Part shown: positions 1 to 49,335 of the stretch, piece by piece
Layout: every line of letters starts with the position of its first letter
How positions within the stretch are numbered: the stretch's first letter is position 1
Assembly (NCBI GenBank): GCA_021775595.1
Contig: JAJFHN010000003.1
Coordinates: 1 to 49,335, forward strand
From: Hyphomicrobiales bacterium
GTDB taxonomy: Bacteria; Pseudomonadota; Alphaproteobacteria; Rhizobiales; Methyloligellaceae
DNA length: 49,335 nt
Direction of reading: 5' to 3'
Program-made: the position numbers and the translations under genes
The notes under the pieces: generated by a model
The model's database searches: none
What the model was told of the DNA's origin: nothing
Seen by the model: the letters and a program-made list of their open reading frames with translations, nothing else

Positions 1-6
1 CCAGTC

Positions 7-858
7 ATGACAGCGCCCAATCACGTCGTATGTTTTCTCGCCGCGCTCGTCGCGCTTATCTGGCCCCACCAGGCAATGTCCCGCCCGCTCGACGACGTCA
101 CCAAATCCGGTTCGCTGCGCATTGCCGTTTATCAAGAATTCGAACCCTTCTCCTACATGGAGAATGGTGAGCTTACGGGCATCGATGTCGACATCGGCAA
201 GGCGCTGGCCAAGTCGCTCAATCTCAAACCGACCTTCATGAACCTGCAAGCTGACGAAGACGTCGACGACGATCTGCGCAACGCCGTCTGGAAAGGCCAT
301 TATCTGGGCGGCGGCGTAGCTGATGTCATGTTGCACGTGCCCGTCGATCCGCAAGTCAAACAACGCAATGAATTCGTCGTGATCTTTGGCCGCTATTTCA
401 CCGAAGGCATCGCGGTCGCAGCCGACCCCAACAAGGTCAAAAACGTAGTCACGATGGCGCCGTTCCTTGACGAAAAGATCGGTGCCGAAATCGACACGCT
501 GGCGTCGTTTTACCTGGGCAGCGCCTTTGGCGGCCAGTTGCGCGACAATATGGTGAGCTACAAATCGATCGCCTCTGCGGCTGAAGGATTGAAGAACCGC
601 GAGGTCGCCGGCTTGATGGCGATCAGGAGTCAGGCCGATTGGGCCGCCAAAGTGGCCGGCGCGCCAATCGCGGTTGTGCAACCCTCAATGCCCGGCCTGA
701 TGGTACGCAATTGGGACATCGGCGCCGCCGTGAAGCACGATTCACGCGATTTGGGTTACGCCATCGGTGATGAACTGACCAAATTGCGCCAATCGGGTGA
801 AATGGAAAAGATTTTTGCCAAATATGGTGTTAAACACAGTGCGAAATTCCTAGATTGA
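7..858 (+). CDS. Periplasmic family-3 solute-binding protein of a quinoprotein module (XoxJ/MoxJ-like)
   Basis: A 283-residue exported protein. Residues 1-25 form a signal peptide with a hydrophobic core and an AMS cleavage context. The rest reads as a bacterial extracellular solute-binding protein family 3 fold, opening with SGSLRIAVYQEFEPFSYMENG and followed by a GIDVDIGKALAKSL segment. In methylotrophs and other PQQ-dehydrogenase users such proteins (MoxJ/XoxJ) accompany the dehydrogenase and are thought to help its maturation or activation in the periplasm rather than feed an ABC transporter. No permease or ATPase gene is adjacent, which fits that role. It is first in a co-directional run with the SoxYZ-like carrier, metallohydrolase and PQQ dehydrogenase. 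Only six bases lie upstream, so the start cannot be tested further and an upstream cytochrome gene may be cut off. The role is inferred from context. Confidence 0.8.
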   Translation: MTAPNHVVCFLAALVALIWPHQAMSRPLDDVTKSGSLRIAVYQEFEPFSYMENGELTGIDVDIGKALAKSLNLKPTFMNLQADEDVDDDLRNAVWKGHYLGGGVADVMLHVPVDPQVKQRNEFVVIFGRYFTEGIAVAADPNKVKNVVTMAPFLDEKIGAEIDTLASFYLGSAFGGQLRDNMVSYKSIASAAEGLKNREVAGLMAIRSQADWAAKVAGAPIAVVQPSMPGLMVRNWDIGAAVKHDSRDLGYAIGDELTKLRQSGEMEKIFAKYGVKHSAKFLD

Positions 859-925
859 GTTCTAGGATAGTAGACTTAGACTGGATTCCTGCCTGGCTTT
901 AGGCGACCTCGGACAGGAGGACTTC

Positions 926-1744
926 ATGCGCACTCCAATCGCTGCTGCCGCCGCACTCTGGCTGAGCATCAGCGTCGCCTATGCCGCCGATCCTCCCGCC
1001 GATCCTCTCAAGTCGGTCATGTGGGGCCAGATGTATGAGCGGCATTTTTCGGACAAACCAGTCGTCTTTGACGACAAAGTCAGCGTCATCGCGCCCAAAT
1101 TGGCCGAAGACCAGACGGCTATTCCCGTCACAGTCGATGCCAGCGCGCTTACGGGTGTGCGCGAAATCGTCGTAATCGCCGACCTCAATCCCATTCAAAA
1201 GGTACTGAGCTACGAACCGGTTCAGGCCAAGCCATACATCACGTTCCGCTTCAAGGCCGAGCAAGGCACGCCCGTTCGCGCCGCGGCCTTGACCGAGGAC
1301 GGCGTTTGGCACATCGGCGGCGTTTATGTGGATGCAGCCGGTGGCGGCTGTACGAGCCCGGCGCTCGCCCATGGCAAGCCCGACTGGGTTTCACGCCTGG
1401 CAGAGGTACGAGCAAAGGTTTGGCGCACGCCAGGCCAATCCACCGCCCGGTTGCGGCTGCGCGTTCAACACCCGATGGATACGGGGCTCGCGGACGGCAT
1501 CCCGGCCTTCTTCGTCGAGCGACTGGAAATCCAAGGCAATGACGGCAAGGTGCTTGGCAGATTGCGCATTTATGAGCCCGTGTCTGAGAACCCGACACTG
1601 ACCCTGATGCCGAATTTGGGACCGGCCGACGACCGCGTGATCGTCAAGGGTCGTGACAACGAGGGCAACACTATCGACGCCGTGGTCCCTGTCGGCGTGC
1701 GCTCCAGCGCGCTAGAAACCGGACCCAACCGCGCCACGCGATGA
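926..1744 (+). CDS. Quinoprotein dehydrogenase-associated fused SoxYZ-like carrier
   Basis: A 272-residue exported protein with a signal peptide over about residues 1-20 (cleavage after AYA). The first half resembles SoxY and ends in a Gly-rich GGGC segment whose Cys142 is the only cysteine in the protein. The second half (about 160-260) resembles SoxZ. In sulfur oxidation SoxY carries intermediates on the cysteine of a flexible Gly arm at its C-terminus; here that arm is internal because the two subunits are fused. Fused carriers of this type are known beside PQQ dehydrogenases, where the cargo is undefined. An AGGAGGA ribosome site sits five bases before the ATG. The stop overlaps the next start (ATGA), so translation is probably coupled to the metallohydrolase. 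No other sox gene is in view, so sulfur oxidation as such is unlikely. Confidence 0.85.
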   Translation: MRTPIAAAAALWLSISVAYAADPPADPLKSVMWGQMYERHFSDKPVVFDDKVSVIAPKLAEDQTAIPVTVDASALTGVREIVVIADLNPIQKVLSYEPVQAKPYITFRFKAEQGTPVRAAALTEDGVWHIGGVYVDAAGGGCTSPALAHGKPDWVSRLAEVRAKVWRTPGQSTARLRLRVQHPMDTGLADGIPAFFVERLEIQGNDGKVLGRLRIYEPVSENPTLTLMPNLGPADDRVIVKGRDNEGNTIDAVVPVGVRSSALETGPNRATR

Positions 1745-2775
1745 CCCAAGACAAGACGATATCGCGCGAGCGCCGCGCTGCGGCGCTCAATTCCTGGCCG
1801 CGCCAGTGGCCCAGCAGGCTTGATCGAAGAAGTTTCATGGGCCGGACAGCCGCATTGGCCGGCGCCGCCTTGCTGCCGCAAACCGCCGGCGCGGCGCCTC
1901 AGCAGTATGACCTGCAGGCGATAGAGATCGCGCCCGACACGTATGCCGTCTATGGCGCGCGCGAGCACTTTACCCGCGCCAATGGCGGCAACATCGTCAA
2001 CATCTCCTTCATCGCAACCGATGACGGCGTGGTCGTCATCGATACCGGCCCCTCGTTGCGTTACGGCCAAGCGTTGAAGGCGCTGATCGAAAAGACCACC
2101 AAGCGCCCGGTGACGCGCGTCTACCTGACACACGACCACCCCGACCATGTTTTCGGCAACCAGGCCTTCGATCCCGCCGTCATCGCCTCTCTGCCCGGCG
2201 TCATCGCCAATATGAAGACAAACGGCGAAATGTTTGCTGAGAACATGTACCGCCTGGTCGGAGATTGGATGCGGGGCACCGAGCTTGTTTTGCCTGGCGC
2301 CGCGCTTGAAAAAAGTTCCGAACGCTTTGGATCCCACGAATTCGAGCTGATCCGCATGGCGGGTCACACCAGCTCCGATCTCGTTGTTTTGGACAAAAAG
2401 ACCGGTGTCCTGTTTACCGGCGATATTGCCTTTCTCGACCGGGCGGCAACGACGCCGCACGCCGACTTGGCGCTCTGGCACAAGTCGCTGAATGAGCTGG
2501 AGAAGAGTTCCTTTGCCACGCTGATGCCGGGGCACGGTCCAGCCGAGAAGGGCAAGCGCGCCATTGAGCAGACGCGCGATTACCTCACCTGGCTCGAGAC
2601 GACGCTCAAGTCGGCCATCGCCGAAGGCCTCGACATGAATGGCGCCATGGCGGCTCCGATCCCACAGCGGCTGCAGGCGGTCGCACTGGCGCGCGAAGAG
2701 ATGGCGCGCTCGGTTTCCCACCTTTATGCCAAATTCGAAGAACCGTTTTTGCCCGTGGTCAGCAATCGCAGCTGA
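1741..2775 (+). CDS. Tat-exported metallo-beta-lactamase-fold hydrolase of the quinoprotein relay type
   Basis: A 344-residue protein. Residues 29-33 (RRSFM) followed by a hydrophobic stretch and an AGA cleavage context form a twin-arginine signal, so the folded metalloprotein is probably exported by Tat. The metallo-beta-lactamase metal site is complete: HDHPDH at 132-137, His210 in MAGHTSSD, Asp229 in FTGDIAF and His266 in MPGHG. A homologue set beside PQQ dehydrogenases and SoxYZ-like carriers has been named quinoprotein relay zinc metallohydrolase. A link with a cysteine carrier suggests thioester or persulfide hydrolysis, in the manner of glyoxalase II or SoxB-like steps, but no substrate is shown. 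It overlaps the carrier gene by four bases, which argues for a shared function. A beta-lactamase role is improbable. Confidence 0.85.
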   Translation: MTQDKTISRERRAAALNSWPRQWPSRLDRRSFMGRTAALAGAALLPQTAGAAPQQYDLQAIEIAPDTYAVYGAREHFTRANGGNIVNISFIATDDGVVVIDTGPSLRYGQALKALIEKTTKRPVTRVYLTHDHPDHVFGNQAFDPAVIASLPGVIANMKTNGEMFAENMYRLVGDWMRGTELVLPGAALEKSSERFGSHEFELIRMAGHTSSDLVVLDKKTGVLFTGDIAFLDRAATTPHADLALWHKSLNELEKSSFATLMPGHGPAEKGKRAIEQTRDYLTWLETTLKSAIAEGLDMNGAMAAPIPQRLQAVALAREEMARSVSHLYAKFEEPFLPVVSNRS

Positions 2776-2853
2776 GCGGGCATTGTGGCAACTGTGTGAA
2801 TTTACTGGGTTGGCGTGTGAGAATTTGCAGCTACAATCGCCGCGACCCCCGAT

Positions 2854-2945
2854 CATTGGGCAAAATAAGACAATTGCGTTCAATCGAACCAGCTCGCCCA
2901 ATGACCATGATTGACCTAGAAAATTGACTGAAGATCAAATTGACT
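2854..2945 (+). promoter_or_regulatory. Inverted repeat and triple ATTGACY repeats upstream of the PQQ dehydrogenase
   Basis: The 194-base gap before the dehydrogenase holds two patterns. CATTGGGC (2854-2861) and GCCCAATG (2896-2903) form a perfect 8-base inverted repeat. ATTGACC (2910), ATTGACT (2923) and ATTGACT (2939) form three direct repeats spaced 13 and 16 bases apart. They are placed as a promoter with activator sites would be, and a strong GGGAGGAG ribosome site follows. Which protein binds is unknown; the adjacent LuxR-type regulator is a candidate. Confidence 0.4.
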
Positions 2946-2969
2946 GATCGACGTAAGGGAGGAGTTTAA

Positions 2970-4736
2970 ATGATCACGTTTCGAGTGATTTATCTGTTGC
3001 TCGGCGCATTGGTTCTAGCGGTGATTGCCGCAAGCACTGGCGTCCGAGCCGAAGGCGTCACCAAGCAAGACATCTTGAACGACCAAAAAACCACAACCGA
3101 TGTTCTGACCGCAGGAATGGGACCCCGCATCCAACGCTGGAGCCCGCTCGATAAAGTCAACAAGGAGAACGTCGCCAATCTGGTACCGGCATGGTCATTC
3201 TCCTTCGGCGGCGAAAAGCAACGCGGACAAGAGAGCCAGGCGCTTTATCGCGACGGCGTGATTTACGTGACGGGTTCGTATTCCCGCATGTGGGCCATCG
3301 ACGCGCGCACCGGCGAGGAAAAATGGCAATACGACGCCCGCTTGCCTGAAGGCATTCTGCCCTGTTGCGACGTCGTCAATCGCGGCGCCGTGCTCTTTGG
3401 CGATAAAGTCTATTTCGGCACGCTGGATGCCAAGCTCGTCGCGCTCAATGCCGAAACCGGCAAGGTCGTCTGGCGCAAGGAGCTCGGCGATTTCAAGGCC
3501 GGCTATTCATATACCGCCGCGCCGTTGATCGTAAACGACATGCTCGTCACCGGCGTTTCCGGCGGTGAATTCGGCATCGTCGGACGGGTCGACGCCCGCA
3601 ACGCCGAGACCGGCGAGCTCATTTGGTCGCGTCCCACCGTTGAAGGCCATGTTGGCACGCTCAACGGCAAGCCCTCCACCATGACCGGCAAGGTCAACGA
3701 AAGCTGGCCCGGCGACATGTGGAAATGGGGCGGCGGCGCCACCTGGCTCGGCGGAAGCTACGATCCCGACGTCAATCTGATCTATTTCGGCACCGGCAAC
3801 CCGGCACCGTGGAACAGCTTCATGCGCCCCGGCGACAACAAGTGGACCTCCGCGCGCATCGCTCTCAATCCCGATAACGGCGAAATCGTTTGGGGCTTCC
3901 AAACCACGCCAGGCGACGGTTGGGACTATGACGGCGTCAACGAGTTCATCCCGTTTGACACAGAAGTGGACGGAAAGACCGTGAAAGCCGGCGCCACTGC
4001 CGACCGAAACGGCTTCTTCTACGTACTGGACCGCACCAACGGAAAGTTCATCCGCGGCTTCCCATTCGTCAAAAACATCACTTGGGCGAAAGGGTTGGAC
4101 GAAAACGGCCGGCCAATCTTCGATCCGAAATTCCGGCCTGGAGATCCGACCAAGTCGAGCGACCCCAAAAAGGGCTCGTCCGTCTTCGCGGTGCCTTCGT
4201 TCCTCGGCGGCAAAAACCACCAACCGATGGCTTACAGCCATCTCACCAAGCTGTTCTATGTGCCCTCCAACGAGTGGGGCATGGATCTTTGGAACACACC
4301 CGTCACCTATAAGAAGGGCGCGGCTTATCTCGGCGCCGGCTTCACTCTGAAGCCGCTGTTCGATTATGTCGGCTCGCTGCGGGCAATCGATCCGACCACT
4401 GGCGAGACCAAGTGGGAACACCGAAACAAGGCCCCCTATTGGGGCGGCGTGCTCACCACCGCTGGCGGCCTGGTCTTTATCGGCACCCCTGAGGGCTACC
4501 TCAAGGCCATCGACGATGAAACCGGAAAGGAACTTTGGAAGTTCCAGACTGGCTCGGGCATCGTTGCACCACCCATGACTTGGGAAATGGACGGCGAGCA
4601 ATATGTTGGCGTTACGTCGGGTTGGGGCGGCGCGGTTCCGCTGTGGGGCGGCGAAGTCGCAAAGCTGGTGAAGTACCTCAATCAAGGCGGCAGCTTCTGG
4701 GTCTTCAAGCTGCCTAAGAAACTCGCGGCCAACTGA
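2970..4736 (+). CDS. PQQ-dependent alcohol dehydrogenase with lanthanide-type active site (ExaF/PedH-like)
   Basis: A 588-residue periplasmic quinoprotein with a signal peptide ending near residue 27 (GVRA). It is an eight-bladed propeller dehydrogenase that oxidises alcohols and passes electrons to cytochrome c. Adjacent cysteines 132-133 match the vicinal disulfide that packs on PQQ. Glu200 (SGGEFG) is the expected metal ligand. Asp319 in the motif WDYDG is the catalytic base, and Asp321 two residues later is the extra acid that marks lanthanide-using XoxF and ExaF/PedH enzymes; calcium enzymes of the MxaF type have Ala there. Overall motifs (GFT.KP, the [10 protein letters not shown] end) look more like the ethanol/ExaF-PedH group than XoxF, so substrate range is uncertain. 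It has no fused cytochrome domain and no MxaI-like small subunit nearby. A strong ribosome site precedes the ATG and a hairpin follows the stop. Confidence 0.9.
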
Positions 4737-4758
4737 CATCGGCCAACGCATACGATAC

Positions 4759-4786
4759 GGCCTCCCCGCGCTTCCGCGGGGAGGCC
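4759..4786 (+). terminator. Strong GC hairpin after the PQQ dehydrogenase gene
   Basis: A perfect 12-base stem (GGCCTCCCCGCG and its complement) closes a CTTC loop, starting 22 bases after the dehydrogenase stop. The position suggests transcript termination or 3'-end protection. There is no U tract after it (AAACACC follows), so intrinsic termination is not certain; a REP-like element is the alternative. Confidence 0.55.
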
Positions 4787-4836
4787 AAACACCCTCGGCG
4801 CTTCCATCCCAGCAGCGCCCGGATTTTGGAGGTAAC

Positions 4837-4875
4837 ATGTCAAGCCTGACCGAGCAGCACTGGTTCTGCCGATGA
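4837..4875 (+). CDS. Possible 12-codon leader ORF before the LuxR-type regulator
   Basis: A short frame encodes MSSLTEQHWFCR. It has a near-consensus ribosome site (GGAGG seven bases before the ATG), whereas the regulator start four bases after its stop has none visible. The frame differs from the regulator's, so it is not an N-terminal extension. It could serve as a translational-coupling leader. It lacks the Glu-x3-Tyr motif expected of the PQQ precursor PqqA. The peptide itself may have no function. Confidence 0.35.
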   Translation: MSSLTEQHWFCR

Positions 4876-4879
4876 TCCG

Positions 4880-5548
4880 ATGACGCACGCCATGCGTTTT
4901 TTGATCGTTGAGGATCATCCCCTGTTTCAGCAGGCGCTTAGCATGCTGTTGCGCCAATCAATGCCAGGGTCTGAGGTGCTTGTGGCTTCTTCGATCGAAG
5001 AGGCCATTGACCTTCTGACACAAGACGGGCGGATTACTCTGGCGCTGCTCGACCTGCACCTGCCGAACACGCGTGATTTTTCTGGATTGTTGAAGCTGCG
5101 CAAAAAATTCCCGCGCGTCCCCTTCGCTGTCGTCTCGAGCCTGGACGATCCTGCCATCGTGCGCGAAGCCATCGGCTTCGGCGCCATGGGCTTCATTCCA
5201 AAATCATTCGTAAAAGACGACTTTAAGCGGATTATTTCTGAAATTTTGTCGGGCGAAATCTATGTGCCGCCGGGTTTCTTGGACGCCAAGCCATGCGAGA
5301 AGAGGGCCAAGCGCGATCAGCTCTGCCGGGGACTACAAAGTTTGACGCGCCGGCAGCTGACCGTTTTGCAAAAAATTCGCGAGGGCAAACCAAATCGCGA
5401 AATCGCCGACGATCTTGGCGTGCGTGAAACGACGGTCAAAGCCCATGTCTCGGATATTCTGCAAAAGCTCGACGCCTTCAGCCGAACACAGCTGGTAGCC
5501 ATCTCCAAGTCATTGGAATTCGATCAGATCGGTTCCAACCGCGCTTGA
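4880..5548 (+). CDS. LuxR/NarL-type response regulator
   Basis: A 222-residue two-domain regulator. The receiver domain (about 5-125) has the acidic pair E11-D12, phospho-acceptor Asp58 in LLDLHLP and Lys108 in IPKSF. The C-terminal LuxR helix-turn-helix (about 150-215) reads LTRRQLTVLQ...NREIADDLGVRETTVKAHVSDILQKL. Similar regulators (AgmR/EraR/PedR1 types) control PQQ alcohol dehydrogenase genes in pseudomonads, so control of the neighbouring quinoprotein module is a reasonable inference. It converges with the hybrid kinase gene, 16 bases apart. An alternative start at codon 5 (MRFLIVEDHP) is equally plausible; neither has a clear ribosome site, which may reflect coupling to the short ORF upstream. 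Confidence 0.9.
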   Translation: MTHAMRFLIVEDHPLFQQALSMLLRQSMPGSEVLVASSIEEAIDLLTQDGRITLALLDLHLPNTRDFSGLLKLRKKFPRVPFAVVSSLDDPAIVREAIGFGAMGFIPKSFVKDDFKRIISEILSGEIYVPPGFLDAKPCEKRAKRDQLCRGLQSLTRRQLTVLQKIREGKPNREIADDLGVRETTVKAHVSDILQKLDAFSRTQLVAISKSLEFDQIGSNRA

Positions 5549-5564
5549 GGGCGTGCGGCCGCCG

Positions 5565-6989
5565 CTATGGCGCGTTTATCAGCGAGTTCATCACCGTGCG
5601 CAGCTCCGCCGGATTGACCGGTTTTGTCATCGGTTGGCAGTTTGCCAACAGAACCCGCTGATAGGTGCTGGGGCTGTGGTCGGCGGTCACGACGACGGCC
5701 GGCACCTCGAAACTATTCAACTGCCGGATCGCGTGAATGGCATCGAGACCCGTGCGATTATCGCCCAAATGATAATCGGCGACGATGATGTCGGGTGATT
5801 TGTCCGCATCGTTGACCCGCTCGACCAACTCATCGACGTCCCGGGCAATGATCGTCTCGCATCCCCAGCGTTGCAACCGCATGTCGAGGGCTTCGAGCAC
5901 GTTTTCGTCATCCTCGATTACCGCAACGACGCAATCGTTCAGCAGCCGATCCGGCAGCGGCGACCGAACGGGGATGTCGGACGCACCCTTGCGCTGGCGT
6001 CCCCACATGGGGATATCGACCCAGAACACCGATCCCTCGCCCGGATAGGATCGCAAGCCGATCTCATGGCCCAGCACGCGCGCAATCCGCGTCACGATGG
6101 CCAGGCCCAATCCAAGCCTGTGGGTGTTGCTCTCGTGCGATGCACCGATCCGGTAGAACTCTTCGAAGATCGCCTCATGCTCATCGGGATCAATGCCAAT
6201 GCCGGTGTCCCAGACCTCGATGCGCACGGTCTCGTCTTTCATCCGGCAGCCCACCAACACCTTGCCCTCGGTGGTGTAGCGCAAGGCATTGGACACGAAA
6301 TTCTGCAAGATACGATGGATCAAGACGGCGTCCGAGCGCACGAAAAAGGAAGACGGCACGACCCGCAATTCGAGCCCGCGGGCTTCCGCCATCGGCGAAA
6401 AATCGATGTTCAGACTCTCCAGAATTTTGTGCAGCGCCAGCCCGCCGATGTGCGGCCGCATGACACCTGCATCGAGTTTTGAGATATCGAGCAAAGCCCG
6501 CAACAGCCGTTCGACCGTCTCAAGCGAGTGCTCGGTCTGCGTAACCAGCTTAGAAGCATCGCTGTCGGCCAACTCATCGGTGAGGATCGAGATCGATAAC
6601 CTTGCCGCGTTCAGCGGCTGCAGCAGATCGTGCGTCGCCGCCGCCAAAAACCGCGTCTTCGATAGATCGGCCTCTTCCGCCGTTTCCTTTGCGACCCGTA
6701 GCTCGTGGTTGGCCTTTTCGATTTGTTGCAGCGCGTCGCGCAATCGGTCGGTGCGCTCGTTGACGACGTCTTCAAGCAGAATTGCGGTCTGGAACAGTGA
6801 AAAGGGATTTCCCTGAGGGTCAACCGTCTGTTCGACCCGCTGCATAAGCACACGGTTTATCTTCTCCAACCGCTCGACTTTCTGTTCCAACGCTTTGACC
6901 CGACCGCCAGCGGTTCGCCCATTGAGCGGCGCGGAGTCGAACAAGACGATCTCGTCGTCTTCCGTCGAAAAATCTTTGGGTCCGGCCAT
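5565..6989 (-). CDS. Hybrid sensor histidine kinase with C-terminal receiver (NahK/ErcS'-like)
   Basis: A 474-residue cytoplasmic kinase without membrane helices. Residues about 28-112 are predicted coiled coil. The dimerisation domain has His120 in AAATHDLLQPLNA. The ATP domain has Asn230/Asn234 (QNFVSNALRY), DTGIG at 261-265 and GLGLAI near 293. A receiver domain (about 350-474) has the phospho-acceptor Asp405 in VADYHLGD. The HDLLQPLNA box and the layout match the NahK/ErcS' group of pseudomonads, some of which sit next to PQQ-ethanol oxidation regulators. The FIST-domain gene lies 15 bases upstream on the same strand, so the two are probably co-transcribed and the FIST protein may supply the sensory input. 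The partner is likely the convergent LuxR-type regulator or a histidine phosphotransfer protein elsewhere. Confidence 0.9.
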   Translation of the reverse strand: MAGPKDFSTEDDEIVLFDSAPLNGRTAGGRVKALEQKVERLEKINRVLMQRVEQTVDPQGNPFSLFQTAILLEDVVNERTDRLRDALQQIEKANHELRVAKETAEEADLSKTRFLAAATHDLLQPLNAARLSISILTDELADSDASKLVTQTEHSLETVERLLRALLDISKLDAGVMRPHIGGLALHKILESLNIDFSPMAEARGLELRVVPSSFFVRSDAVLIHRILQNFVSNALRYTTEGKVLVGCRMKDETVRIEVWDTGIGIDPDEHEAIFEEFYRIGASHESNTHRLGLGLAIVTRIARVLGHEIGLRSYPGEGSVFWVDIPMWGRQRKGASDIPVRSPLPDRLLNDCVVAVIEDDENVLEALDMRLQRWGCETIIARDVDELVERVNDADKSPDIIVADYHLGDNRTGLDAIHAIRQLNSFEVPAVVVTADHSPSTYQRVLLANCQPMTKPVNPAELRTVMNSLINAP

Positions 6990-7004
6990 TGCTGCTTGTG
7001 TGCC

Positions 7005-8162
7005 TTATCGGGCTCCGATTGCCATTCCGGTTAGCGTCTGGTTGAGGTGCATGGCGCGAAACTGCTCGCCATAGCAATGGAACCCAACCACTTGGTTTTC
7101 GGCATAGATCGCCTCGACCCGCTGCTTCAGTTGATTGCCCTCGATTTCGAGGCGCCGGAACAGGCACTCAAAGCCCAAAACCAGCTGTGGCCGGCCAACC
7201 TGCACCCTTATGTCGTCGAAGGTCGATCTGATATTTTCGATGATGTCGTCGGCCCGCGCCAAACTGAACACAACGCCGGTGTCCACTGCACTCATAAACG
7301 CCAAACCATCGCCTTCACATACTTCCTTGATTGCCCGGGCATAGAATTTGCCGCCAACGCGCACCGCAAGCGGGTGTTGGGCGAATTCGGTTGGGCCCAA
7401 CTCGTCCAGCGGCGCGCCAATGGCGGCGGCGTATTCCACCGCGGCCGGCGCCGCGTTGAACTCGTAGACAATGCGCCGTTCGGCATCGGCCTTGGTGACC
7501 ACCATGCGCACTTCGGTCGGCTCATAATGATCACAACTGAATGCACAGAACGGCAATTGGCAGCGAGCGATCAGCAAGATCGCCGCGTTGTCATAGACCT
7601 TGCCCTTGAACATGATCTTTGTGCCGGTGAAGGTCATTTGATCGGCAGCCGATGCGCCGACCAATGGCGCACCGCGCAGCGATACGTTGAATGCGGCCGC
7701 CAGCTGCTCCTCCCGCTGAGAGAGACCATCGGCAAACATCAAGCCAAATGTGTCGCTGCGATTGAGGCCGCCAACACGCCTGTCCAGTGTGTAGAAGGCA
7801 TCTTGCACCATGCTGCCCACATCCTGGCTGCGCAATTCGCGCAAATCCTCGACCAGCTTGGGCACGAAGGCGAACGTTTCGGTCGAAAACCCGATGGCCA
7901 CGATCGAACCTTCAATCATGCCCTGAGGCGAAAACTCACCCGCCGTCGAGCAGCCGACCACAACAGTGGGTGAGAATACGTTGCTCAGGGCTTGCGCCAG
8001 GTTTTCGGCGTCGAAGCGGGGCGAGAAAAAGACCAGCAGCAGGCTAAGGTAATGTCCGCTCAATTGTTCCTGCAACGACGAGACGGCATCTTCGACGCGT
8101 TCTTCATGCGTCGTGGCGTACCAAATATCTGTGGCCGGTGGTCTTACGTCGCGCGTTTCCAT
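7005..8162 (-). CDS. FIST-domain sensory protein (NosP-like)
   Basis: A 385-residue soluble protein with an N-terminal FIST domain (LLLVFFSPRFD, VVVGCSTAGEFSPQG, about 35-220) and a FIST_C domain (about 225-365, including the DELGPTEFAQHPLAV and EGDGLAFMSAVDTG segments). FIST proteins act as ligand sensors feeding signal transduction. In Pseudomonas and Vibrio, NosP members bind heme, sense nitric oxide and modulate a co-encoded hybrid kinase. The same gene pair is seen here, with the kinase 15 bases downstream. Several His residues (for example in CDHYEP and GFHCYGEQF) could ligate heme, but I cannot tell from sequence whether heme is bound. Small-molecule sensing other than NO is the alternative. 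Confidence 0.8.
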   Translation of the reverse strand: METRDVRPPATDIWYATTHEERVEDAVSSLQEQLSGHYLSLLLVFFSPRFDAENLAQALSNVFSPTVVVGCSTAGEFSPQGMIEGSIVAIGFSTETFAFVPKLVEDLRELRSQDVGSMVQDAFYTLDRRVGGLNRSDTFGLMFADGLSQREEQLAAAFNVSLRGAPLVGASAADQMTFTGTKIMFKGKVYDNAAILLIARCQLPFCAFSCDHYEPTEVRMVVTKADAERRIVYEFNAAPAAVEYAAAIGAPLDELGPTEFAQHPLAVRVGGKFYARAIKEVCEGDGLAFMSAVDTGVVFSLARADDIIENIRSTFDDIRVQVGRPQLVLGFECLFRRLEIEGNQLKQRVEAIYAENQVVGFHCYGEQFRAMHLNQTLTGMAIGAR

Positions 8163-8291
8163 CTCACAACTCCGGCACGCCGCTGCTGCGGTCTATCCAC
8201 GCCAAATGCGTAGCTCGGCCCTCTGTCCCGCTGGTCCTCGAACCACCAACGCCGCCAAAAAGCGCTCGCCACACTGCGCCGAAGTTGGAAA

Positions 8292-8317
8292 CCGGGCGGA
8301 GGTCCGCCCCCGCCCGG
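8292..8317 (-). terminator. Probable terminator of the GFA-family gene
   Basis: CCGGGCGG and CCGCCCGG form a perfect 8-base stem around a 10-base loop. Read on the minus strand the hairpin is followed by TTT and lies about 25 bases after the GFA gene stop, before the FIST gene promoter region. The short U tract makes the call moderate. Confidence 0.45.
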
Positions 8318-8341
8318 CTTGTCAATTTCACCCGGCGGGCT

Positions 8342-8761
8342 TCAGCCCATGGGCGGCATGGCCTCGAATGTCGGCAGGCCGCCTTTGACGACGTCCTGGT
8401 CCCATCCCTTGCCGCTCTTGGTGTAAATCACCATTCCCGGCTCGAATTGGCCCGGATCGTCCAACGAACCAGCCTTCAGGATCATCACGTCCGGCAAGCC
8501 TGATGTTTCCGTATAAAGCGGTCCACCACAGCTGGGGCAAAACGTGCGTCCAACCGTGCTGCCGCTATCAGCCGTCACCTCATAGGTCTTCGTCTCGCCG
8601 GATACGTTCACCCCGGCCTTCGGAACGGCAAAAATTGAGCTATGTCCGCCGCCGCTATTTTTCTGGCAATCGGTACACTGGCAGTGACCACCAAAAATCA
8701 CGTCGCCGCTAGACTCGTAACGAACGGCGCCGCAATGGCAGCCACCTTTTAAGTCAGCCAT
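8342..8761 (-). CDS. GFA-family (Gfa/CENP-V fold) zinc protein
   Basis: A 139-residue protein opening MADLKGGCHCGAVRYE. It has the eight-position Cys/zinc pattern of the GFA family: GGCHCGAVRYE, then HCQCTDC, then FCPSCGGPLY. Members include the glutathione-dependent formaldehyde-activating protein Gfa, but most are of unknown function, so formaldehyde chemistry is only suggested by the nearby alcohol dehydrogenase. The start at 8761 is chosen because GGAGGA sits four bases upstream and family members begin here. A start 20 codons further up is open but would add residues not seen in the family. It stands alone on this strand between two intergenic regions with hairpin or palindrome features. 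Confidence 0.8.
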   Translation of the reverse strand: MADLKGGCHCGAVRYESSGDVIFGGHCQCTDCQKNSGGGHSSIFAVPKAGVNVSGETKTYEVTADSGSTVGRTFCPSCGGPLYTETSGLPDVMILKAGSLDDPGQFEPGMVIYTKSGKGWDQDVVKGGLPTFEAMPPMG

Positions 8762-8795
8762 ACAGTCCTCCAACATTTGACACACTTGATCTTCT

Positions 8796-8809
8796 GGAAC
8801 GAGCGTTCC
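8796..8809. promoter_or_regulatory. Palindrome upstream of the GFA-family gene
   Basis: GGAACG-AG-CGTTCC is a perfect two-fold palindrome 35 bases before the GFA start. A second one, ACTAC-C-GTAGT, lies just beyond it. It may be an operator for the GFA gene. It does not match the direct-repeat GTTC-N7-GTTC box of alphaproteobacterial LexA. The rest of 8762-9050 holds no gene I can support; its right end is AT-rich and probably carries the promoter of the next gene. Confidence 0.3.
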
Positions 8810-9050
8810 GAGCAGACCCAACTACCGTAGTAAGTCATCCGGTATAGGGTCAACAGCATAAACGGTCTTAAGCGCGATATCGTGATCGCTCGCCAACGCG
8901 GCTGCAGCTTGTTCGATGGAGAACCCAAGGGTATGGGCCAGACATCGGCCAAACTTCGGTCATGTGCGTTGTCCCCCGGCCGCCTGTAATATATATTCCA
9001 AACGTATCAATAACATACATGCTGTGTTTGCTATACAACGAGGGTTGGAA

Positions 9051-9458
9051 ATGCTGCTCTACGCCACATTGATTTTCACTGTTGCCGCCATCGGCGGCTT
9101 CTACATGGCCTACCGCATCATGAATGGCGAATTGGCGCCATGGGCCGTTTCGCTGCTCCATGCCGGACTCGGCGCGGCTGGACTTGTATTGACTGCTCTG
9201 GCCGTGATGGCTGGCGCCGGCGGTCCCGTAATGGGGCCAATGACGCTGGTCACGCTGCTGATTGCCGCCTTGGGCGGATTTTATCTCGCCAGCGTTCATA
9301 TGAAGAAACGCGTCGCCTCGCTGGGTGTCGTCATCACCCACGCGACCGTGGCCATCACCGGTGTCCTTTTCCTGATTGGCATCGCGTTCTTGTTCGACAC
9401 GCTGACGCATTCGCTGCATTCGGATGTGAACAATTTGAAGGGCGCCCTGCAGAAGTAG
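9051..9458 (+). CDS. Four-helix membrane protein of unknown function, copy 1
   Basis: A 135-residue protein with four predicted membrane helices at about 3-20, 31-55, 62-82 and 92-115. I do not recognise the family. Between helices 1 and 2 it has RIMNGELAPW, shared with the next gene (RIMNGNLAPW). His37, His83 and His97 lie at or in helices 2, 3 and 4 and all three are kept in the paralogue at identical spacing, as heme or metal ligands would be. The start at 9051 follows an AGGG-containing ribosome site; the frame is open further upstream but that part does not resemble the paralogue. It leads a run of three small membrane genes ending in a DUF2231 gene. Cofactor binding is an inference. Confidence 0.75.
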   Translation: MLLYATLIFTVAAIGGFYMAYRIMNGELAPWAVSLLHAGLGAAGLVLTALAVMAGAGGPVMGPMTLVTLLIAALGGFYLASVHMKKRVASLGVVITHATVAITGVLFLIGIAFLFDTLTHSLHSDVNNLKGALQK

Positions 9459-9591
9459 AATTAACCTCAAAAACAAACGGCGCGGGCGGCCTCATCAGGC
9501 GTGTTGCTGTCCTAATGCCGCTGGCCTAAACTCTTGCAGTGCCGCTGAAATCTTAAAAATGCGGACACTGTGAATCTGGGAGGACTGTTAA

Positions 9592-9996
9592 ATGCAATTT
9601 GCAATTTATGCCGTGGGCATCTTTGTCGTCGCTGCCTTAGGCGGCCTGTTCATGGCCCATAGAATTATGAATGGCAATCTCGCGCCATGGTTTGTCTCTT
9701 TTGTCCATCTGGGCCTCGGCGTTGCCGGCCTCGTGCTGACATTTTTGGCCGTGACGGCTGGTGTCGGCGGCACGATGGGTTTCGTTGCCTTGGGTGTTTT
9801 GGCGGCGGCAGCGGTGGGCGGTCTCGTCCTCTTGTTGCCAATGCACTTGCGCAAGAAGCTTGCGCCCAATTGGACTATCATCGTGCACGCTTGTGTCGGT
9901 GGATTGGGTGTTCTTTTGCTCTTGTTGGTCGCCTTCGTGCTCAATATTGATCCCAATTTGGCGGACGGCGTTGCGGTTGCACCCAACCTGCGCTAA
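9592..9996 (+). CDS. Four-helix membrane protein of unknown function, copy 2
   Basis: A 134-residue paralogue of the preceding protein, with four membrane helices and the motif RIMNGNLAPW. His39, His85 and His99 align with His37, His83 and His97 of copy 1 (spacings 46 and 14 in both). GGGAGGA lies upstream of the ATG. The 133-base gap before it may hold a separate promoter, so the copies need not be co-transcribed. The DUF2231 gene begins 23 bases after its stop. The tandem arrangement points to a local duplication; divergence outside the motifs suggests it is old. Function is unknown. Confidence 0.75.
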   Translation: MQFAIYAVGIFVVAALGGLFMAHRIMNGNLAPWFVSFVHLGLGVAGLVLTFLAVTAGVGGTMGFVALGVLAAAAVGGLVLLLPMHLRKKLAPNWTIIVHACVGGLGVLLLLLVAFVLNIDPNLADGVAVAPNLR

Positions 9997-10019
9997 CGCC
10001 AAACAAGCCATAACGAAGC

Positions 10020-10472
10020 GTGCGCATTTTCGGCCACCCTTTGCATCCAATGCTGGTGCATTTTCCCATCGCCCTTTGGACGCTTGGAACGTGTTTTGAC
10101 ATCGCTGTCCTAGCGGGTTGGCCAGAATTTTGGCAACCCGCCGGGCAGCTGATCCTGATCGGCGTTGCGATCGGCGTTATTTCTGCTGGAGCCGGCGCGG
10201 TCGATTTCGTTGCCATGGGCGACGACGAAGCCGCGCTGGATATGGCCACCAAGCACATGATGCTGATGGGAACGGCCTGGTCGATCTACTTGGTCGCTTA
10301 CCTGCTGCGTCTAGACGGCACGAGCTTGACGGCCGAGCCGTCGCTCATAGCCGCCCTGCTGTCTTTAACAGGTTTTCTGTGCATGGCGATCGGCGCCCAT
10401 TATGGCGGCGCCTTGATCTATGCCCACGGCGTCGGCGTCGTGCTCAAGAACAAAGATCCGCGCAAGAGCTAA
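10020..10472 (+). CDS. DUF2231 membrane protein
   Basis: A 150-residue membrane protein with about four helices, starting at a GTG codon. The start MRIFGHPLHPMLVHFPIALW is the hallmark of DUF2231, with His6, His9 and His14 close to the first helix; further histidines appear in TKHMM and the GAHYGG...YAHG segment. The family is uncharacterised; a redox or heme-binding membrane role has been suspected from its histidines and its company with cytochromes. Its 23-base distance from the preceding four-helix gene suggests a joint role. No ribosome site is strong, so translational coupling is possible. Confidence 0.8.
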   Translation: MRIFGHPLHPMLVHFPIALWTLGTCFDIAVLAGWPEFWQPAGQLILIGVAIGVISAGAGAVDFVAMGDDEAALDMATKHMMLMGTAWSIYLVAYLLRLDGTSLTAEPSLIAALLSLTGFLCMAIGAHYGGALIYAHGVGVVLKNKDPRKS

Positions 10473-10525
10473 GCTGTGGCCGCGCCATGACCGCCGGCGA
10501 CGACACGAACCGGACCAGCCTTAAT

Positions 10526-10539
10526 GGACCGCCCGGTCC
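10526..10539. terminator. Weak hairpin between converging DUF2231 and tRNA-Ala genes
   Basis: GGACC-GCCC-GGTCC forms a short stem in the 84-base gap between the plus-strand DUF2231 gene and the minus-strand tRNA. It has no U tract on either side. Right after the tRNA CCA end the minus strand reads TTTTT, which could itself end the tRNA transcript. Confidence 0.25.
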
Positions 10540-10556
10540 CGACTGATAACGAAAAA

Positions 10557-10632
10557 TGGTGGAGCCAGACGGGATCGAACCGACGACCTCGTGAATGCCA
10601 TTCACGCGCTCTCCCAACGGAGCTATGGCCCC
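10557..10632 (-). tRNA. tRNA-Ala (anticodon GGC)
   Basis: On the minus strand a complete cloverleaf is seen: acceptor GGGGCCA pairing with TGGCTCC (one G-U), D stem GCTC/GAGC, anticodon stem CGTGA/TCACG around loop ATGGCAT with anticodon GGC, and a T arm with the loop TTCGATC. The CCA end is encoded (ACCA at 10560-10557). The T stem has one T-T mismatch, which also occurs in other alphaproteobacterial tRNA-Ala(GGC) genes. It reads GCC codons, frequent in this GC-rich genome. Confidence 0.95.
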
Positions 10633-10644
10633 CTCAAAATGTGT

Positions 10645-10668
10645 GCAGCCAGGTCCAAGGACGGCTGC
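10645..10668 (-). terminator. Hairpin between the zinc-ribbon protein gene and tRNA-Ala
   Basis: GCAGCC/GGCTGC arms with an inner GTCC/GGAC stem form a hairpin 74 bases after the stop of the upstream minus-strand gene and 12 bases before the tRNA. On the minus strand ACACATTTTG follows. It may terminate the zinc-ribbon gene or belong to the tRNA leader. Confidence 0.35.
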
Positions 10669-10741
10669 ATCGTCAATTGACGACATGCGGCAAAATCAAG
10701 CATGCCAAGGCGATCTGCGCAAGCCGGACGCCGCCCTACGG

Positions 10742-11179
10742 CTAATCACCGGGCTTTATGGGCGCTCCAATAATGCCTTTGACATCGGGTTCGCCGTCTT
10801 CCTCTTCCTCTTCCAAGAAAGTATCGTCGCTGTCGCCGTCTGGAATATCGGCGGCGTCGTCGCCCAAATCCGCTATCGCCTCTACCTCGTCGATATCAGT
10901 GTCATCCTCGCCGCTGGCCTCAGCCGCCTCCACCTCGTCGAGACTGACAAATTCCGGCTCATCGGCAGCAGGCTGTGGCGTCGCTTCGACGACCTCTTCC
11001 TTGACCTCTACCTTCACCTCTTCCTTAACAGGGGGAGGAGGCGCCGGCGGCTTAGCCGCTTTTTTGCTGGCGAGAGGTTCGCCACAGGAGACACACGTCT
11101 TCGGTTCACGACCGAGATCGTAAAACTTGGCTCCGCAGCTTTTGCAATGTCGCTTCTGGCCACGTAAGGCGTTCGACAT
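10742..11179 (-). CDS. TIGR02300-type zinc-ribbon protein with acidic tail
   Basis: A 145-residue protein typical of Alphaproteobacteria. The N-terminus has a four-cysteine zinc ribbon, C12-x2-C15 and C29-x2-C32, around GAKFYDLGREPKTCVSCG. A Pro/Lys/Val linker (PPAPPPPVKEEVKVEV) and a strongly acidic region with an EEEEED run follow. No function is established. The start at 11179 is taken because family members begin about ten residues before CxxC; an ATG 14 codons upstream is also in frame. It is divergent from aroA. Confidence 0.8.
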   Translation of the reverse strand: MSNALRGQKRHCKSCGAKFYDLGREPKTCVSCGEPLASKKAAKPPAPPPPVKEEVKVEVKEEVVEATPQPAADEPEFVSLDEVEAAEASGEDDTDIDEVEAIADLGDDAADIPDGDSDDTFLEEEEEDGEPDVKGIIGAPIKPGD

Positions 11180-11234
11180 GGGTCTTCCCAAATCTAGATC
11201 GCAGCGGCCACCCATTGCCACGATGTGTCCCGGC

Positions 11235-11309
11235 TGTCAAAACGAAAAATACACGTATTTGCTGCCAAAAACGACCGCCATTGACAGCACCGGTCCGCAA
11301 CGGCTGAAT
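11235..11309. promoter_or_regulatory. Candidate divergent promoters between the zinc-ribbon gene and aroA
   Basis: The 169-base divergent gap holds TTGACA on the plus strand at 11281-11286, with CTGAAT 17 bases on (11304-11309), pointing to aroA. TTGACA also occurs on the minus strand at 11240-11235, pointing to the zinc-ribbon gene, with only a poor -10. The -35 boxes are good and the -10 boxes weak. Confidence 0.3.
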
Positions 11310-11348
11310 GGCGGCAGCGCTGAGGCCACACTGATCGACGTTCCAGCA

Positions 11349-12710
11349 ATGGCCCAAAAGCGCGTATCACCTTCGGATTTTGCCATGCCGCAACCGCTGA
11401 CATCGCTGCCGTCCGGCCCGCTCAAGGGCCGCGCGAGCGTTCCGGGCGACAAGTCTATCTCGCATCGGGCGTTGTTGCTGGGGGCGCTCTCAACCGGCAC
11501 GACGCGCATCAGCGGATTGCTGGAGGCTGATGATGTGATAGCAACCGCCCGGGCGCTGGCAGCGCTCGGCGCGCAGGTCGAAAACAATCGGGCAGAATGG
11601 GTCATAAAGGGCCGCGGTGTAGGCGGACTCCGTCAACCCGAAGCGCCCCTCGACCTCGGCAATTCCGGCACCGGCGCCAGACTTCTCATGGGCGCGATCG
11701 CCGGCAATGATATCACCGCAACGATCACCGGGGATGCGTCGTTGCGCACTCGGCCCATGGACCGCGTGCTGGACCCTTTGCGCCAGATGGGATTGCAGGT
11801 GGTCGAGGAGCGGGAAACGCTCCCCCTCACCCTTATAGGTACCGCCGATCTCGTTCCCATCGACTATGTCCTGCCGGTTCCATCGGCCCAGGTGAAATCG
11901 GCCGTGCTGCTTGCTGGACTACACGCCCCCGGCCGCACCAGCGTGATCGAGACGCATCCAACCAGAGACCACACCGAGCGCATGCTGGTTCATTTCGGTG
12001 CGCAGGCATCTGTCGAAGAACGCCAATCGGATCGCGTTATCAGCGTTGCGGGCGATGCGGAATTGCGCGGCTGCGATGTTGTCGTGCCGGGTGACCCGAG
12101 TTCGGCCGCATTCCTGATCGCCGCCGCGCTGATCACGCCGGGCTCCGATGTCACGATCGAAAACGTGCTGATCAACCCGACCCGCACCGGCTTTTATCGT
12201 TGTTTGGAAGAAATGGGGGCCGACATCGTTTTCGAAAACGAGCGCAGCTCCGGCGGTGAGCAGGTCGCCGACATCAGAGCCCGAAGCTCGAAGTTGCGCG
12301 GCATCCGCGTGCCCGCGGCCCGCGCGCCGTCGATGATTGACGAATATCCCTGCCTTGCCGTGGTGGCGTCGTTTGCCAGCGGCGAAACGCAAATGGAAGG
12401 CCTCGCCGAGTTGCGGATGAAGGAAAGCGACAGGCTTTCGGCAATCGCCGAAGGTCTGCTTGCCTGCGGCGTGACGGCGGCGATCGAGGGCGACATGTTG
12501 CGCGTGCCCGGTGGCGCCGACGCCTCTGGCGGGGGACCAATCCAAACCCGAATGGATCATCGTATCGCCATGGCGTTTCTGATCTTCGGTCTCGCCGCGA
12601 GCAAGCCCGTCGCGATTGACGATGCCACAATGATCGCCACCAGCTTTCCCGCCTTCGTCGACACAATGAACGACCTTGGAGCGCGTCTTGGCCAAGGGGC
12701 GAGCGAATGA
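11349..12710 (+). CDS. aroA: 3-phosphoshikimate 1-carboxyvinyltransferase (EPSP synthase, class II-like)
   Basis: A 453-residue enzyme that joins PEP to shikimate-3-phosphate on the way to chorismate, the precursor of the tryptophan made by genes further down. Signature segments are PGDKSISHR at 32-40, LDLGNSGTG at 101-109, PSAQVKSAVLLAGL, TRDHTE, NPTRTG and RMKESDRL. The TRDHTE and NPTRTG forms group it with class II enzymes such as that of Agrobacterium CP4. The CP4 Ala that weakens glyphosate binding corresponds to Gly107 here, so tolerance through that change is not expected. The start is uncertain because no ribosome site is clear; ATG at 11385 is an alternative. The stop overlaps the cmk start by four bases. 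Confidence 0.95.
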   Translation: MAQKRVSPSDFAMPQPLTSLPSGPLKGRASVPGDKSISHRALLLGALSTGTTRISGLLEADDVIATARALAALGAQVENNRAEWVIKGRGVGGLRQPEAPLDLGNSGTGARLLMGAIAGNDITATITGDASLRTRPMDRVLDPLRQMGLQVVEERETLPLTLIGTADLVPIDYVLPVPSAQVKSAVLLAGLHAPGRTSVIETHPTRDHTERMLVHFGAQASVEERQSDRVISVAGDAELRGCDVVVPGDPSSAAFLIAAALITPGSDVTIENVLINPTRTGFYRCLEEMGADIVFENERSSGGEQVADIRARSSKLRGIRVPAARAPSMIDEYPCLAVVASFASGETQMEGLAELRMKESDRLSAIAEGLLACGVTAAIEGDMLRVPGGADASGGGPIQTRMDHRIAMAFLIFGLAASKPVAIDDATMIATSFPAFVDTMNDLGARLGQGASE

Positions 12711-13348
12711 TCATCGCCATCGACGGCCCCGCGGCCTCGGGCAAGGGCACGCTCGCCAAGCGCCTGGCAGCTCATTATGCCCTGTCCTATCTCGATAGCG
12801 GTGCGCTCTACCGGGCTGTTGCGCGCGACATGCTGAGCATCGGCGTGGCTCTCACCGACCGTCCTGGCGCCGAACAGGCCGCCCATGACCTGGATCCCTC
12901 CAGTCTGGACGACCCAGCCTTACGCACATTCGACGTCGGCAAGGCCGCGTCCGTGATCGCTCAGTATCCGGAGGTTCGCGCCGTTCTCCTCGACCGCCAG
13001 CGCGCCATCGCCAAGACCGAGCCCGGCGCCGTGCTCGATGGCCGCGATATCGGCACGGTCGTCTGCCCCAATGCAGACGTGAAACTCTTTGTTGTGGCCT
13101 CTCCCAAAGAGCGCGCGCGCCGGCGGCACCAAGAATTACAAGCGGCGGGAAACACCGCATCCTTCGACGACGTGCTCGAGGAAATCGAACGCCGCGACGC
13201 GCGCGACCGCGACCGCGCGACCGCACCGCTGCAACAAGCCTCAGACGCGCACTTGCTCGATACCACTATTTTGGATATAGAGGCCGCGTTCAAGGTTGCC
13301 GTCGACCTGATCGACGCTGCAATGGGCCCAACGGGGCGCGAGACCTGA
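12707..13348 (+). CDS. cmk: Cytidylate kinase
   Basis: A 213-residue P-loop kinase that phosphorylates CMP and dCMP. DGPAASGKGTLAKRLA at about 5-20 is the ATP-binding loop, YLDSGALYRAVA and LDGRDIGTVV are CMP-binding segments, and RDARDRDRATAPL forms the lid. Length is normal for the family. Its start overlaps the aroA stop (ATGA), and the order aroA-cmk-rpsA is widely conserved in Proteobacteria. Confidence 0.96.
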   Translation: MIIAIDGPAASGKGTLAKRLAAHYALSYLDSGALYRAVARDMLSIGVALTDRPGAEQAAHDLDPSSLDDPALRTFDVGKAASVIAQYPEVRAVLLDRQRAIAKTEPGAVLDGRDIGTVVCPNADVKLFVVASPKERARRRHQELQAAGNTASFDDVLEEIERRDARDRDRATAPLQQASDAHLLDTTILDIEAAFKVAVDLIDAAMGPTGRET

Positions 13349-13535
13349 ATTTCGGTTCTCTCGACAGCTCACAAGCTCCCTTCCCGCATGACCCTTTTCA
13401 GCAGATTCGGCACACGACGAAAGATATGCAGCGCGGCTCGTAAGGGTTAGACTTACCGGTCGAGCAATGAGGCAATGGGCCGAGCAAATTGGCCATGACG
13501 ACGCAAACGCTATTGGGACGCCAACAGGAGAGTCG

Positions 13536-15554
13536 ATGAGCGATCCGCAGTTAAGTGAACTCAATCCAACCAGGGACGAATTCGCCGCTCTCTTGGAGGA
13601 ATCCTTTGGCTTGGTCGATCTGCGGGAAGGCAGTGTCGTTGCCGGCAAGGTCGTCGCCATCGAAAAGGATCTCGCTGTCATCGATGTTGGTCTAAAGACC
13701 GAAGGCCGAGTCCCACTGAAGGAATTTTCCGTCGCCGGCCGAACGCCTGACATGAATGTGGGCGACACGGTGGAAGTCTATCTCGAACGCGTCGAAAACG
13801 CGCTTGGCGAGGCTGTGCTCTCGCGTGAGAAAGCGCGGCGGGAAGAAAGCTGGAGCCGTCTGGAGGAGAAATTCGAGGCCGCCGAACGTGTCGAAGGCAT
13901 GATTTTCAATCGGGTCAAGGGCGGCTTCACCGTCGACCTGGACGGCGCGGTGGCGTTTCTGCCCGGCAGTCAGGTCGACATCCGCCCAGTGCGCGATATC
14001 GGTCCTCTGATGAACACGCCCCAGCCGTTTCAAATTCTGAAAATGGATCGCCGGCGCGGCAACATTGTCGTCTCGCGCCGCTCTGTTCTGGAGGAGACGC
14101 GCGCCGAGCAGCGAAGCGAGATCGTGGCCAGGCTCGAAGAGGGCCAAGTGATCGAAGGCGTCGTTAAGAACATCACCGACTATGGCGCCTTCATCGACCT
14201 GGGCGGTATCGACGGCCTGCTGCATGTCACCGACATGGCTTGGCGGCGCGTCAACCATCCAACCGAAATTCTGGCGGTGGGCGACACGGTCAAGGTGCAG
14301 ATCGTCCGTATCAATCCCGAAAGCCAGCGCATCAGCCTCGGCATGAAGCAGTTGGAGTCTGATCCTTGGGACGGCATTGAAGCCAAATACCCGGTCGACA
14401 ACCGCGTTACCGGCACCGTCACCAACATCACCGACTACGGCGCTTTCGTGGAGCTGGAAGCAGGCGTCGAGGGCCTGATCCATATCTCCGAGATGAGCTG
14501 GACCAAGAAGAATGTCCATCCTGGCAAGATCGTATCAACCAGTCAGGAAGTCGAAGTGCAGGTGCTTGAGGTCGATCCGCAAAAGCGGCGCATCTCGCTG
14601 GGCCTCAAACAGTGCCAGGACAATCCCTGGAGCGCATTTGCCGCCAGCCATGAAGCAGGCTCGATCGTCGAGGGTGCGATCCGCAACATCACCGAATTTG
14701 GATTGTTCATCGGTCTCGACGATGGCGTGGACGGCATGGTTCATCTGTCGGATCTGGATTGGAATCGACCGGGCGAAGTCGCGATCAAGGATTACAAGAA
14801 GGGCGACGACCAGAAAGCCATCGTGCTTGAAATCGATCCCGAGAAAGAGCGCATCAGTCTGGGCATCAAGCAATTGAGCGGAGATCCGCTGGAGGCCGCG
14901 GGCGAACTCAAGAAAGGCACGCGCGTCACGTGTGAAATCACCGAGGTCAAGGAAAACGGCCTGGAGGTCAAGATTGCCGATACGGATTTGACCGCCTTCA
15001 TCCGCCGCGCAGATATTTCGCGCGAACGCTCCGAGCAACGGCCTGACCGGTTTGCCGCTGGCGAAAAAATCGATGCGGCAATAACCCAGTTCGATCGCGC
15101 CGCGCGCAAGGTAAGCGTCTCAATCAAGGCTCTGGAGATCGCTGAAGAAAAAGCGGCCGTCAAACAATACGGCTCGACCGATTCCGGCGCCTCGCTCGGC
15201 GATATCTTGGGCGCCGCCCTCGACAAGGCGAGCCAGGACGGCGATGAGGAACCAGCCGAGGCTGAGCCCGCCGCCAAAAAAGCCAAAGCGGCCGACGACG
15301 ACGCCGAAGCCGACAGCGCTGAGAAAGACGAAGCCGCGGCCAAACCAGCCAAAAAGGCTGTAGCCAAGAAGGCCAAAGCTGACGACAAGGCCGATGGCGC
15401 TGAGAAAGACGAAGCCGCGGCCAAACCAGCCAAGAAGGCCGCAACTAAGAAAGCCAAAGCTGACGACAAGGCCGACGGCGCAGACGAAACGCCCGCCAAG
15501 GCCAAAAAGACCAGCAAAGCCAAATCGAAGAAAACGGAAGAGGACGAAGCTTGA
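13536..15554 (+). CDS. rpsA: 30S ribosomal protein S1 with extended repetitive tail
   Basis: A 672-residue S1 protein, which binds mRNA and helps the 30S subunit unfold and load it. Six S1 (OB-fold) domains are seen at about 30-100, 115-185, 205-273, 290-360, 376-445 and 462-530; domains 3-5 show the regular G-x-V-x-N-I-T-x-[YF]-G-x-F pattern. From about residue 545 the protein becomes a low-complexity tail of Ala, Lys, Asp and Glu about 125 residues long, with a nearly exact 27-residue duplication. Most alphaproteobacterial S1 proteins end near 560-570 residues, so the tail is the unusual part. The start at 13536 follows AGGAGAG; 23 more in-frame codons upstream are less likely. A 187-base leader after cmk may hold its own promoter. 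Confidence 0.95.
   Translation: MSDPQLSELNPTRDEFAALLEESFGLVDLREGSVVAGKVVAIEKDLAVIDVGLKTEGRVPLKEFSVAGRTPDMNVGDTVEVYLERVENALGEAVLSREKARREESWSRLEEKFEAAERVEGMIFNRVKGGFTVDLDGAVAFLPGSQVDIRPVRDIGPLMNTPQPFQILKMDRRRGNIVVSRRSVLEETRAEQRSEIVARLEEGQVIEGVVKNITDYGAFIDLGGIDGLLHVTDMAWRRVNHPTEILAVGDTVKVQIVRINPESQRISLGMKQLESDPWDGIEAKYPVDNRVTGTVTNITDYGAFVELEAGVEGLIHISEMSWTKKNVHPGKIVSTSQEVEVQVLEVDPQKRRISLGLKQCQDNPWSAFAASHEAGSIVEGAIRNITEFGLFIGLDDGVDGMVHLSDLDWNRPGEVAIKDYKKGDDQKAIVLEIDPEKERISLGIKQLSGDPLEAAGELKKGTRVTCEITEVKENGLEVKIADTDLTAFIRRADISRERSEQRPDRFAAGEKIDAAITQFDRAARKVSVSIKALEIAEEKAAVKQYGSTDSGASLGDILGAALDKASQDGDEEPAEAEPAAKKAKAADDDAEADSAEKDEAAAKPAKKAVAKKAKADDKADGAEKDEAAAKPAKKAATKKAKADDKADGADETPAKAKKTSKAKSKKTEEDEA
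15318..15479 (+). repeat. Tandem 81-base repeat in the rpsA tail
   Basis: Two copies (15318-15398 and 15399-15479) differ at about seven positions, mostly third codon positions, and each encode 27 residues beginning AEKDEAAAKPAKKA. The phase is kept, so copy number could change without a frameshift. Confidence 0.85.
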
Positions 15555-15624
15555 GGCGAGTCGGCTTGACGCGGCATGAGTTCCGCATCGGTCATCACCT
15601 TTTCAGGTTTAGGAGTTCTCGAAC

Positions 15625-16596
15625 GTGTCGCTGCAAGCTGACATACTTGTCGACCGGAGGCGCCTAAAGCGCCGGCTCGTTTTTTGGCGGCTGGCCGCAA
15701 TTGCCTTGGTACTGGGCCTGATAACCGTACTGGTCGTCCAGATCGACGAGCTGGCCGTCGCGGCCGGCCTGCGGCCCCACATTGCACGCGTCAACGTCAC
15801 CGGCATCATTCAAGACAACCGCGAACAGCAACAGTTGCTGCGCGACCTGGCCAAGAACGATCAGGTCAAGGCGATCATTCTGAGCATCAACAGTCCCGGC
15901 GGTACGACGACCGGTGGCGAGTCCCTCTATGAGGCGATACTCGAAGCCGGCGAAAAGAAGCCTGTCGTCGCCGTCTTCGGCACAATTGCGACATCGGCGG
16001 CGTATCTCATTGCCCTGGCCAGCGACCAAATCGTCGCCCGCGCCAACACCATCACGGGCTCTGTCGGCGTCATCTTCCAATGGGCCGAGGTGACCGAGCT
16101 CATGAAGACCATCGGCGTCAAGGTCGAGGAGATCAAATCCGGCAAGCTGAAAGCGACGCCGTCGCCTTTCCAGCCGCTAGACGAGGCCGGCAGAAAACTG
16201 ACCGAAGAGATGGTGCAGGAATCGCAGGCTTGGTTTCTCGGCCTGGTCTTGAAGCGCCGCAAGGTTGAGGCCGACGCCGTACCGGGGCTCAGGGACGGGC
16301 GTATCTTTTCGGGCCGCCATGCCCAACAGCTCAAGTTGATCGATCAAATCGGCGGCGAGCAGACGGCCGTCAAATGGCTGGAGACAGAGCGCGACATTAC
16401 ACCCGACCTCAAGATCATCGATTGGGAGCCAGCCGAAGACAACGGGCTTGGATTGAGTTCGTCAATCGCCCGCGGCTTGGCCCGCGTGTCGGGCCTGGCG
16501 CCTCAAACGATACAAAGTTTGTTGTTTGGCGGCTCCACAGGGAATGCCGTTCAACTTGACGGCTTGGTCTCGCTTTGGCACCCTTCAGCGGAGTGA
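15625..16596 (+). CDS. sppA: Signal peptide peptidase SppA (short form)
   Basis: A 323-residue inner-membrane serine protease of family S49 that degrades cleaved signal peptides. One membrane anchor lies at about 20-42 and the protease domain faces the periplasm. SINSPGG at 87-93 forms the oxyanion region. Ser124 in GTIATSAAYLIA is the nucleophile and Lys176 in SGKLKATPSPF is the general base; the 52-residue spacing agrees with the short Bacillus form. It begins at GTG after AGGAG. It sits between rpsA and ihfB, a common alphaproteobacterial order. Confidence 0.93.
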   Translation: MSLQADILVDRRRLKRRLVFWRLAAIALVLGLITVLVVQIDELAVAAGLRPHIARVNVTGIIQDNREQQQLLRDLAKNDQVKAIILSINSPGGTTTGGESLYEAILEAGEKKPVVAVFGTIATSAAYLIALASDQIVARANTITGSVGVIFQWAEVTELMKTIGVKVEEIKSGKLKATPSPFQPLDEAGRKLTEEMVQESQAWFLGLVLKRRKVEADAVPGLRDGRIFSGRHAQQLKLIDQIGGEQTAVKWLETERDITPDLKIIDWEPAEDNGLGLSSSIARGLARVSGLAPQTIQSLLFGGSTGNAVQLDGLVSLWHPSAE

Positions 16597-16650
16597 CAGC
16601 GCCGATTAGATCAGTAACTTCAAGGCGGTCGCTCAAAATGGAGCACGCGC

Positions 16651-16944
16651 ATGATTAAGTCTGAGCTGATCCAGAAATTGGCAACGTCCAATCCACATCT
16701 TTATCAACGCGACATCGAGCGCATCGTGAACGTAATTTTCGATGAGATCGTTGCCGCGCTTGCCCGCGGCGAGCGGGTTGAGTTGCGCGGATTTGGCGCC
16801 TTCACGGTCAAACACCGCGCCGCGCGCCAGGGCCGAAACCCCCGCACCGGCGAAACTGTTTTCGTCGATGAAAAATTTGTGCCCTTCTTCAAGACCGGCA
16901 AAGATCTGCGGGAGCGGCTCAATCGCAATTACAGGGGGACCTGA
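16651..16944 (+). CDS. ihfB: Integration host factor subunit beta
   Basis: A 97-residue DNA-bending protein of the HU/IHF family that pairs with IHF-alpha. It shows [11 protein letters not shown], the dimer helices, the [11 protein letters not shown] turn and the arm RNPRTGE whose Pro intercalates in bent DNA. Its length and C-terminal helix fit IHF-beta better than HU. Position downstream of rpsA and sppA supports the beta subunit. Confidence 0.94.
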
Positions 16945-16994
16945 GTCCGGCTGCAATGAGCTGGCTCTGCTGAGGTCCTTTTGGAGTAGTTGAC

Positions 16995-17336
16995 GTGGGC
17001 GTTCTCAAAAAGCTGGTGTGGGTGCTTATGGCCGCGGTTGCCGTGGCGCTTGCGGTTGCCAACCGTCATAACGTTTTTTTCGTGCTCGATCCCACCACGG
17101 TCGAGGACACGCCTCTGGCCATCGAGGCGCCGCTGTATCTGCTGATATTTATCGCGCTCGGCGCGGGCGTCTTGATCGGAAGCTGTGCAACTTGGTTGCG
17201 CCAGGGCAAGTGGCGGCGCCGCGCACGCGAGCAGACGGGCGAGGCCGAACGCTTGCAGCGCGAAGCCGACCGCCTGACATCCCAGCTCGAACATACAGAC
17301 CAGCCCCGTCTGCCTGAGCCGACGACCAGCGAATAG
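16995..17336 (+). CDS. LapA (DUF1049) membrane protein
   Basis: A 113-residue inner-membrane protein starting at GTG. It has helices at about 5-20 and 43-65, between them the short loop with NRHNVFFVLDP, and a cytoplasmic basic/coiled-coil tail from about 70 (WRRRAREQTGEAERLQREADRL). This is the LapA/YciS type, which in enterobacteria works with LapB in tuning LPS synthesis. No lapB gene follows here; trpF does. Confidence 0.85.
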   Translation: MGVLKKLVWVLMAAVAVALAVANRHNVFFVLDPTTVEDTPLAIEAPLYLLIFIALGAGVLIGSCATWLRQGKWRRRAREQTGEAERLQREADRLTSQLEHTDQPRLPEPTTSE

Positions 17337-17359
17337 AGCCGGGCGAGATTGCATCGACC

Positions 17360-18019
17360 ATGAGCGTTAAAATCAAGATTTGTGGCGTCAGCGACAATGA
17401 CGCCCTCGACGCAGCACTCGACGCTGGCGCCGATTTCTTTGGCCTTGTGTTCTATCGCCAGAGCCCCAGACATGTCTCGCACGAGCGCGCGCGGGCACTG
17501 ATCGCGCGCGCCGGCTCACGCGCTAAGTCCGTCGCGCTGCTTGTGGACCCAACATTGGAAGAGGCCATAGAGACCGCGCGCCAAACGGGCCCCGACCTGA
17601 TCCAACTGCACGGTTCAGAAAGCCCGCAATTGGTCGCCGAAATCAAAGCTGCAACGGGCTTGCCCGTGATCAAGGCCGTGGCCGTGGGAAGCCTGTCTGA
17701 TGCCACAGGCGCGGGCGCGTTTGCGGGTATTGCCGATTTCGTTCTTTACGACGCAAAGACGCCCCAAGACGGGCCTGATGATTTGCCCGGGGGCAATGGC
17801 GTTGCCTTCGACTGGCACATGCTTGACGACATTAAGGACAAGGACCATTTCATGCTCTCGGGCGGGCTGACGCCTGATAATGTGGCCGCCGCGATCAGCT
17901 TCACCAAAGCGCCAATGATCGACGTCTCATCGGGCGTCGAACGCCGGCGCGGCGAAAAAGACCCTGAGCTGATCCGACGTTTCATCGCCGCCGCCCGCGC
18001 GGCCCCGCAACTGGGATAG
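17360..18019 (+). CDS. trpF: Phosphoribosylanthranilate isomerase
   Basis: A 219-residue TIM-barrel enzyme that converts phosphoribosylanthranilate to its ribulose form in tryptophan synthesis. KIKICGVS with Cys8 holds the general base, VDVSSGVE-like sequence near the end ([12 protein letters not shown]) binds phosphate, and [15 protein letters not shown] is a family signature. It is ten bases from trpB, so trpF-trpB-trpA form one operon; trpE, trpD, trpC and trpG are elsewhere, as usual in Alphaproteobacteria. Confidence 0.95.
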
Positions 18020-18029
18020 CGACCAGATC

Positions 18030-19262
<1,233 letters not shown>

Positions 19263-19267
19263 CGGCC

Positions 19268-20107
19268 ATGAGCGAAATCGCCCTCGATACGCGCATTGAG
19301 CACCGCTTCGCCAGGCTTGGCGTCGAAGGCCGGGCCGGGCTGGTCGCCTTCATCACAGCCGGCGATCCCGATCTTGAGACCAGCCAAGCGATTCTCGAGG
19401 CCCTGCCAAAAGCAGGTGCCGATCTGATCGAGCTCGGCATGCCGTTCTCTGATCCGATGGCCGACGGCCCCGCGATCCAAGCCTCATCGCAACGGGCTCT
19501 CGCGGCCGGACAAACCATGAAAAAGACACTCGCCATGGTCGCCAAATTTCGCAAAAGCGACGCCGAGACGCCGATTGTGTTGATGGGCTACTACAATCCC
19601 ATTTATGTCTATCCCGGCGATGCGTTCTTGGCCGATGCCCAGGCGGCCGGCGTCGATGGATTGATCATCGTCGATCTGCCGCCCGAGGCCGACGACGAAC
19701 TGTGCCTACCCGCCATGCAGGCCGGCCTCAACTTCATCCGATTGGCCACGCCGACAACCGATGACAAACGGTTGCCTCGGGTTCTCGAAAACACGTCGGG
19801 CTTCCTATATTATGTATCGATCGCTGGAATAACGGGTACCAAAGCACCCGACGTATCTCAGGTAGGCCCACAGATTGCCCGCATTAAAAAACAGACGAGC
19901 TTGCCGGTTGCGGTGGGCTTTGGCGTCAAAGAACCCCAGCAAGTCGAAGCCCTTGCACGGGTTGCCGACGGAATTGTTGTGGGATCAGCATTGGTGCGCG
20001 TAATCGAGGACAATTTGGGTTCGGGCGAAGAGACCGTTGCGCGCGTCAGTGACTTGGTGCGCGCCCTCGCCGGGGCGCTGGCGCCCGAGCCGGTCACCGC
20101 CAAATAG
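19268..20107 (+). CDS. trpA: Tryptophan synthase alpha chain
   Basis: A 279-residue TIM-barrel enzyme that splits indole-3-glycerol phosphate and channels indole to TrpB. Catalytic Glu55 ([10 protein letters not shown]) and Asp66 (MADGP) are present at the usual spacing of 11. The start [14 protein letters not shown] at 19268 lies just after the trpB stop; an open stretch upstream in this frame is inside trpB and is not used. Confidence 0.97.
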
Positions 20108-20153
20108 ACGCATAATCTGCTAAGGTCGATAAAGTGAGAAGGCGTACAAATAC

Positions 20154-21209
20154 GTGAATTGGATCAACAAACTCGTCCGTCCGAAGATCAGCCGCATCCT
20201 GCGCAAGCGCGAGATGCCGGACAATCTATGGGTCAAATGCCCTGAAACCGGGCAAATGATTTACTTCAAGGACCTGCAGGCGAACCAATTCGTCGTGCCC
20301 TCCAGCAATTATCACATGCGCATGGATTCTGCGGCGCGCCTCAAGGCCCTGTTTGATGAGGGCGAATACGAGTCAATCGAGTTCCCCGAAGTCTCGCCCG
20401 ATCCGTTGAAATTCCGCGATGAGCGCCGTTATACGGAGCGTTTGAAGGACGCCCGCTCCAAGACCGGCATGCAGGACGCGCTGCTCGCAGGCCGCGGCTT
20501 GCTGGACGGCCTTGGCATTGTGGCCGCCGTTCAGGATTTCCGTTTTCTCGGCGGCTCGCTGGGCCGGGCAGCGGGCGATGCGGTCATCACGGCAATGCGC
20601 GCTGCCGTTGATGATAAGGTCCCCTTTATTCTATTTGCGGCCTCCGGTGGCGCACGCATGCAAGAGGGCATCCTCTCGCTGATGCAAATGCCGCGGACGA
20701 CAATTGCCGTTCAGGAGCTGGCAGAGGCGCACCTGCCTTACATCGTCGTTTTTACAAATCCGACAACCGGCGGTGTCACAGCGTCCTACGCTATGCTGGG
20801 CGACGTGCACATTGCCGAGCCTGGCGCCCTGATCGGATTTGCCGGACCGCGCGTGATCGAACAGACCATTCGCGAAAAATTACCACTGAATTTCCAGCGC
20901 TCCGAATACCTGTTGGAACACGGCATGATCGACATGGTGGTTCACCGCCACGAATTGCGCGGTACGTTGAGCCGATTGTGCCGCATGATGATGAACGAGC
21001 CGATGGGCGATCGCCCGAGCATTGAGGCAGTCGAAACGCCATCGGTTCAGATCGACGGCGACGACGCTGGCGCTCCCCCACCGCATACCCAGATCACAGA
21101 GGCCAACAATGTCGGGCACGGCGACGACGATGGCGCACACGACCTACCCGCTGATGCCGAGCGAGACGACAGCGGCGAGCGGTTCCGCGTTCCGCCCGAA
21201 ACCGATTAG
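20154..21209 (+). CDS. accD: Acetyl-CoA carboxylase carboxyltransferase subunit beta
   Basis: A 351-residue subunit that with AccA moves the carboxyl group from carboxybiotin to acetyl-CoA at the start of fatty acid synthesis. It begins at GTG. The crotonase-type core is clear ([43 protein letters not shown]). The N-terminal zinc ribbon of the E. coli protein is degenerate: only Cys29 of four cysteines remains, as seen in rhizobial homologues. A Asp/Gly/Pro-rich tail of about 60 residues follows residue 290. The trpA-accD-folC order is conserved in this class. Confidence 0.95.
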
Positions 21210-21230
21210 TCTCCACCAGGCAGCCCGCCC

Positions 21231-22607
21231 GTGACGTCCCCAGCAGCCAAGGGCAGCGCACCGCCCACCGAGCCTTTGCAGTCGCCCTCGAGCGCCGAAC
21301 TGCTGGCGAACTTAAAACAGCTGTTTCCAAGAGAGATCGACCTATCGCTCGGCCGCATTGAACGCTTGCTGACGGCGCTCAACCAGCCGCAAGCCGATTT
21401 GCCGCCGGTCATTCACGTTGCCGGCACAAACGGCAAAGGCTCCGTCATTGCGTTCATCCGAGCGATTTTCGAGGCGGCCGGTAAAAAGGTTCACAGCTAC
21501 ACCTCTCCCCATCTCATCGATTTCCATGAGCGTATCCAACTCGCAGCCGACGGTGGCGCCCAGCCCATCAGCGACGAGCAGTTGACCGACGTGCTGAAAC
21601 AGACCGCCGAGGCCAATAATGGCGAAGCGATCACCTATTTCGAGGTCATCACGGCGGCGGCATTCCTCGCTTTCAATTCACGGCCCGCCGACTTCGCCTT
21701 ACTGGAGACGGGACTGGGCGGCCGGCTCGACGCGACAAATGTGGTGGCGCGCCCGCTGCTCACCGTCATCACCCCCATCTCGATCGATCACACCTCTTAT
21801 TTGGGCTCGACTTTGGCGGAAATCGCCTACGAGAAGGCCGGCATCTTGAAGCCGGGCGTCACGTGCGTCGTGGCACCCCAGGACGATGAGGCGCTTGGCG
21901 TCATCGAAGCACGCGCGGAGGAATTGGGCGCGCCTTTGCTGGTTGCCGGGCGCGAATGGGACGCGCACGAACAACATGGCCGCCTGATTTACCAAACCGC
22001 CGGTGAACTGCTCGATTTACCGATGCCACGCTTAGCCGGCCGCCACCAAATCGAAAATGCGGCCTGCGCGCTGACCGCGGCGCGTGTCTGTTTGGGCGGC
22101 GCAGCGAGCGCGCGCGCGCTGCACGATGGCCTGCTTGCTGCCACTTGGCCGGGGCGGCTTGATCGGCTTGGCCCGGGTTCACTCTATGAGTACGTCCATC
22201 CCCAGACGGAAATTTGGCTCGACGGCGGCCACAACGCCGCCGCCGCTGTTGCCCTAGCCCGTACTATGGCCGAGCTCGAAGAGCGCGTTCCGCGACCGCT
22301 CCACCTTGTTTGCGGCATGATGGCGAGTAAGGATGCTCGCGCCTTCTTTGACGCATTTCAGGGATTAAGCCAGTGGGCCGGTACCGTGCCCATTCCTGAT
22401 AACGCCAATGCCTTCAGCGCCGACGCTCTCGCCCAAGAGGCTCGCGCCATGCTCATTCCGGCCGAAGCCACGGGCGGTATCGCCGAGGCGCTGGCCACGA
22501 GCCGGGCCATCGCGGGCGATCAACCGGTGCGCATTCTCATTGCCGGTTCGCTTTATCTTGCAGGTCACGTGCTGAAGCTGCACACGGGCGTGGCGAACGT
22601 CGCCTAG
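21231..22607 (+). CDS. folC: Bifunctional folylpolyglutamate synthase/dihydrofolate synthase
   Basis: A 458-residue Mur-ligase-type enzyme that adds glutamate to dihydropteroate and to folates. IHVAGTNGKGSV at about 61-72 is the P-loop, SYTSPHLIDFHERIQ binds folate, and ALLETGLGGRLDATNVV and ISIDHTSYLGSTLAEIAYEKAGI are further signatures. It starts at GTG 21 bases after accD. It converges with trxA. Confidence 0.95.
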   Translation: MTSPAAKGSAPPTEPLQSPSSAELLANLKQLFPREIDLSLGRIERLLTALNQPQADLPPVIHVAGTNGKGSVIAFIRAIFEAAGKKVHSYTSPHLIDFHERIQLAADGGAQPISDEQLTDVLKQTAEANNGEAITYFEVITAAAFLAFNSRPADFALLETGLGGRLDATNVVARPLLTVITPISIDHTSYLGSTLAEIAYEKAGILKPGVTCVVAPQDDEALGVIEARAEELGAPLLVAGREWDAHEQHGRLIYQTAGELLDLPMPRLAGRHQIENAACALTAARVCLGGAASARALHDGLLAATWPGRLDRLGPGSLYEYVHPQTEIWLDGGHNAAAAVALARTMAELEERVPRPLHLVCGMMASKDARAFFDAFQGLSQWAGTVPIPDNANAFSADALAQEARAMLIPAEATGGIAEALATSRAIAGDQPVRILIAGSLYLAGHVLKLHTGVANVA

Positions 22608-22616
22608 ATATTTGAG

Positions 22617-22636
22617 CAGACCAATCCCGAGGTCTG
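22617..22636. terminator. Weak inverted repeat between converging folC and trxA
   Basis: CAGACC and GGTCTG bracket eight bases in the 39-base gap between the two stops. The stem is only six pairs and has no U tract, so it could be a weak bidirectional terminator or chance. Confidence 0.25.
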
Positions 22637-22646
22637 ACCGATCAGC

Positions 22647-22979
22647 TTAGACCGTGGCACTGATCGTAGCGTTGATCCAATCGAGCAGCTTGCCCTTGGG
22701 CTGAGCGCCCATCTGCGTCGATGCCACCTCGCCGCCACTGAATATCATCAGTGTCGGAATCGCCCGGATGCCATATTTGCCCGGCGTCGATGGATTCTCG
22801 TCGATATTGAGTTTTGCCACCTTGATCTTGCCGCCCATCTCCTCGGCGATCTCCTCAAGCGCAGGAGCGATCTGTTTGCACGGTCCACACCACTCCGCCC
22901 AAAAATCCACGATAACCGGCGTGTCGGACTGCAGAACCTCGGTTTCGAATGTGTCGTCGGAAACCGTCGATGTTGCCAT
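22647..22979 (-). CDS. trxA: Thioredoxin 1
   Basis: A 110-residue thioredoxin fold with the redox pair Cys31-Gly-Pro-Cys34 in FWAEWCGPCKQ and the cis-Pro loop (IRAIPTLMIF). It is cytoplasmic and reduces disulfides in enzymes such as ribonucleotide reductase. GGAGAAC precedes the ATG. It follows addA on the same strand after 67 bases, as in many rhizobia. Confidence 0.96.
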   Translation of the reverse strand: MATSTVSDDTFETEVLQSDTPVIVDFWAEWCGPCKQIAPALEEIAEEMGGKIKVAKLNIDENPSTPGKYGIRAIPTLMIFSGGEVASTQMGAQPKGKLLDWINATISATV

Positions 22980-23046
22980 CTGTTGTTCTCCTGTTTTGGG
23001 GGCCTTGGACTCTTAAAAAACAAGGCGGAAAGGAATTGCACGAAAC

Positions 23047-26000
23047 CTATGTGTCGGCTCGGGGAGCGTCAAGACCTGGCGCAGCCGACCGCAACAGGCG
23101 CTCCTCATAGCCATCAAGCAGATCATGTGGAATGGGCATCAAGCGCGGCGCCGCGGTCCAGACGATGGCACAGCGAACCTGCCGGTCGGGATAGGCCCTC
23201 ACGAGGGCGGCCCGATAGGCCGCAAGCTGGGCCAGATAGGCAGGCGCCGTGTCTTCGACGCGTTTCGGTGGCGGCCGGTTCGTCTTGTAATCGGCAATCA
23301 AAATTTCGTTATCACGCACCACCAACCGGTCGATCTGACCTGAAATCTCGATCATGGGCCTGTCTTCGCTTCCGCCCAATCGGGCGACAATAGGAACTTC
23401 GGCCATGCTGCCCGGCTCAAACAACGGAGCGAATGTGTCTTGACGCAACAGCTCCAGCGTCTCGTCAACGCATTGGTTGCGCTCAGCCTCGCCGAGCGCC
23501 TTGCCGTTCAATTCAATGAACTTCGCTGCCGCCGAATCCCAATGCCGTGGATCGATTTCCGGCAAATGTTCGAGCAGCGTATGGATCAACCTGCCTCTCT
23601 GATAGCGGGACTGATCGGCAAGCGCACTGGGCGATGGGGAGGGTTGAGTGTCGAACGAGCCCGTTACCCCGCCCGGTTCGGCGAGCACGGCCGAGGGCGT
23701 GACATTGACGAGCGCCGGCGGCGCCTCCGCCACGCCTTCGCTTGCCCAATTGGGTCTGGCGACGTCTTGACGAGCCGTTTTTTCCGTTTCGATCTGTGGC
23801 GGCTTCGCTTCCCCGCCCGCCATCCGCCAGATGGCGTCTGGGTCCTCACCCACTTTATCGAGATCACTTTCCAGCGCATCGAACACCAGATCGTACCAAC
23901 ATCCAGGGCGCCGACCCTTGCCGTCTTCGAAACCACAAACGTAGAGCTGGTCGCGCGCGCGCGTCATGGCGACGTAGAGCAGGCGGTGATACTCCTGAAT
24001 ATCTTGCGCCTGAGCCTTTCGCCGGGCGTCATCAAGCGGGCCGATTTGACCAGCGCCCGGTGGTATCCATACATCGGCGCCTTCAACGTCGACCAACCGC
24101 GCACCCCCACCGGCCTGGGGCGCGGTACACGTGTCTGGCAGAAACACGATCCCCGATTCCAATCCCTTGGCGCCGTGCACTGTCATGATGCGCACCTCGT
24201 TGCGCCCCTGCTCCATGTCGCGCTTGATCTCGGCATCAGCGCGCGCCGTCCGATGCAGAAATCCCTGCATGGACGGGGGATCCAGCTCGTCATACGCCAG
24301 GGCCGCGTTGAGAAATTCGTCAATGGCATCGGCCGCGTCGGGCCCAATGCAGGCGATCAACTGCAACCGCGCCGCGCCATTGTTCTCCTCCAAAAGCGCC
24401 GAAAAGAACTCATAGGGCGCCATGAAATCGACGCGCGCCTGCCAAGCCGTCAACTTCTCCGCCGCCGCGCCAAAGCGCTGATCCACATTTGCCCGGCTGC
24501 GAAGCGCATCCCACAGCGAGCCTTCCCGGCCATATCCCAGGGTAAAAAGCGCATCATCGTCGAGACCGATGAGCGGACTTTTCAGTACACAGGCCAGCGA
24601 CAGATCATCCTGCGGCGCCAACATCACCGCGCCGAACGCCATTAAGTCCATCACTGCGAGCTGCTCGGTCAAGCGCATGCGATCGGCGCCCGCGACGGGA
24701 ATTCCATGTTCCTTCAACGCCCGGATCATCGGCAGCGCGAAGGGGTGGCGCTTGCGCACCAGGATCAATATATCGCCCGGTTCGATCGGTGTGCCGCGCG
24801 AGGGGAGAATGGCGCCTTCCGCGCGCCAGGTCTGAATTTGCCGCGCGATGCGCCGCGCCAACCTGGAGGCCGCATCCCCCAACGCTTGATCGTCTTCCAG
24901 CGGGGCAAACGGCGCGGACGCCTCCAACTTAACGTTTTCGACAACTGGCCAGACCTCGACCAGACCGTGCTCGCCGTGTCGATTGGCATGATGCAACACG
25001 CGCTCGCCCCGCCATGACACACCGTCTGCCGCCTCATCAGCGCCGAAGACGCGATCCACCGCTTCAAGAACGGTGGGCGAGGAGCGGAACGATAAATTGA
25101 ACGGTACACGCGACCAGGGCCGCTTTGCGCTCTTGGCACGCTTTTCGAACGACCGGCCGGCCTCGGCGAATTGCTCGGGCTCGGCGCCCTGAAAACGGTA
25201 AATCGACTGCTTCTCATCGCCCACGGCGAACACCGTGCGCACCGCTTCGCGCGCGCCCTCGCCGGAGAAGAATTCGTCCGCCAGAGCGTTAATGACGCGC
25301 CACTGAGCGGGGCTGGTGTCTTGCGCCTCGTCCACCAGAATATGGTCAATGCCACCATCGAGCTTATAGAGCACCCATTGGGCCGCATCCGATTCCTTCA
25401 GCAGAAAGCCGGTGCGGGCAATGAGATCGTCATAGTCGAGCGCTGAATGTCCGTCCTTCAGCGCGCCATAGGATTGCGCCACCGCCTCGCGAAAGGCCGA
25501 CAGCGCCGCATTGGCGTTCAGCGCTTCATGGGCCTTATGGGCGCGCCACAAGTCGAAGAAGCGGTCGCGCGCGTCCTCAAGCGCCAGTTTGAGGTTGGGA
25601 TGCGCGAGCGCCAGATCCTTGGTGATCATGGTGCTGAGCGGTGTGTCTGCTTTTGTCAGAAATGCATCGCGCAAAGCAGCGACCCGTTGTGGCAGACCCG
25701 ATGCATCGCGCGCGCGCGTCAGAGCATCGGCCCGGACCATGTCCGATTTCTTTCCCTGCTGCAGTTTCGCGACGGCCTCGTCGATGGCCACATTGTCCAT
25801 GACTTGAGCCATCTCCGCGACGGAGTGGTCCTCGCCACCGGTCTCAAGCCCCAATGCCCGCGCCAAGCGTTGGGTCGCCGATTTTCCGTCGTCCGCCAAA
25901 CTCTCGCTTCGCAACGCGGCCCGCAACAAATCTCGAAAGGTGCCCTCGTTTGTCCGGGCAACCAGATCAGTCAGCGCGAGGCCGAGCGCAGACTGCGGCT

Positions 26001-26517
26001 CAGCCGCCGCAACCCGCAGTACCCTGTCTACCGCGCGCTGCTGCAACTCAGACGCCAGCGCCTCGTCGAGAACGGAAAAATCTGGCGCAATACCCGCCTC
26101 CAATGGAAATCTGTGCAACAGGCGCTCGCAAAAGCCGTGAATCGTGTTGATCTTCAGCCCGCCCTTTGTTTCCAAGGTCAATGTGAACAGCTGGCGTGCA
26201 CGCGCGGATACTGACTTATCAGCCGGGCGGCCGGTGAGTGATTGCAGCTCGCTGGCCAGTGCCGGTTCGTCCATCGCAACCCAATTCTTCAAATCGACGT
26301 AGAGCCGGTTCTGCATCTCTGCCGCGGCCGCATTGGTGTATGTCAGGCAAAGAATACGGGCCGGATTAGCGCCTTGCAGCAAGAGGCGCTTAAGACGGGC
26401 GATGAGCACCGATGTCTTGCCGGTACCGGCACTGGCCGAGACCCAGACCGAAGCGCCGGGATCTGCCGCTGTGCGCTGATTGACGTCCGTTTCAGTTTTG
26501 ATTGCGTCCCTGTCCAT
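23047..26517 (-). CDS. addA: Double-strand break repair helicase-nuclease subunit AddA
   Basis: A 1156-residue UvrD-type helicase with a C-terminal nuclease, partner of AddB in resecting DNA breaks for RecA. The Walker A loop is SASAGTGKT near 27-35, with ILVDEAQDTSP and TVHGAKGLE as helicase motifs II and V and LLYVAMTRARDQLYV as motif VI. The RecB-type nuclease site is ILIADYKTNRPP near the C-terminus. The ATG at 26517 lies four bases after the addB stop and gives the family-typical start; 55 more codons upstream overlap addB and are not used. Confidence 0.95.
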   Translation of the reverse strand: MDRDAIKTETDVNQRTAADPGASVWVSASAGTGKTSVLIARLKRLLLQGANPARILCLTYTNAAAAEMQNRLYVDLKNWVAMDEPALASELQSLTGRPADKSVSARARQLFTLTLETKGGLKINTIHGFCERLLHRFPLEAGIAPDFSVLDEALASELQQRAVDRVLRVAAAEPQSALGLALTDLVARTNEGTFRDLLRAALRSESLADDGKSATQRLARALGLETGGEDHSVAEMAQVMDNVAIDEAVAKLQQGKKSDMVRADALTRARDASGLPQRVAALRDAFLTKADTPLSTMITKDLALAHPNLKLALEDARDRFFDLWRAHKAHEALNANAALSAFREAVAQSYGALKDGHSALDYDDLIARTGFLLKESDAAQWVLYKLDGGIDHILVDEAQDTSPAQWRVINALADEFFSGEGAREAVRTVFAVGDEKQSIYRFQGAEPEQFAEAGRSFEKRAKSAKRPWSRVPFNLSFRSSPTVLEAVDRVFGADEAADGVSWRGERVLHHANRHGEHGLVEVWPVVENVKLEASAPFAPLEDDQALGDAASRLARRIARQIQTWRAEGAILPSRGTPIEPGDILILVRKRHPFALPMIRALKEHGIPVAGADRMRLTEQLAVMDLMAFGAVMLAPQDDLSLACVLKSPLIGLDDDALFTLGYGREGSLWDALRSRANVDQRFGAAAEKLTAWQARVDFMAPYEFFSALLEENNGAARLQLIACIGPDAADAIDEFLNAALAYDELDPPSMQGFLHRTARADAEIKRDMEQGRNEVRIMTVHGAKGLESGIVFLPDTCTAPQAGGGARLVDVEGADVWIPPGAGQIGPLDDARRKAQAQDIQEYHRLLYVAMTRARDQLYVCGFEDGKGRRPGCWYDLVFDALESDLDKVGEDPDAIWRMAGGEAKPPQIETEKTARQDVARPNWASEGVAEAPPALVNVTPSAVLAEPGGVTGSFDTQPSPSPSALADQSRYQRGRLIHTLLEHLPEIDPRHWDSAAAKFIELNGKALGEAERNQCVDETLELLRQDTFAPLFEPGSMAEVPIVARLGGSEDRPMIEISGQIDRLVVRDNEILIADYKTNRPPPKRVEDTAPAYLAQLAAYRAALVRAYPDRQVRCAIVWTAAPRLMPIPHDLLDGYEERLLRSAAPGLDAPRADT

Positions 26518-26521
26518 GACG

Positions 26522-29500
26522 TCAATCGCCCTCAATGCCAAGCGACCACTCAGGCACGCGGGCCAGATGGGCAAAGGCGTCGTAATCGAATTTTCTGGCG
26601 AACTGCCGCCGCCGCAAAGCCACGTAGGCGGTATTGGGCTGGTCGAATTGCGCCACCAAGTCGTGCAGATCGTTAAGCACACCGTCGGCCAGATTGGCCG
26701 GTTCGATCTTGCTGGCCTCCTGATCCTGGCCCGCCACCCGGCCGCCCGAAGCCCAGACGTAACGCAGCCATTTTACGTCAGCCGCCGGTACGCCCTCAAA
26801 GCCGCCGGCTCGGGCGATCGCCGCCTCCAAGGGAAGCTGTGGCGCGCGGCCGTCGGCGACTTCAGCTTGAGCGGGCGGTTTGCCGGTCTTGTAGTCGTAG
26901 ATCGCCAGCGCCCCATCGCCTAGAAGGTCGATCCGGTCGGCGCGCGCCGTGAGCTCGAAAGGACCAGCCGGCGCATCGAACGCCATACCTCCGCGCACCT
27001 CGCTCAGAGAGCGTCGGGTGTCCGTTCGCCTCCCAGGTTCCGTTTCGGCAAACCATTGAGCAAAGCGTTCGAATTGCGGGCGCCAGAAGGCTCGGACGCT
27101 GGCATTTGCGCCGAGTTCCTCAAACAGCGCCGAGGCGATCGACATAACCTCGCCCGCGATGTCGTCCGGCAACGATTGCGGATGGTTGGCGCTGAAGCGC
27201 GCCAGCGCCTCGTGCACCAGCTTGCCTCGCATGGCCGCATCAGGCGGTGCAGCCAGATCGCCCAAGGGCTCGAGTTTGAGAATATCGCGGGCGAACACGG
27301 CATAAGGGTTGGCTATCCAGTCTTCAATGCGCGTCACACTCAAGCGCCTTGGCCGAGCCTCTACCGGCGGACACGGCCTCGGCCGGAGCGGTTGAGCATA
27401 TGCCTCCACCCGGTCGCGCGCCCGCACCCAGTCGAGCCACGGATCGCGCGGTTCGAGCGCACCCTCCTGGCCCAGCGTGCTCAGCACCGCTTCGAGGCGC
27501 AACAGCCAGCGCGAAGGCACGCTCGGCACGCCTTCGTCCTTTAGCGCGCGAGTGAGATAGACGCGCCCGCCACCCAGCAGCTGCGCAACGTCATGGGCCG
27601 ATAGCCCCAGTCTGCGTTCGGGTTGCGGCAAACCAAGTTTCTCGCGCATCGGCCGGCTGAACCAGGCATCCACGTCCTCCGTGCGCGGCCACACGCCCTC
27701 GTTGAGGCCACCAAGAATGACGACATCGACGCTCTGCAAGCGCGCTTCGAGCGGACCCCAAATGAAAAGCCGACCCGGTTCGGCGCGGGTCTGGCGCACC
27801 AACAGCGGAGCGACAAATGCGCTGTAAACCTCGCCGTAATCCCTGGCCGCGATGGCCGGCCCCATGGTCCGGCCCGCCAGCAATTCGGCGAACATGGCGG
27901 CCAGCGTTTCGCCCGCTTCGCCGCGCCAAAGCATCGCCTCATCGCCGCCGTCACCTCGGGCAAGTGCTTCCGCCACCGCCACATGGGCACGCGCGATCTC
28001 GGCGATCGTGTGGCTCTCTGGCGCCTGATAGAGCGCCGCCAGCGGTGCAAACGCCGCCGCCACGTCATCAAGCAGCCCCTGGGCGGCCTGTAGCGCGTCA
28101 TCGCTCAACCGCCTGAGAGCAATACCGCGGGCTTCTCCACGGGCGATATCGCGGCGCGAGCGCGCCAATGCGCGCGCAATACCGTCAACGCCATCGGCCG
28201 GCACGACACCGCGGAGGGCTGCTATCTCCAAGGTGCGGGCCGCCTCCCGTATCGCCGCTGAGGATCTGCCAAGCCGGCTCAAGGGATGCTTCATCAACGC
28301 CATCAGGGGCACTGGCGCGAAATCGCGCTGCGCCGCCTGGACAATCAATTCCATAAAAACGCCGGGTGGCGACTTGCCGAGCGGTTTGCCGGCGGAATCG
28401 TCGATCTCAAGACCCCATTTCGCCATTCGCGCCATGACCCGCCGCGCTAGAGTCCTATCGGGTGTCACCAGGGCTGCCGTTTGCTCAGGCTCTTCCATTA
28501 CGCGCCGCATGATCAGCGCCACCAGCTCGGCCTCGTCTTCTGAAGTCGGCGCTTCAATCTTGGAGATGCCTTGCGCGCAATTGGTCAATTGTGCCCGAGG
28601 ATCGTCCGCCATCAGTTCGCGCCACCGCTCGGTCGTTCCAGCCGGACGCATGGCTTCGCTGATCAGTTTTAGGCGCGCCTGGCCCACGCCGCTGGGCGCG
28701 CATCCCGCGAGCCATGAGACGTCGCTTCGTACCGCGTCGATACGGAGCAGCAATTGCTGCATGCCAAATTGGTAATGCTCGGGATGATTGTCGGCGATGT
28801 CGTCCCAGCTCTGGGCGTCAAGATCGAGGTCCAATCCCGGCAAAACAACCGCGCCGTTTGGCGCACGCGCAATGGCGCCAAGCAGTTCTGCGGTTGCCGG
28901 AATGCTGCCCGTCGATCCCGCCGCGATGATTGGGTCTGCCGGCGGCGCCTCGGCCAGGCGGTGCGCCTCGGCCAACATCAAGAGATTGCGCCGGGCATAT
29001 TGGGTCATCTGGCCGCGAGACTTGAGAATTTCGGGCCATTGCCGCGTCACGATTTCCAGAAACGACATGGTCTGCTGCCAATGGTCCGCGAAGCGCTCGG
29101 GAACGAGCGTCTCCAGCCCGCCTAAGTCGGCCTGCTCGGTCTCCACCATATCGAGCAGCCGGCTCAATTCCGTCGCCAAGTGAGCTGCTTGAGCCGGGCT
29201 CGTGGCCGATCCTCGCTCACGGCCCAGCGCTTTGCTCCAAGCCAGTATGAGCTCCATCATAAGGAGCCGCCGGTCCATCGCTCCGATCGCCTCGGGGAGC
29301 TCAAGCACACTCGGCCCCGCTTCTCCGGCGGCTTCAGCCGAAAAAAAACTTGCCTCCTCATCAACGTCGCCCAAAGCGCGGATGCGTGGCAGCAGCAGCA
29401 CGGCGGCGTCACTCTCGGCCAGAAATGCATCTCGCATGTTCCGGCAAGCCCGGCGCGTAGGCAGAAGCAGCGTTATGCGCGAAAGATCCTCGGCACCAGG

Positions 29501-29629
29501 CGTCGGTCCGCCCACTCGCGGCAGATCACCATCTAGAATGGCCCGCGCCAGCCGGTGCAGGAACGGCGTCGTTTGCGGGATCGTGTAGAGCCGTGGCTTG
29601 GTTGGCTCGGAGACGTCAGGACGAGCCAC
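26522..29629 (-). CDS. addB: Double-strand break repair protein AddB
   Basis: A 1035-residue AddAB subunit beginning at GTG. The N-terminal part is an inactivated helicase fold (RITLLLPTRRACRNMRDAFL replaces a Walker A loop), which in the family scans for recombination hotspots. The C-terminal RecB-like nuclease has LAIYDYKTGKPP. The last 150 residues lack the cysteine cluster that binds iron-sulfur in the Bacillus protein; alphaproteobacterial AddB generally lacks it. It overlaps the murU gene by 14 bases and is followed by addA after four bases, so the three are probably one transcript. Confidence 0.93.
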   Translation of the reverse strand: MARPDVSEPTKPRLYTIPQTTPFLHRLARAILDGDLPRVGGPTPGAEDLSRITLLLPTRRACRNMRDAFLAESDAAVLLLPRIRALGDVDEEASFFSAEAAGEAGPSVLELPEAIGAMDRRLLMMELILAWSKALGRERGSATSPAQAAHLATELSRLLDMVETEQADLGGLETLVPERFADHWQQTMSFLEIVTRQWPEILKSRGQMTQYARRNLLMLAEAHRLAEAPPADPIIAAGSTGSIPATAELLGAIARAPNGAVVLPGLDLDLDAQSWDDIADNHPEHYQFGMQQLLLRIDAVRSDVSWLAGCAPSGVGQARLKLISEAMRPAGTTERWRELMADDPRAQLTNCAQGISKIEAPTSEDEAELVALIMRRVMEEPEQTAALVTPDRTLARRVMARMAKWGLEIDDSAGKPLGKSPPGVFMELIVQAAQRDFAPVPLMALMKHPLSRLGRSSAAIREAARTLEIAALRGVVPADGVDGIARALARSRRDIARGEARGIALRRLSDDALQAAQGLLDDVAAAFAPLAALYQAPESHTIAEIARAHVAVAEALARGDGGDEAMLWRGEAGETLAAMFAELLAGRTMGPAIAARDYGEVYSAFVAPLLVRQTRAEPGRLFIWGPLEARLQSVDVVILGGLNEGVWPRTEDVDAWFSRPMREKLGLPQPERRLGLSAHDVAQLLGGGRVYLTRALKDEGVPSVPSRWLLRLEAVLSTLGQEGALEPRDPWLDWVRARDRVEAYAQPLRPRPCPPVEARPRRLSVTRIEDWIANPYAVFARDILKLEPLGDLAAPPDAAMRGKLVHEALARFSANHPQSLPDDIAGEVMSIASALFEELGANASVRAFWRPQFERFAQWFAETEPGRRTDTRRSLSEVRGGMAFDAPAGPFELTARADRIDLLGDGALAIYDYKTGKPPAQAEVADGRAPQLPLEAAIARAGGFEGVPAADVKWLRYVWASGGRVAGQDQEASKIEPANLADGVLNDLHDLVAQFDQPNTAYVALRRRQFARKFDYDAFAHLARVPEWSLGIEGD

Positions 29630-30332
29630 TGGACATCACCCCTTCGGCTTCTTCCAGCGCCGCAGGCGTGCCCACATGCATCCAAACGCCATCGAGCACC
29701 ACGCCATGCAGGCGTTTGCCAGTCAGCGCCTCATCCCACAGCAGATTGAGCGAAAAGGCGCCTTCGGGCGCATCATCGAAAACGCCCGGGCCGGCGACGG
29801 AAACGCCGGCAAAGACGTACGGCACGCTTTCGTCGCCCCGCCGCCGGCGCAACGCGTCACCACCGTCAAACGCGAAGTCACCGCGCCCGCCATAGCCGAT
29901 CGAACGTTCGACCGGCGCCAATAGCAGAAGCCAGTCCATCACCGCCGGATCCCAAGCGGCCGACATGGCCTGCAGCGCCCCATGTTCACCCTCGATCCAA
30001 ACCGAATCCGAATTGTGGATAAAGAAGGCGTCGTCGCCCAGCAACGGCAGCGCTTTTTTAACGCCACCGCCGGTATCAAGCAGCAACCCTCGTTCATCAG
30101 AAATGACGATTTCCGGCTGCGTGCGGCCCGCCAGGTGCGCTTCCATTCGGTCAGCCAAGTGATGCACATTGACCACCGCTTTCTCGACGCCCGCCGCTTG
30201 CAGACGGTCAAGCACGCGGTCAAGCAAGGGCGCACCGGCCAGCTCGATAAGCGGCTTCGGCGTGGTGTCGCTCAGCGGCCGCATGCGCGTGCCGAGCCCG
30301 GCGCCAAGCACCATGGCCATTGTCGGCTTCAC
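29616..30332 (-). CDS. murU: N-acetylmuramate alpha-1-phosphate uridylyltransferase-type nucleotidyltransferase
   Basis: A 238-residue nucleotidyltransferase with the signature MVLGAGLGTRMRPLSDTTPKP near the N-terminus, followed by PLIELAGAPLLDR. Members next to an AmgK-type kinase convert MurNAc-1-phosphate to UDP-MurNAc in a cell-wall recycling path that bypasses de novo MurA/MurB. The kinase is the C-terminal half of the next gene up, 24 bases away, which favours MurU over glucose- or mannose-1-phosphate enzymes. The GTG start follows GGGAGAG; an ATG four codons on is possible. Confidence 0.85.
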   Translation of the reverse strand: MKPTMAMVLGAGLGTRMRPLSDTTPKPLIELAGAPLLDRVLDRLQAAGVEKAVVNVHHLADRMEAHLAGRTQPEIVISDERGLLLDTGGGVKKALPLLGDDAFFIHNSDSVWIEGEHGALQAMSAAWDPAVMDWLLLLAPVERSIGYGGRGDFAFDGGDALRRRRGDESVPYVFAGVSVAGPGVFDDAPEGAFSLNLLWDEALTGKRLHGVVLDGVWMHVGTPAALEEAEGVMSSGSS

Positions 30333-30356
30333 GGGCCCGCTCTCCCTATCACGCGC

Positions 30357-31892
30357 TCAGACGCCCGCCAGGCCAGCGCGCTCGGTCTGAGGCAAATGCT
30401 GGTCGTACCAGTCCTTGAGGGGCTTGAGAGCGTCATGCGCCAGATTGCGCTCCAAATAGGCTGAGACCCGCGGAATATGCGCCAAGTAACCGGTTTTGCC
30501 GTCGCGCGCGGCCAGACGGGCGAAGATACCCAATATTTTGGTGCAGCGCTGCGCGCCCGCGATGGCATAAGCCGCCTGGAACCGCCTGCGCTCGAAAGAG
30601 GGGTCTGCGATTTCACATTTGCGACAGTACGTTTCCAGCAAGTCGGCTTCAAGTTCCGCTGCCACGTCCCTGCGCGCGTCCTGCAGCAGCGACACGAGAT
30701 CGTAGGCATGGGGACCGCGCATCGCATCCTGGAAATCGATCACGCCGACCCGTGCAATGCCCTCACGATCGGGCAGCCACAGCAAATTGGGCGAATGGAA
30801 ATCCCGCAGCACCCAACCCCGGCGTTGGGCCGCCAGAAACGTGATTTGAGCGCCCCAAAGCTCCAAGAATTCGGCCCGCATGATCGCCGGCGCGGCTTCA
30901 GACCGCAATGCCGGCCAAAACCAATCGAGCAACAGTTCCGCTTCGATCGCGAAGGCCGTTGCATCATATATTGGCAGGTCCACGCCGCCGCCGTCCGGCA
31001 GATCAAGCACCGCGCCAGGGGGGCTTTGCCGCAAGGCCAAAAGAACCTCGACCGCCGCACCATAGAGCTCGGCTGGATCACGGCCCTCGGCAATCTCATG
31101 GCCATACACCCGATCGCCAAGGTCTTCGACCAGCAGAAACCCATGCTCCAGATCGTAGGCGTAAATGTCCGGTGCGCTTAAGCCAGCCGCCTGCAGAGCG
31201 TCGGCAACCGCCACGACTGAGCGGGCATCCTCCGCCAAATGGACAAGCGCGCTGTATGGCTTGCCATCGCGCACCGGTGGCCCATCGGGCTGGCGGGGCG
31301 CATCCATCAGCAGAGCACTCCGATCGCCATCGGCGAGCCGCGCATAACGCCTTGGCGAGGCATCGCCCTGCAGATAGGAGCTTTGCACTTGGCCCCAGCC
31401 CGCCTTCTCCAAAAAACCCGTCATAGCCACGAACCGCTGCAGGCGCGTCTCCCAGTCTCCGTGCCCCTCCAGCTCGATCGCACGCGCGGTGTCCGTGCTC
31501 CCATCGCTCAGCTTGATCTCGAGCCTGTCGGCAGGCAACCGGTCAGCGATCTGCTCAGGCCACTCGATCAACACCAAGGCCTCATCCAGCGCCGCCTCGA
31601 GACCCACCTCTTCGAGTTCGGACGGGCTTTGCAGCCGAAAGCAATCGAAATGAGCGATATCCATGCGCGGGGTGGCATAGGTCTCGGTCAGCGCGAAGGT
31701 TGGAGATATGACCTCCTCGGCGTCCGCACCCCAGATGTGTTGAACGAGCGCACGCGCCAGGGTGGTCTTTCCGGCGCCAAGTTCACCGCTCAATGCGACG
31801 CAATCGCCAGCCTGCAACACCAGCGCCAACCTGGAGGCCAGCCTGTCCAAGCCCTCGATATCGAGCTCATCGAACGGCTGCAAAGCCTTCAT
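30357..31892 (-). CDS. Fusion of TsaE ATPase and AmgK-type sugar kinase
   Basis: A 511-residue two-enzyme fusion. Residues about 1-150 are TsaE, the ATPase of the tRNA t6A37 threonylcarbamoyl complex, with Walker A LSGELGAGKTT at 34-44 and the FDCFRL segment. Residues about 165-500 form an aminoglycoside phosphotransferase-type kinase with RDFHSPNLLWLP as catalytic loop and VIDFQDAMRGPHAYDLVSLL as metal loop; this is the AmgK family, which phosphorylates MurNAc/GlcNAc at C1. With murU downstream it completes a recycling pair. The fusion is common in Alphaproteobacteria, and the two activities have no obvious link. Its ATG overlaps the upstream kinase-like gene's stop. Confidence 0.9.
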   Translation of the reverse strand: MKALQPFDELDIEGLDRLASRLALVLQAGDCVALSGELGAGKTTLARALVQHIWGADAEEVISPTFALTETYATPRMDIAHFDCFRLQSPSELEEVGLEAALDEALVLIEWPEQIADRLPADRLEIKLSDGSTDTARAIELEGHGDWETRLQRFVAMTGFLEKAGWGQVQSSYLQGDASPRRYARLADGDRSALLMDAPRQPDGPPVRDGKPYSALVHLAEDARSVVAVADALQAAGLSAPDIYAYDLEHGFLLVEDLGDRVYGHEIAEGRDPAELYGAAVEVLLALRQSPPGAVLDLPDGGGVDLPIYDATAFAIEAELLLDWFWPALRSEAAPAIMRAEFLELWGAQITFLAAQRRGWVLRDFHSPNLLWLPDREGIARVGVIDFQDAMRGPHAYDLVSLLQDARRDVAAELEADLLETYCRKCEIADPSFERRRFQAAYAIAGAQRCTKILGIFARLAARDGKTGYLAHIPRVSAYLERNLAHDALKPLKDWYDQHLPQTERAGLAGV

Positions 31893-34438
31893 GCGGCGGC
31901 AGACGAGGCGTCGCCGCCCTCCTTTGGCGCTTCACCCTGCGCGCTCTCTTGCGATGTCCGCTCGAAGCCGGCGCGTCGATGGTTGATCGGAAACCGCACG
32001 GTTACCGTGGTTCCCTCACCTAGTACTGAATCGAGCTTCACATCGCCGCCATGAAGCTCGACGAGACTTTTGGCGATCGAGAGGCCCAAACCCGCACCGC
32101 GATGCTTGGAACCGCGCGCCCGGCTTTCAAATCGTTCAAACACCGCCTCCTGATCGCCCGGCGCGATGCCAACGCCTTGATCTCTAACAGTAAATGCTAC
32201 CATCTCACCATCACGACGCGCGCTCAATATGATCGCGCCGCCCTCATCCGAAAATCCCACCGCGTTCGCCAACAGATTATAGAGCACTTGTCGCACTCTC
32301 TGGGCGTCGGCCTCGAATTTCGTCGGCGCATCGGCGATATCGACATCGAGCAGGAGTTTGGCGCTCTGGATTCTGTCGCGCACGCCCAGAACCGCGGCCT
32401 CCACGATGTCCTTGAGGTCGATCTCACCGCGCCGCAATTCCAAAGCGCCGGCATCGATCGTGGCGAGATCCAGGATGTCGTTGATGATTGCAAGCAATGT
32501 GTCGCTGGATGACCTGATGTCGGTCAAATAATCTTGCTGGCGGTCGGTCAGCGGCCCAATGGCCGGTGTCGCCAGCAATTCGGAGAAGCCGATGATGTTG
32601 GTCAGTGGAACGCGCATTTCATATGATATGTGCGAAATGAATGTGCTCTTCAGGCGACCGGCCGCCTCTAACGCCTCATTGCGCTCGATCAGGGCGCGCT
32701 CGGCCCGCTTGGCGTCGGTAATGTCCACATAGGTCAGCAACGTCGCGCCATCGGGCAGTGGCAGGCTGGCATAGGCCAGCTGACTTCCGTCGGGCCGCGC
32801 AAGCTCACCGTCAATAGAGCGTCGCTCGTGATCGATGCTGGTAACGGCCGTCTTCACTTCGTCCCAGGCGGCGTCGTCGTCAAGCAGCACGCGGCATTGG
32901 TCGATCAGTTTGTCGATATGGGGCTGTTGCGACAGTGACTGGGGTTCGAGTTTCCAGATGCGGGCGAACGCTCGATTGAAGAGTTTGAGACGGCCATCGC
33001 TGCCAAACACCACGACACCTTCTTGCAGATTGTCGAGCGTCTCCTTCTGGACCTGGATCAGCGAATTGTAGCGGCTCTCGAGCGTCAAGCGCTCGGTGGC
33101 GTCCTCGTAGAGGAAGGTTTGGCTGCCGTCTTGCGCCCGGTCGACCAACACGTGGATGCTACGCCCGTCGGGCAGATGCCACCAGTCCTCCCACAGGTCT
33201 TCGGCTTTCTCGCCCTCAACTTGCTTCTTCTTCCAAGCCCGGTAATCGGCTTGTTCGGGCAGGATCCTGTCTTCTCTCATGCGGTCCAGAATTTGGCCGT
33301 GACTGGGCCCTTCAGCCAGCCAATCGCCGTCGATCCCCCACAGCTCGAGATAAGCCTGATTGTAATAGGTCAGCACCTGCCGCTTGGAGAACACGGCAAC
33401 GGCGGTGGCGATGCGGTTCAGCGTCCTGGTGTGGTCTTCACGCGGAGCGCCCGTTGGTCCGCTCGCTTCCACGCTCTCTCCAGACGCCACCGCAATACCC
33501 GCATTCGCTGCCCCCAACGGCACCATGGTGACGTCGAACGTGCGCTGTTCACCCCCAAAGCTCGAGGCGATGCGCCCGCGATATATCTCGCCCTTCTCGA
33601 GCGCGCCCGAGCCATCGCCACGCTGCGTTTCGGAAAAAAGCTCGATCTGACGCTCGCAAACATCGCTGCTGTCGGTTGCCTCGACTGCCGCCGCGTAGGC
33701 AGCGTTCACCCATTGAAGCCGGCCCTCGCCGTCACGCACCCAGGCGGGCACCGACAGCGAATTGAGCATTGCGCGCGAGGCCCCGATCTCATGACCCAGC
33801 CGTTCGTGTTCGCTGCATATGCGGCTGAGCTCGGCGCGCTGACCGGCCAGGTCGCGCAGTTTCATCACCAAACCCGATCCCTTGGCGCGGCCATCGACTT
33901 CGACGAAAGCGCCGAATTTCGTCTTGAGCATGAGATTGAACGGCGCGGCGGCGTTGCGCAGCTGCGAGAACTTGCCCTGCAACCGAGCCGCGTCATCGGG
34001 CGCCAACCAAGATTCGAAGTCCAGCAACCCATCGATCTCCGACGGCACCTTGAAGGCGGGGTCGAGCATTTCGGTCACAACGAGTGGAGTTTGGTCCTTA
34101 TCCCAATAAATCAGCGTTTGGGGTTCGGCTGAGAGGATGGCGTGCAAAACGTCCAATTCGCCCTCAAGGCGTTCGGCGTTTTCAGTGGCCATCTCCTCGG
34201 CCAAACGGGTGCGGCGCGTGGCGCGCAAAAAGCCCAACGCCGCCGTCACGGCAAACGCCGTGATGCCGAGGACGATTCCAACGATAAGAGGGCCGCGCGC
34301 GTCCAGCAGCGAAACCTGGGCCAATTGGCTTTCTTCGGCTGCAAGCGCGCGCGCAGCGCCGACAAGCACTGTGCATGCGGCAGCGCTGACGATCAGCGGA
34401 ATCCGATTGTATCTTTCCTGCCAGGGGCCAGAAAGCAT
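31889..34438 (-). CDS. divL: DivL-like PAS protein, histidine kinase fold with Tyr at the phospho-site
   Basis: An 849-residue membrane protein with two N-terminal helices (about 11-33 and 47-70), at least three PAS-like regions (about 235-300, 355-450 and 475-580) and a histidine-kinase core. In the H-box the phospho-accepting His is Tyr606 (ISYEMRVPL instead of SHELRTPL), the change that defines DivL of Caulobacter, which binds DivK and steers the CckA-CtrA cell-cycle relay. The ATP domain keeps LLANAVGFSDEGG, DQGVGIAP and GAGLGLSIAKSL. Start at 34438 follows GGAG; a 22-codon extension is less likely. The gene ends in an ATGA overlap with the TsaE fusion and lies 172 bases from ahcY. The gene name rests on this motif and the conserved neighbourhood. 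Confidence 0.8.
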   Translation of the reverse strand: MLSGPWQERYNRIPLIVSAAACTVLVGAARALAAEESQLAQVSLLDARGPLIVGIVLGITAFAVTAALGFLRATRRTRLAEEMATENAERLEGELDVLHAILSAEPQTLIYWDKDQTPLVVTEMLDPAFKVPSEIDGLLDFESWLAPDDAARLQGKFSQLRNAAAPFNLMLKTKFGAFVEVDGRAKGSGLVMKLRDLAGQRAELSRICSEHERLGHEIGASRAMLNSLSVPAWVRDGEGRLQWVNAAYAAAVEATDSSDVCERQIELFSETQRGDGSGALEKGEIYRGRIASSFGGEQRTFDVTMVPLGAANAGIAVASGESVEASGPTGAPREDHTRTLNRIATAVAVFSKRQVLTYYNQAYLELWGIDGDWLAEGPSHGQILDRMREDRILPEQADYRAWKKKQVEGEKAEDLWEDWWHLPDGRSIHVLVDRAQDGSQTFLYEDATERLTLESRYNSLIQVQKETLDNLQEGVVVFGSDGRLKLFNRAFARIWKLEPQSLSQQPHIDKLIDQCRVLLDDDAAWDEVKTAVTSIDHERRSIDGELARPDGSQLAYASLPLPDGATLLTYVDITDAKRAERALIERNEALEAAGRLKSTFISHISYEMRVPLTNIIGFSELLATPAIGPLTDRQQDYLTDIRSSSDTLLAIINDILDLATIDAGALELRRGEIDLKDIVEAAVLGVRDRIQSAKLLLDVDIADAPTKFEADAQRVRQVLYNLLANAVGFSDEGGAIILSARRDGEMVAFTVRDQGVGIAPGDQEAVFERFESRARGSKHRGAGLGLSIAKSLVELHGGDVKLDSVLGEGTTVTVRFPINHRRAGFERTSQESAQGEAPKEGGDASSAAA

Positions 34439-34610
34439 CACGCTCGCTCCAAACCATCCCCCAATGGCCTGCACGCGATAAACGCAACGCAGTTCACACC
34501 TCACGGCGTGCCGGACCGCTTATTTCGGGCGAATCGTTTCTAATTTACCCATATCGCGCGCCCTTGCCCACCGGTCGATTGGCTATTGGACGCCACGCGG
34601 CAATAAATCA

Positions 34611-35999
34611 TCAATATCGGTAGTGATCAGGCTTGAACGGTCCCGCCACGGGCACACCGATATAGTCGGCCTGCGCCTTATCGAGCGTCGACAGCCGCAC
34701 GCCCAAGCGGGCTAAATGCAGCGAGGCGACCTTTTCGTCCAAATGCTTGGGAAGCACATAGACCTTGTTCTCGTAGTTTTCTGGATTCTGCCAAATCTCG
34801 ATCTGAGCCAACACCTGATTGGTGAACGACGCGCTCATCACGAAACTCGGATGCCCCGTGGCGCAGCCCAAATTCACCAGCCTGCCCTCGGCCAGCATGA
34901 CGATGCGCTTGCCATCGGCAAATTCGACTTCGTCGACTTGCGGCTTGACGTTGTGCCATTTGAGATTTCGCAGCGCTGCAACCTGAATCTCAGAGTCGAA
35001 ATGCCCGATATTGCAAACAATGGCCCGGTCTTTCATCTCGCGCATATGGTCGACCGTGATGACATCCTTGTTGCCCGTCGCAGTGACGAAGATGTCGCCA
35101 TCGCCAACAGCTTCTTCCATCGTCAGGACCTCGTAACCTTCCATCGCCGCCTGCAGCGCGCAGATCGGATCGATCTCGGTCACGACCACGCGGGCGCCTT
35201 GACCGCGCAAACTCTCCGCACATCCCTTGCCAACGTCGCCATAGCCGGCAACGACCGCAATCTTTCCCGCCAGCATCACGTCAGTGGCGCGCTTGATGCC
35301 GTCGACCAGGCTTTCCCGGCAACCATATAGATTGTCGAACTTTGATTTCGTGACCGAGTCGTTGACGTTGATCGCTGAGAAGGGAAGCGTGCCAGCTTCC
35401 TGCATTTGATAGAGCCGATGGACGCCCGTCGTGGTCTCTTCGGTAACGCCACGGATGGCGTCGCGAATTTTTGAATACCAACCGGGATTGGAAGCCAGGC
35501 GCTTCTTGATGGTCGCAAAAAGCACCTCTTCTTCTTCATTGGTCGGATTGGCAATGACCGATGGATCGCTCTCGGCCTGGGCGCCCAGAATGACAATCAG
35601 CGTGGCATCGCCGCCGTCGTCCAGGATCATATTGGCGCCGTCGGCGCCGCCCCAGTCGAAGATGCGGTCCACATAGTCCCAGTATTCCTCCAGCGTTTCG
35701 CCCTTGAAGGCGAAGACCGGCGTGCCACCCGCGGCGATTGCCGCTGCTGCATGGTCCTGGGTCGAAAAAATGTTGCATGAGGCCCAGCGCACCTCGGCGC
35801 CCAGCGCCTCCAGCGTTTCGATCAGCACCGCCGTCTGAATGGTCATATGCAGACACCCGGCGACCCTAGCGCCCTTCAGCGGCTGCGCCTTGCCATACTC
35901 GTCCCGCAATGCCATCAGCCCCGGCATTTCGGTTTCGGCAATCGCGATCTCTTTGCGCCCCCAGTCGGCGAGTTCAATGTCCTTAACGATATAGTCCAT
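34611..35999 (-). CDS. ahcY: S-adenosylhomocysteinase
   Basis: A 462-residue NAD-dependent hydrolase that splits S-adenosylhomocysteine into adenosine and homocysteine and so relieves inhibition of methyltransferases. The NAD site is GYGDVGKG, with SVTKSKFDN-like sequence ([14 protein letters not shown]) and the C-terminal KPDHYRY that closes the cofactor site. The roughly 40-residue insertion typical of most bacterial forms is present. A palindromic candidate operator lies about 80 bases upstream, between it and the HPr gene. Confidence 0.97.
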
Positions 36000-36078
36000 G
36001 GGTTCCGCCTTTTATTGTGCCTACGGCGCGCGCGCGCCGGGCCATCTAATAGCCTCTCAAGACATGAAGAGCAACGGC

Positions 36079-36100
36079 GATATAAAGAATTCCTTATATC
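36079..36100. promoter_or_regulatory. Palindromic candidate operator upstream of ahcY (SahR-like)
   Basis: GATATAA-N8-TTATATC is a perfect 7-base inverted repeat with an AGAATTCC centre, extended outward by GCAAC at 36071-36075 and GTTGC at 36101-36105. It sits 80 bases before the ahcY start. ATATAAAG-type palindromes are reported for SahR/ArsR-family regulators of SAM-cycle genes in Alphaproteobacteria, which would fit. As RNA it could also form a bulged hairpin after the HPr gene. Confidence 0.5.
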
Positions 36101-36119
36101 GTTGCCGCGCGCTGTTCGC

Positions 36120-36434
36120 TCACTCGTCTTCGTTGAAACCAGCCTCGACAAGTTCGATCAAAGCTTCGAGCGCGCGGGGCGCCTCTTTACCTTCTGCTTC
36201 GATCAAAATCGTCTTGCCTTGTCCCGCCGCGAGCGTCATCAGCCCCATAATGGAGGTGCCGCCCACGGTGTGACCTTCACGCGTCACTCGTATCTTCGCA
36301 TCAAATTTTTCACCGCATTTGACAAATTGCGCCGAGGCGCGGGCGTGCAGACCCTTGCGGTTCGGAATCACGACTTCCGCGAAGATATGGTTTTCCGGTT
36401 TGGCGGAAGCGCCATCCTTTGTGGAATTGGACAT
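36120..36434 (-). CDS. HPr family phosphocarrier protein
   Basis: A 104-residue HPr with a 15-residue N-terminal extension. His30 in RKGLHARASAQF takes phosphate from enzyme I, and Ser61 in GGTSIMGLMTLAAGQG is the site for HprK. In this class HPr serves a regulatory PTS (with PtsP and PtsN) rather than sugar uptake; no sugar permease is in view. EIIA lies 24 bases upstream and hprK just beyond. Confidence 0.94.
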   Translation of the reverse strand: MSNSTKDGASAKPENHIFAEVVIPNRKGLHARASAQFVKCGEKFDAKIRVTREGHTVGGTSIMGLMTLAAGQGKTILIEAEGKEAPRALEALIELVEAGFNEDE

Positions 36435-36458
36435 AAGGATTTCCGGACAGCCTGCCGC

Positions 36459-36860
36459 CTATTTGTCCGACAGTATTTGGCTGGCGATACTGATGTATTT
36501 TCGGCCTGCAATTTGCGCTTCGGAAACAGCTTCCATGAGGCCCAACTCGCCACGGATGCTGGCGATTTTGATCAGCATCGGCAAATTGACGCCGGCGATA
36601 ACTTCGACATTTGTCTGGTCGATTACGGATATGGCGAGATTGGATGGCGTGCCGCCGAACATATCGGTCACCAAGATGACGCCGTCTCCCGAATTCACCG
36701 CATCGACCGCTGCCAGAATATCGTCGCGGCGGATCTGCATGTCGTCATCGGGTTCAACGGAAATTGCCGCAATCTGTTTTTGCGTTCCCACAACGTGTTC
36801 AAGCGCGGCGCGAAATCCCTCCGCCAGCGCCCCATGCGTCACAATTACCAAGCCGATCAT
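36459..36860 (-). CDS. PTS fructose/mannose-type EIIA domain protein
   Basis: A 133-residue single-domain EIIA of the mannose family. His9 in LVIVTHGALAEGF is the phospho-site, and VILVTDMFGGTPSNLA is the family core. Without EIIB, EIIC or EIID genes it is likely a regulatory end-acceptor of phosphate from HPr. The start MIGLVIVTHG at 36860 is standard; 15 further codons upstream are open but unlike the family. The 154-base gap to hprK carries no gene I can support. Confidence 0.9.
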   Translation of the reverse strand: MIGLVIVTHGALAEGFRAALEHVVGTQKQIAAISVEPDDDMQIRRDDILAAVDAVNSGDGVILVTDMFGGTPSNLAISVIDQTNVEVIAGVNLPMLIKIASIRGELGLMEAVSEAQIAGRKYISIASQILSDK

Positions 36861-37014
36861 GCCACTGCCGTATTCAACCGCCGACAACCAAAACATCCGC
36901 AGCAAGTTGCACGAACCGTCCAGGCTCGTCTGCGCTGCACCAGGTACGCCGATTCTATGTCGCGGTGGACTGCATTCTGCAAGCCCAAATCGAGTGCACC
37001 GACCGCTGAGCAGA

Positions 37015-37467
37015 TCATGCTTTGTGGCCGAGCGCGACCTTCAACTTGATCGGCGCCGAAGCTTCAAAGGCCGCCAACCGCATCAGTGGCAGCGAAATCC
37101 CCAAGAGTGTGGTGACAGGAAATGGATCGGGCAGCCGCTCGATTTCGCTCCCAGGCGTCAGGTCGACAACGAGTTCCAATTCGGCTTCATCGATCGCCTC
37201 CATCTCGATGATGCCCACCCCGCGCACCTCGAGCAGCCCCTTTGTGGCCTCCGGCGCATGCGCAATGAGTTTACCGGCGCGCACCGCCAGCCGTGTTTGA
37301 TCGTCGGCCACCAGCCGGGCCCGGCTATTGCCCTTGCCCGATTCAAACAGCGTCAGAAAACGCAGTGCAAGGTCGGATTTTCCTGAGCCCGATTCACCCC
37401 GCAGCAGGGCCGCCCGTTTGCCCAGTGCGACGCAAGTCCCGTGTATGCTTGCCTCTTTGTCCGCCAC
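37015..37467 (-). CDS. hprK: HPr kinase/phosphorylase, short alphaproteobacterial form
   Basis: A 150-residue protein with only the catalytic domain of HprK; the N-terminal domain of Firmicute enzymes is missing, as usual in this class. GESGSGKSDLALRF at 24-37 is the P-loop, and VRGVGIIEM corresponds to the signature loop (VRGIGII). It phosphorylates and dephosphorylates the HPr serine. It begins at GTG, 21 bases after chvG, so PTS control and ChvG/ChvI signalling are likely co-transcribed. Confidence 0.92.
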   Translation of the reverse strand: MADKEASIHGTCVALGKRAALLRGESGSGKSDLALRFLTLFESGKGNSRARLVADDQTRLAVRAGKLIAHAPEATKGLLEVRGVGIIEMEAIDEAELELVVDLTPGSEIERLPDPFPVTTLLGISLPLMRLAAFEASAPIKLKVALGHKA

Positions 37468-37488
37468 GGTGCGCCCGGCAATCTGGGC

Positions 37489-39303
37489 TTAGGCTGCGGG
37501 CAGACGGATGACAAGGCGCGCGCCCGTACGCTTTTTGCCTTGGCCACGTCCACGTTTGGCGCCAGAGGCCTCCGCGGTCCGGTTTTCAGCCCATATCCGC
37601 CCGCCATGAGCCACGATGATCTGCCGTGAGATGTTGAGCCCCAGCCCCGAATTCTGACCGAATTCGGCCTCATGAGGCCGATCGGTATAGAACCGCTCGA
37701 AAATCCGCTCGAGATTCTCGCGCGGAATGCCGGGTCCCTCGTCTTCGACCACCACCTCGATTTCATTTCGCACCCGCCGCGCCGTCACCCACACCTTGCC
37801 GCGTTTGGGGCTGAACGAAATGGCGTTGTCGAGCAGATTGGTGATGACTTGTCCGAGCCTGCTATCGTGGCCCATCACCTCATAGCTCGCATCATTCGCG
37901 GGCCGCTCGGCCACATCGAGAATGATCTTGGTCGTGTTGGAATTGTTCTCCCGGTGAAAATCGGTGAAGATCGGGATGAGATTTTCGAGCAATCCGGCGA
38001 TATCCACCGGTTCGGCATCCACGCGCACCAATTCCGCATCGAGCCTCGAGGCGTCCGAGACGTCCGAAATCAACCTGTTGAGCCGGCGCACATCGTGCCG
38101 GATGATGTCCAGCAGCCGTGTGCGCTCGTCATTGTTCTTGGCCAGGGGAAACGTTTCGGCTGCGCTTTGCAGCGACGTCAGCGGGTTTTTCAGCTCGTGA
38201 GCCACATCCGCAGCAAAACTCTCCGTCGCCTCAATGCGCCGATACAGCGCCCGCGTCATATCGCGCAACGCGCCTGATAGATGGCCGATCTCGTCGGTTC
38301 TGTGAGTGTAATCGGGAATTTCGGTCCGCTTGCGCACACTGCGCCGGACTTGATCGGCCGCCGCCGCCAGCCGGTGCATCGGTCCGGCAATGGTGCGCGC
38401 CAGCAGGATCGAGAGCAGCACGGTAACGCCGACGGCAAACAACGACACCCGCACGATAGCGAGGCGCTCGGCTGTCACGATCTCGTCGATTTCACCGCCG
38501 CGGGTGGAGAGCAGCAGCGAGCCCAATACAGCGCGCATGCGCTGGATGGGGATAGCGACCGAGACCACCAGTTCGCCCTTTTCATTGACCCGTACGATCG
38601 GAACGGCCGTTCCCATAAGCGCCGAGGCGACTTCAGGATAGGCCTTGCCGTTTTCGCCGCCAATATCGCGGTAGAGCGGTAGATCCTGCCGCCAAAGCCA
38701 CAATCTCAAGCGCCGCCAGCTCTCGGCAACCCAGCCCTCTTCCTCGCTGCCCGGCGGTGGCAGGTCGAAGCGCAGAATTTGACCGCTCGAATACAGCGTG
38801 TCGGAGTCAAGGATCAGCACGCCTTCGCGATTGTAAATGCGCGCACGCGTGCCTGTGGGCTTGATCAACTGCTGCAGGATCGGCGCGGCGCGCTCAGGAT
38901 TGAGGGGAAATTCAAGCGCGGCGAGATTGTCCTGCGGCGCACCAAATTGCGTACCTTCGTCAAATTCGAGCAAGCCGCCATCGGCAATCGGCACCCTGTC
39001 GGTATCGACCGTTGCCGATGCCGCGATCGCACCCGCGATGATCTCGCCCTGGGTGAGCAAGCTCTGCACCTTGGCGTCGATCAATCCGGCGCGGAACTGA
39101 TTGAGATAGAGGATGCCCGAAACGAGGATCGTCAGTCCGAACAGATTGAGGATGACGATGCGGCGCGTCAGGCTAGAGACAGGAAAACGCAGCCGCAACC
39201 AGCGCAAATACGTGCGCGCCGCCCATGCAACTCGCGACTGTTTTGCCGGCCGCTCGGCACCGCTATCGGTTGCACTCAGCGGCCCGTGCGTCTCAACGGC
39301 CAT
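37489..39303 (-). CDS. chvG: Sensor histidine kinase ChvG
   Basis: A 604-residue membrane kinase. Helices at about 47-68 and 282-304 flank a large periplasmic domain of about 210 residues; HAMP follows (about 305-355), then His369 in FAADVAHELKNPLTSL and an ATP domain with DNAISFSPKRGK, EDEGPGIP and SGLGLNISRQI. ChvG responds to acid and envelope stress, held in check by ExoR in rhizobia. It lies 15 bases after chvI and upstream of hprK. Confidence 0.93.
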   Translation of the reverse strand: MAVETHGPLSATDSGAERPAKQSRVAWAARTYLRWLRLRFPVSSLTRRIVILNLFGLTILVSGILYLNQFRAGLIDAKVQSLLTQGEIIAGAIAASATVDTDRVPIADGGLLEFDEGTQFGAPQDNLAALEFPLNPERAAPILQQLIKPTGTRARIYNREGVLILDSDTLYSSGQILRFDLPPPGSEEEGWVAESWRRLRLWLWRQDLPLYRDIGGENGKAYPEVASALMGTAVPIVRVNEKGELVVSVAIPIQRMRAVLGSLLLSTRGGEIDEIVTAERLAIVRVSLFAVGVTVLLSILLARTIAGPMHRLAAAADQVRRSVRKRTEIPDYTHRTDEIGHLSGALRDMTRALYRRIEATESFAADVAHELKNPLTSLQSAAETFPLAKNNDERTRLLDIIRHDVRRLNRLISDVSDASRLDAELVRVDAEPVDIAGLLENLIPIFTDFHRENNSNTTKIILDVAERPANDASYEVMGHDSRLGQVITNLLDNAISFSPKRGKVWVTARRVRNEIEVVVEDEGPGIPRENLERIFERFYTDRPHEAEFGQNSGLGLNISRQIIVAHGGRIWAENRTAEASGAKRGRGQGKKRTGARLVIRLPAA

Positions 39304-39318
39304 GGGCGCTCATTTTCG

Positions 39319-40017
39319 TTACGCTTCTTTGAAGCGATAGCCTACTCCGTAGAGCGTCTCGATGACGTCGAAGTTCGTATCCACGGCCTTGAATTTCTTC
39401 CGCAACCGTTTGATGTGGCTATCGATGGTTCTGTCATCCACATAGACCTGATCGTCATAGGCTGCATCCATCAATGCATCGCGGCTCTTGACAACGCCGG
39501 GGCGTTGGGCAAGCGCCTGCAGGATCAGGAACTCGGTCACCGTCAGCGTGACGGGCCGCTCTTCCCACAGACACGTGTGGCGTTCGGGGTCCATTTTGAG
39601 TTTTCCCCGCTCCAGCGTCTTGGTGGACTCGACGGTCGCAGCACTTGCCTCGCGCGGTTGAACGCGCCGCAGCACGGCTTTAACCCGCTCGATCAGCAGA
39701 CGCTGTGAAAACGGCTTGCGAATGAAGTCGTCCGCACCCATCTTCAGACCGAACAGCTCGTCGATTTCCTCGTCCTTTGAGGTGAGGAAAATCACCGGCA
39801 TTTCGCTTTTTTGACGCAGCCGGCGCAACAGCTCCATGCCGTCCATCCGCGGCATCTTAATGTCGAGGATGGCTAGGTCCGGCGGATTGGACGCCAACCC
39901 GCCAAGCGCCGAGGCGCCGTCGTTATAGGTCTGCGTCTTATACCCTTCCGCCTCCAAAACCATGCGAAGCGAGGTCAGGATATTTCGGTCATCGTCAACA
40001 AGTGCAATTGTTGGCAT
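39319..40017 (-). CDS. chvI: Response regulator ChvI
   Basis: A 232-residue OmpR-type regulator. Receiver: DDD at 8-10, phospho-acceptor Asp52 in [12 protein letters not shown], Lys101 in FIRKPF. DNA-binding winged helix from about 135 ([47 protein letters not shown]). The start [12 protein letters not shown] at 40017 follows GAAGGG; a GTG five codons upstream is possible. It is divergent from the HugZ-like gene across about 140 bases, which should hold both promoters; I see no clear box there. Confidence 0.94.
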
Positions 40018-40158
40018 CAGTTGGCCCTTCACGGCTACAACACTAAGCGCCGCGGCGGTCTAGGAGCCCAATCCGGGCAAATTGTGGCGGGGTGAATCAT
40101 TTCGCTCACTGCTCAGTATGTTACCTCAATGCAACACTCAAGGGAAACATTGTAGACA

Positions 40159-40908
40159 ATGAGCATTTCGCAAGACCCAGCTGAGCACGAAAATGCGGCC
40201 AATGCCAGAGGCATAATTCGCGCCGGCGCGACCGCCAGCTTAGCTACGATCGACGCCGAATCCGGCGCTCCTTATGCCTCTTTCATCACCATTGCGACCG
40301 ATTCAGCCGGCGCGCCTATTTTTCTGATTTCAAAGCTTGCGCGCCACACATCGAATCTGGCGTCCGATTCCCGCGCCTCGCTGCTCTTTCTCGGTCCGCT
40401 GCTGGCCGACGGCCCTGCTCAAGACCCCCTCACGCGCACGCGCGTCAGCGTATTCGGACGCGCAGAAATCAGCGATGATGCCGCCATTAAGCGGCGTTTT
40501 CTCGCCCGCCACGAGACGGCCCAAGGCTATGCCCAATTCGCCGATTTCGCCTTTTGGCGGCTGGCGGTCGAGAGCGCACACGTGGTCGCGGGGTTCGGAC
40601 AGATTTACGATCTCGAGGCGGCGGACCTGTTGACCGATCTGGCCGGCGCCAGCGCACTGCTCGAATCGGAAGACGGCATCGTGTCCCACATGAACGAAGA
40701 TCACGCCGACGCCGTTGAACTCTACGCCACCCAGTTGCTGGGCGCTGAGCCGGCGCAATGGCGCATGACCGGCTGTGACCCGGAAGGGTGTGATTTGGCC
40801 GCCAACGGCCAGACGCTGCGCTTGGCGTTTCCCACCCCCGTTGCCACGCCCGACGAAATCCGCCAAACCCTGGTGACGCTCGTCAAACGCGCCCGTGCTC
40901 CCCGCTAA
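40159..40908 (+). CDS. HugZ-like FMN/heme protein (PNPOx fold plus DUF2470)
   Basis: A 249-residue protein with a pyridoxamine-5-phosphate-oxidase-like split barrel (about 15-150; TASLATIDAESGAPYASFITIA, HTSNLASDSRASLLF) and a C-terminal DUF2470 domain (about 168-245; DGIVSHMNEDHADAVELYA). This pairing is seen in HugZ/HutZ proteins linked with heme iron use and in many alphaproteobacterial homologues next to chvI. Whether it cleaves heme is unknown; plain FMN binding is the alternative. Confidence 0.85.
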   Translation: MSISQDPAEHENAANARGIIRAGATASLATIDAESGAPYASFITIATDSAGAPIFLISKLARHTSNLASDSRASLLFLGPLLADGPAQDPLTRTRVSVFGRAEISDDAAIKRRFLARHETAQGYAQFADFAFWRLAVESAHVVAGFGQIYDLEAADLLTDLAGASALLESEDGIVSHMNEDHADAVELYATQLLGAEPAQWRMTGCDPEGCDLAANGQTLRLAFPTPVATPDEIRQTLVTLVKRARAPR

Positions 40909-40942
40909 CGACAATTGAGCTAAATCGTGGGCAATCTGCGCG

Positions 40943-40971
40943 TTGACATGTTAAACGTATGGCGCTTTTAA
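40943..40971 (+). promoter_or_regulatory. Candidate promoter of pckA
   Basis: TTGACA (40943-40948) and TTTTAA (40966-40971) stand 17 bases apart about 130 bases before the pckA start, in the 195-base gap after the HugZ-like gene. The -35 is perfect and the -10 moderate. The long leader could hold control sites; a GGCC-AGTTT-GGCC inverted repeat lies just downstream of the -10. Confidence 0.45.
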
Positions 40972-41103
40972 AGGGCGCGGCCAGTTTGGCCGAAACGTCG
41001 CAAACAAGGTGATTTGGCATTCGGCTAAATTTCGCCGCATAAGGCTTCATTGTCACAGCCAGGCGAGCAAGCAAATTCATCAAATATGTCTGGGAGGAAG
41101 GCA

Positions 41104-42708
41104 GTGAGTGTATCGGCAATGAAGGAGGACTTGCTGGAAGACGAAACTTTTCCGGTGAGCCATCCCGGTTCACAGTTCCGCAACACGCCGCGATCCGAGC
41201 TAATTGAGCTTGCCGTATCGCGCGGCGAGGGTCGCATCGCCTCCACTGGCGCCTTTGCGACCGAAACCGGCCAGCACACCGGCCGCTCGGCTTCCGACAA
41301 GTTCACCGTGCGCAACGACGAGACCGACGCCACCGTATGGTGGGACAACAACAAGTCCATGGCGCCCCATCATTTCGATGCGCTCTATGAGGATTTCCTG
41401 AGCCACGCCGAGAACAAGGACCTGTTTATTCAGGACCTGCACGCCGGCGCCGACACCGAACACCGTCTGCAGACCCGCATCTATTGCGAGCTGGCTTGGC
41501 ACGCGCTCTTTATTCAACATCTGCTGATCGAGCCGAGCGAAGCCGATCGCGCGGCGTTTCAGCCCGAATTCACCGTCGTCAATCTGCCGAGCTTCCGCGC
41601 CGATCCCGAGCGCCACGGCACCTCTTCGCAAACCGTGATCGCATGTAATTTCGAGCGCCGCCTGGTGCTGATAGGCGGCACGCTTTATGCCGGCGAGATC
41701 AAGAAATCCGTCTTCACTTATTTGAATTACATCCTGCCCGCCAAGGGCGTGATGCCGATGCACTGTTCCGCCAATGTGTCGCCGGGTGGCGATTCGGCGG
41801 TCTTCTTCGGCCTCTCGGGCACAGGAAAAACAACACTTTCCGCCGACTCCAGCCGAATCTTGCTGGGCGATGACGAGCACGGCTGGTCGGAGCGCGGCAT
41901 CTACAATTTCGAGGGCGGCTGCTATGCCAAAACCATTCGCCTGTCGGCCGAGGCAGAGCCTGAAATCTATGCCGCCGTCAACCGGCCGGGCGCCGTGCTC
42001 GAGAATGTCGTGCTTGTTGGCGACATGCTCGAACCAGATTTCGCCGACGGCAAATTGACCGAAAACACCCGTGGCGCATACCCGCTGGAGTTCATCGAGA
42101 ACGCCAGCACGACCGGCACCGCCGGCCACCCCAAGAACGTCATCATGCTAACAGCCGATGCCTTTGGCGTAATGCCGCCGATCGCACGCCTGACGCCCTC
42201 CCAAGCCATGTATCATTTCCTTTCGGGCTACACAGCCAAGGTGGCCGGCACGGAAAAGGGCGTTGATGGCGTTCAAGCGACGTTTTCAACCTGTTTCGGC
42301 GCGCCCTTCATGCCGCGCCACCCCAGCGTCTACGGCAATTTGTTGCGCAAATTGATCGCCGAACACGACGTTGACTGCTGGCTCGTCAACACCGGTTGGA
42401 CGGGCGGCACATATGGCGTTGGCAACCGCATGCCGATCAGGGCGACGCGCACGCTGTTGAACGCGGCGCTCTCGGGCGCCCTGCGGGACACCGCCATGCG
42501 GCAGGACCCGATTTTCGGCTTCGAAGTGCCCGAAGCCGTCGCGGACGTGCAGACGCAAATCCTCGATCCACGCTCGACCTGGGCCGATGCGGACGCTTAT
42601 GACGCCCAAGCTCACGAGCTCGTCCGCATGTTCACCGCGAACTTCAAGATTTTCGAGGAACATGTCGACGAAGAGGTTCGCTCCGCCGCACCGCACTTCG
42701 CCTCTTGA
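41104..42708 (+). CDS. pckA: Phosphoenolpyruvate carboxykinase (ATP)
   Basis: A 534-residue enzyme that turns oxaloacetate into PEP, the first step of gluconeogenesis from C2-C4 substrates. TGRSASDKF binds oxaloacetate, [13 protein letters not shown] is the P-loop, and LIGDDEHGW-type sequence ([24 protein letters not shown]) binds metal. The GTG start at 41104 is chosen because GGGAGGAAG lies just before it and the length then fits the family. In rhizobia pckA neighbours chvI and is affected by ChvG/ChvI, which the gene order here echoes. Confidence 0.95.
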
Positions 42709-42796
42709 GCGCAACCATTTTCCTGCCATATGCCGATGTCATGGCACGAACTGCGTCCGCAGCCGATTGTTCCCTGTCGCGAGGAGTCTTAATCCA

Positions 42797-43354
42797 ATGA
42801 AACGTCTGTGCGCTCTCATCGCAATCGCCGCCGGGCTGGCCAGCGCTCCGGCGCACGCGGGCAGCTTCGACTGCAGCGTCGTTTACGACGAATTCGACAG
42901 TCTGATGAACAAGGACTTTCTGACGAACCCGGAAAATTACGTTCAGGTGGCGACCGGAAAGCTGACCCGCGCCGATTACAACGGCCGGCAAAAGGGTCGG
43001 CTGATGTTGCGCCCCGACCGCAAGGGGCTCGGCGTGGCCATCGTGCGCACCAACAAGAACACCTGGGGTAAGTTTCTGTTTTCCTGGGGGGGTCCAGGAG
43101 ACGCGCGCGGGACGCCGCTTCTGATCCTGCGCGACATCACATTGTTCGGCCGCGTCCAGGACGGCAACGCGCCGAAAATGACCCGCGAGATCCGCGTGAG
43201 CTCATCCCAAACCGTCGACCTCGATCGCGGCCTGACGGGCGAAGGACCCGAATCCGACATCTGGTTTCATGATGTTGACGGCAAGACCATGCAAGTGGAA
43301 GCCGTCAATGGCGCCACGCTGGCGTTTCCGATGGAAACCCTCTGTAGCCAATAG
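42797..43354 (+). CDS. Small exported protein of unknown function
   Basis: A 185-residue protein with a signal peptide (about 1-21, ending PAHA). The mature part starts GSFDCSVVYDEFDSLMNKDFL and ends METLCSQ; Cys26 and Cys183 are its only mature cysteines and could form a disulfide joining the ends. The middle looks beta-rich. I do not recognise the family. GAGGAG precedes the ATG by about ten bases; open codons upstream overlap pckA and are not used. It may share the pckA transcript. Confidence 0.75.
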   Translation: MKRLCALIAIAAGLASAPAHAGSFDCSVVYDEFDSLMNKDFLTNPENYVQVATGKLTRADYNGRQKGRLMLRPDRKGLGVAIVRTNKNTWGKFLFSWGGPGDARGTPLLILRDITLFGRVQDGNAPKMTREIRVSSSQTVDLDRGLTGEGPESDIWFHDVDGKTMQVEAVNGATLAFPMETLCSQ

Positions 43355-43426
43355 CATTGCGATTGGCCAGATCGGCTCGGCTTTAAGTGTGTTGCCGCGG
43401 GCCACGCCAGGCGCTAGGGAACGCCC

Positions 43427-44962
43427 ATGAGCAAGGCGAAAGGCGTCATCGCCGCCGGCCATGAAGTAACTGTCGCGGCCGCGGCCGAAATCCTGAGCGA
43501 CGGCGGCAACGCGTTCGACGCGGCGATTGCCGGCCTCTTCGCTTCCTGCGTGCCCGAAGTGGTGTTCTCCTCGATCGGCGGCGGCGGTTTTCTGATGGCT
43601 CAAAAATCCGGCGACCGCGACGCCGTGCTGTACGATTTTTTTGCCCAGACACCCTCCAGCAAACGGCCCGAAAACGAGCTGGAGTTCTTCGGAATTCAGG
43701 CGGACTTCGGCCCCGCCACACAAGAGTTTCACATCGGCGCGGGTGCTGCCGCGGTTCCTGGCTTCGTCCAAGGCGCCTTCCGCGTCCACAGCGATCTCTG
43801 CCGTCTGCCGATGAGTCGCATTGTCGAGCCCGCGGTTCGCGCTGCGCGCGAGGGCGTCGCGGTGAGCGATTTCCACGCCTATCTCTTCACCATCGTCGCC
43901 CCAATTCTGACCGCCAGTGACACTGCCCGCGCTTGCTTTGCGCCGGGCGGTAAGCTGCTGGCTGGCGGCGACGTCTACCGCAACGCCGCTTTTGCCGAAA
44001 CGCTCGACGGCCTGGGACGCGAGGGCCAGCGGCTCTTCACCGAGGGCGAGCTCGCCCGCGCCATGGTCGCCCAATCGCAAGACAATGGCGGCCATCTCAC
44101 CATGGACGACTTCGCGGCTTACGATGTCGAGCTGCGCCGCCCGTTGCTCTGGCGCCACCGCGACGCCGAGCTGGCCCTCAATCCAGCGCCCGCCGCCAGC
44201 GGACCCCTGATCGCCTTTGGTCTTGGCCTGCTGCAGCGCTTTTTGCCCGAGGGCGCGCCCGGCGCGCTCGATTTGGCCGCCATCATGAGCGAAACGAACG
44301 CGGTGCGCAGCGCCCAGGCAAGCGACCTCAGCGCGGTCACCGGACACGACGTCATCGACCGCCACCTGAACGCACTTGCCGGTCACCCGCAAATGCAGCG
44401 CGGCACCACGCATATCAGCGTCATCGACGCCGACGGCAACGCCGCCGCGGCTTCCGTCTCGAACGGAGAAGGAAACGGCTCGATGGTCGGCGAATTCGGT
44501 TACATGCTGAACAACATGCTCGGCGAAGAGGATCTCAACGCCGGCGGTTTTCATAACTGGCGGCCCAATACCCGTCTCTCCTCGATGATGGCGCCGACCT
44601 TGATCCGCGAGGGCTCCGGCGCCCTCACCGCGCTGGGCTCGGGTGGCTCCAACCGCATCCGGACAGCCATTTTGCAGGTTGCCGTCAATCTGATCGATCG
44701 CAGCCAAGAGCTGGAACCCGCGGTCAGCGCGCCACGAATTCATGTTGAAAAAGGCGGCAAACTTAGCTTCGAAGCCGGGCCCTGGAGCGAGCTCTACAGC
44801 GACGAGGAACGCGACGCCTTGGTCAAGGCGTTCGAAGACGTCGAGGCCTGGCCCGAGCGCAACGTCTTTTTCGGCGGAGTGCATGCCGCGCGCGCATTGG
44901 GCGGCGGCTATGAGGGAGCGGGCGACCCGCGCCGGGCTGGCGCTGCCACCGTGGTGGGATGA
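43427..44962 (+). CDS. Gamma-glutamyltransferase family protein without signal peptide
   Basis: A 511-residue N-terminal-nucleophile hydrolase. GGNAFDAAIA and IGGGGFLM near the start and RGTTHISVIDADGNA around Thr327 match gamma-glutamyltransferase, in which that Thr self-cleaves the chain and becomes the nucleophile. ALGSGGSNRIRTAILQV is the family's oxyanion segment. No signal peptide is present, so it is probably cytoplasmic, unlike the periplasmic glutathione enzyme of E. coli. The lid loop seems reduced. It overlaps the next gene by four bases, which suggests a joint path for gamma-glutamyl compounds. The substrate is unknown. Confidence 0.85.
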   Translation: MSKAKGVIAAGHEVTVAAAAEILSDGGNAFDAAIAGLFASCVPEVVFSSIGGGGFLMAQKSGDRDAVLYDFFAQTPSSKRPENELEFFGIQADFGPATQEFHIGAGAAAVPGFVQGAFRVHSDLCRLPMSRIVEPAVRAAREGVAVSDFHAYLFTIVAPILTASDTARACFAPGGKLLAGGDVYRNAAFAETLDGLGREGQRLFTEGELARAMVAQSQDNGGHLTMDDFAAYDVELRRPLLWRHRDAELALNPAPAASGPLIAFGLGLLQRFLPEGAPGALDLAAIMSETNAVRSAQASDLSAVTGHDVIDRHLNALAGHPQMQRGTTHISVIDADGNAAAASVSNGEGNGSMVGEFGYMLNNMLGEEDLNAGGFHNWRPNTRLSSMMAPTLIREGSGALTALGSGGSNRIRTAILQVAVNLIDRSQELEPAVSAPRIHVEKGGKLSFEAGPWSELYSDEERDALVKAFEDVEAWPERNVFFGGVHAARALGGGYEGAGDPRRAGAATVVG

Positions 44963-45669
44963 CCGCATTGCCCGGCAAACGCGCCTGCGCCATCCGGCAC
45001 GTCGCATTCGAAGACGCCGGCAGCTTCGCGGCCGTACTCGCCGGCCACGGCTACCATCTCGACTATCTCGATGCCGGCATCGACGACTTCGCCGCCCTGG
45101 CTGAGCCGCCCGAATTGCTCATCGTCTTGGGCGGACCAATCGCCGCCTATGACGAAGACCTCTACCCCGTTATTGCCCACGAGGTTGCGGCAATCGAACG
45201 TCAAATTGCCGCCGACAAGCCGGTGCTGGGCGTCTGCCTCGGTGCGCAGCTCATCGCGCGCGCACTCGGTGCGCGCGTCTATCCAGGCAGCGCCAAGGAA
45301 ATCGGCTGGGCGCCGCTCAGTCCCAGCCAAGCCGGCAAGCGCTCCTGTCTGGCGCCATTGGCGCAAAACGACTGGCAGGTGCTCCACTGGCACGGCGATA
45401 CCTTCGATTTGCCCCAAGGCTCGCTGCGGCTCGCCTCGACATCAATGGCAGAAAATCAGGCGTTTTCGCTCGGGCCGCGTATACTCGGCCTGCAGTTTCA
45501 CGTCGAAGCCCAGCCCCAGGCTCTCGAACAATGGTTGATCGGCCACGCGGCTGAAATCGCCCAGGCCAATGTGGATATTTCCGGCCTGCGTGAAGACACC
45601 AAGCGCTGGGGCGCCGGGCTTGAGCGCGCCGGCGCCAGCGTCCTCGACGTCTGGCTCGACGAACTCTGA
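44959..45669 (+). CDS. Class I glutamine amidotransferase-like protein
   Basis: A 236-residue stand-alone amidotransferase domain with the triad Cys93 (GVCLGAQLIA), His181 and Glu183 (LGLQFHVEAQP). Similar proteins are annotated as GMP-synthase-like glutaminases or gamma-glutamyl hydrolases. No synthetase domain is fused or adjacent, so either it hydrolyses glutamine-like amides alone or partners with the gamma-glutamyltransferase whose stop it overlaps (ATGA). Confidence 0.88.
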   Translation: MTALPGKRACAIRHVAFEDAGSFAAVLAGHGYHLDYLDAGIDDFAALAEPPELLIVLGGPIAAYDEDLYPVIAHEVAAIERQIAADKPVLGVCLGAQLIARALGARVYPGSAKEIGWAPLSPSQAGKRSCLAPLAQNDWQVLHWHGDTFDLPQGSLRLASTSMAENQAFSLGPRILGLQFHVEAQPQALEQWLIGHAAEIAQANVDISGLREDTKRWGAGLERAGASVLDVWLDEL

Positions 45670-45695
45670 GTCCGCCGCAGCAGGAGAACAACGCC

Positions 45696-47027
45696 ATGAT
45701 TACGTTGCTCGACATCATCGCCATTTTGCTGGGTCTCGCCGCGGTCTTCGGCTACCTCAATCATCGCCTGTTGAAACTCCCCCACACGATCGGGCTCGTT
45801 GTTATCGCGCTGCTGGCGTCCGCCGCGATCCTGTTGGTTGATTTCTATTGGCCGCGATTTGGCATCGGACCCACCGTGCGCGACGCGCTCAATGGTATTG
45901 ATTTCCATGAAGTGCTGATGGAGGGCTTTTTGAGCGCGCTGCTGTTTGCTGGCGCGATCCACATCGATCTCTCGCGCTTGGCGCAACGCAAATGGGCGAT
46001 CGGACTGATGGCAACCATCGGCGTGTTGCTGTCGACGGCGCTGGTGGGTGGCGCCATTTGGGGCGTGGGTCAGATCGCGGGGCTGAATATCCCGTTTCTG
46101 TGGGCGCTGGTCTTTGGCGCGCTGATCTCGCCGACCGATCCTGTCGCCGTACTCGGCATCCTCAAAACCGTGCGCGTGCCGCCGCTGCTCGAGGCCAAGA
46201 TTGCTGGCGAATCCCTGTTCAACGATGGCGTCGGCGTCGTCGTCTTCACCATCATGGTGGCGCTGGCGACCAGCACCGCCAATGGCCCGACCATGGGGGC
46301 GCTCGATGTCGCCGAACTTTTTGCACTCGAAGCCTTTGGCGGCGCGGCGCTGGGGCTCGTTTTCGGCATCATCGCCTTCGCCCTGCTCTATTCGTTGGAT
46401 GAGCACAATCTGGAGATCATGATCACGCTGGCCCTGGTTACCGGCGCCTACACCGCCGCGCTTCATTTGCACGTCAGCGGACCGATCGCCGTCGTCGTGG
46501 CCGGCATCTTGATCGGCAATCAAGGCGCCGCCTTCGCCATGAGCGAGCGCACCCGCTCCCATCTGTTCCAGTTCTGGGAGCTGACGGATGAGCTGTTGAA
46601 CTCGGTTCTGTTCCTGCTGATCGGGCTCGAGGTGTTGGTGATCTTGCCGGCGCTTGATTATCTCTGGCTTGCGGCCGCCGCGATTCCCATCGTGCTGGCG
46701 GCGCGCCTGATTTCGGTCTCGGTGCCGATCGGGCTCTTGGCCATCCGCGAGCGCTTCACCTTCGGCGCCGTGCGTATTCTCACTTGGGGTGGTTTACGCG
46801 GCGGCATCTCGGTGGCGCTTGCGCTTTCGCTGCCGGCCGGCGAGTTCAAGGCGCCGATCTTGGCCGCCACTTACGCCGTGGTGGTGTTCTCGATCATCGT
46901 TCAGGGCCTGACCATGCGTCCGCTGGTGGCCTATCTGATGCTGGATGAGCCAGGCGATCCGGGTTCGGGCGACGCCAACATCGTGCGCAACACGGCCGCG
47001 CCGCCAGGCCCGACGTTTCCGGGCTAG
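45696..47027 (+). CDS. CPA1-family Na+(K+)/H+ antiporter
   Basis: A 443-residue membrane protein with about 12 helices. SPTDPVAVLGIL and GESLFNDGVGVVVF, the latter with the Asn-Asp pair expected in electroneutral CPA1 exchangers (NhaP/NHE type), are clear, as is TWGGLRGGISVALAL late in the protein. It exchanges sodium or potassium for protons and guards pH and ion balance. AGGAG lies before the ATG. It ends nine bases from the converging polA stop. Confidence 0.92.
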   Translation: MITLLDIIAILLGLAAVFGYLNHRLLKLPHTIGLVVIALLASAAILLVDFYWPRFGIGPTVRDALNGIDFHEVLMEGFLSALLFAGAIHIDLSRLAQRKWAIGLMATIGVLLSTALVGGAIWGVGQIAGLNIPFLWALVFGALISPTDPVAVLGILKTVRVPPLLEAKIAGESLFNDGVGVVVFTIMVALATSTANGPTMGALDVAELFALEAFGGAALGLVFGIIAFALLYSLDEHNLEIMITLALVTGAYTAALHLHVSGPIAVVVAGILIGNQGAAFAMSERTRSHLFQFWELTDELLNSVLFLLIGLEVLVILPALDYLWLAAAAIPIVLAARLISVSVPIGLLAIRERFTFGAVRILTWGGLRGGISVALALSLPAGEFKAPILAATYAVVVFSIIVQGLTMRPLVAYLMLDEPGDPGSGDANIVRNTAAPPGPTFPG

Positions 47028-47036
47028 GCCGCTTTC

Positions 47037-49335
47037 CTAATGCGCCTCTTCCCAGTTATCGGCGGATTTCGCGTCGACCTTGAGCGGGACTGAGAGCTGC
47101 AGAATGGGCGCGCACGCCCCTTCCATCGTCGCCACCGCCGCCTTGATCGTCTTGTCGACTTCGTTTTCGGCCGCCTCGAAAATCAGCTCGTCATGCACTT
47201 GCAGCAACATGCGGGCTTTCACCTTGGCGTTGGTAAGCGCCTCCTCCATGCGGATCATGGCGCGGCGGATGATGTCGGCGGCCGAGCCCTGGATCGGCGC
47301 GTTGATCGCGGCGCGCTCCAGAAACGCCCGGTGATTGGGATTCTTGGTGTTGATCTCGGGATAATGCACCCGCCGGCCAAACAGCGTCGACACATAGCCA
47401 TTGTCGTGCGCTTGCTTCTTGGCCCAGTCCATATAGTCGCGGATGCCGGGAAAGCGCTCGAAATAGGTCTTGATGTAGTCGCTCGCCTCAGTGCGCGATA
47501 TGCCGAGTTGATTGGCCAGTCCAAAGGCCGAAATGCCGTAGATGATGCCGAAATTGATCGCCTTGGCCCGCCGCCGCGTGGCTTGGTCCATGTCCTTGAT
47601 CGGCACGCCGAACATTTCGGACGCCGTCATGGCGTGGATGTCGAGGCCGTCTGCAAAGGCTTTTTTCAGCGCGTCGATGTCGGCCATGTGCGCCAGCACG
47701 CGGAGCTCGATCTGGCTGTAGTCCGCCGAGATCAGCTTGTTGCCTTTTTCGGCCACGAAGGCGGTGCGGATTTGCCGCCCTTCGGCCGTGCGGACCGGAA
47801 TGTTCTGCAAATTGGGATCGGTCGAGGCGAGCCGCCCGGTCGAGCTCGCCGCCATCGCAAAGGACGTGTGGATGCGCCCGGTCGTGGGATTGATGAAGCC
47901 CGGCAAGGCGTCCGTATAGGTGCTCTTGAGCTTGGAGAGCTGGCGCCATTCGAGCAAGCGGGCCGGCAGATAGTGGCCTTGGGCGGCCAAATCCTCCAGT
48001 ACCTGATGGTCGGTTGCCCAGGCGCCGGTCTTGGTGCGTTTGCCGCCCTCCAGGCTCATCTTGTCGAACAGAATTTCACCCAACTGCTTGGGTGAGCCCA
48101 GATTGAATTCTTCGCCAGCGAGCTTGTGGATCTCCGATTCGAGCCCGCCGAGCGATTGGGCAAAATTTCCCGAGAGCCGGTCGAGCACCTCTCGCTTCAC
48201 GCAAATGCCGTTGCGCTCCATGGCGGTGAGCACCGGCGCCAAGGGCCGCTCAAGCGTCTCATAGACGGTTGTGATGCGCTCGGCCGCTAGCCGTGGTTTG
48301 AGCACCTGCCACAAGCGCAGCGTCACATCGGCATCTTCGGCTGCGTATTCGCTCGCCGTCTCCAACGGCACCAGGTCGAAGGTGACTTGCGATTTGCCTG
48401 TTCCCGCGACGTCTTTGAAGGAGATGCATTTGTGATCCAAATGCCGCAGCGCCAACTCGTCCATACCATGTCCGCCGCGCCCGGCATCGAGCACGTAAGA
48501 GATCAGCATCGTATCGTCGAACGTCGTGAGCGCGATGTCGTGATTGGAAAGAACCAGCGCGTCGTATTTGAGATTTTGACCGATCTTGAGGACGCTCTCG
48601 TCCTGCAACAACGGTTTGAGCGCCGCGAGCGCCTCGCGCAATGGGATTTGCTCGATTTCGCCCACGCCATCAAGATCGAGCCCGTCGCCCGATCGGTGCT
48701 GCAGGGGCACGTAGCACGCCTTGCCCGGCGCCAGCGCCAGCGACACGCCGACAAGGTCTGCCTGCATCGCATCGAGTGAGTTTGTTTCGGTATCGAAGGC
48801 AACATGTCCCTGAGCCCGGGCGGCGGCGATCCATCGCTCCAAGCCCGCCATATCGGTCACGGTCTCATAGCCGCTGCGCTCGATTGGCGTCGCACGCGCC
48901 AACTCGGCTGCCTCCGCAGCGCGCGCTGCTGGTGTCGGCGCGCCGCTGTCGCTGGTTCGCGCCTCTTCAGCCAGCGCCTCGTTCACCGGCGGTTCCCAGC
49001 CTTTGATCTCCACGTCCGCCGGCTCGATAGCCTCTAGATCGGCCTCGCAGGCGGCAGCGACCCGTTTTGTCAGCGTGGTGAAACCGAGTGCCTTTAGATA
49101 GGCGACCGCATCGGCGCCTCTGACCGGCTCGACGCTGAGCGCGCCGAGCGCCACTTCGATCGGCACTTGCTGATCGAGCGTCACCAGCTCTCTCGAAACG
49201 CGCGCTTGATCGGCGAACTCGATCAAGTTTTCGCGGCGCTTGTTCTGCTTGATCTCGCCAGCCCGCTCGAGCAGCGTGTCGAGATCACCGAATTCGCCGA
49301 TCAAGAGAGCCGCCGTTTTGATGCCAATGCCGGGA
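47037..49335 (-). CDS. polA: DNA polymerase I, 5' end cut off by the window edge
   Basis: About 765 C-terminal residues of DNA polymerase I, used in Okazaki fragment maturation and repair. The frame is open to the window end; the visible N-terminal part (PGIGIKTAALLIGEFG) is the end of the 5'-3' exonuclease domain with its helix-hairpin-helix. The 3'-5' exonuclease keeps FDTETNSL, so proofreading is probably active. Polymerase motifs are DYSQIELRVLAH (A), RRRAKAINFGIIYG (B) and LQVHDELIFE (C). It converges with the antiporter gene. Confidence 0.97.
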   Translation of the reverse strand, partial: PGIGIKTAALLIGEFGDLDTLLERAGEIKQNKRRENLIEFADQARVSRELVTLDQQVPIEVALGALSVEPVRGADAVAYLKALGFTTLTKRVAAACEADLEAIEPADVEIKGWEPPVNEALAEEARTSDSGAPTPAARAAEAAELARATPIERSGYETVTDMAGLERWIAAARAQGHVAFDTETNSLDAMQADLVGVSLALAPGKACYVPLQHRSGDGLDLDGVGEIEQIPLREALAALKPLLQDESVLKIGQNLKYDALVLSNHDIALTTFDDTMLISYVLDAGRGGHGMDELALRHLDHKCISFKDVAGTGKSQVTFDLVPLETASEYAAEDADVTLRLWQVLKPRLAAERITTVYETLERPLAPVLTAMERNGICVKREVLDRLSGNFAQSLGGLESEIHKLAGEEFNLGSPKQLGEILFDKMSLEGGKRTKTGAWATDHQVLEDLAAQGHYLPARLLEWRQLSKLKSTYTDALPGFINPTTGRIHTSFAMAASSTGRLASTDPNLQNIPVRTAEGRQIRTAFVAEKGNKLISADYSQIELRVLAHMADIDALKKAFADGLDIHAMTASEMFGVPIKDMDQATRRRAKAINFGIIYGISAFGLANQLGISRTEASDYIKTYFERFPGIRDYMDWAKKQAHDNGYVSTLFGRRVHYPEINTKNPNHRAFLERAAINAPIQGSAADIIRRAMIRMEEALTNAKVKARMLLQVHDELIFEAAENEVDKTIKAAVATMEGACAPILQLSVPLKVDAKSADNWEEAH

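Follow-up and report, generated by a model that had tools for sequence, protein, structure and literature searches.

A NosP/NahK-like protein pair convergent with a LuxR-type regulator beside a PQQ alcohol dehydrogenase gene: a probable module for control of alcohol and aldehyde oxidation

Introduction

The locus described here raises the question of which signal turns on gene clusters for alcohol oxidation, and it bears equally on the identity of the kinase that serves AgmR/PedR1 in P. putida. Positions 4880-8162 of the window (the entire 49,335-nucleotide stretch that was analysed) carry a gene for a LuxR-type response regulator that is convergent with those for a hybrid histidine kinase and a FIST/FIST_C protein. 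The Pseudomonas ped cluster is described with a NosP-NahK(ErcS')-ErbR(AgmR) trio in a 2026 review (PMC12997753); the trio in the window is this known arrangement, in a divergent new example. It is probable, though by no means assured, that such modules govern the oxidation of alcohols and aldehydes, and that the one in the window has the neighbouring PQQ dehydrogenase among its targets.

Results

Gene content and layout

The reading frames of the LuxR, kinase, FIST and PQQ dehydrogenase genes are all open and intact (Table 1). The FIST and kinase genes are separated by 15 bp, the convergent kinase and LuxR genes by 16 bp, and the PQQ dehydrogenase and LuxR genes by 143 bp; since this last gap holds a perfect 12-bp hairpin, the LuxR gene is probably not expressed by simple read-through from the dehydrogenase gene. 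A preliminary description of this DNA had referred to a quinoprotein operon, of which the dehydrogenase and its helper genes are indeed present, whereas a single transcript is doubtful, as the hairpin and the 194-bp gap that precedes the dehydrogenase gene may split the transcripts. Relatives of the family-3 solute-binding protein adjoin PQQ-ADH genes in other loci. A GFA-domain gene at 8342-8821, considered as an S-(hydroxymethyl)glutathione synthase, scored 27 against 234 bits (NCBIfam) and is given no weight.

Table 1. Features of the window in and around the FIST-kinase-LuxR trio
Feature	Position	Strand	Domains or basis
Extracellular solute-binding protein, family 3	7..858	+	SBP_bac_3 (Pfam)
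Quinoprotein dehydrogenase-associated SoxYZ-like carrier	926..1744	+	TIGR04557, over cut-off
Quinoprotein relay system zinc metallohydrolase 1 (SoxH-like)	1741..2775	+	TIGR04558, over cut-off
Inverted repeat TCATTGGGC-N34-GCCCAATGA, candidate operator, upstream of dehydrogenase	2853..2904	.	sequence
PQQ-dependent alcohol dehydrogenase, D319-x-D321 motif	2970..4736	+	TIGR03075
Perfect 12-bp hairpin, possible terminator, between dehydrogenase and LuxR genes	4759..4786	.	sequence
LuxR/NarL-type response regulator, ErbR/AgmR-like; Asp58 as phospho-acceptor	4880..5548	+	Response_reg (REC) + GerE
PAS-less hybrid histidine kinase, NahK/ErcS family; His120, C-terminal REC Asp405	5565..6989	-	HisKA + HATPase_c + Response_reg
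NosP-like single-domain FIST/FIST_C putative sensor; conserved Cys333, Arg336, Gly365-Glu366, His372	7005..8162	-	FIST + FIST_C

The dehydrogenase exceeds the TIGR03075 cut-off (772 versus 480 bits) and carries a D-x-D motif, the mark of lanthanide-type PQQ alcohol dehydrogenases, and is on these grounds predicted to be of the lanthanide type. Its closest solved chains, 6zcw/6zcv, bear the PDB name quinoprotein ethanol dehydrogenase, and we take them to be PedH.

The kinase, the regulator and the FIST protein

The kinase passes the model for the NahK/ErcS family (NF041832; 420 bits against a cut-off of 400), scores below that for NahK/ErcS' proper (NF041831; 369 versus 1500 bits), whose members have PAS domains in the N-terminal half, and yielded no PAS domain at E 0.001. 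Its His120 is kept in 146 of 147 alignment rows, the remaining row having a gap, and Asp405 in 140 of the 142 ungapped rows. The regulator has the ErbR/AgmR-type layout, i.e., a REC + GerE protein encoded adjacent to and convergent with a NahK-type kinase, and Asp58 and Lys108 are conserved in all 113 NosP-linked LuxR proteins. It is 34.6% identical to the regulator of the L250 locus, where the kinase exceeds the NahK/ErcS' cut-off (1772 versus 1500 bits). ErdR was the best model for the window regulator, yet at 139.6 against 390 bits this identity was not preferred, since a stronger ErdR candidate, which at 200 bits likewise misses the cut-off, is encoded elsewhere in the genome (on C66).

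For the FIST protein the only NCBIfam match is NosP (NF041558), covering 368/368 positions with 386.6 bits, below the cut-off of 450; this cut-off was passed in none of 199 genomes of the order and may therefore be tuned to other groups. The layout is that of NosP, with a single FIST + FIST_C protein and a histidine kinase gene adjacent. The preliminary description of a NosP/NahK-like pair is thus upheld by the kinase score and by this sole, if sub-threshold, match, and the convergence that it also proposed, with a LuxR gene next to that of a lanthanide-type dehydrogenase, is seen in the window, the L250 locus sharing the convergent layout. In a NosP tree (fasttree only) the window protein lies on a long end branch (1.05) with no firm place, while nine loci that lack a NahK-type kinase group together with a support of only 83. 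A role in phage defence was also considered for the FIST protein, for which PADLOC returned no match.

An AlphaFold2 model of the FIST protein (pLDDT 94.5) returned FBXO22 as its top match in a fold search, with Z 23.3 over 263 residues, and also matched Toblerone-fold enzymes. Searched against PDB sequences, the NosP profile A2 gave nothing useful, FBXO22 being absent, and the wider profile A3 found FBXO22 weakly (E 0.1), in a match that aligns Cys333 with FBXO22 Cys326; NosP-like FIST proteins and FBXO22 share a C-x-x-R + G-E core. Cys333 is kept in 157/157 NosP rows and in 19 of 20 generic FIST rows, these 19 being the ones with a letter at that position; row L301, a mis-picked reading frame, has a gap there.

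Recurrence of the arrangement

NosP followed by a NahK-type kinase and a LuxR regulator is a pattern repeated across an order and a phylum, and the arrangement in the window is therefore not due to chance; the genes of the preliminary description are accordingly real, in that a trio with the expected domains lies beside a PQQ dehydrogenase gene and recurs elsewhere. A NahK-type kinase is present at 148 of the 157 NosP loci gathered, a sample in which many loci are closely related (e.g., 22 from Bradyrhizobium), the 81 ‘genus groups’ are labelled partly by name and partly by code, such that a genus may count twice, and 40 phylum loci were hand-picked from the matches listed, best scores first and then spread, with some genomes represented twice. 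Six loci with identical NosP had been merged (123 to 117); the final set of 157 rows still contains an identical pair, L149 and L273. A LuxR regulator lies within 7 kb at 113 of the 148 NahK-type loci and at none of the nine others.

A PQQ-ADH, a form-II CoxL-like oxidase or an ExaC aldehyde dehydrogenase was found at 82 of the 148 NahK-type loci and at 0/9 other NosP loci, with queries derived from the NosP loci themselves and with CoxL and ExaC selected after inspection of the loci; at 66 of the 148, among them the entire L250 group of seven loci, none of the three was in reach. Zn-ADH was dropped from these counts, as only one of 117 loci was over threshold where clusters had suggested nine. 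Enzyme and LuxR regulator occur together in 72 loci, and the enzyme without LuxR in 10; over independent pairs on the tree, the association between the two was not significant (median p 0.69). Within the same 15 genomes, the enzymes were present at 9/15 NosP loci and in 1/40 arbitrary 20-kb stretches, these controls being hand-chosen round positions rather than random draws (Fisher p = 7e-6). A scan without preselected families of 117 open reading frames flanking 62 loci (one NahK-type locus with a LuxR regulator per genus group, the window excluded) returned PQQ (10) and Aldedh (7) as the commonest among the best 25 of 66 families, while in 117 control frames Aldedh occurred once and PQQ was absent among the best 25 of 115 families. 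Furthermore, the L278 locus holds a natural fusion, a 1191-residue reading frame in which FIST + FIST_C is joined to PAS-HisKA-HATPase-REC, with LuxR and ExaC genes adjoining.

Discussion

That the module serves to control alcohol/aldehyde oxidation is a guess with some support, namely the family assignment, the intact signalling residues, the convergent layout at L250, the enzyme counts at the loci, the L278 fusion, the lack of an Fe-ADH match in the genome, the P. putida locus described in the review (PMC12997753) and a deletion in A. baumannii (below). In the mechanism proposed here, the FIST protein would bind a small signal and alter how actively the PAS-less hybrid kinase autophosphorylates, a step that we infer from the published biochemistry of B. 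pseudomallei NosP-NosK and from the natural fusion. Phosphate would then pass from His120 to Asp405 and on to LuxR Asp58, via an Hpt protein or directly, and the regulator would switch transcription of the oxidation genes, as is reported for AgmR/PedR1 in P. putida. Candidate ligands would be NO/heme, as in characterised NosPs, or the aldehyde made by the dehydrogenase.

Direct phosphotransfer from the kinase to the neighbouring LuxR regulator is not a given, since in P. putida induction by (R)-1,3-butanediol through PedR1 is described as not requiring the kinase PedS1 (PMC13390443), a finding on one substrate that would, by analogy, speak against a simple switch. Effects of pedS1 deletion are reported to rise or fall depending on the alcohol (PMC12997753). 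In favour of the module's proposed role, deletion in A. baumannii of both emaSR genes (‘corresponding to pedS1R1’) is cited as abolishing growth on ethanol (PMC13390443). The genome holds five Hpt matches, all elsewhere than the locus, and since the phosphate of a hybrid kinase may go to an Hpt protein, the target could be another regulator. The main outputs of the FIST protein and kinase might accordingly be c-di-GMP/biofilm or Rsm-type ones, reached via Hpt, with the LuxR regulator fed by another kinase; published NosP work concerns biofilm, denitrification and c-di-GMP, a NahK-HptB-RsmA route is described in P. aeruginosa (PMC11784011), and the dispensability of PedS1 and the ten GGDEF matches that accompany the Hpt matches in the genome point the same way. 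We nevertheless regard this as unlikely, given that a LuxR neighbour is present at 113 of the 148 NahK-type loci and at none of the nine other NosP loci, and that no c-di-GMP family is among the best 25 of 66 flanking families in the scan, which covered LuxR-bearing loci.

As to the ligand of the proposed oxidation-controlling module, the preliminary description had named nitric oxide or another small ligand, and the second half of that guess is the better one, because the neighbouring genes suggest a link to the oxidation of alcohols and aldehydes at large, with an aldehyde as a concrete candidate. That the FIST protein is a heme-based sensor of NO (or of heme), in which binding of NO to the heme would alter the kinase and thereby adjust alcohol oxidation, is possible, although we would not favour it. 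NosP is the sole family matched; NosPs of P. aeruginosa and B. pseudomallei are described as NO-sensitive hemoproteins acting on an adjacent kinase (PMC11784011, PMC12570481), that of B. thailandensis is cited as heme-responsive (PMC13259868), and the conserved Cys333 and His372 could serve as heme ligands. The score is, however, below the NosP cut-off, the matched folds are neutral as to heme, and no NO-related family is among the best 25 of 66 flanking families. In addition, no copper nitrite reductase (NirK) is over its cut-off in the genome (97.8% complete), the best match reaching 51 versus 296 bits in a reading frame whose top NCBIfam match, itself sub-threshold, is a multicopper oxidase, and cytochrome d1 has one partial match (33 bits, above the Pfam 25.5; 87/368 positions), which makes an internal NO source doubtful; external NO could still act. 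Five COX1-family proteins are over the cut-off, and of the two looked at one is CyoB and one is without a match, so that a NorB may be among the five.

A role as aldehyde sensor, in which the aldehyde from the dehydrogenase would form a reversible hemithioacetal on Cys333 and signal to the kinase, appears doubtful on present evidence. It would accord with the richness of the loci in alcohol- and aldehyde-oxidising enzymes, the invariance of Cys333 and the FBXO22 fold match; the cysteine is, however, kept in other kinds of FIST protein as well and may therefore be structural, and in sequence FBXO22 is matched weakly. We know of no natural aldehyde ligand of FBXO22. Its Cys326, with which Cys333 aligns, is reported to bind alkyl and aryl aldehydes reversibly (PMC13316043, PMC11208438, PMC13370883), albeit designed compounds, and is described as partly loop-shielded in a FIST domain said to be without an obvious ligand pocket (PMC13316043, PMC11185555). 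Slightly less probable still is the wider proposal that the FIST domain of the module originally matched alcohol/aldehyde oxidation to the aldehyde load via Cys333, NO/heme responses residing on the same Cys/His core or being a later use. If aldehyde sensing were true, the FIST domain would gain a chemistry, and the ease with which aldehydes target FBXO22 might be explained. The Cys333/Cys326 match offers a single-residue handle to tell NO from aldehyde, and a direct test is worth making, as the trio recurs by oxidation genes across many genera.

Comparison with known systems

Human FBXO22, an F-box protein and ubiquitin ligase subunit, is related to the window FIST protein by fold and by the shared core, its sequence likeness being remote. 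The dehydrogenase resembles PedH/ExaF, the lanthanide-dependent PQQ ethanol dehydrogenase, in its closest solved chains and its D-x-D motif, from which its metal use is predicted. NosP-NosK-NosR of B. pseudomallei and NosP-NahK-NarR of L. pneumophila are described as systems in which a FIST protein controls the neighbouring kinase, and NosK, like the PAS-less window kinase, as having no recognised sensory domain (PMC12570481, PMC8846402). Their partner regulators carry a c-di-GMP-type domain, whereas that of the window has a LuxR DNA-binding domain, and no GGDEF/EAL/HD-GYP response regulator was found by Pfam among the eight proteins called in 7-8821. Among the nine NosP loci without a NahK-type kinase, a c-di-GMP system is known to us from the literature for Legionella pneumophila only.

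The closest counterpart is the Pseudomonas ped/exa system (PP_2663-pedS1-agmR; nosP-nahK/ercS'-erbR, PA1975-PA1976-PA1978), described as having the same FIST protein, hybrid kinase and LuxR regulator within a PQQ alcohol dehydrogenase cluster with SoxYZ-like and SoxH-like genes (PMC12997753); the convergent layout, as read from L250, likewise matches that of the window. No Fe-ADH (PF00465; YiaY/ErcA family) match was found in the window's genome, and the YiaY route, put forward for Pseudomonas AgmR in the review (PMC12997753), therefore seems absent. In contrast to ped/exa, the window kinase is without PAS domains, the FIST protein is 35-37% identical to those of L250-L253, and the dehydrogenase gene directly adjoins that of the LuxR regulator.

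Gene content of the region and assignment of the signaling trio

The window constitutes contig C16 (49,335 bases) of a 2.9 Mb genome that is 97.8% complete. The gene layout reported in the preliminary description, i.e., a LuxR-type regulator, a hybrid kinase and a FIST protein close to a quinoprotein dehydrogenase, was confirmed. The PQQ alcohol dehydrogenase shows a D319-x-D321 pattern, a D-x-D arrangement that marks lanthanide enzymes. The nearest solved chains to the dehydrogenase are 6zcw and 6zcv. Two more PQQ alcohol dehydrogenases, on contigs C64 and C81 (loci L088 and L089), score above the TIGR03075 cut-off.

Features of the first 8.8 kb of the window and of two other loci
Feature	Location	Position	Strand	Remarks
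Solute-binding protein	window		+	first in + strand order
SoxYZ-like carrier	window		+	second
Quinoprotein relay metallohydrolase	window		+	third
Inverted repeat	window	2853-2904		perfect 9-bp repeat, 34-bp spacer, 5' of dehydrogenase; possible regulator site
PQQ alcohol dehydrogenase	window	2970-4736	+	fourth
LuxR-type response regulator	window	4880-5548	+	fifth
Hybrid kinase	window	5565-6989	-	
FIST protein	window	7005-8162	-	
GFA-domain (formaldehyde-activating family) protein	window	8342-8821	-	directly 5' of FIST gene, co-stranded; far below S-(hydroxymethyl)glutathione synthase cut-off
FIST-kinase fusion	L278	7097-10672	-	single ORF, 1191 aa
Second LuxR-type regulator	L312 (contig C66 of the same genome)	1495-2154		38% identity to window regulator; nearer ErdR (200 bits, below ErdR cut-off)

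The proposed likeness of sensor and kinase to the NosP/NahK pair was supported. NosP was the only NCBIfam match of the FIST protein, covering the full model at 386.6 bits versus a cut-off of 450, a value reached in none of 199 genomes of the window's order. The kinase exceeds the NahK/ErcS family cut-off (420 versus 400 bits) but not that of NahK/ErcS' proper (369 versus 1500 bits), and it is devoid of the PAS domains present in true NahK. The kinase thus lacks a recognised sensor, which makes the FIST protein its likely input. The putative phosphotransfer residues are well conserved among NosP-linked proteins, i.e., kinase His120 in 146 of 147, kinase Asp405 in 140 of 142 (rows without a gap) and regulator Asp58 in all 113 LuxR proteins.

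Direct signaling from FIST protein to kinase is supported by the natural fusion encoded by L278, which comprises FIST, FIST_C, PAS_7, HisKA, HATPase_c and Response_reg domains, is recognised by both the NosP and the NahK model at scores just or well short of the respective cut-offs, and is flanked by a LuxR gene on one side and ExaC on the other. Such signaling is reported to have been demonstrated biochemically for NosP-NosK of B. pseudomallei (PMC12570481).

Distribution of the module and its neighboring enzymes

A total of 157 NosP loci (156 distinct sequences) were gathered, 117 of which derive from an order search, a scan of genome contigs (best 80 of 575 confirmed) and the window, while 40 were hand-picked from a phylum search over 397 genomes; the searched order, Hyphomicrobiales, includes Bradyrhizobium, Methylobacterium and a Hyphomicrobiaceae MAG. 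Nine loci, including those of Legionella and Zoogloea, have no NahK-type kinase, LuxR gene or counted enzyme (PQQ-ADH, ExaC or form-II CoxL-like) nearby. Among the 148 NahK-type loci, the kinase lies 3' of NosP in 147 and is fused to it in L278; 113 have a LuxR regulator no more than 7 kb away, and 82 encode a counted enzyme. The 66 loci with no such enzyme within reach include all seven of the L250 group. When counted by genus group (n=81), LuxR is present in 64, an enzyme in 49 and PQQ-ADH in 25.

The counted enzymes were found in 9 of 15 NosP loci as compared to 1 of 40 arbitrary 20-kb stretches from the same 15 genomes of the order, ExaC and CoxL having been chosen after inspection of the loci. 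For this reason, an unselected Pfam scan was performed on 117 module-flanking ORFs from 62 loci with LuxR and on 117 control ORFs. PQQ (10) and Aldedh (7) were the top families among flanking ORFs, followed by Fer2_2 and Response_reg (4 each), with two other propeller models at 10 each; the control ORFs yielded one Aldedh and two Response_reg matches, and PQQ was absent among the 25 of 115 families listed for them.

Of the loci with an enzyme, 72 also have LuxR and 10 do not, but this co-occurrence is not significant when assessed over independent pairs on the NosP tree (median p 0.69). The tree requires at least 23 changes for the enzyme label and 21 for the PQQ-ADH label, and the module-enzyme linkage is therefore not one inherited block.

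Most Bradyrhizobium loci among L092-L131 (n=22) have LuxR as a tandem gene pair, accompanied by genes for a MoxJ-like protein and for a PQQ-ADH sharing only ~40% identity with the window dehydrogenase; CoxL-type genes lie beyond the module, and a chemotaxis receptor gene is often present on the NosP side. Eleven further loci (L042, L049, L051, L053, L054, L061, L063, L065, L069, L150 and L158) encode CoxL-like molybdenum hydroxylases on the NosP side, divergent from the module, whose AYRGAGR motif denotes form II. The substrate of these hydroxylases could be an aldehyde.

Candidate ligands of the FIST protein

The interpretation in the preliminary description as a whole, including the idea that nitric oxide or another small ligand tunes alcohol oxidation, is partly supported. 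NO bound via heme, the published view for NosP, is a candidate, but the genome has no clear NO-making enzyme: NirK gave a match below cut-off only, and cytochrome d1 a partial match above the Pfam cut-off. NorB may yet be among five COX1-family proteins above cut-off, of which two were inspected, one being a CyoB and the other having no match. NO may, however, come from an outside source. An aldehyde, being the product or substrate of enzymes adjoining the module, is a further candidate that we consider improbable. The AlphaFold2 model of the FIST protein (pLDDT 94.5) has its closest structural counterpart in the human FBXO22 FIST domain (Z 23.3 over 263 residues, rmsd 4.1). Lower-ranked matches, at Z values of about 11-13, are to chorismatases and to cyanuric acid hydrolases. 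The same fold kinship has been reported for FBXO22, whose FIST domain is described there as having no obvious ligand pocket (PMC11185555). Compounds are reported to recruit FBXO22 through an aldehyde bound covalently and reversibly to Cys326, which is partly shielded by a loop (PMC11208438, PMC13316043, PMC13370883).

In a profile of 18 FIST proteins, including that of the window, Cys326 falls in the Cys333 column, and the C-x-x-R arginine and G-E pair align too; the residue number is exact when the alignment is counted from residue 280, while the profile match itself is weak (E 0.1), the placement being based on the strongest motif and the common fold. Cys333 is retained in all 157 NosP rows and 19 of 20 generic FIST rows (the last being a gap from a mis-picked ORF); for His372, the counts are 157 and 18, respectively. 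Such wide conservation of Cys333 may indicate a general reactive center or a purely structural role. Among the open-access papers listed by searches for FIST and NosP proteins, none puts forward aldehyde sensing in its title or abstract opening.

Comparison with the Pseudomonas system

In P. putida, deletion of pedS1 is reported to be without effect on PedR1-dependent induction by (R)-1,3-butanediol (PMC13390443), and elsewhere to cause gain or loss according to the alcohol (PMC12997753). A second hybrid kinase acting with the Fe-ADH YiaY is a proposed input to AgmR in Pseudomonas (PMC12997753). No Fe-ADH (PF00465) was found in the window's genome, and the window trio may therefore carry more of the regulatory load than its Pseudomonas counterpart. 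As the genome contains five Hpt matches, a phosphorelay through Hpt is a possible route.

According to a 2026 review, the P. putida ped cluster includes PP_2663 (NosP, PA1975), PedS1 (NahK/ErcS', PA1976) and AgmR (ErbR, PA1978), and also contains PedH as well as genes of the SoxYZ-like and SoxH-like types (PMC12997753). In L250, a gathered locus whose kinase exceeds the strict NahK/ErcS' cut-off, NosP is likewise followed by the kinase, convergent with LuxR. This is the syntax of the window, and its trio is therefore a member of a known arrangement, located outside Pseudomonas, to which the present analysis adds the wider genomic pattern of the module and one sharp, testable alternative ligand.
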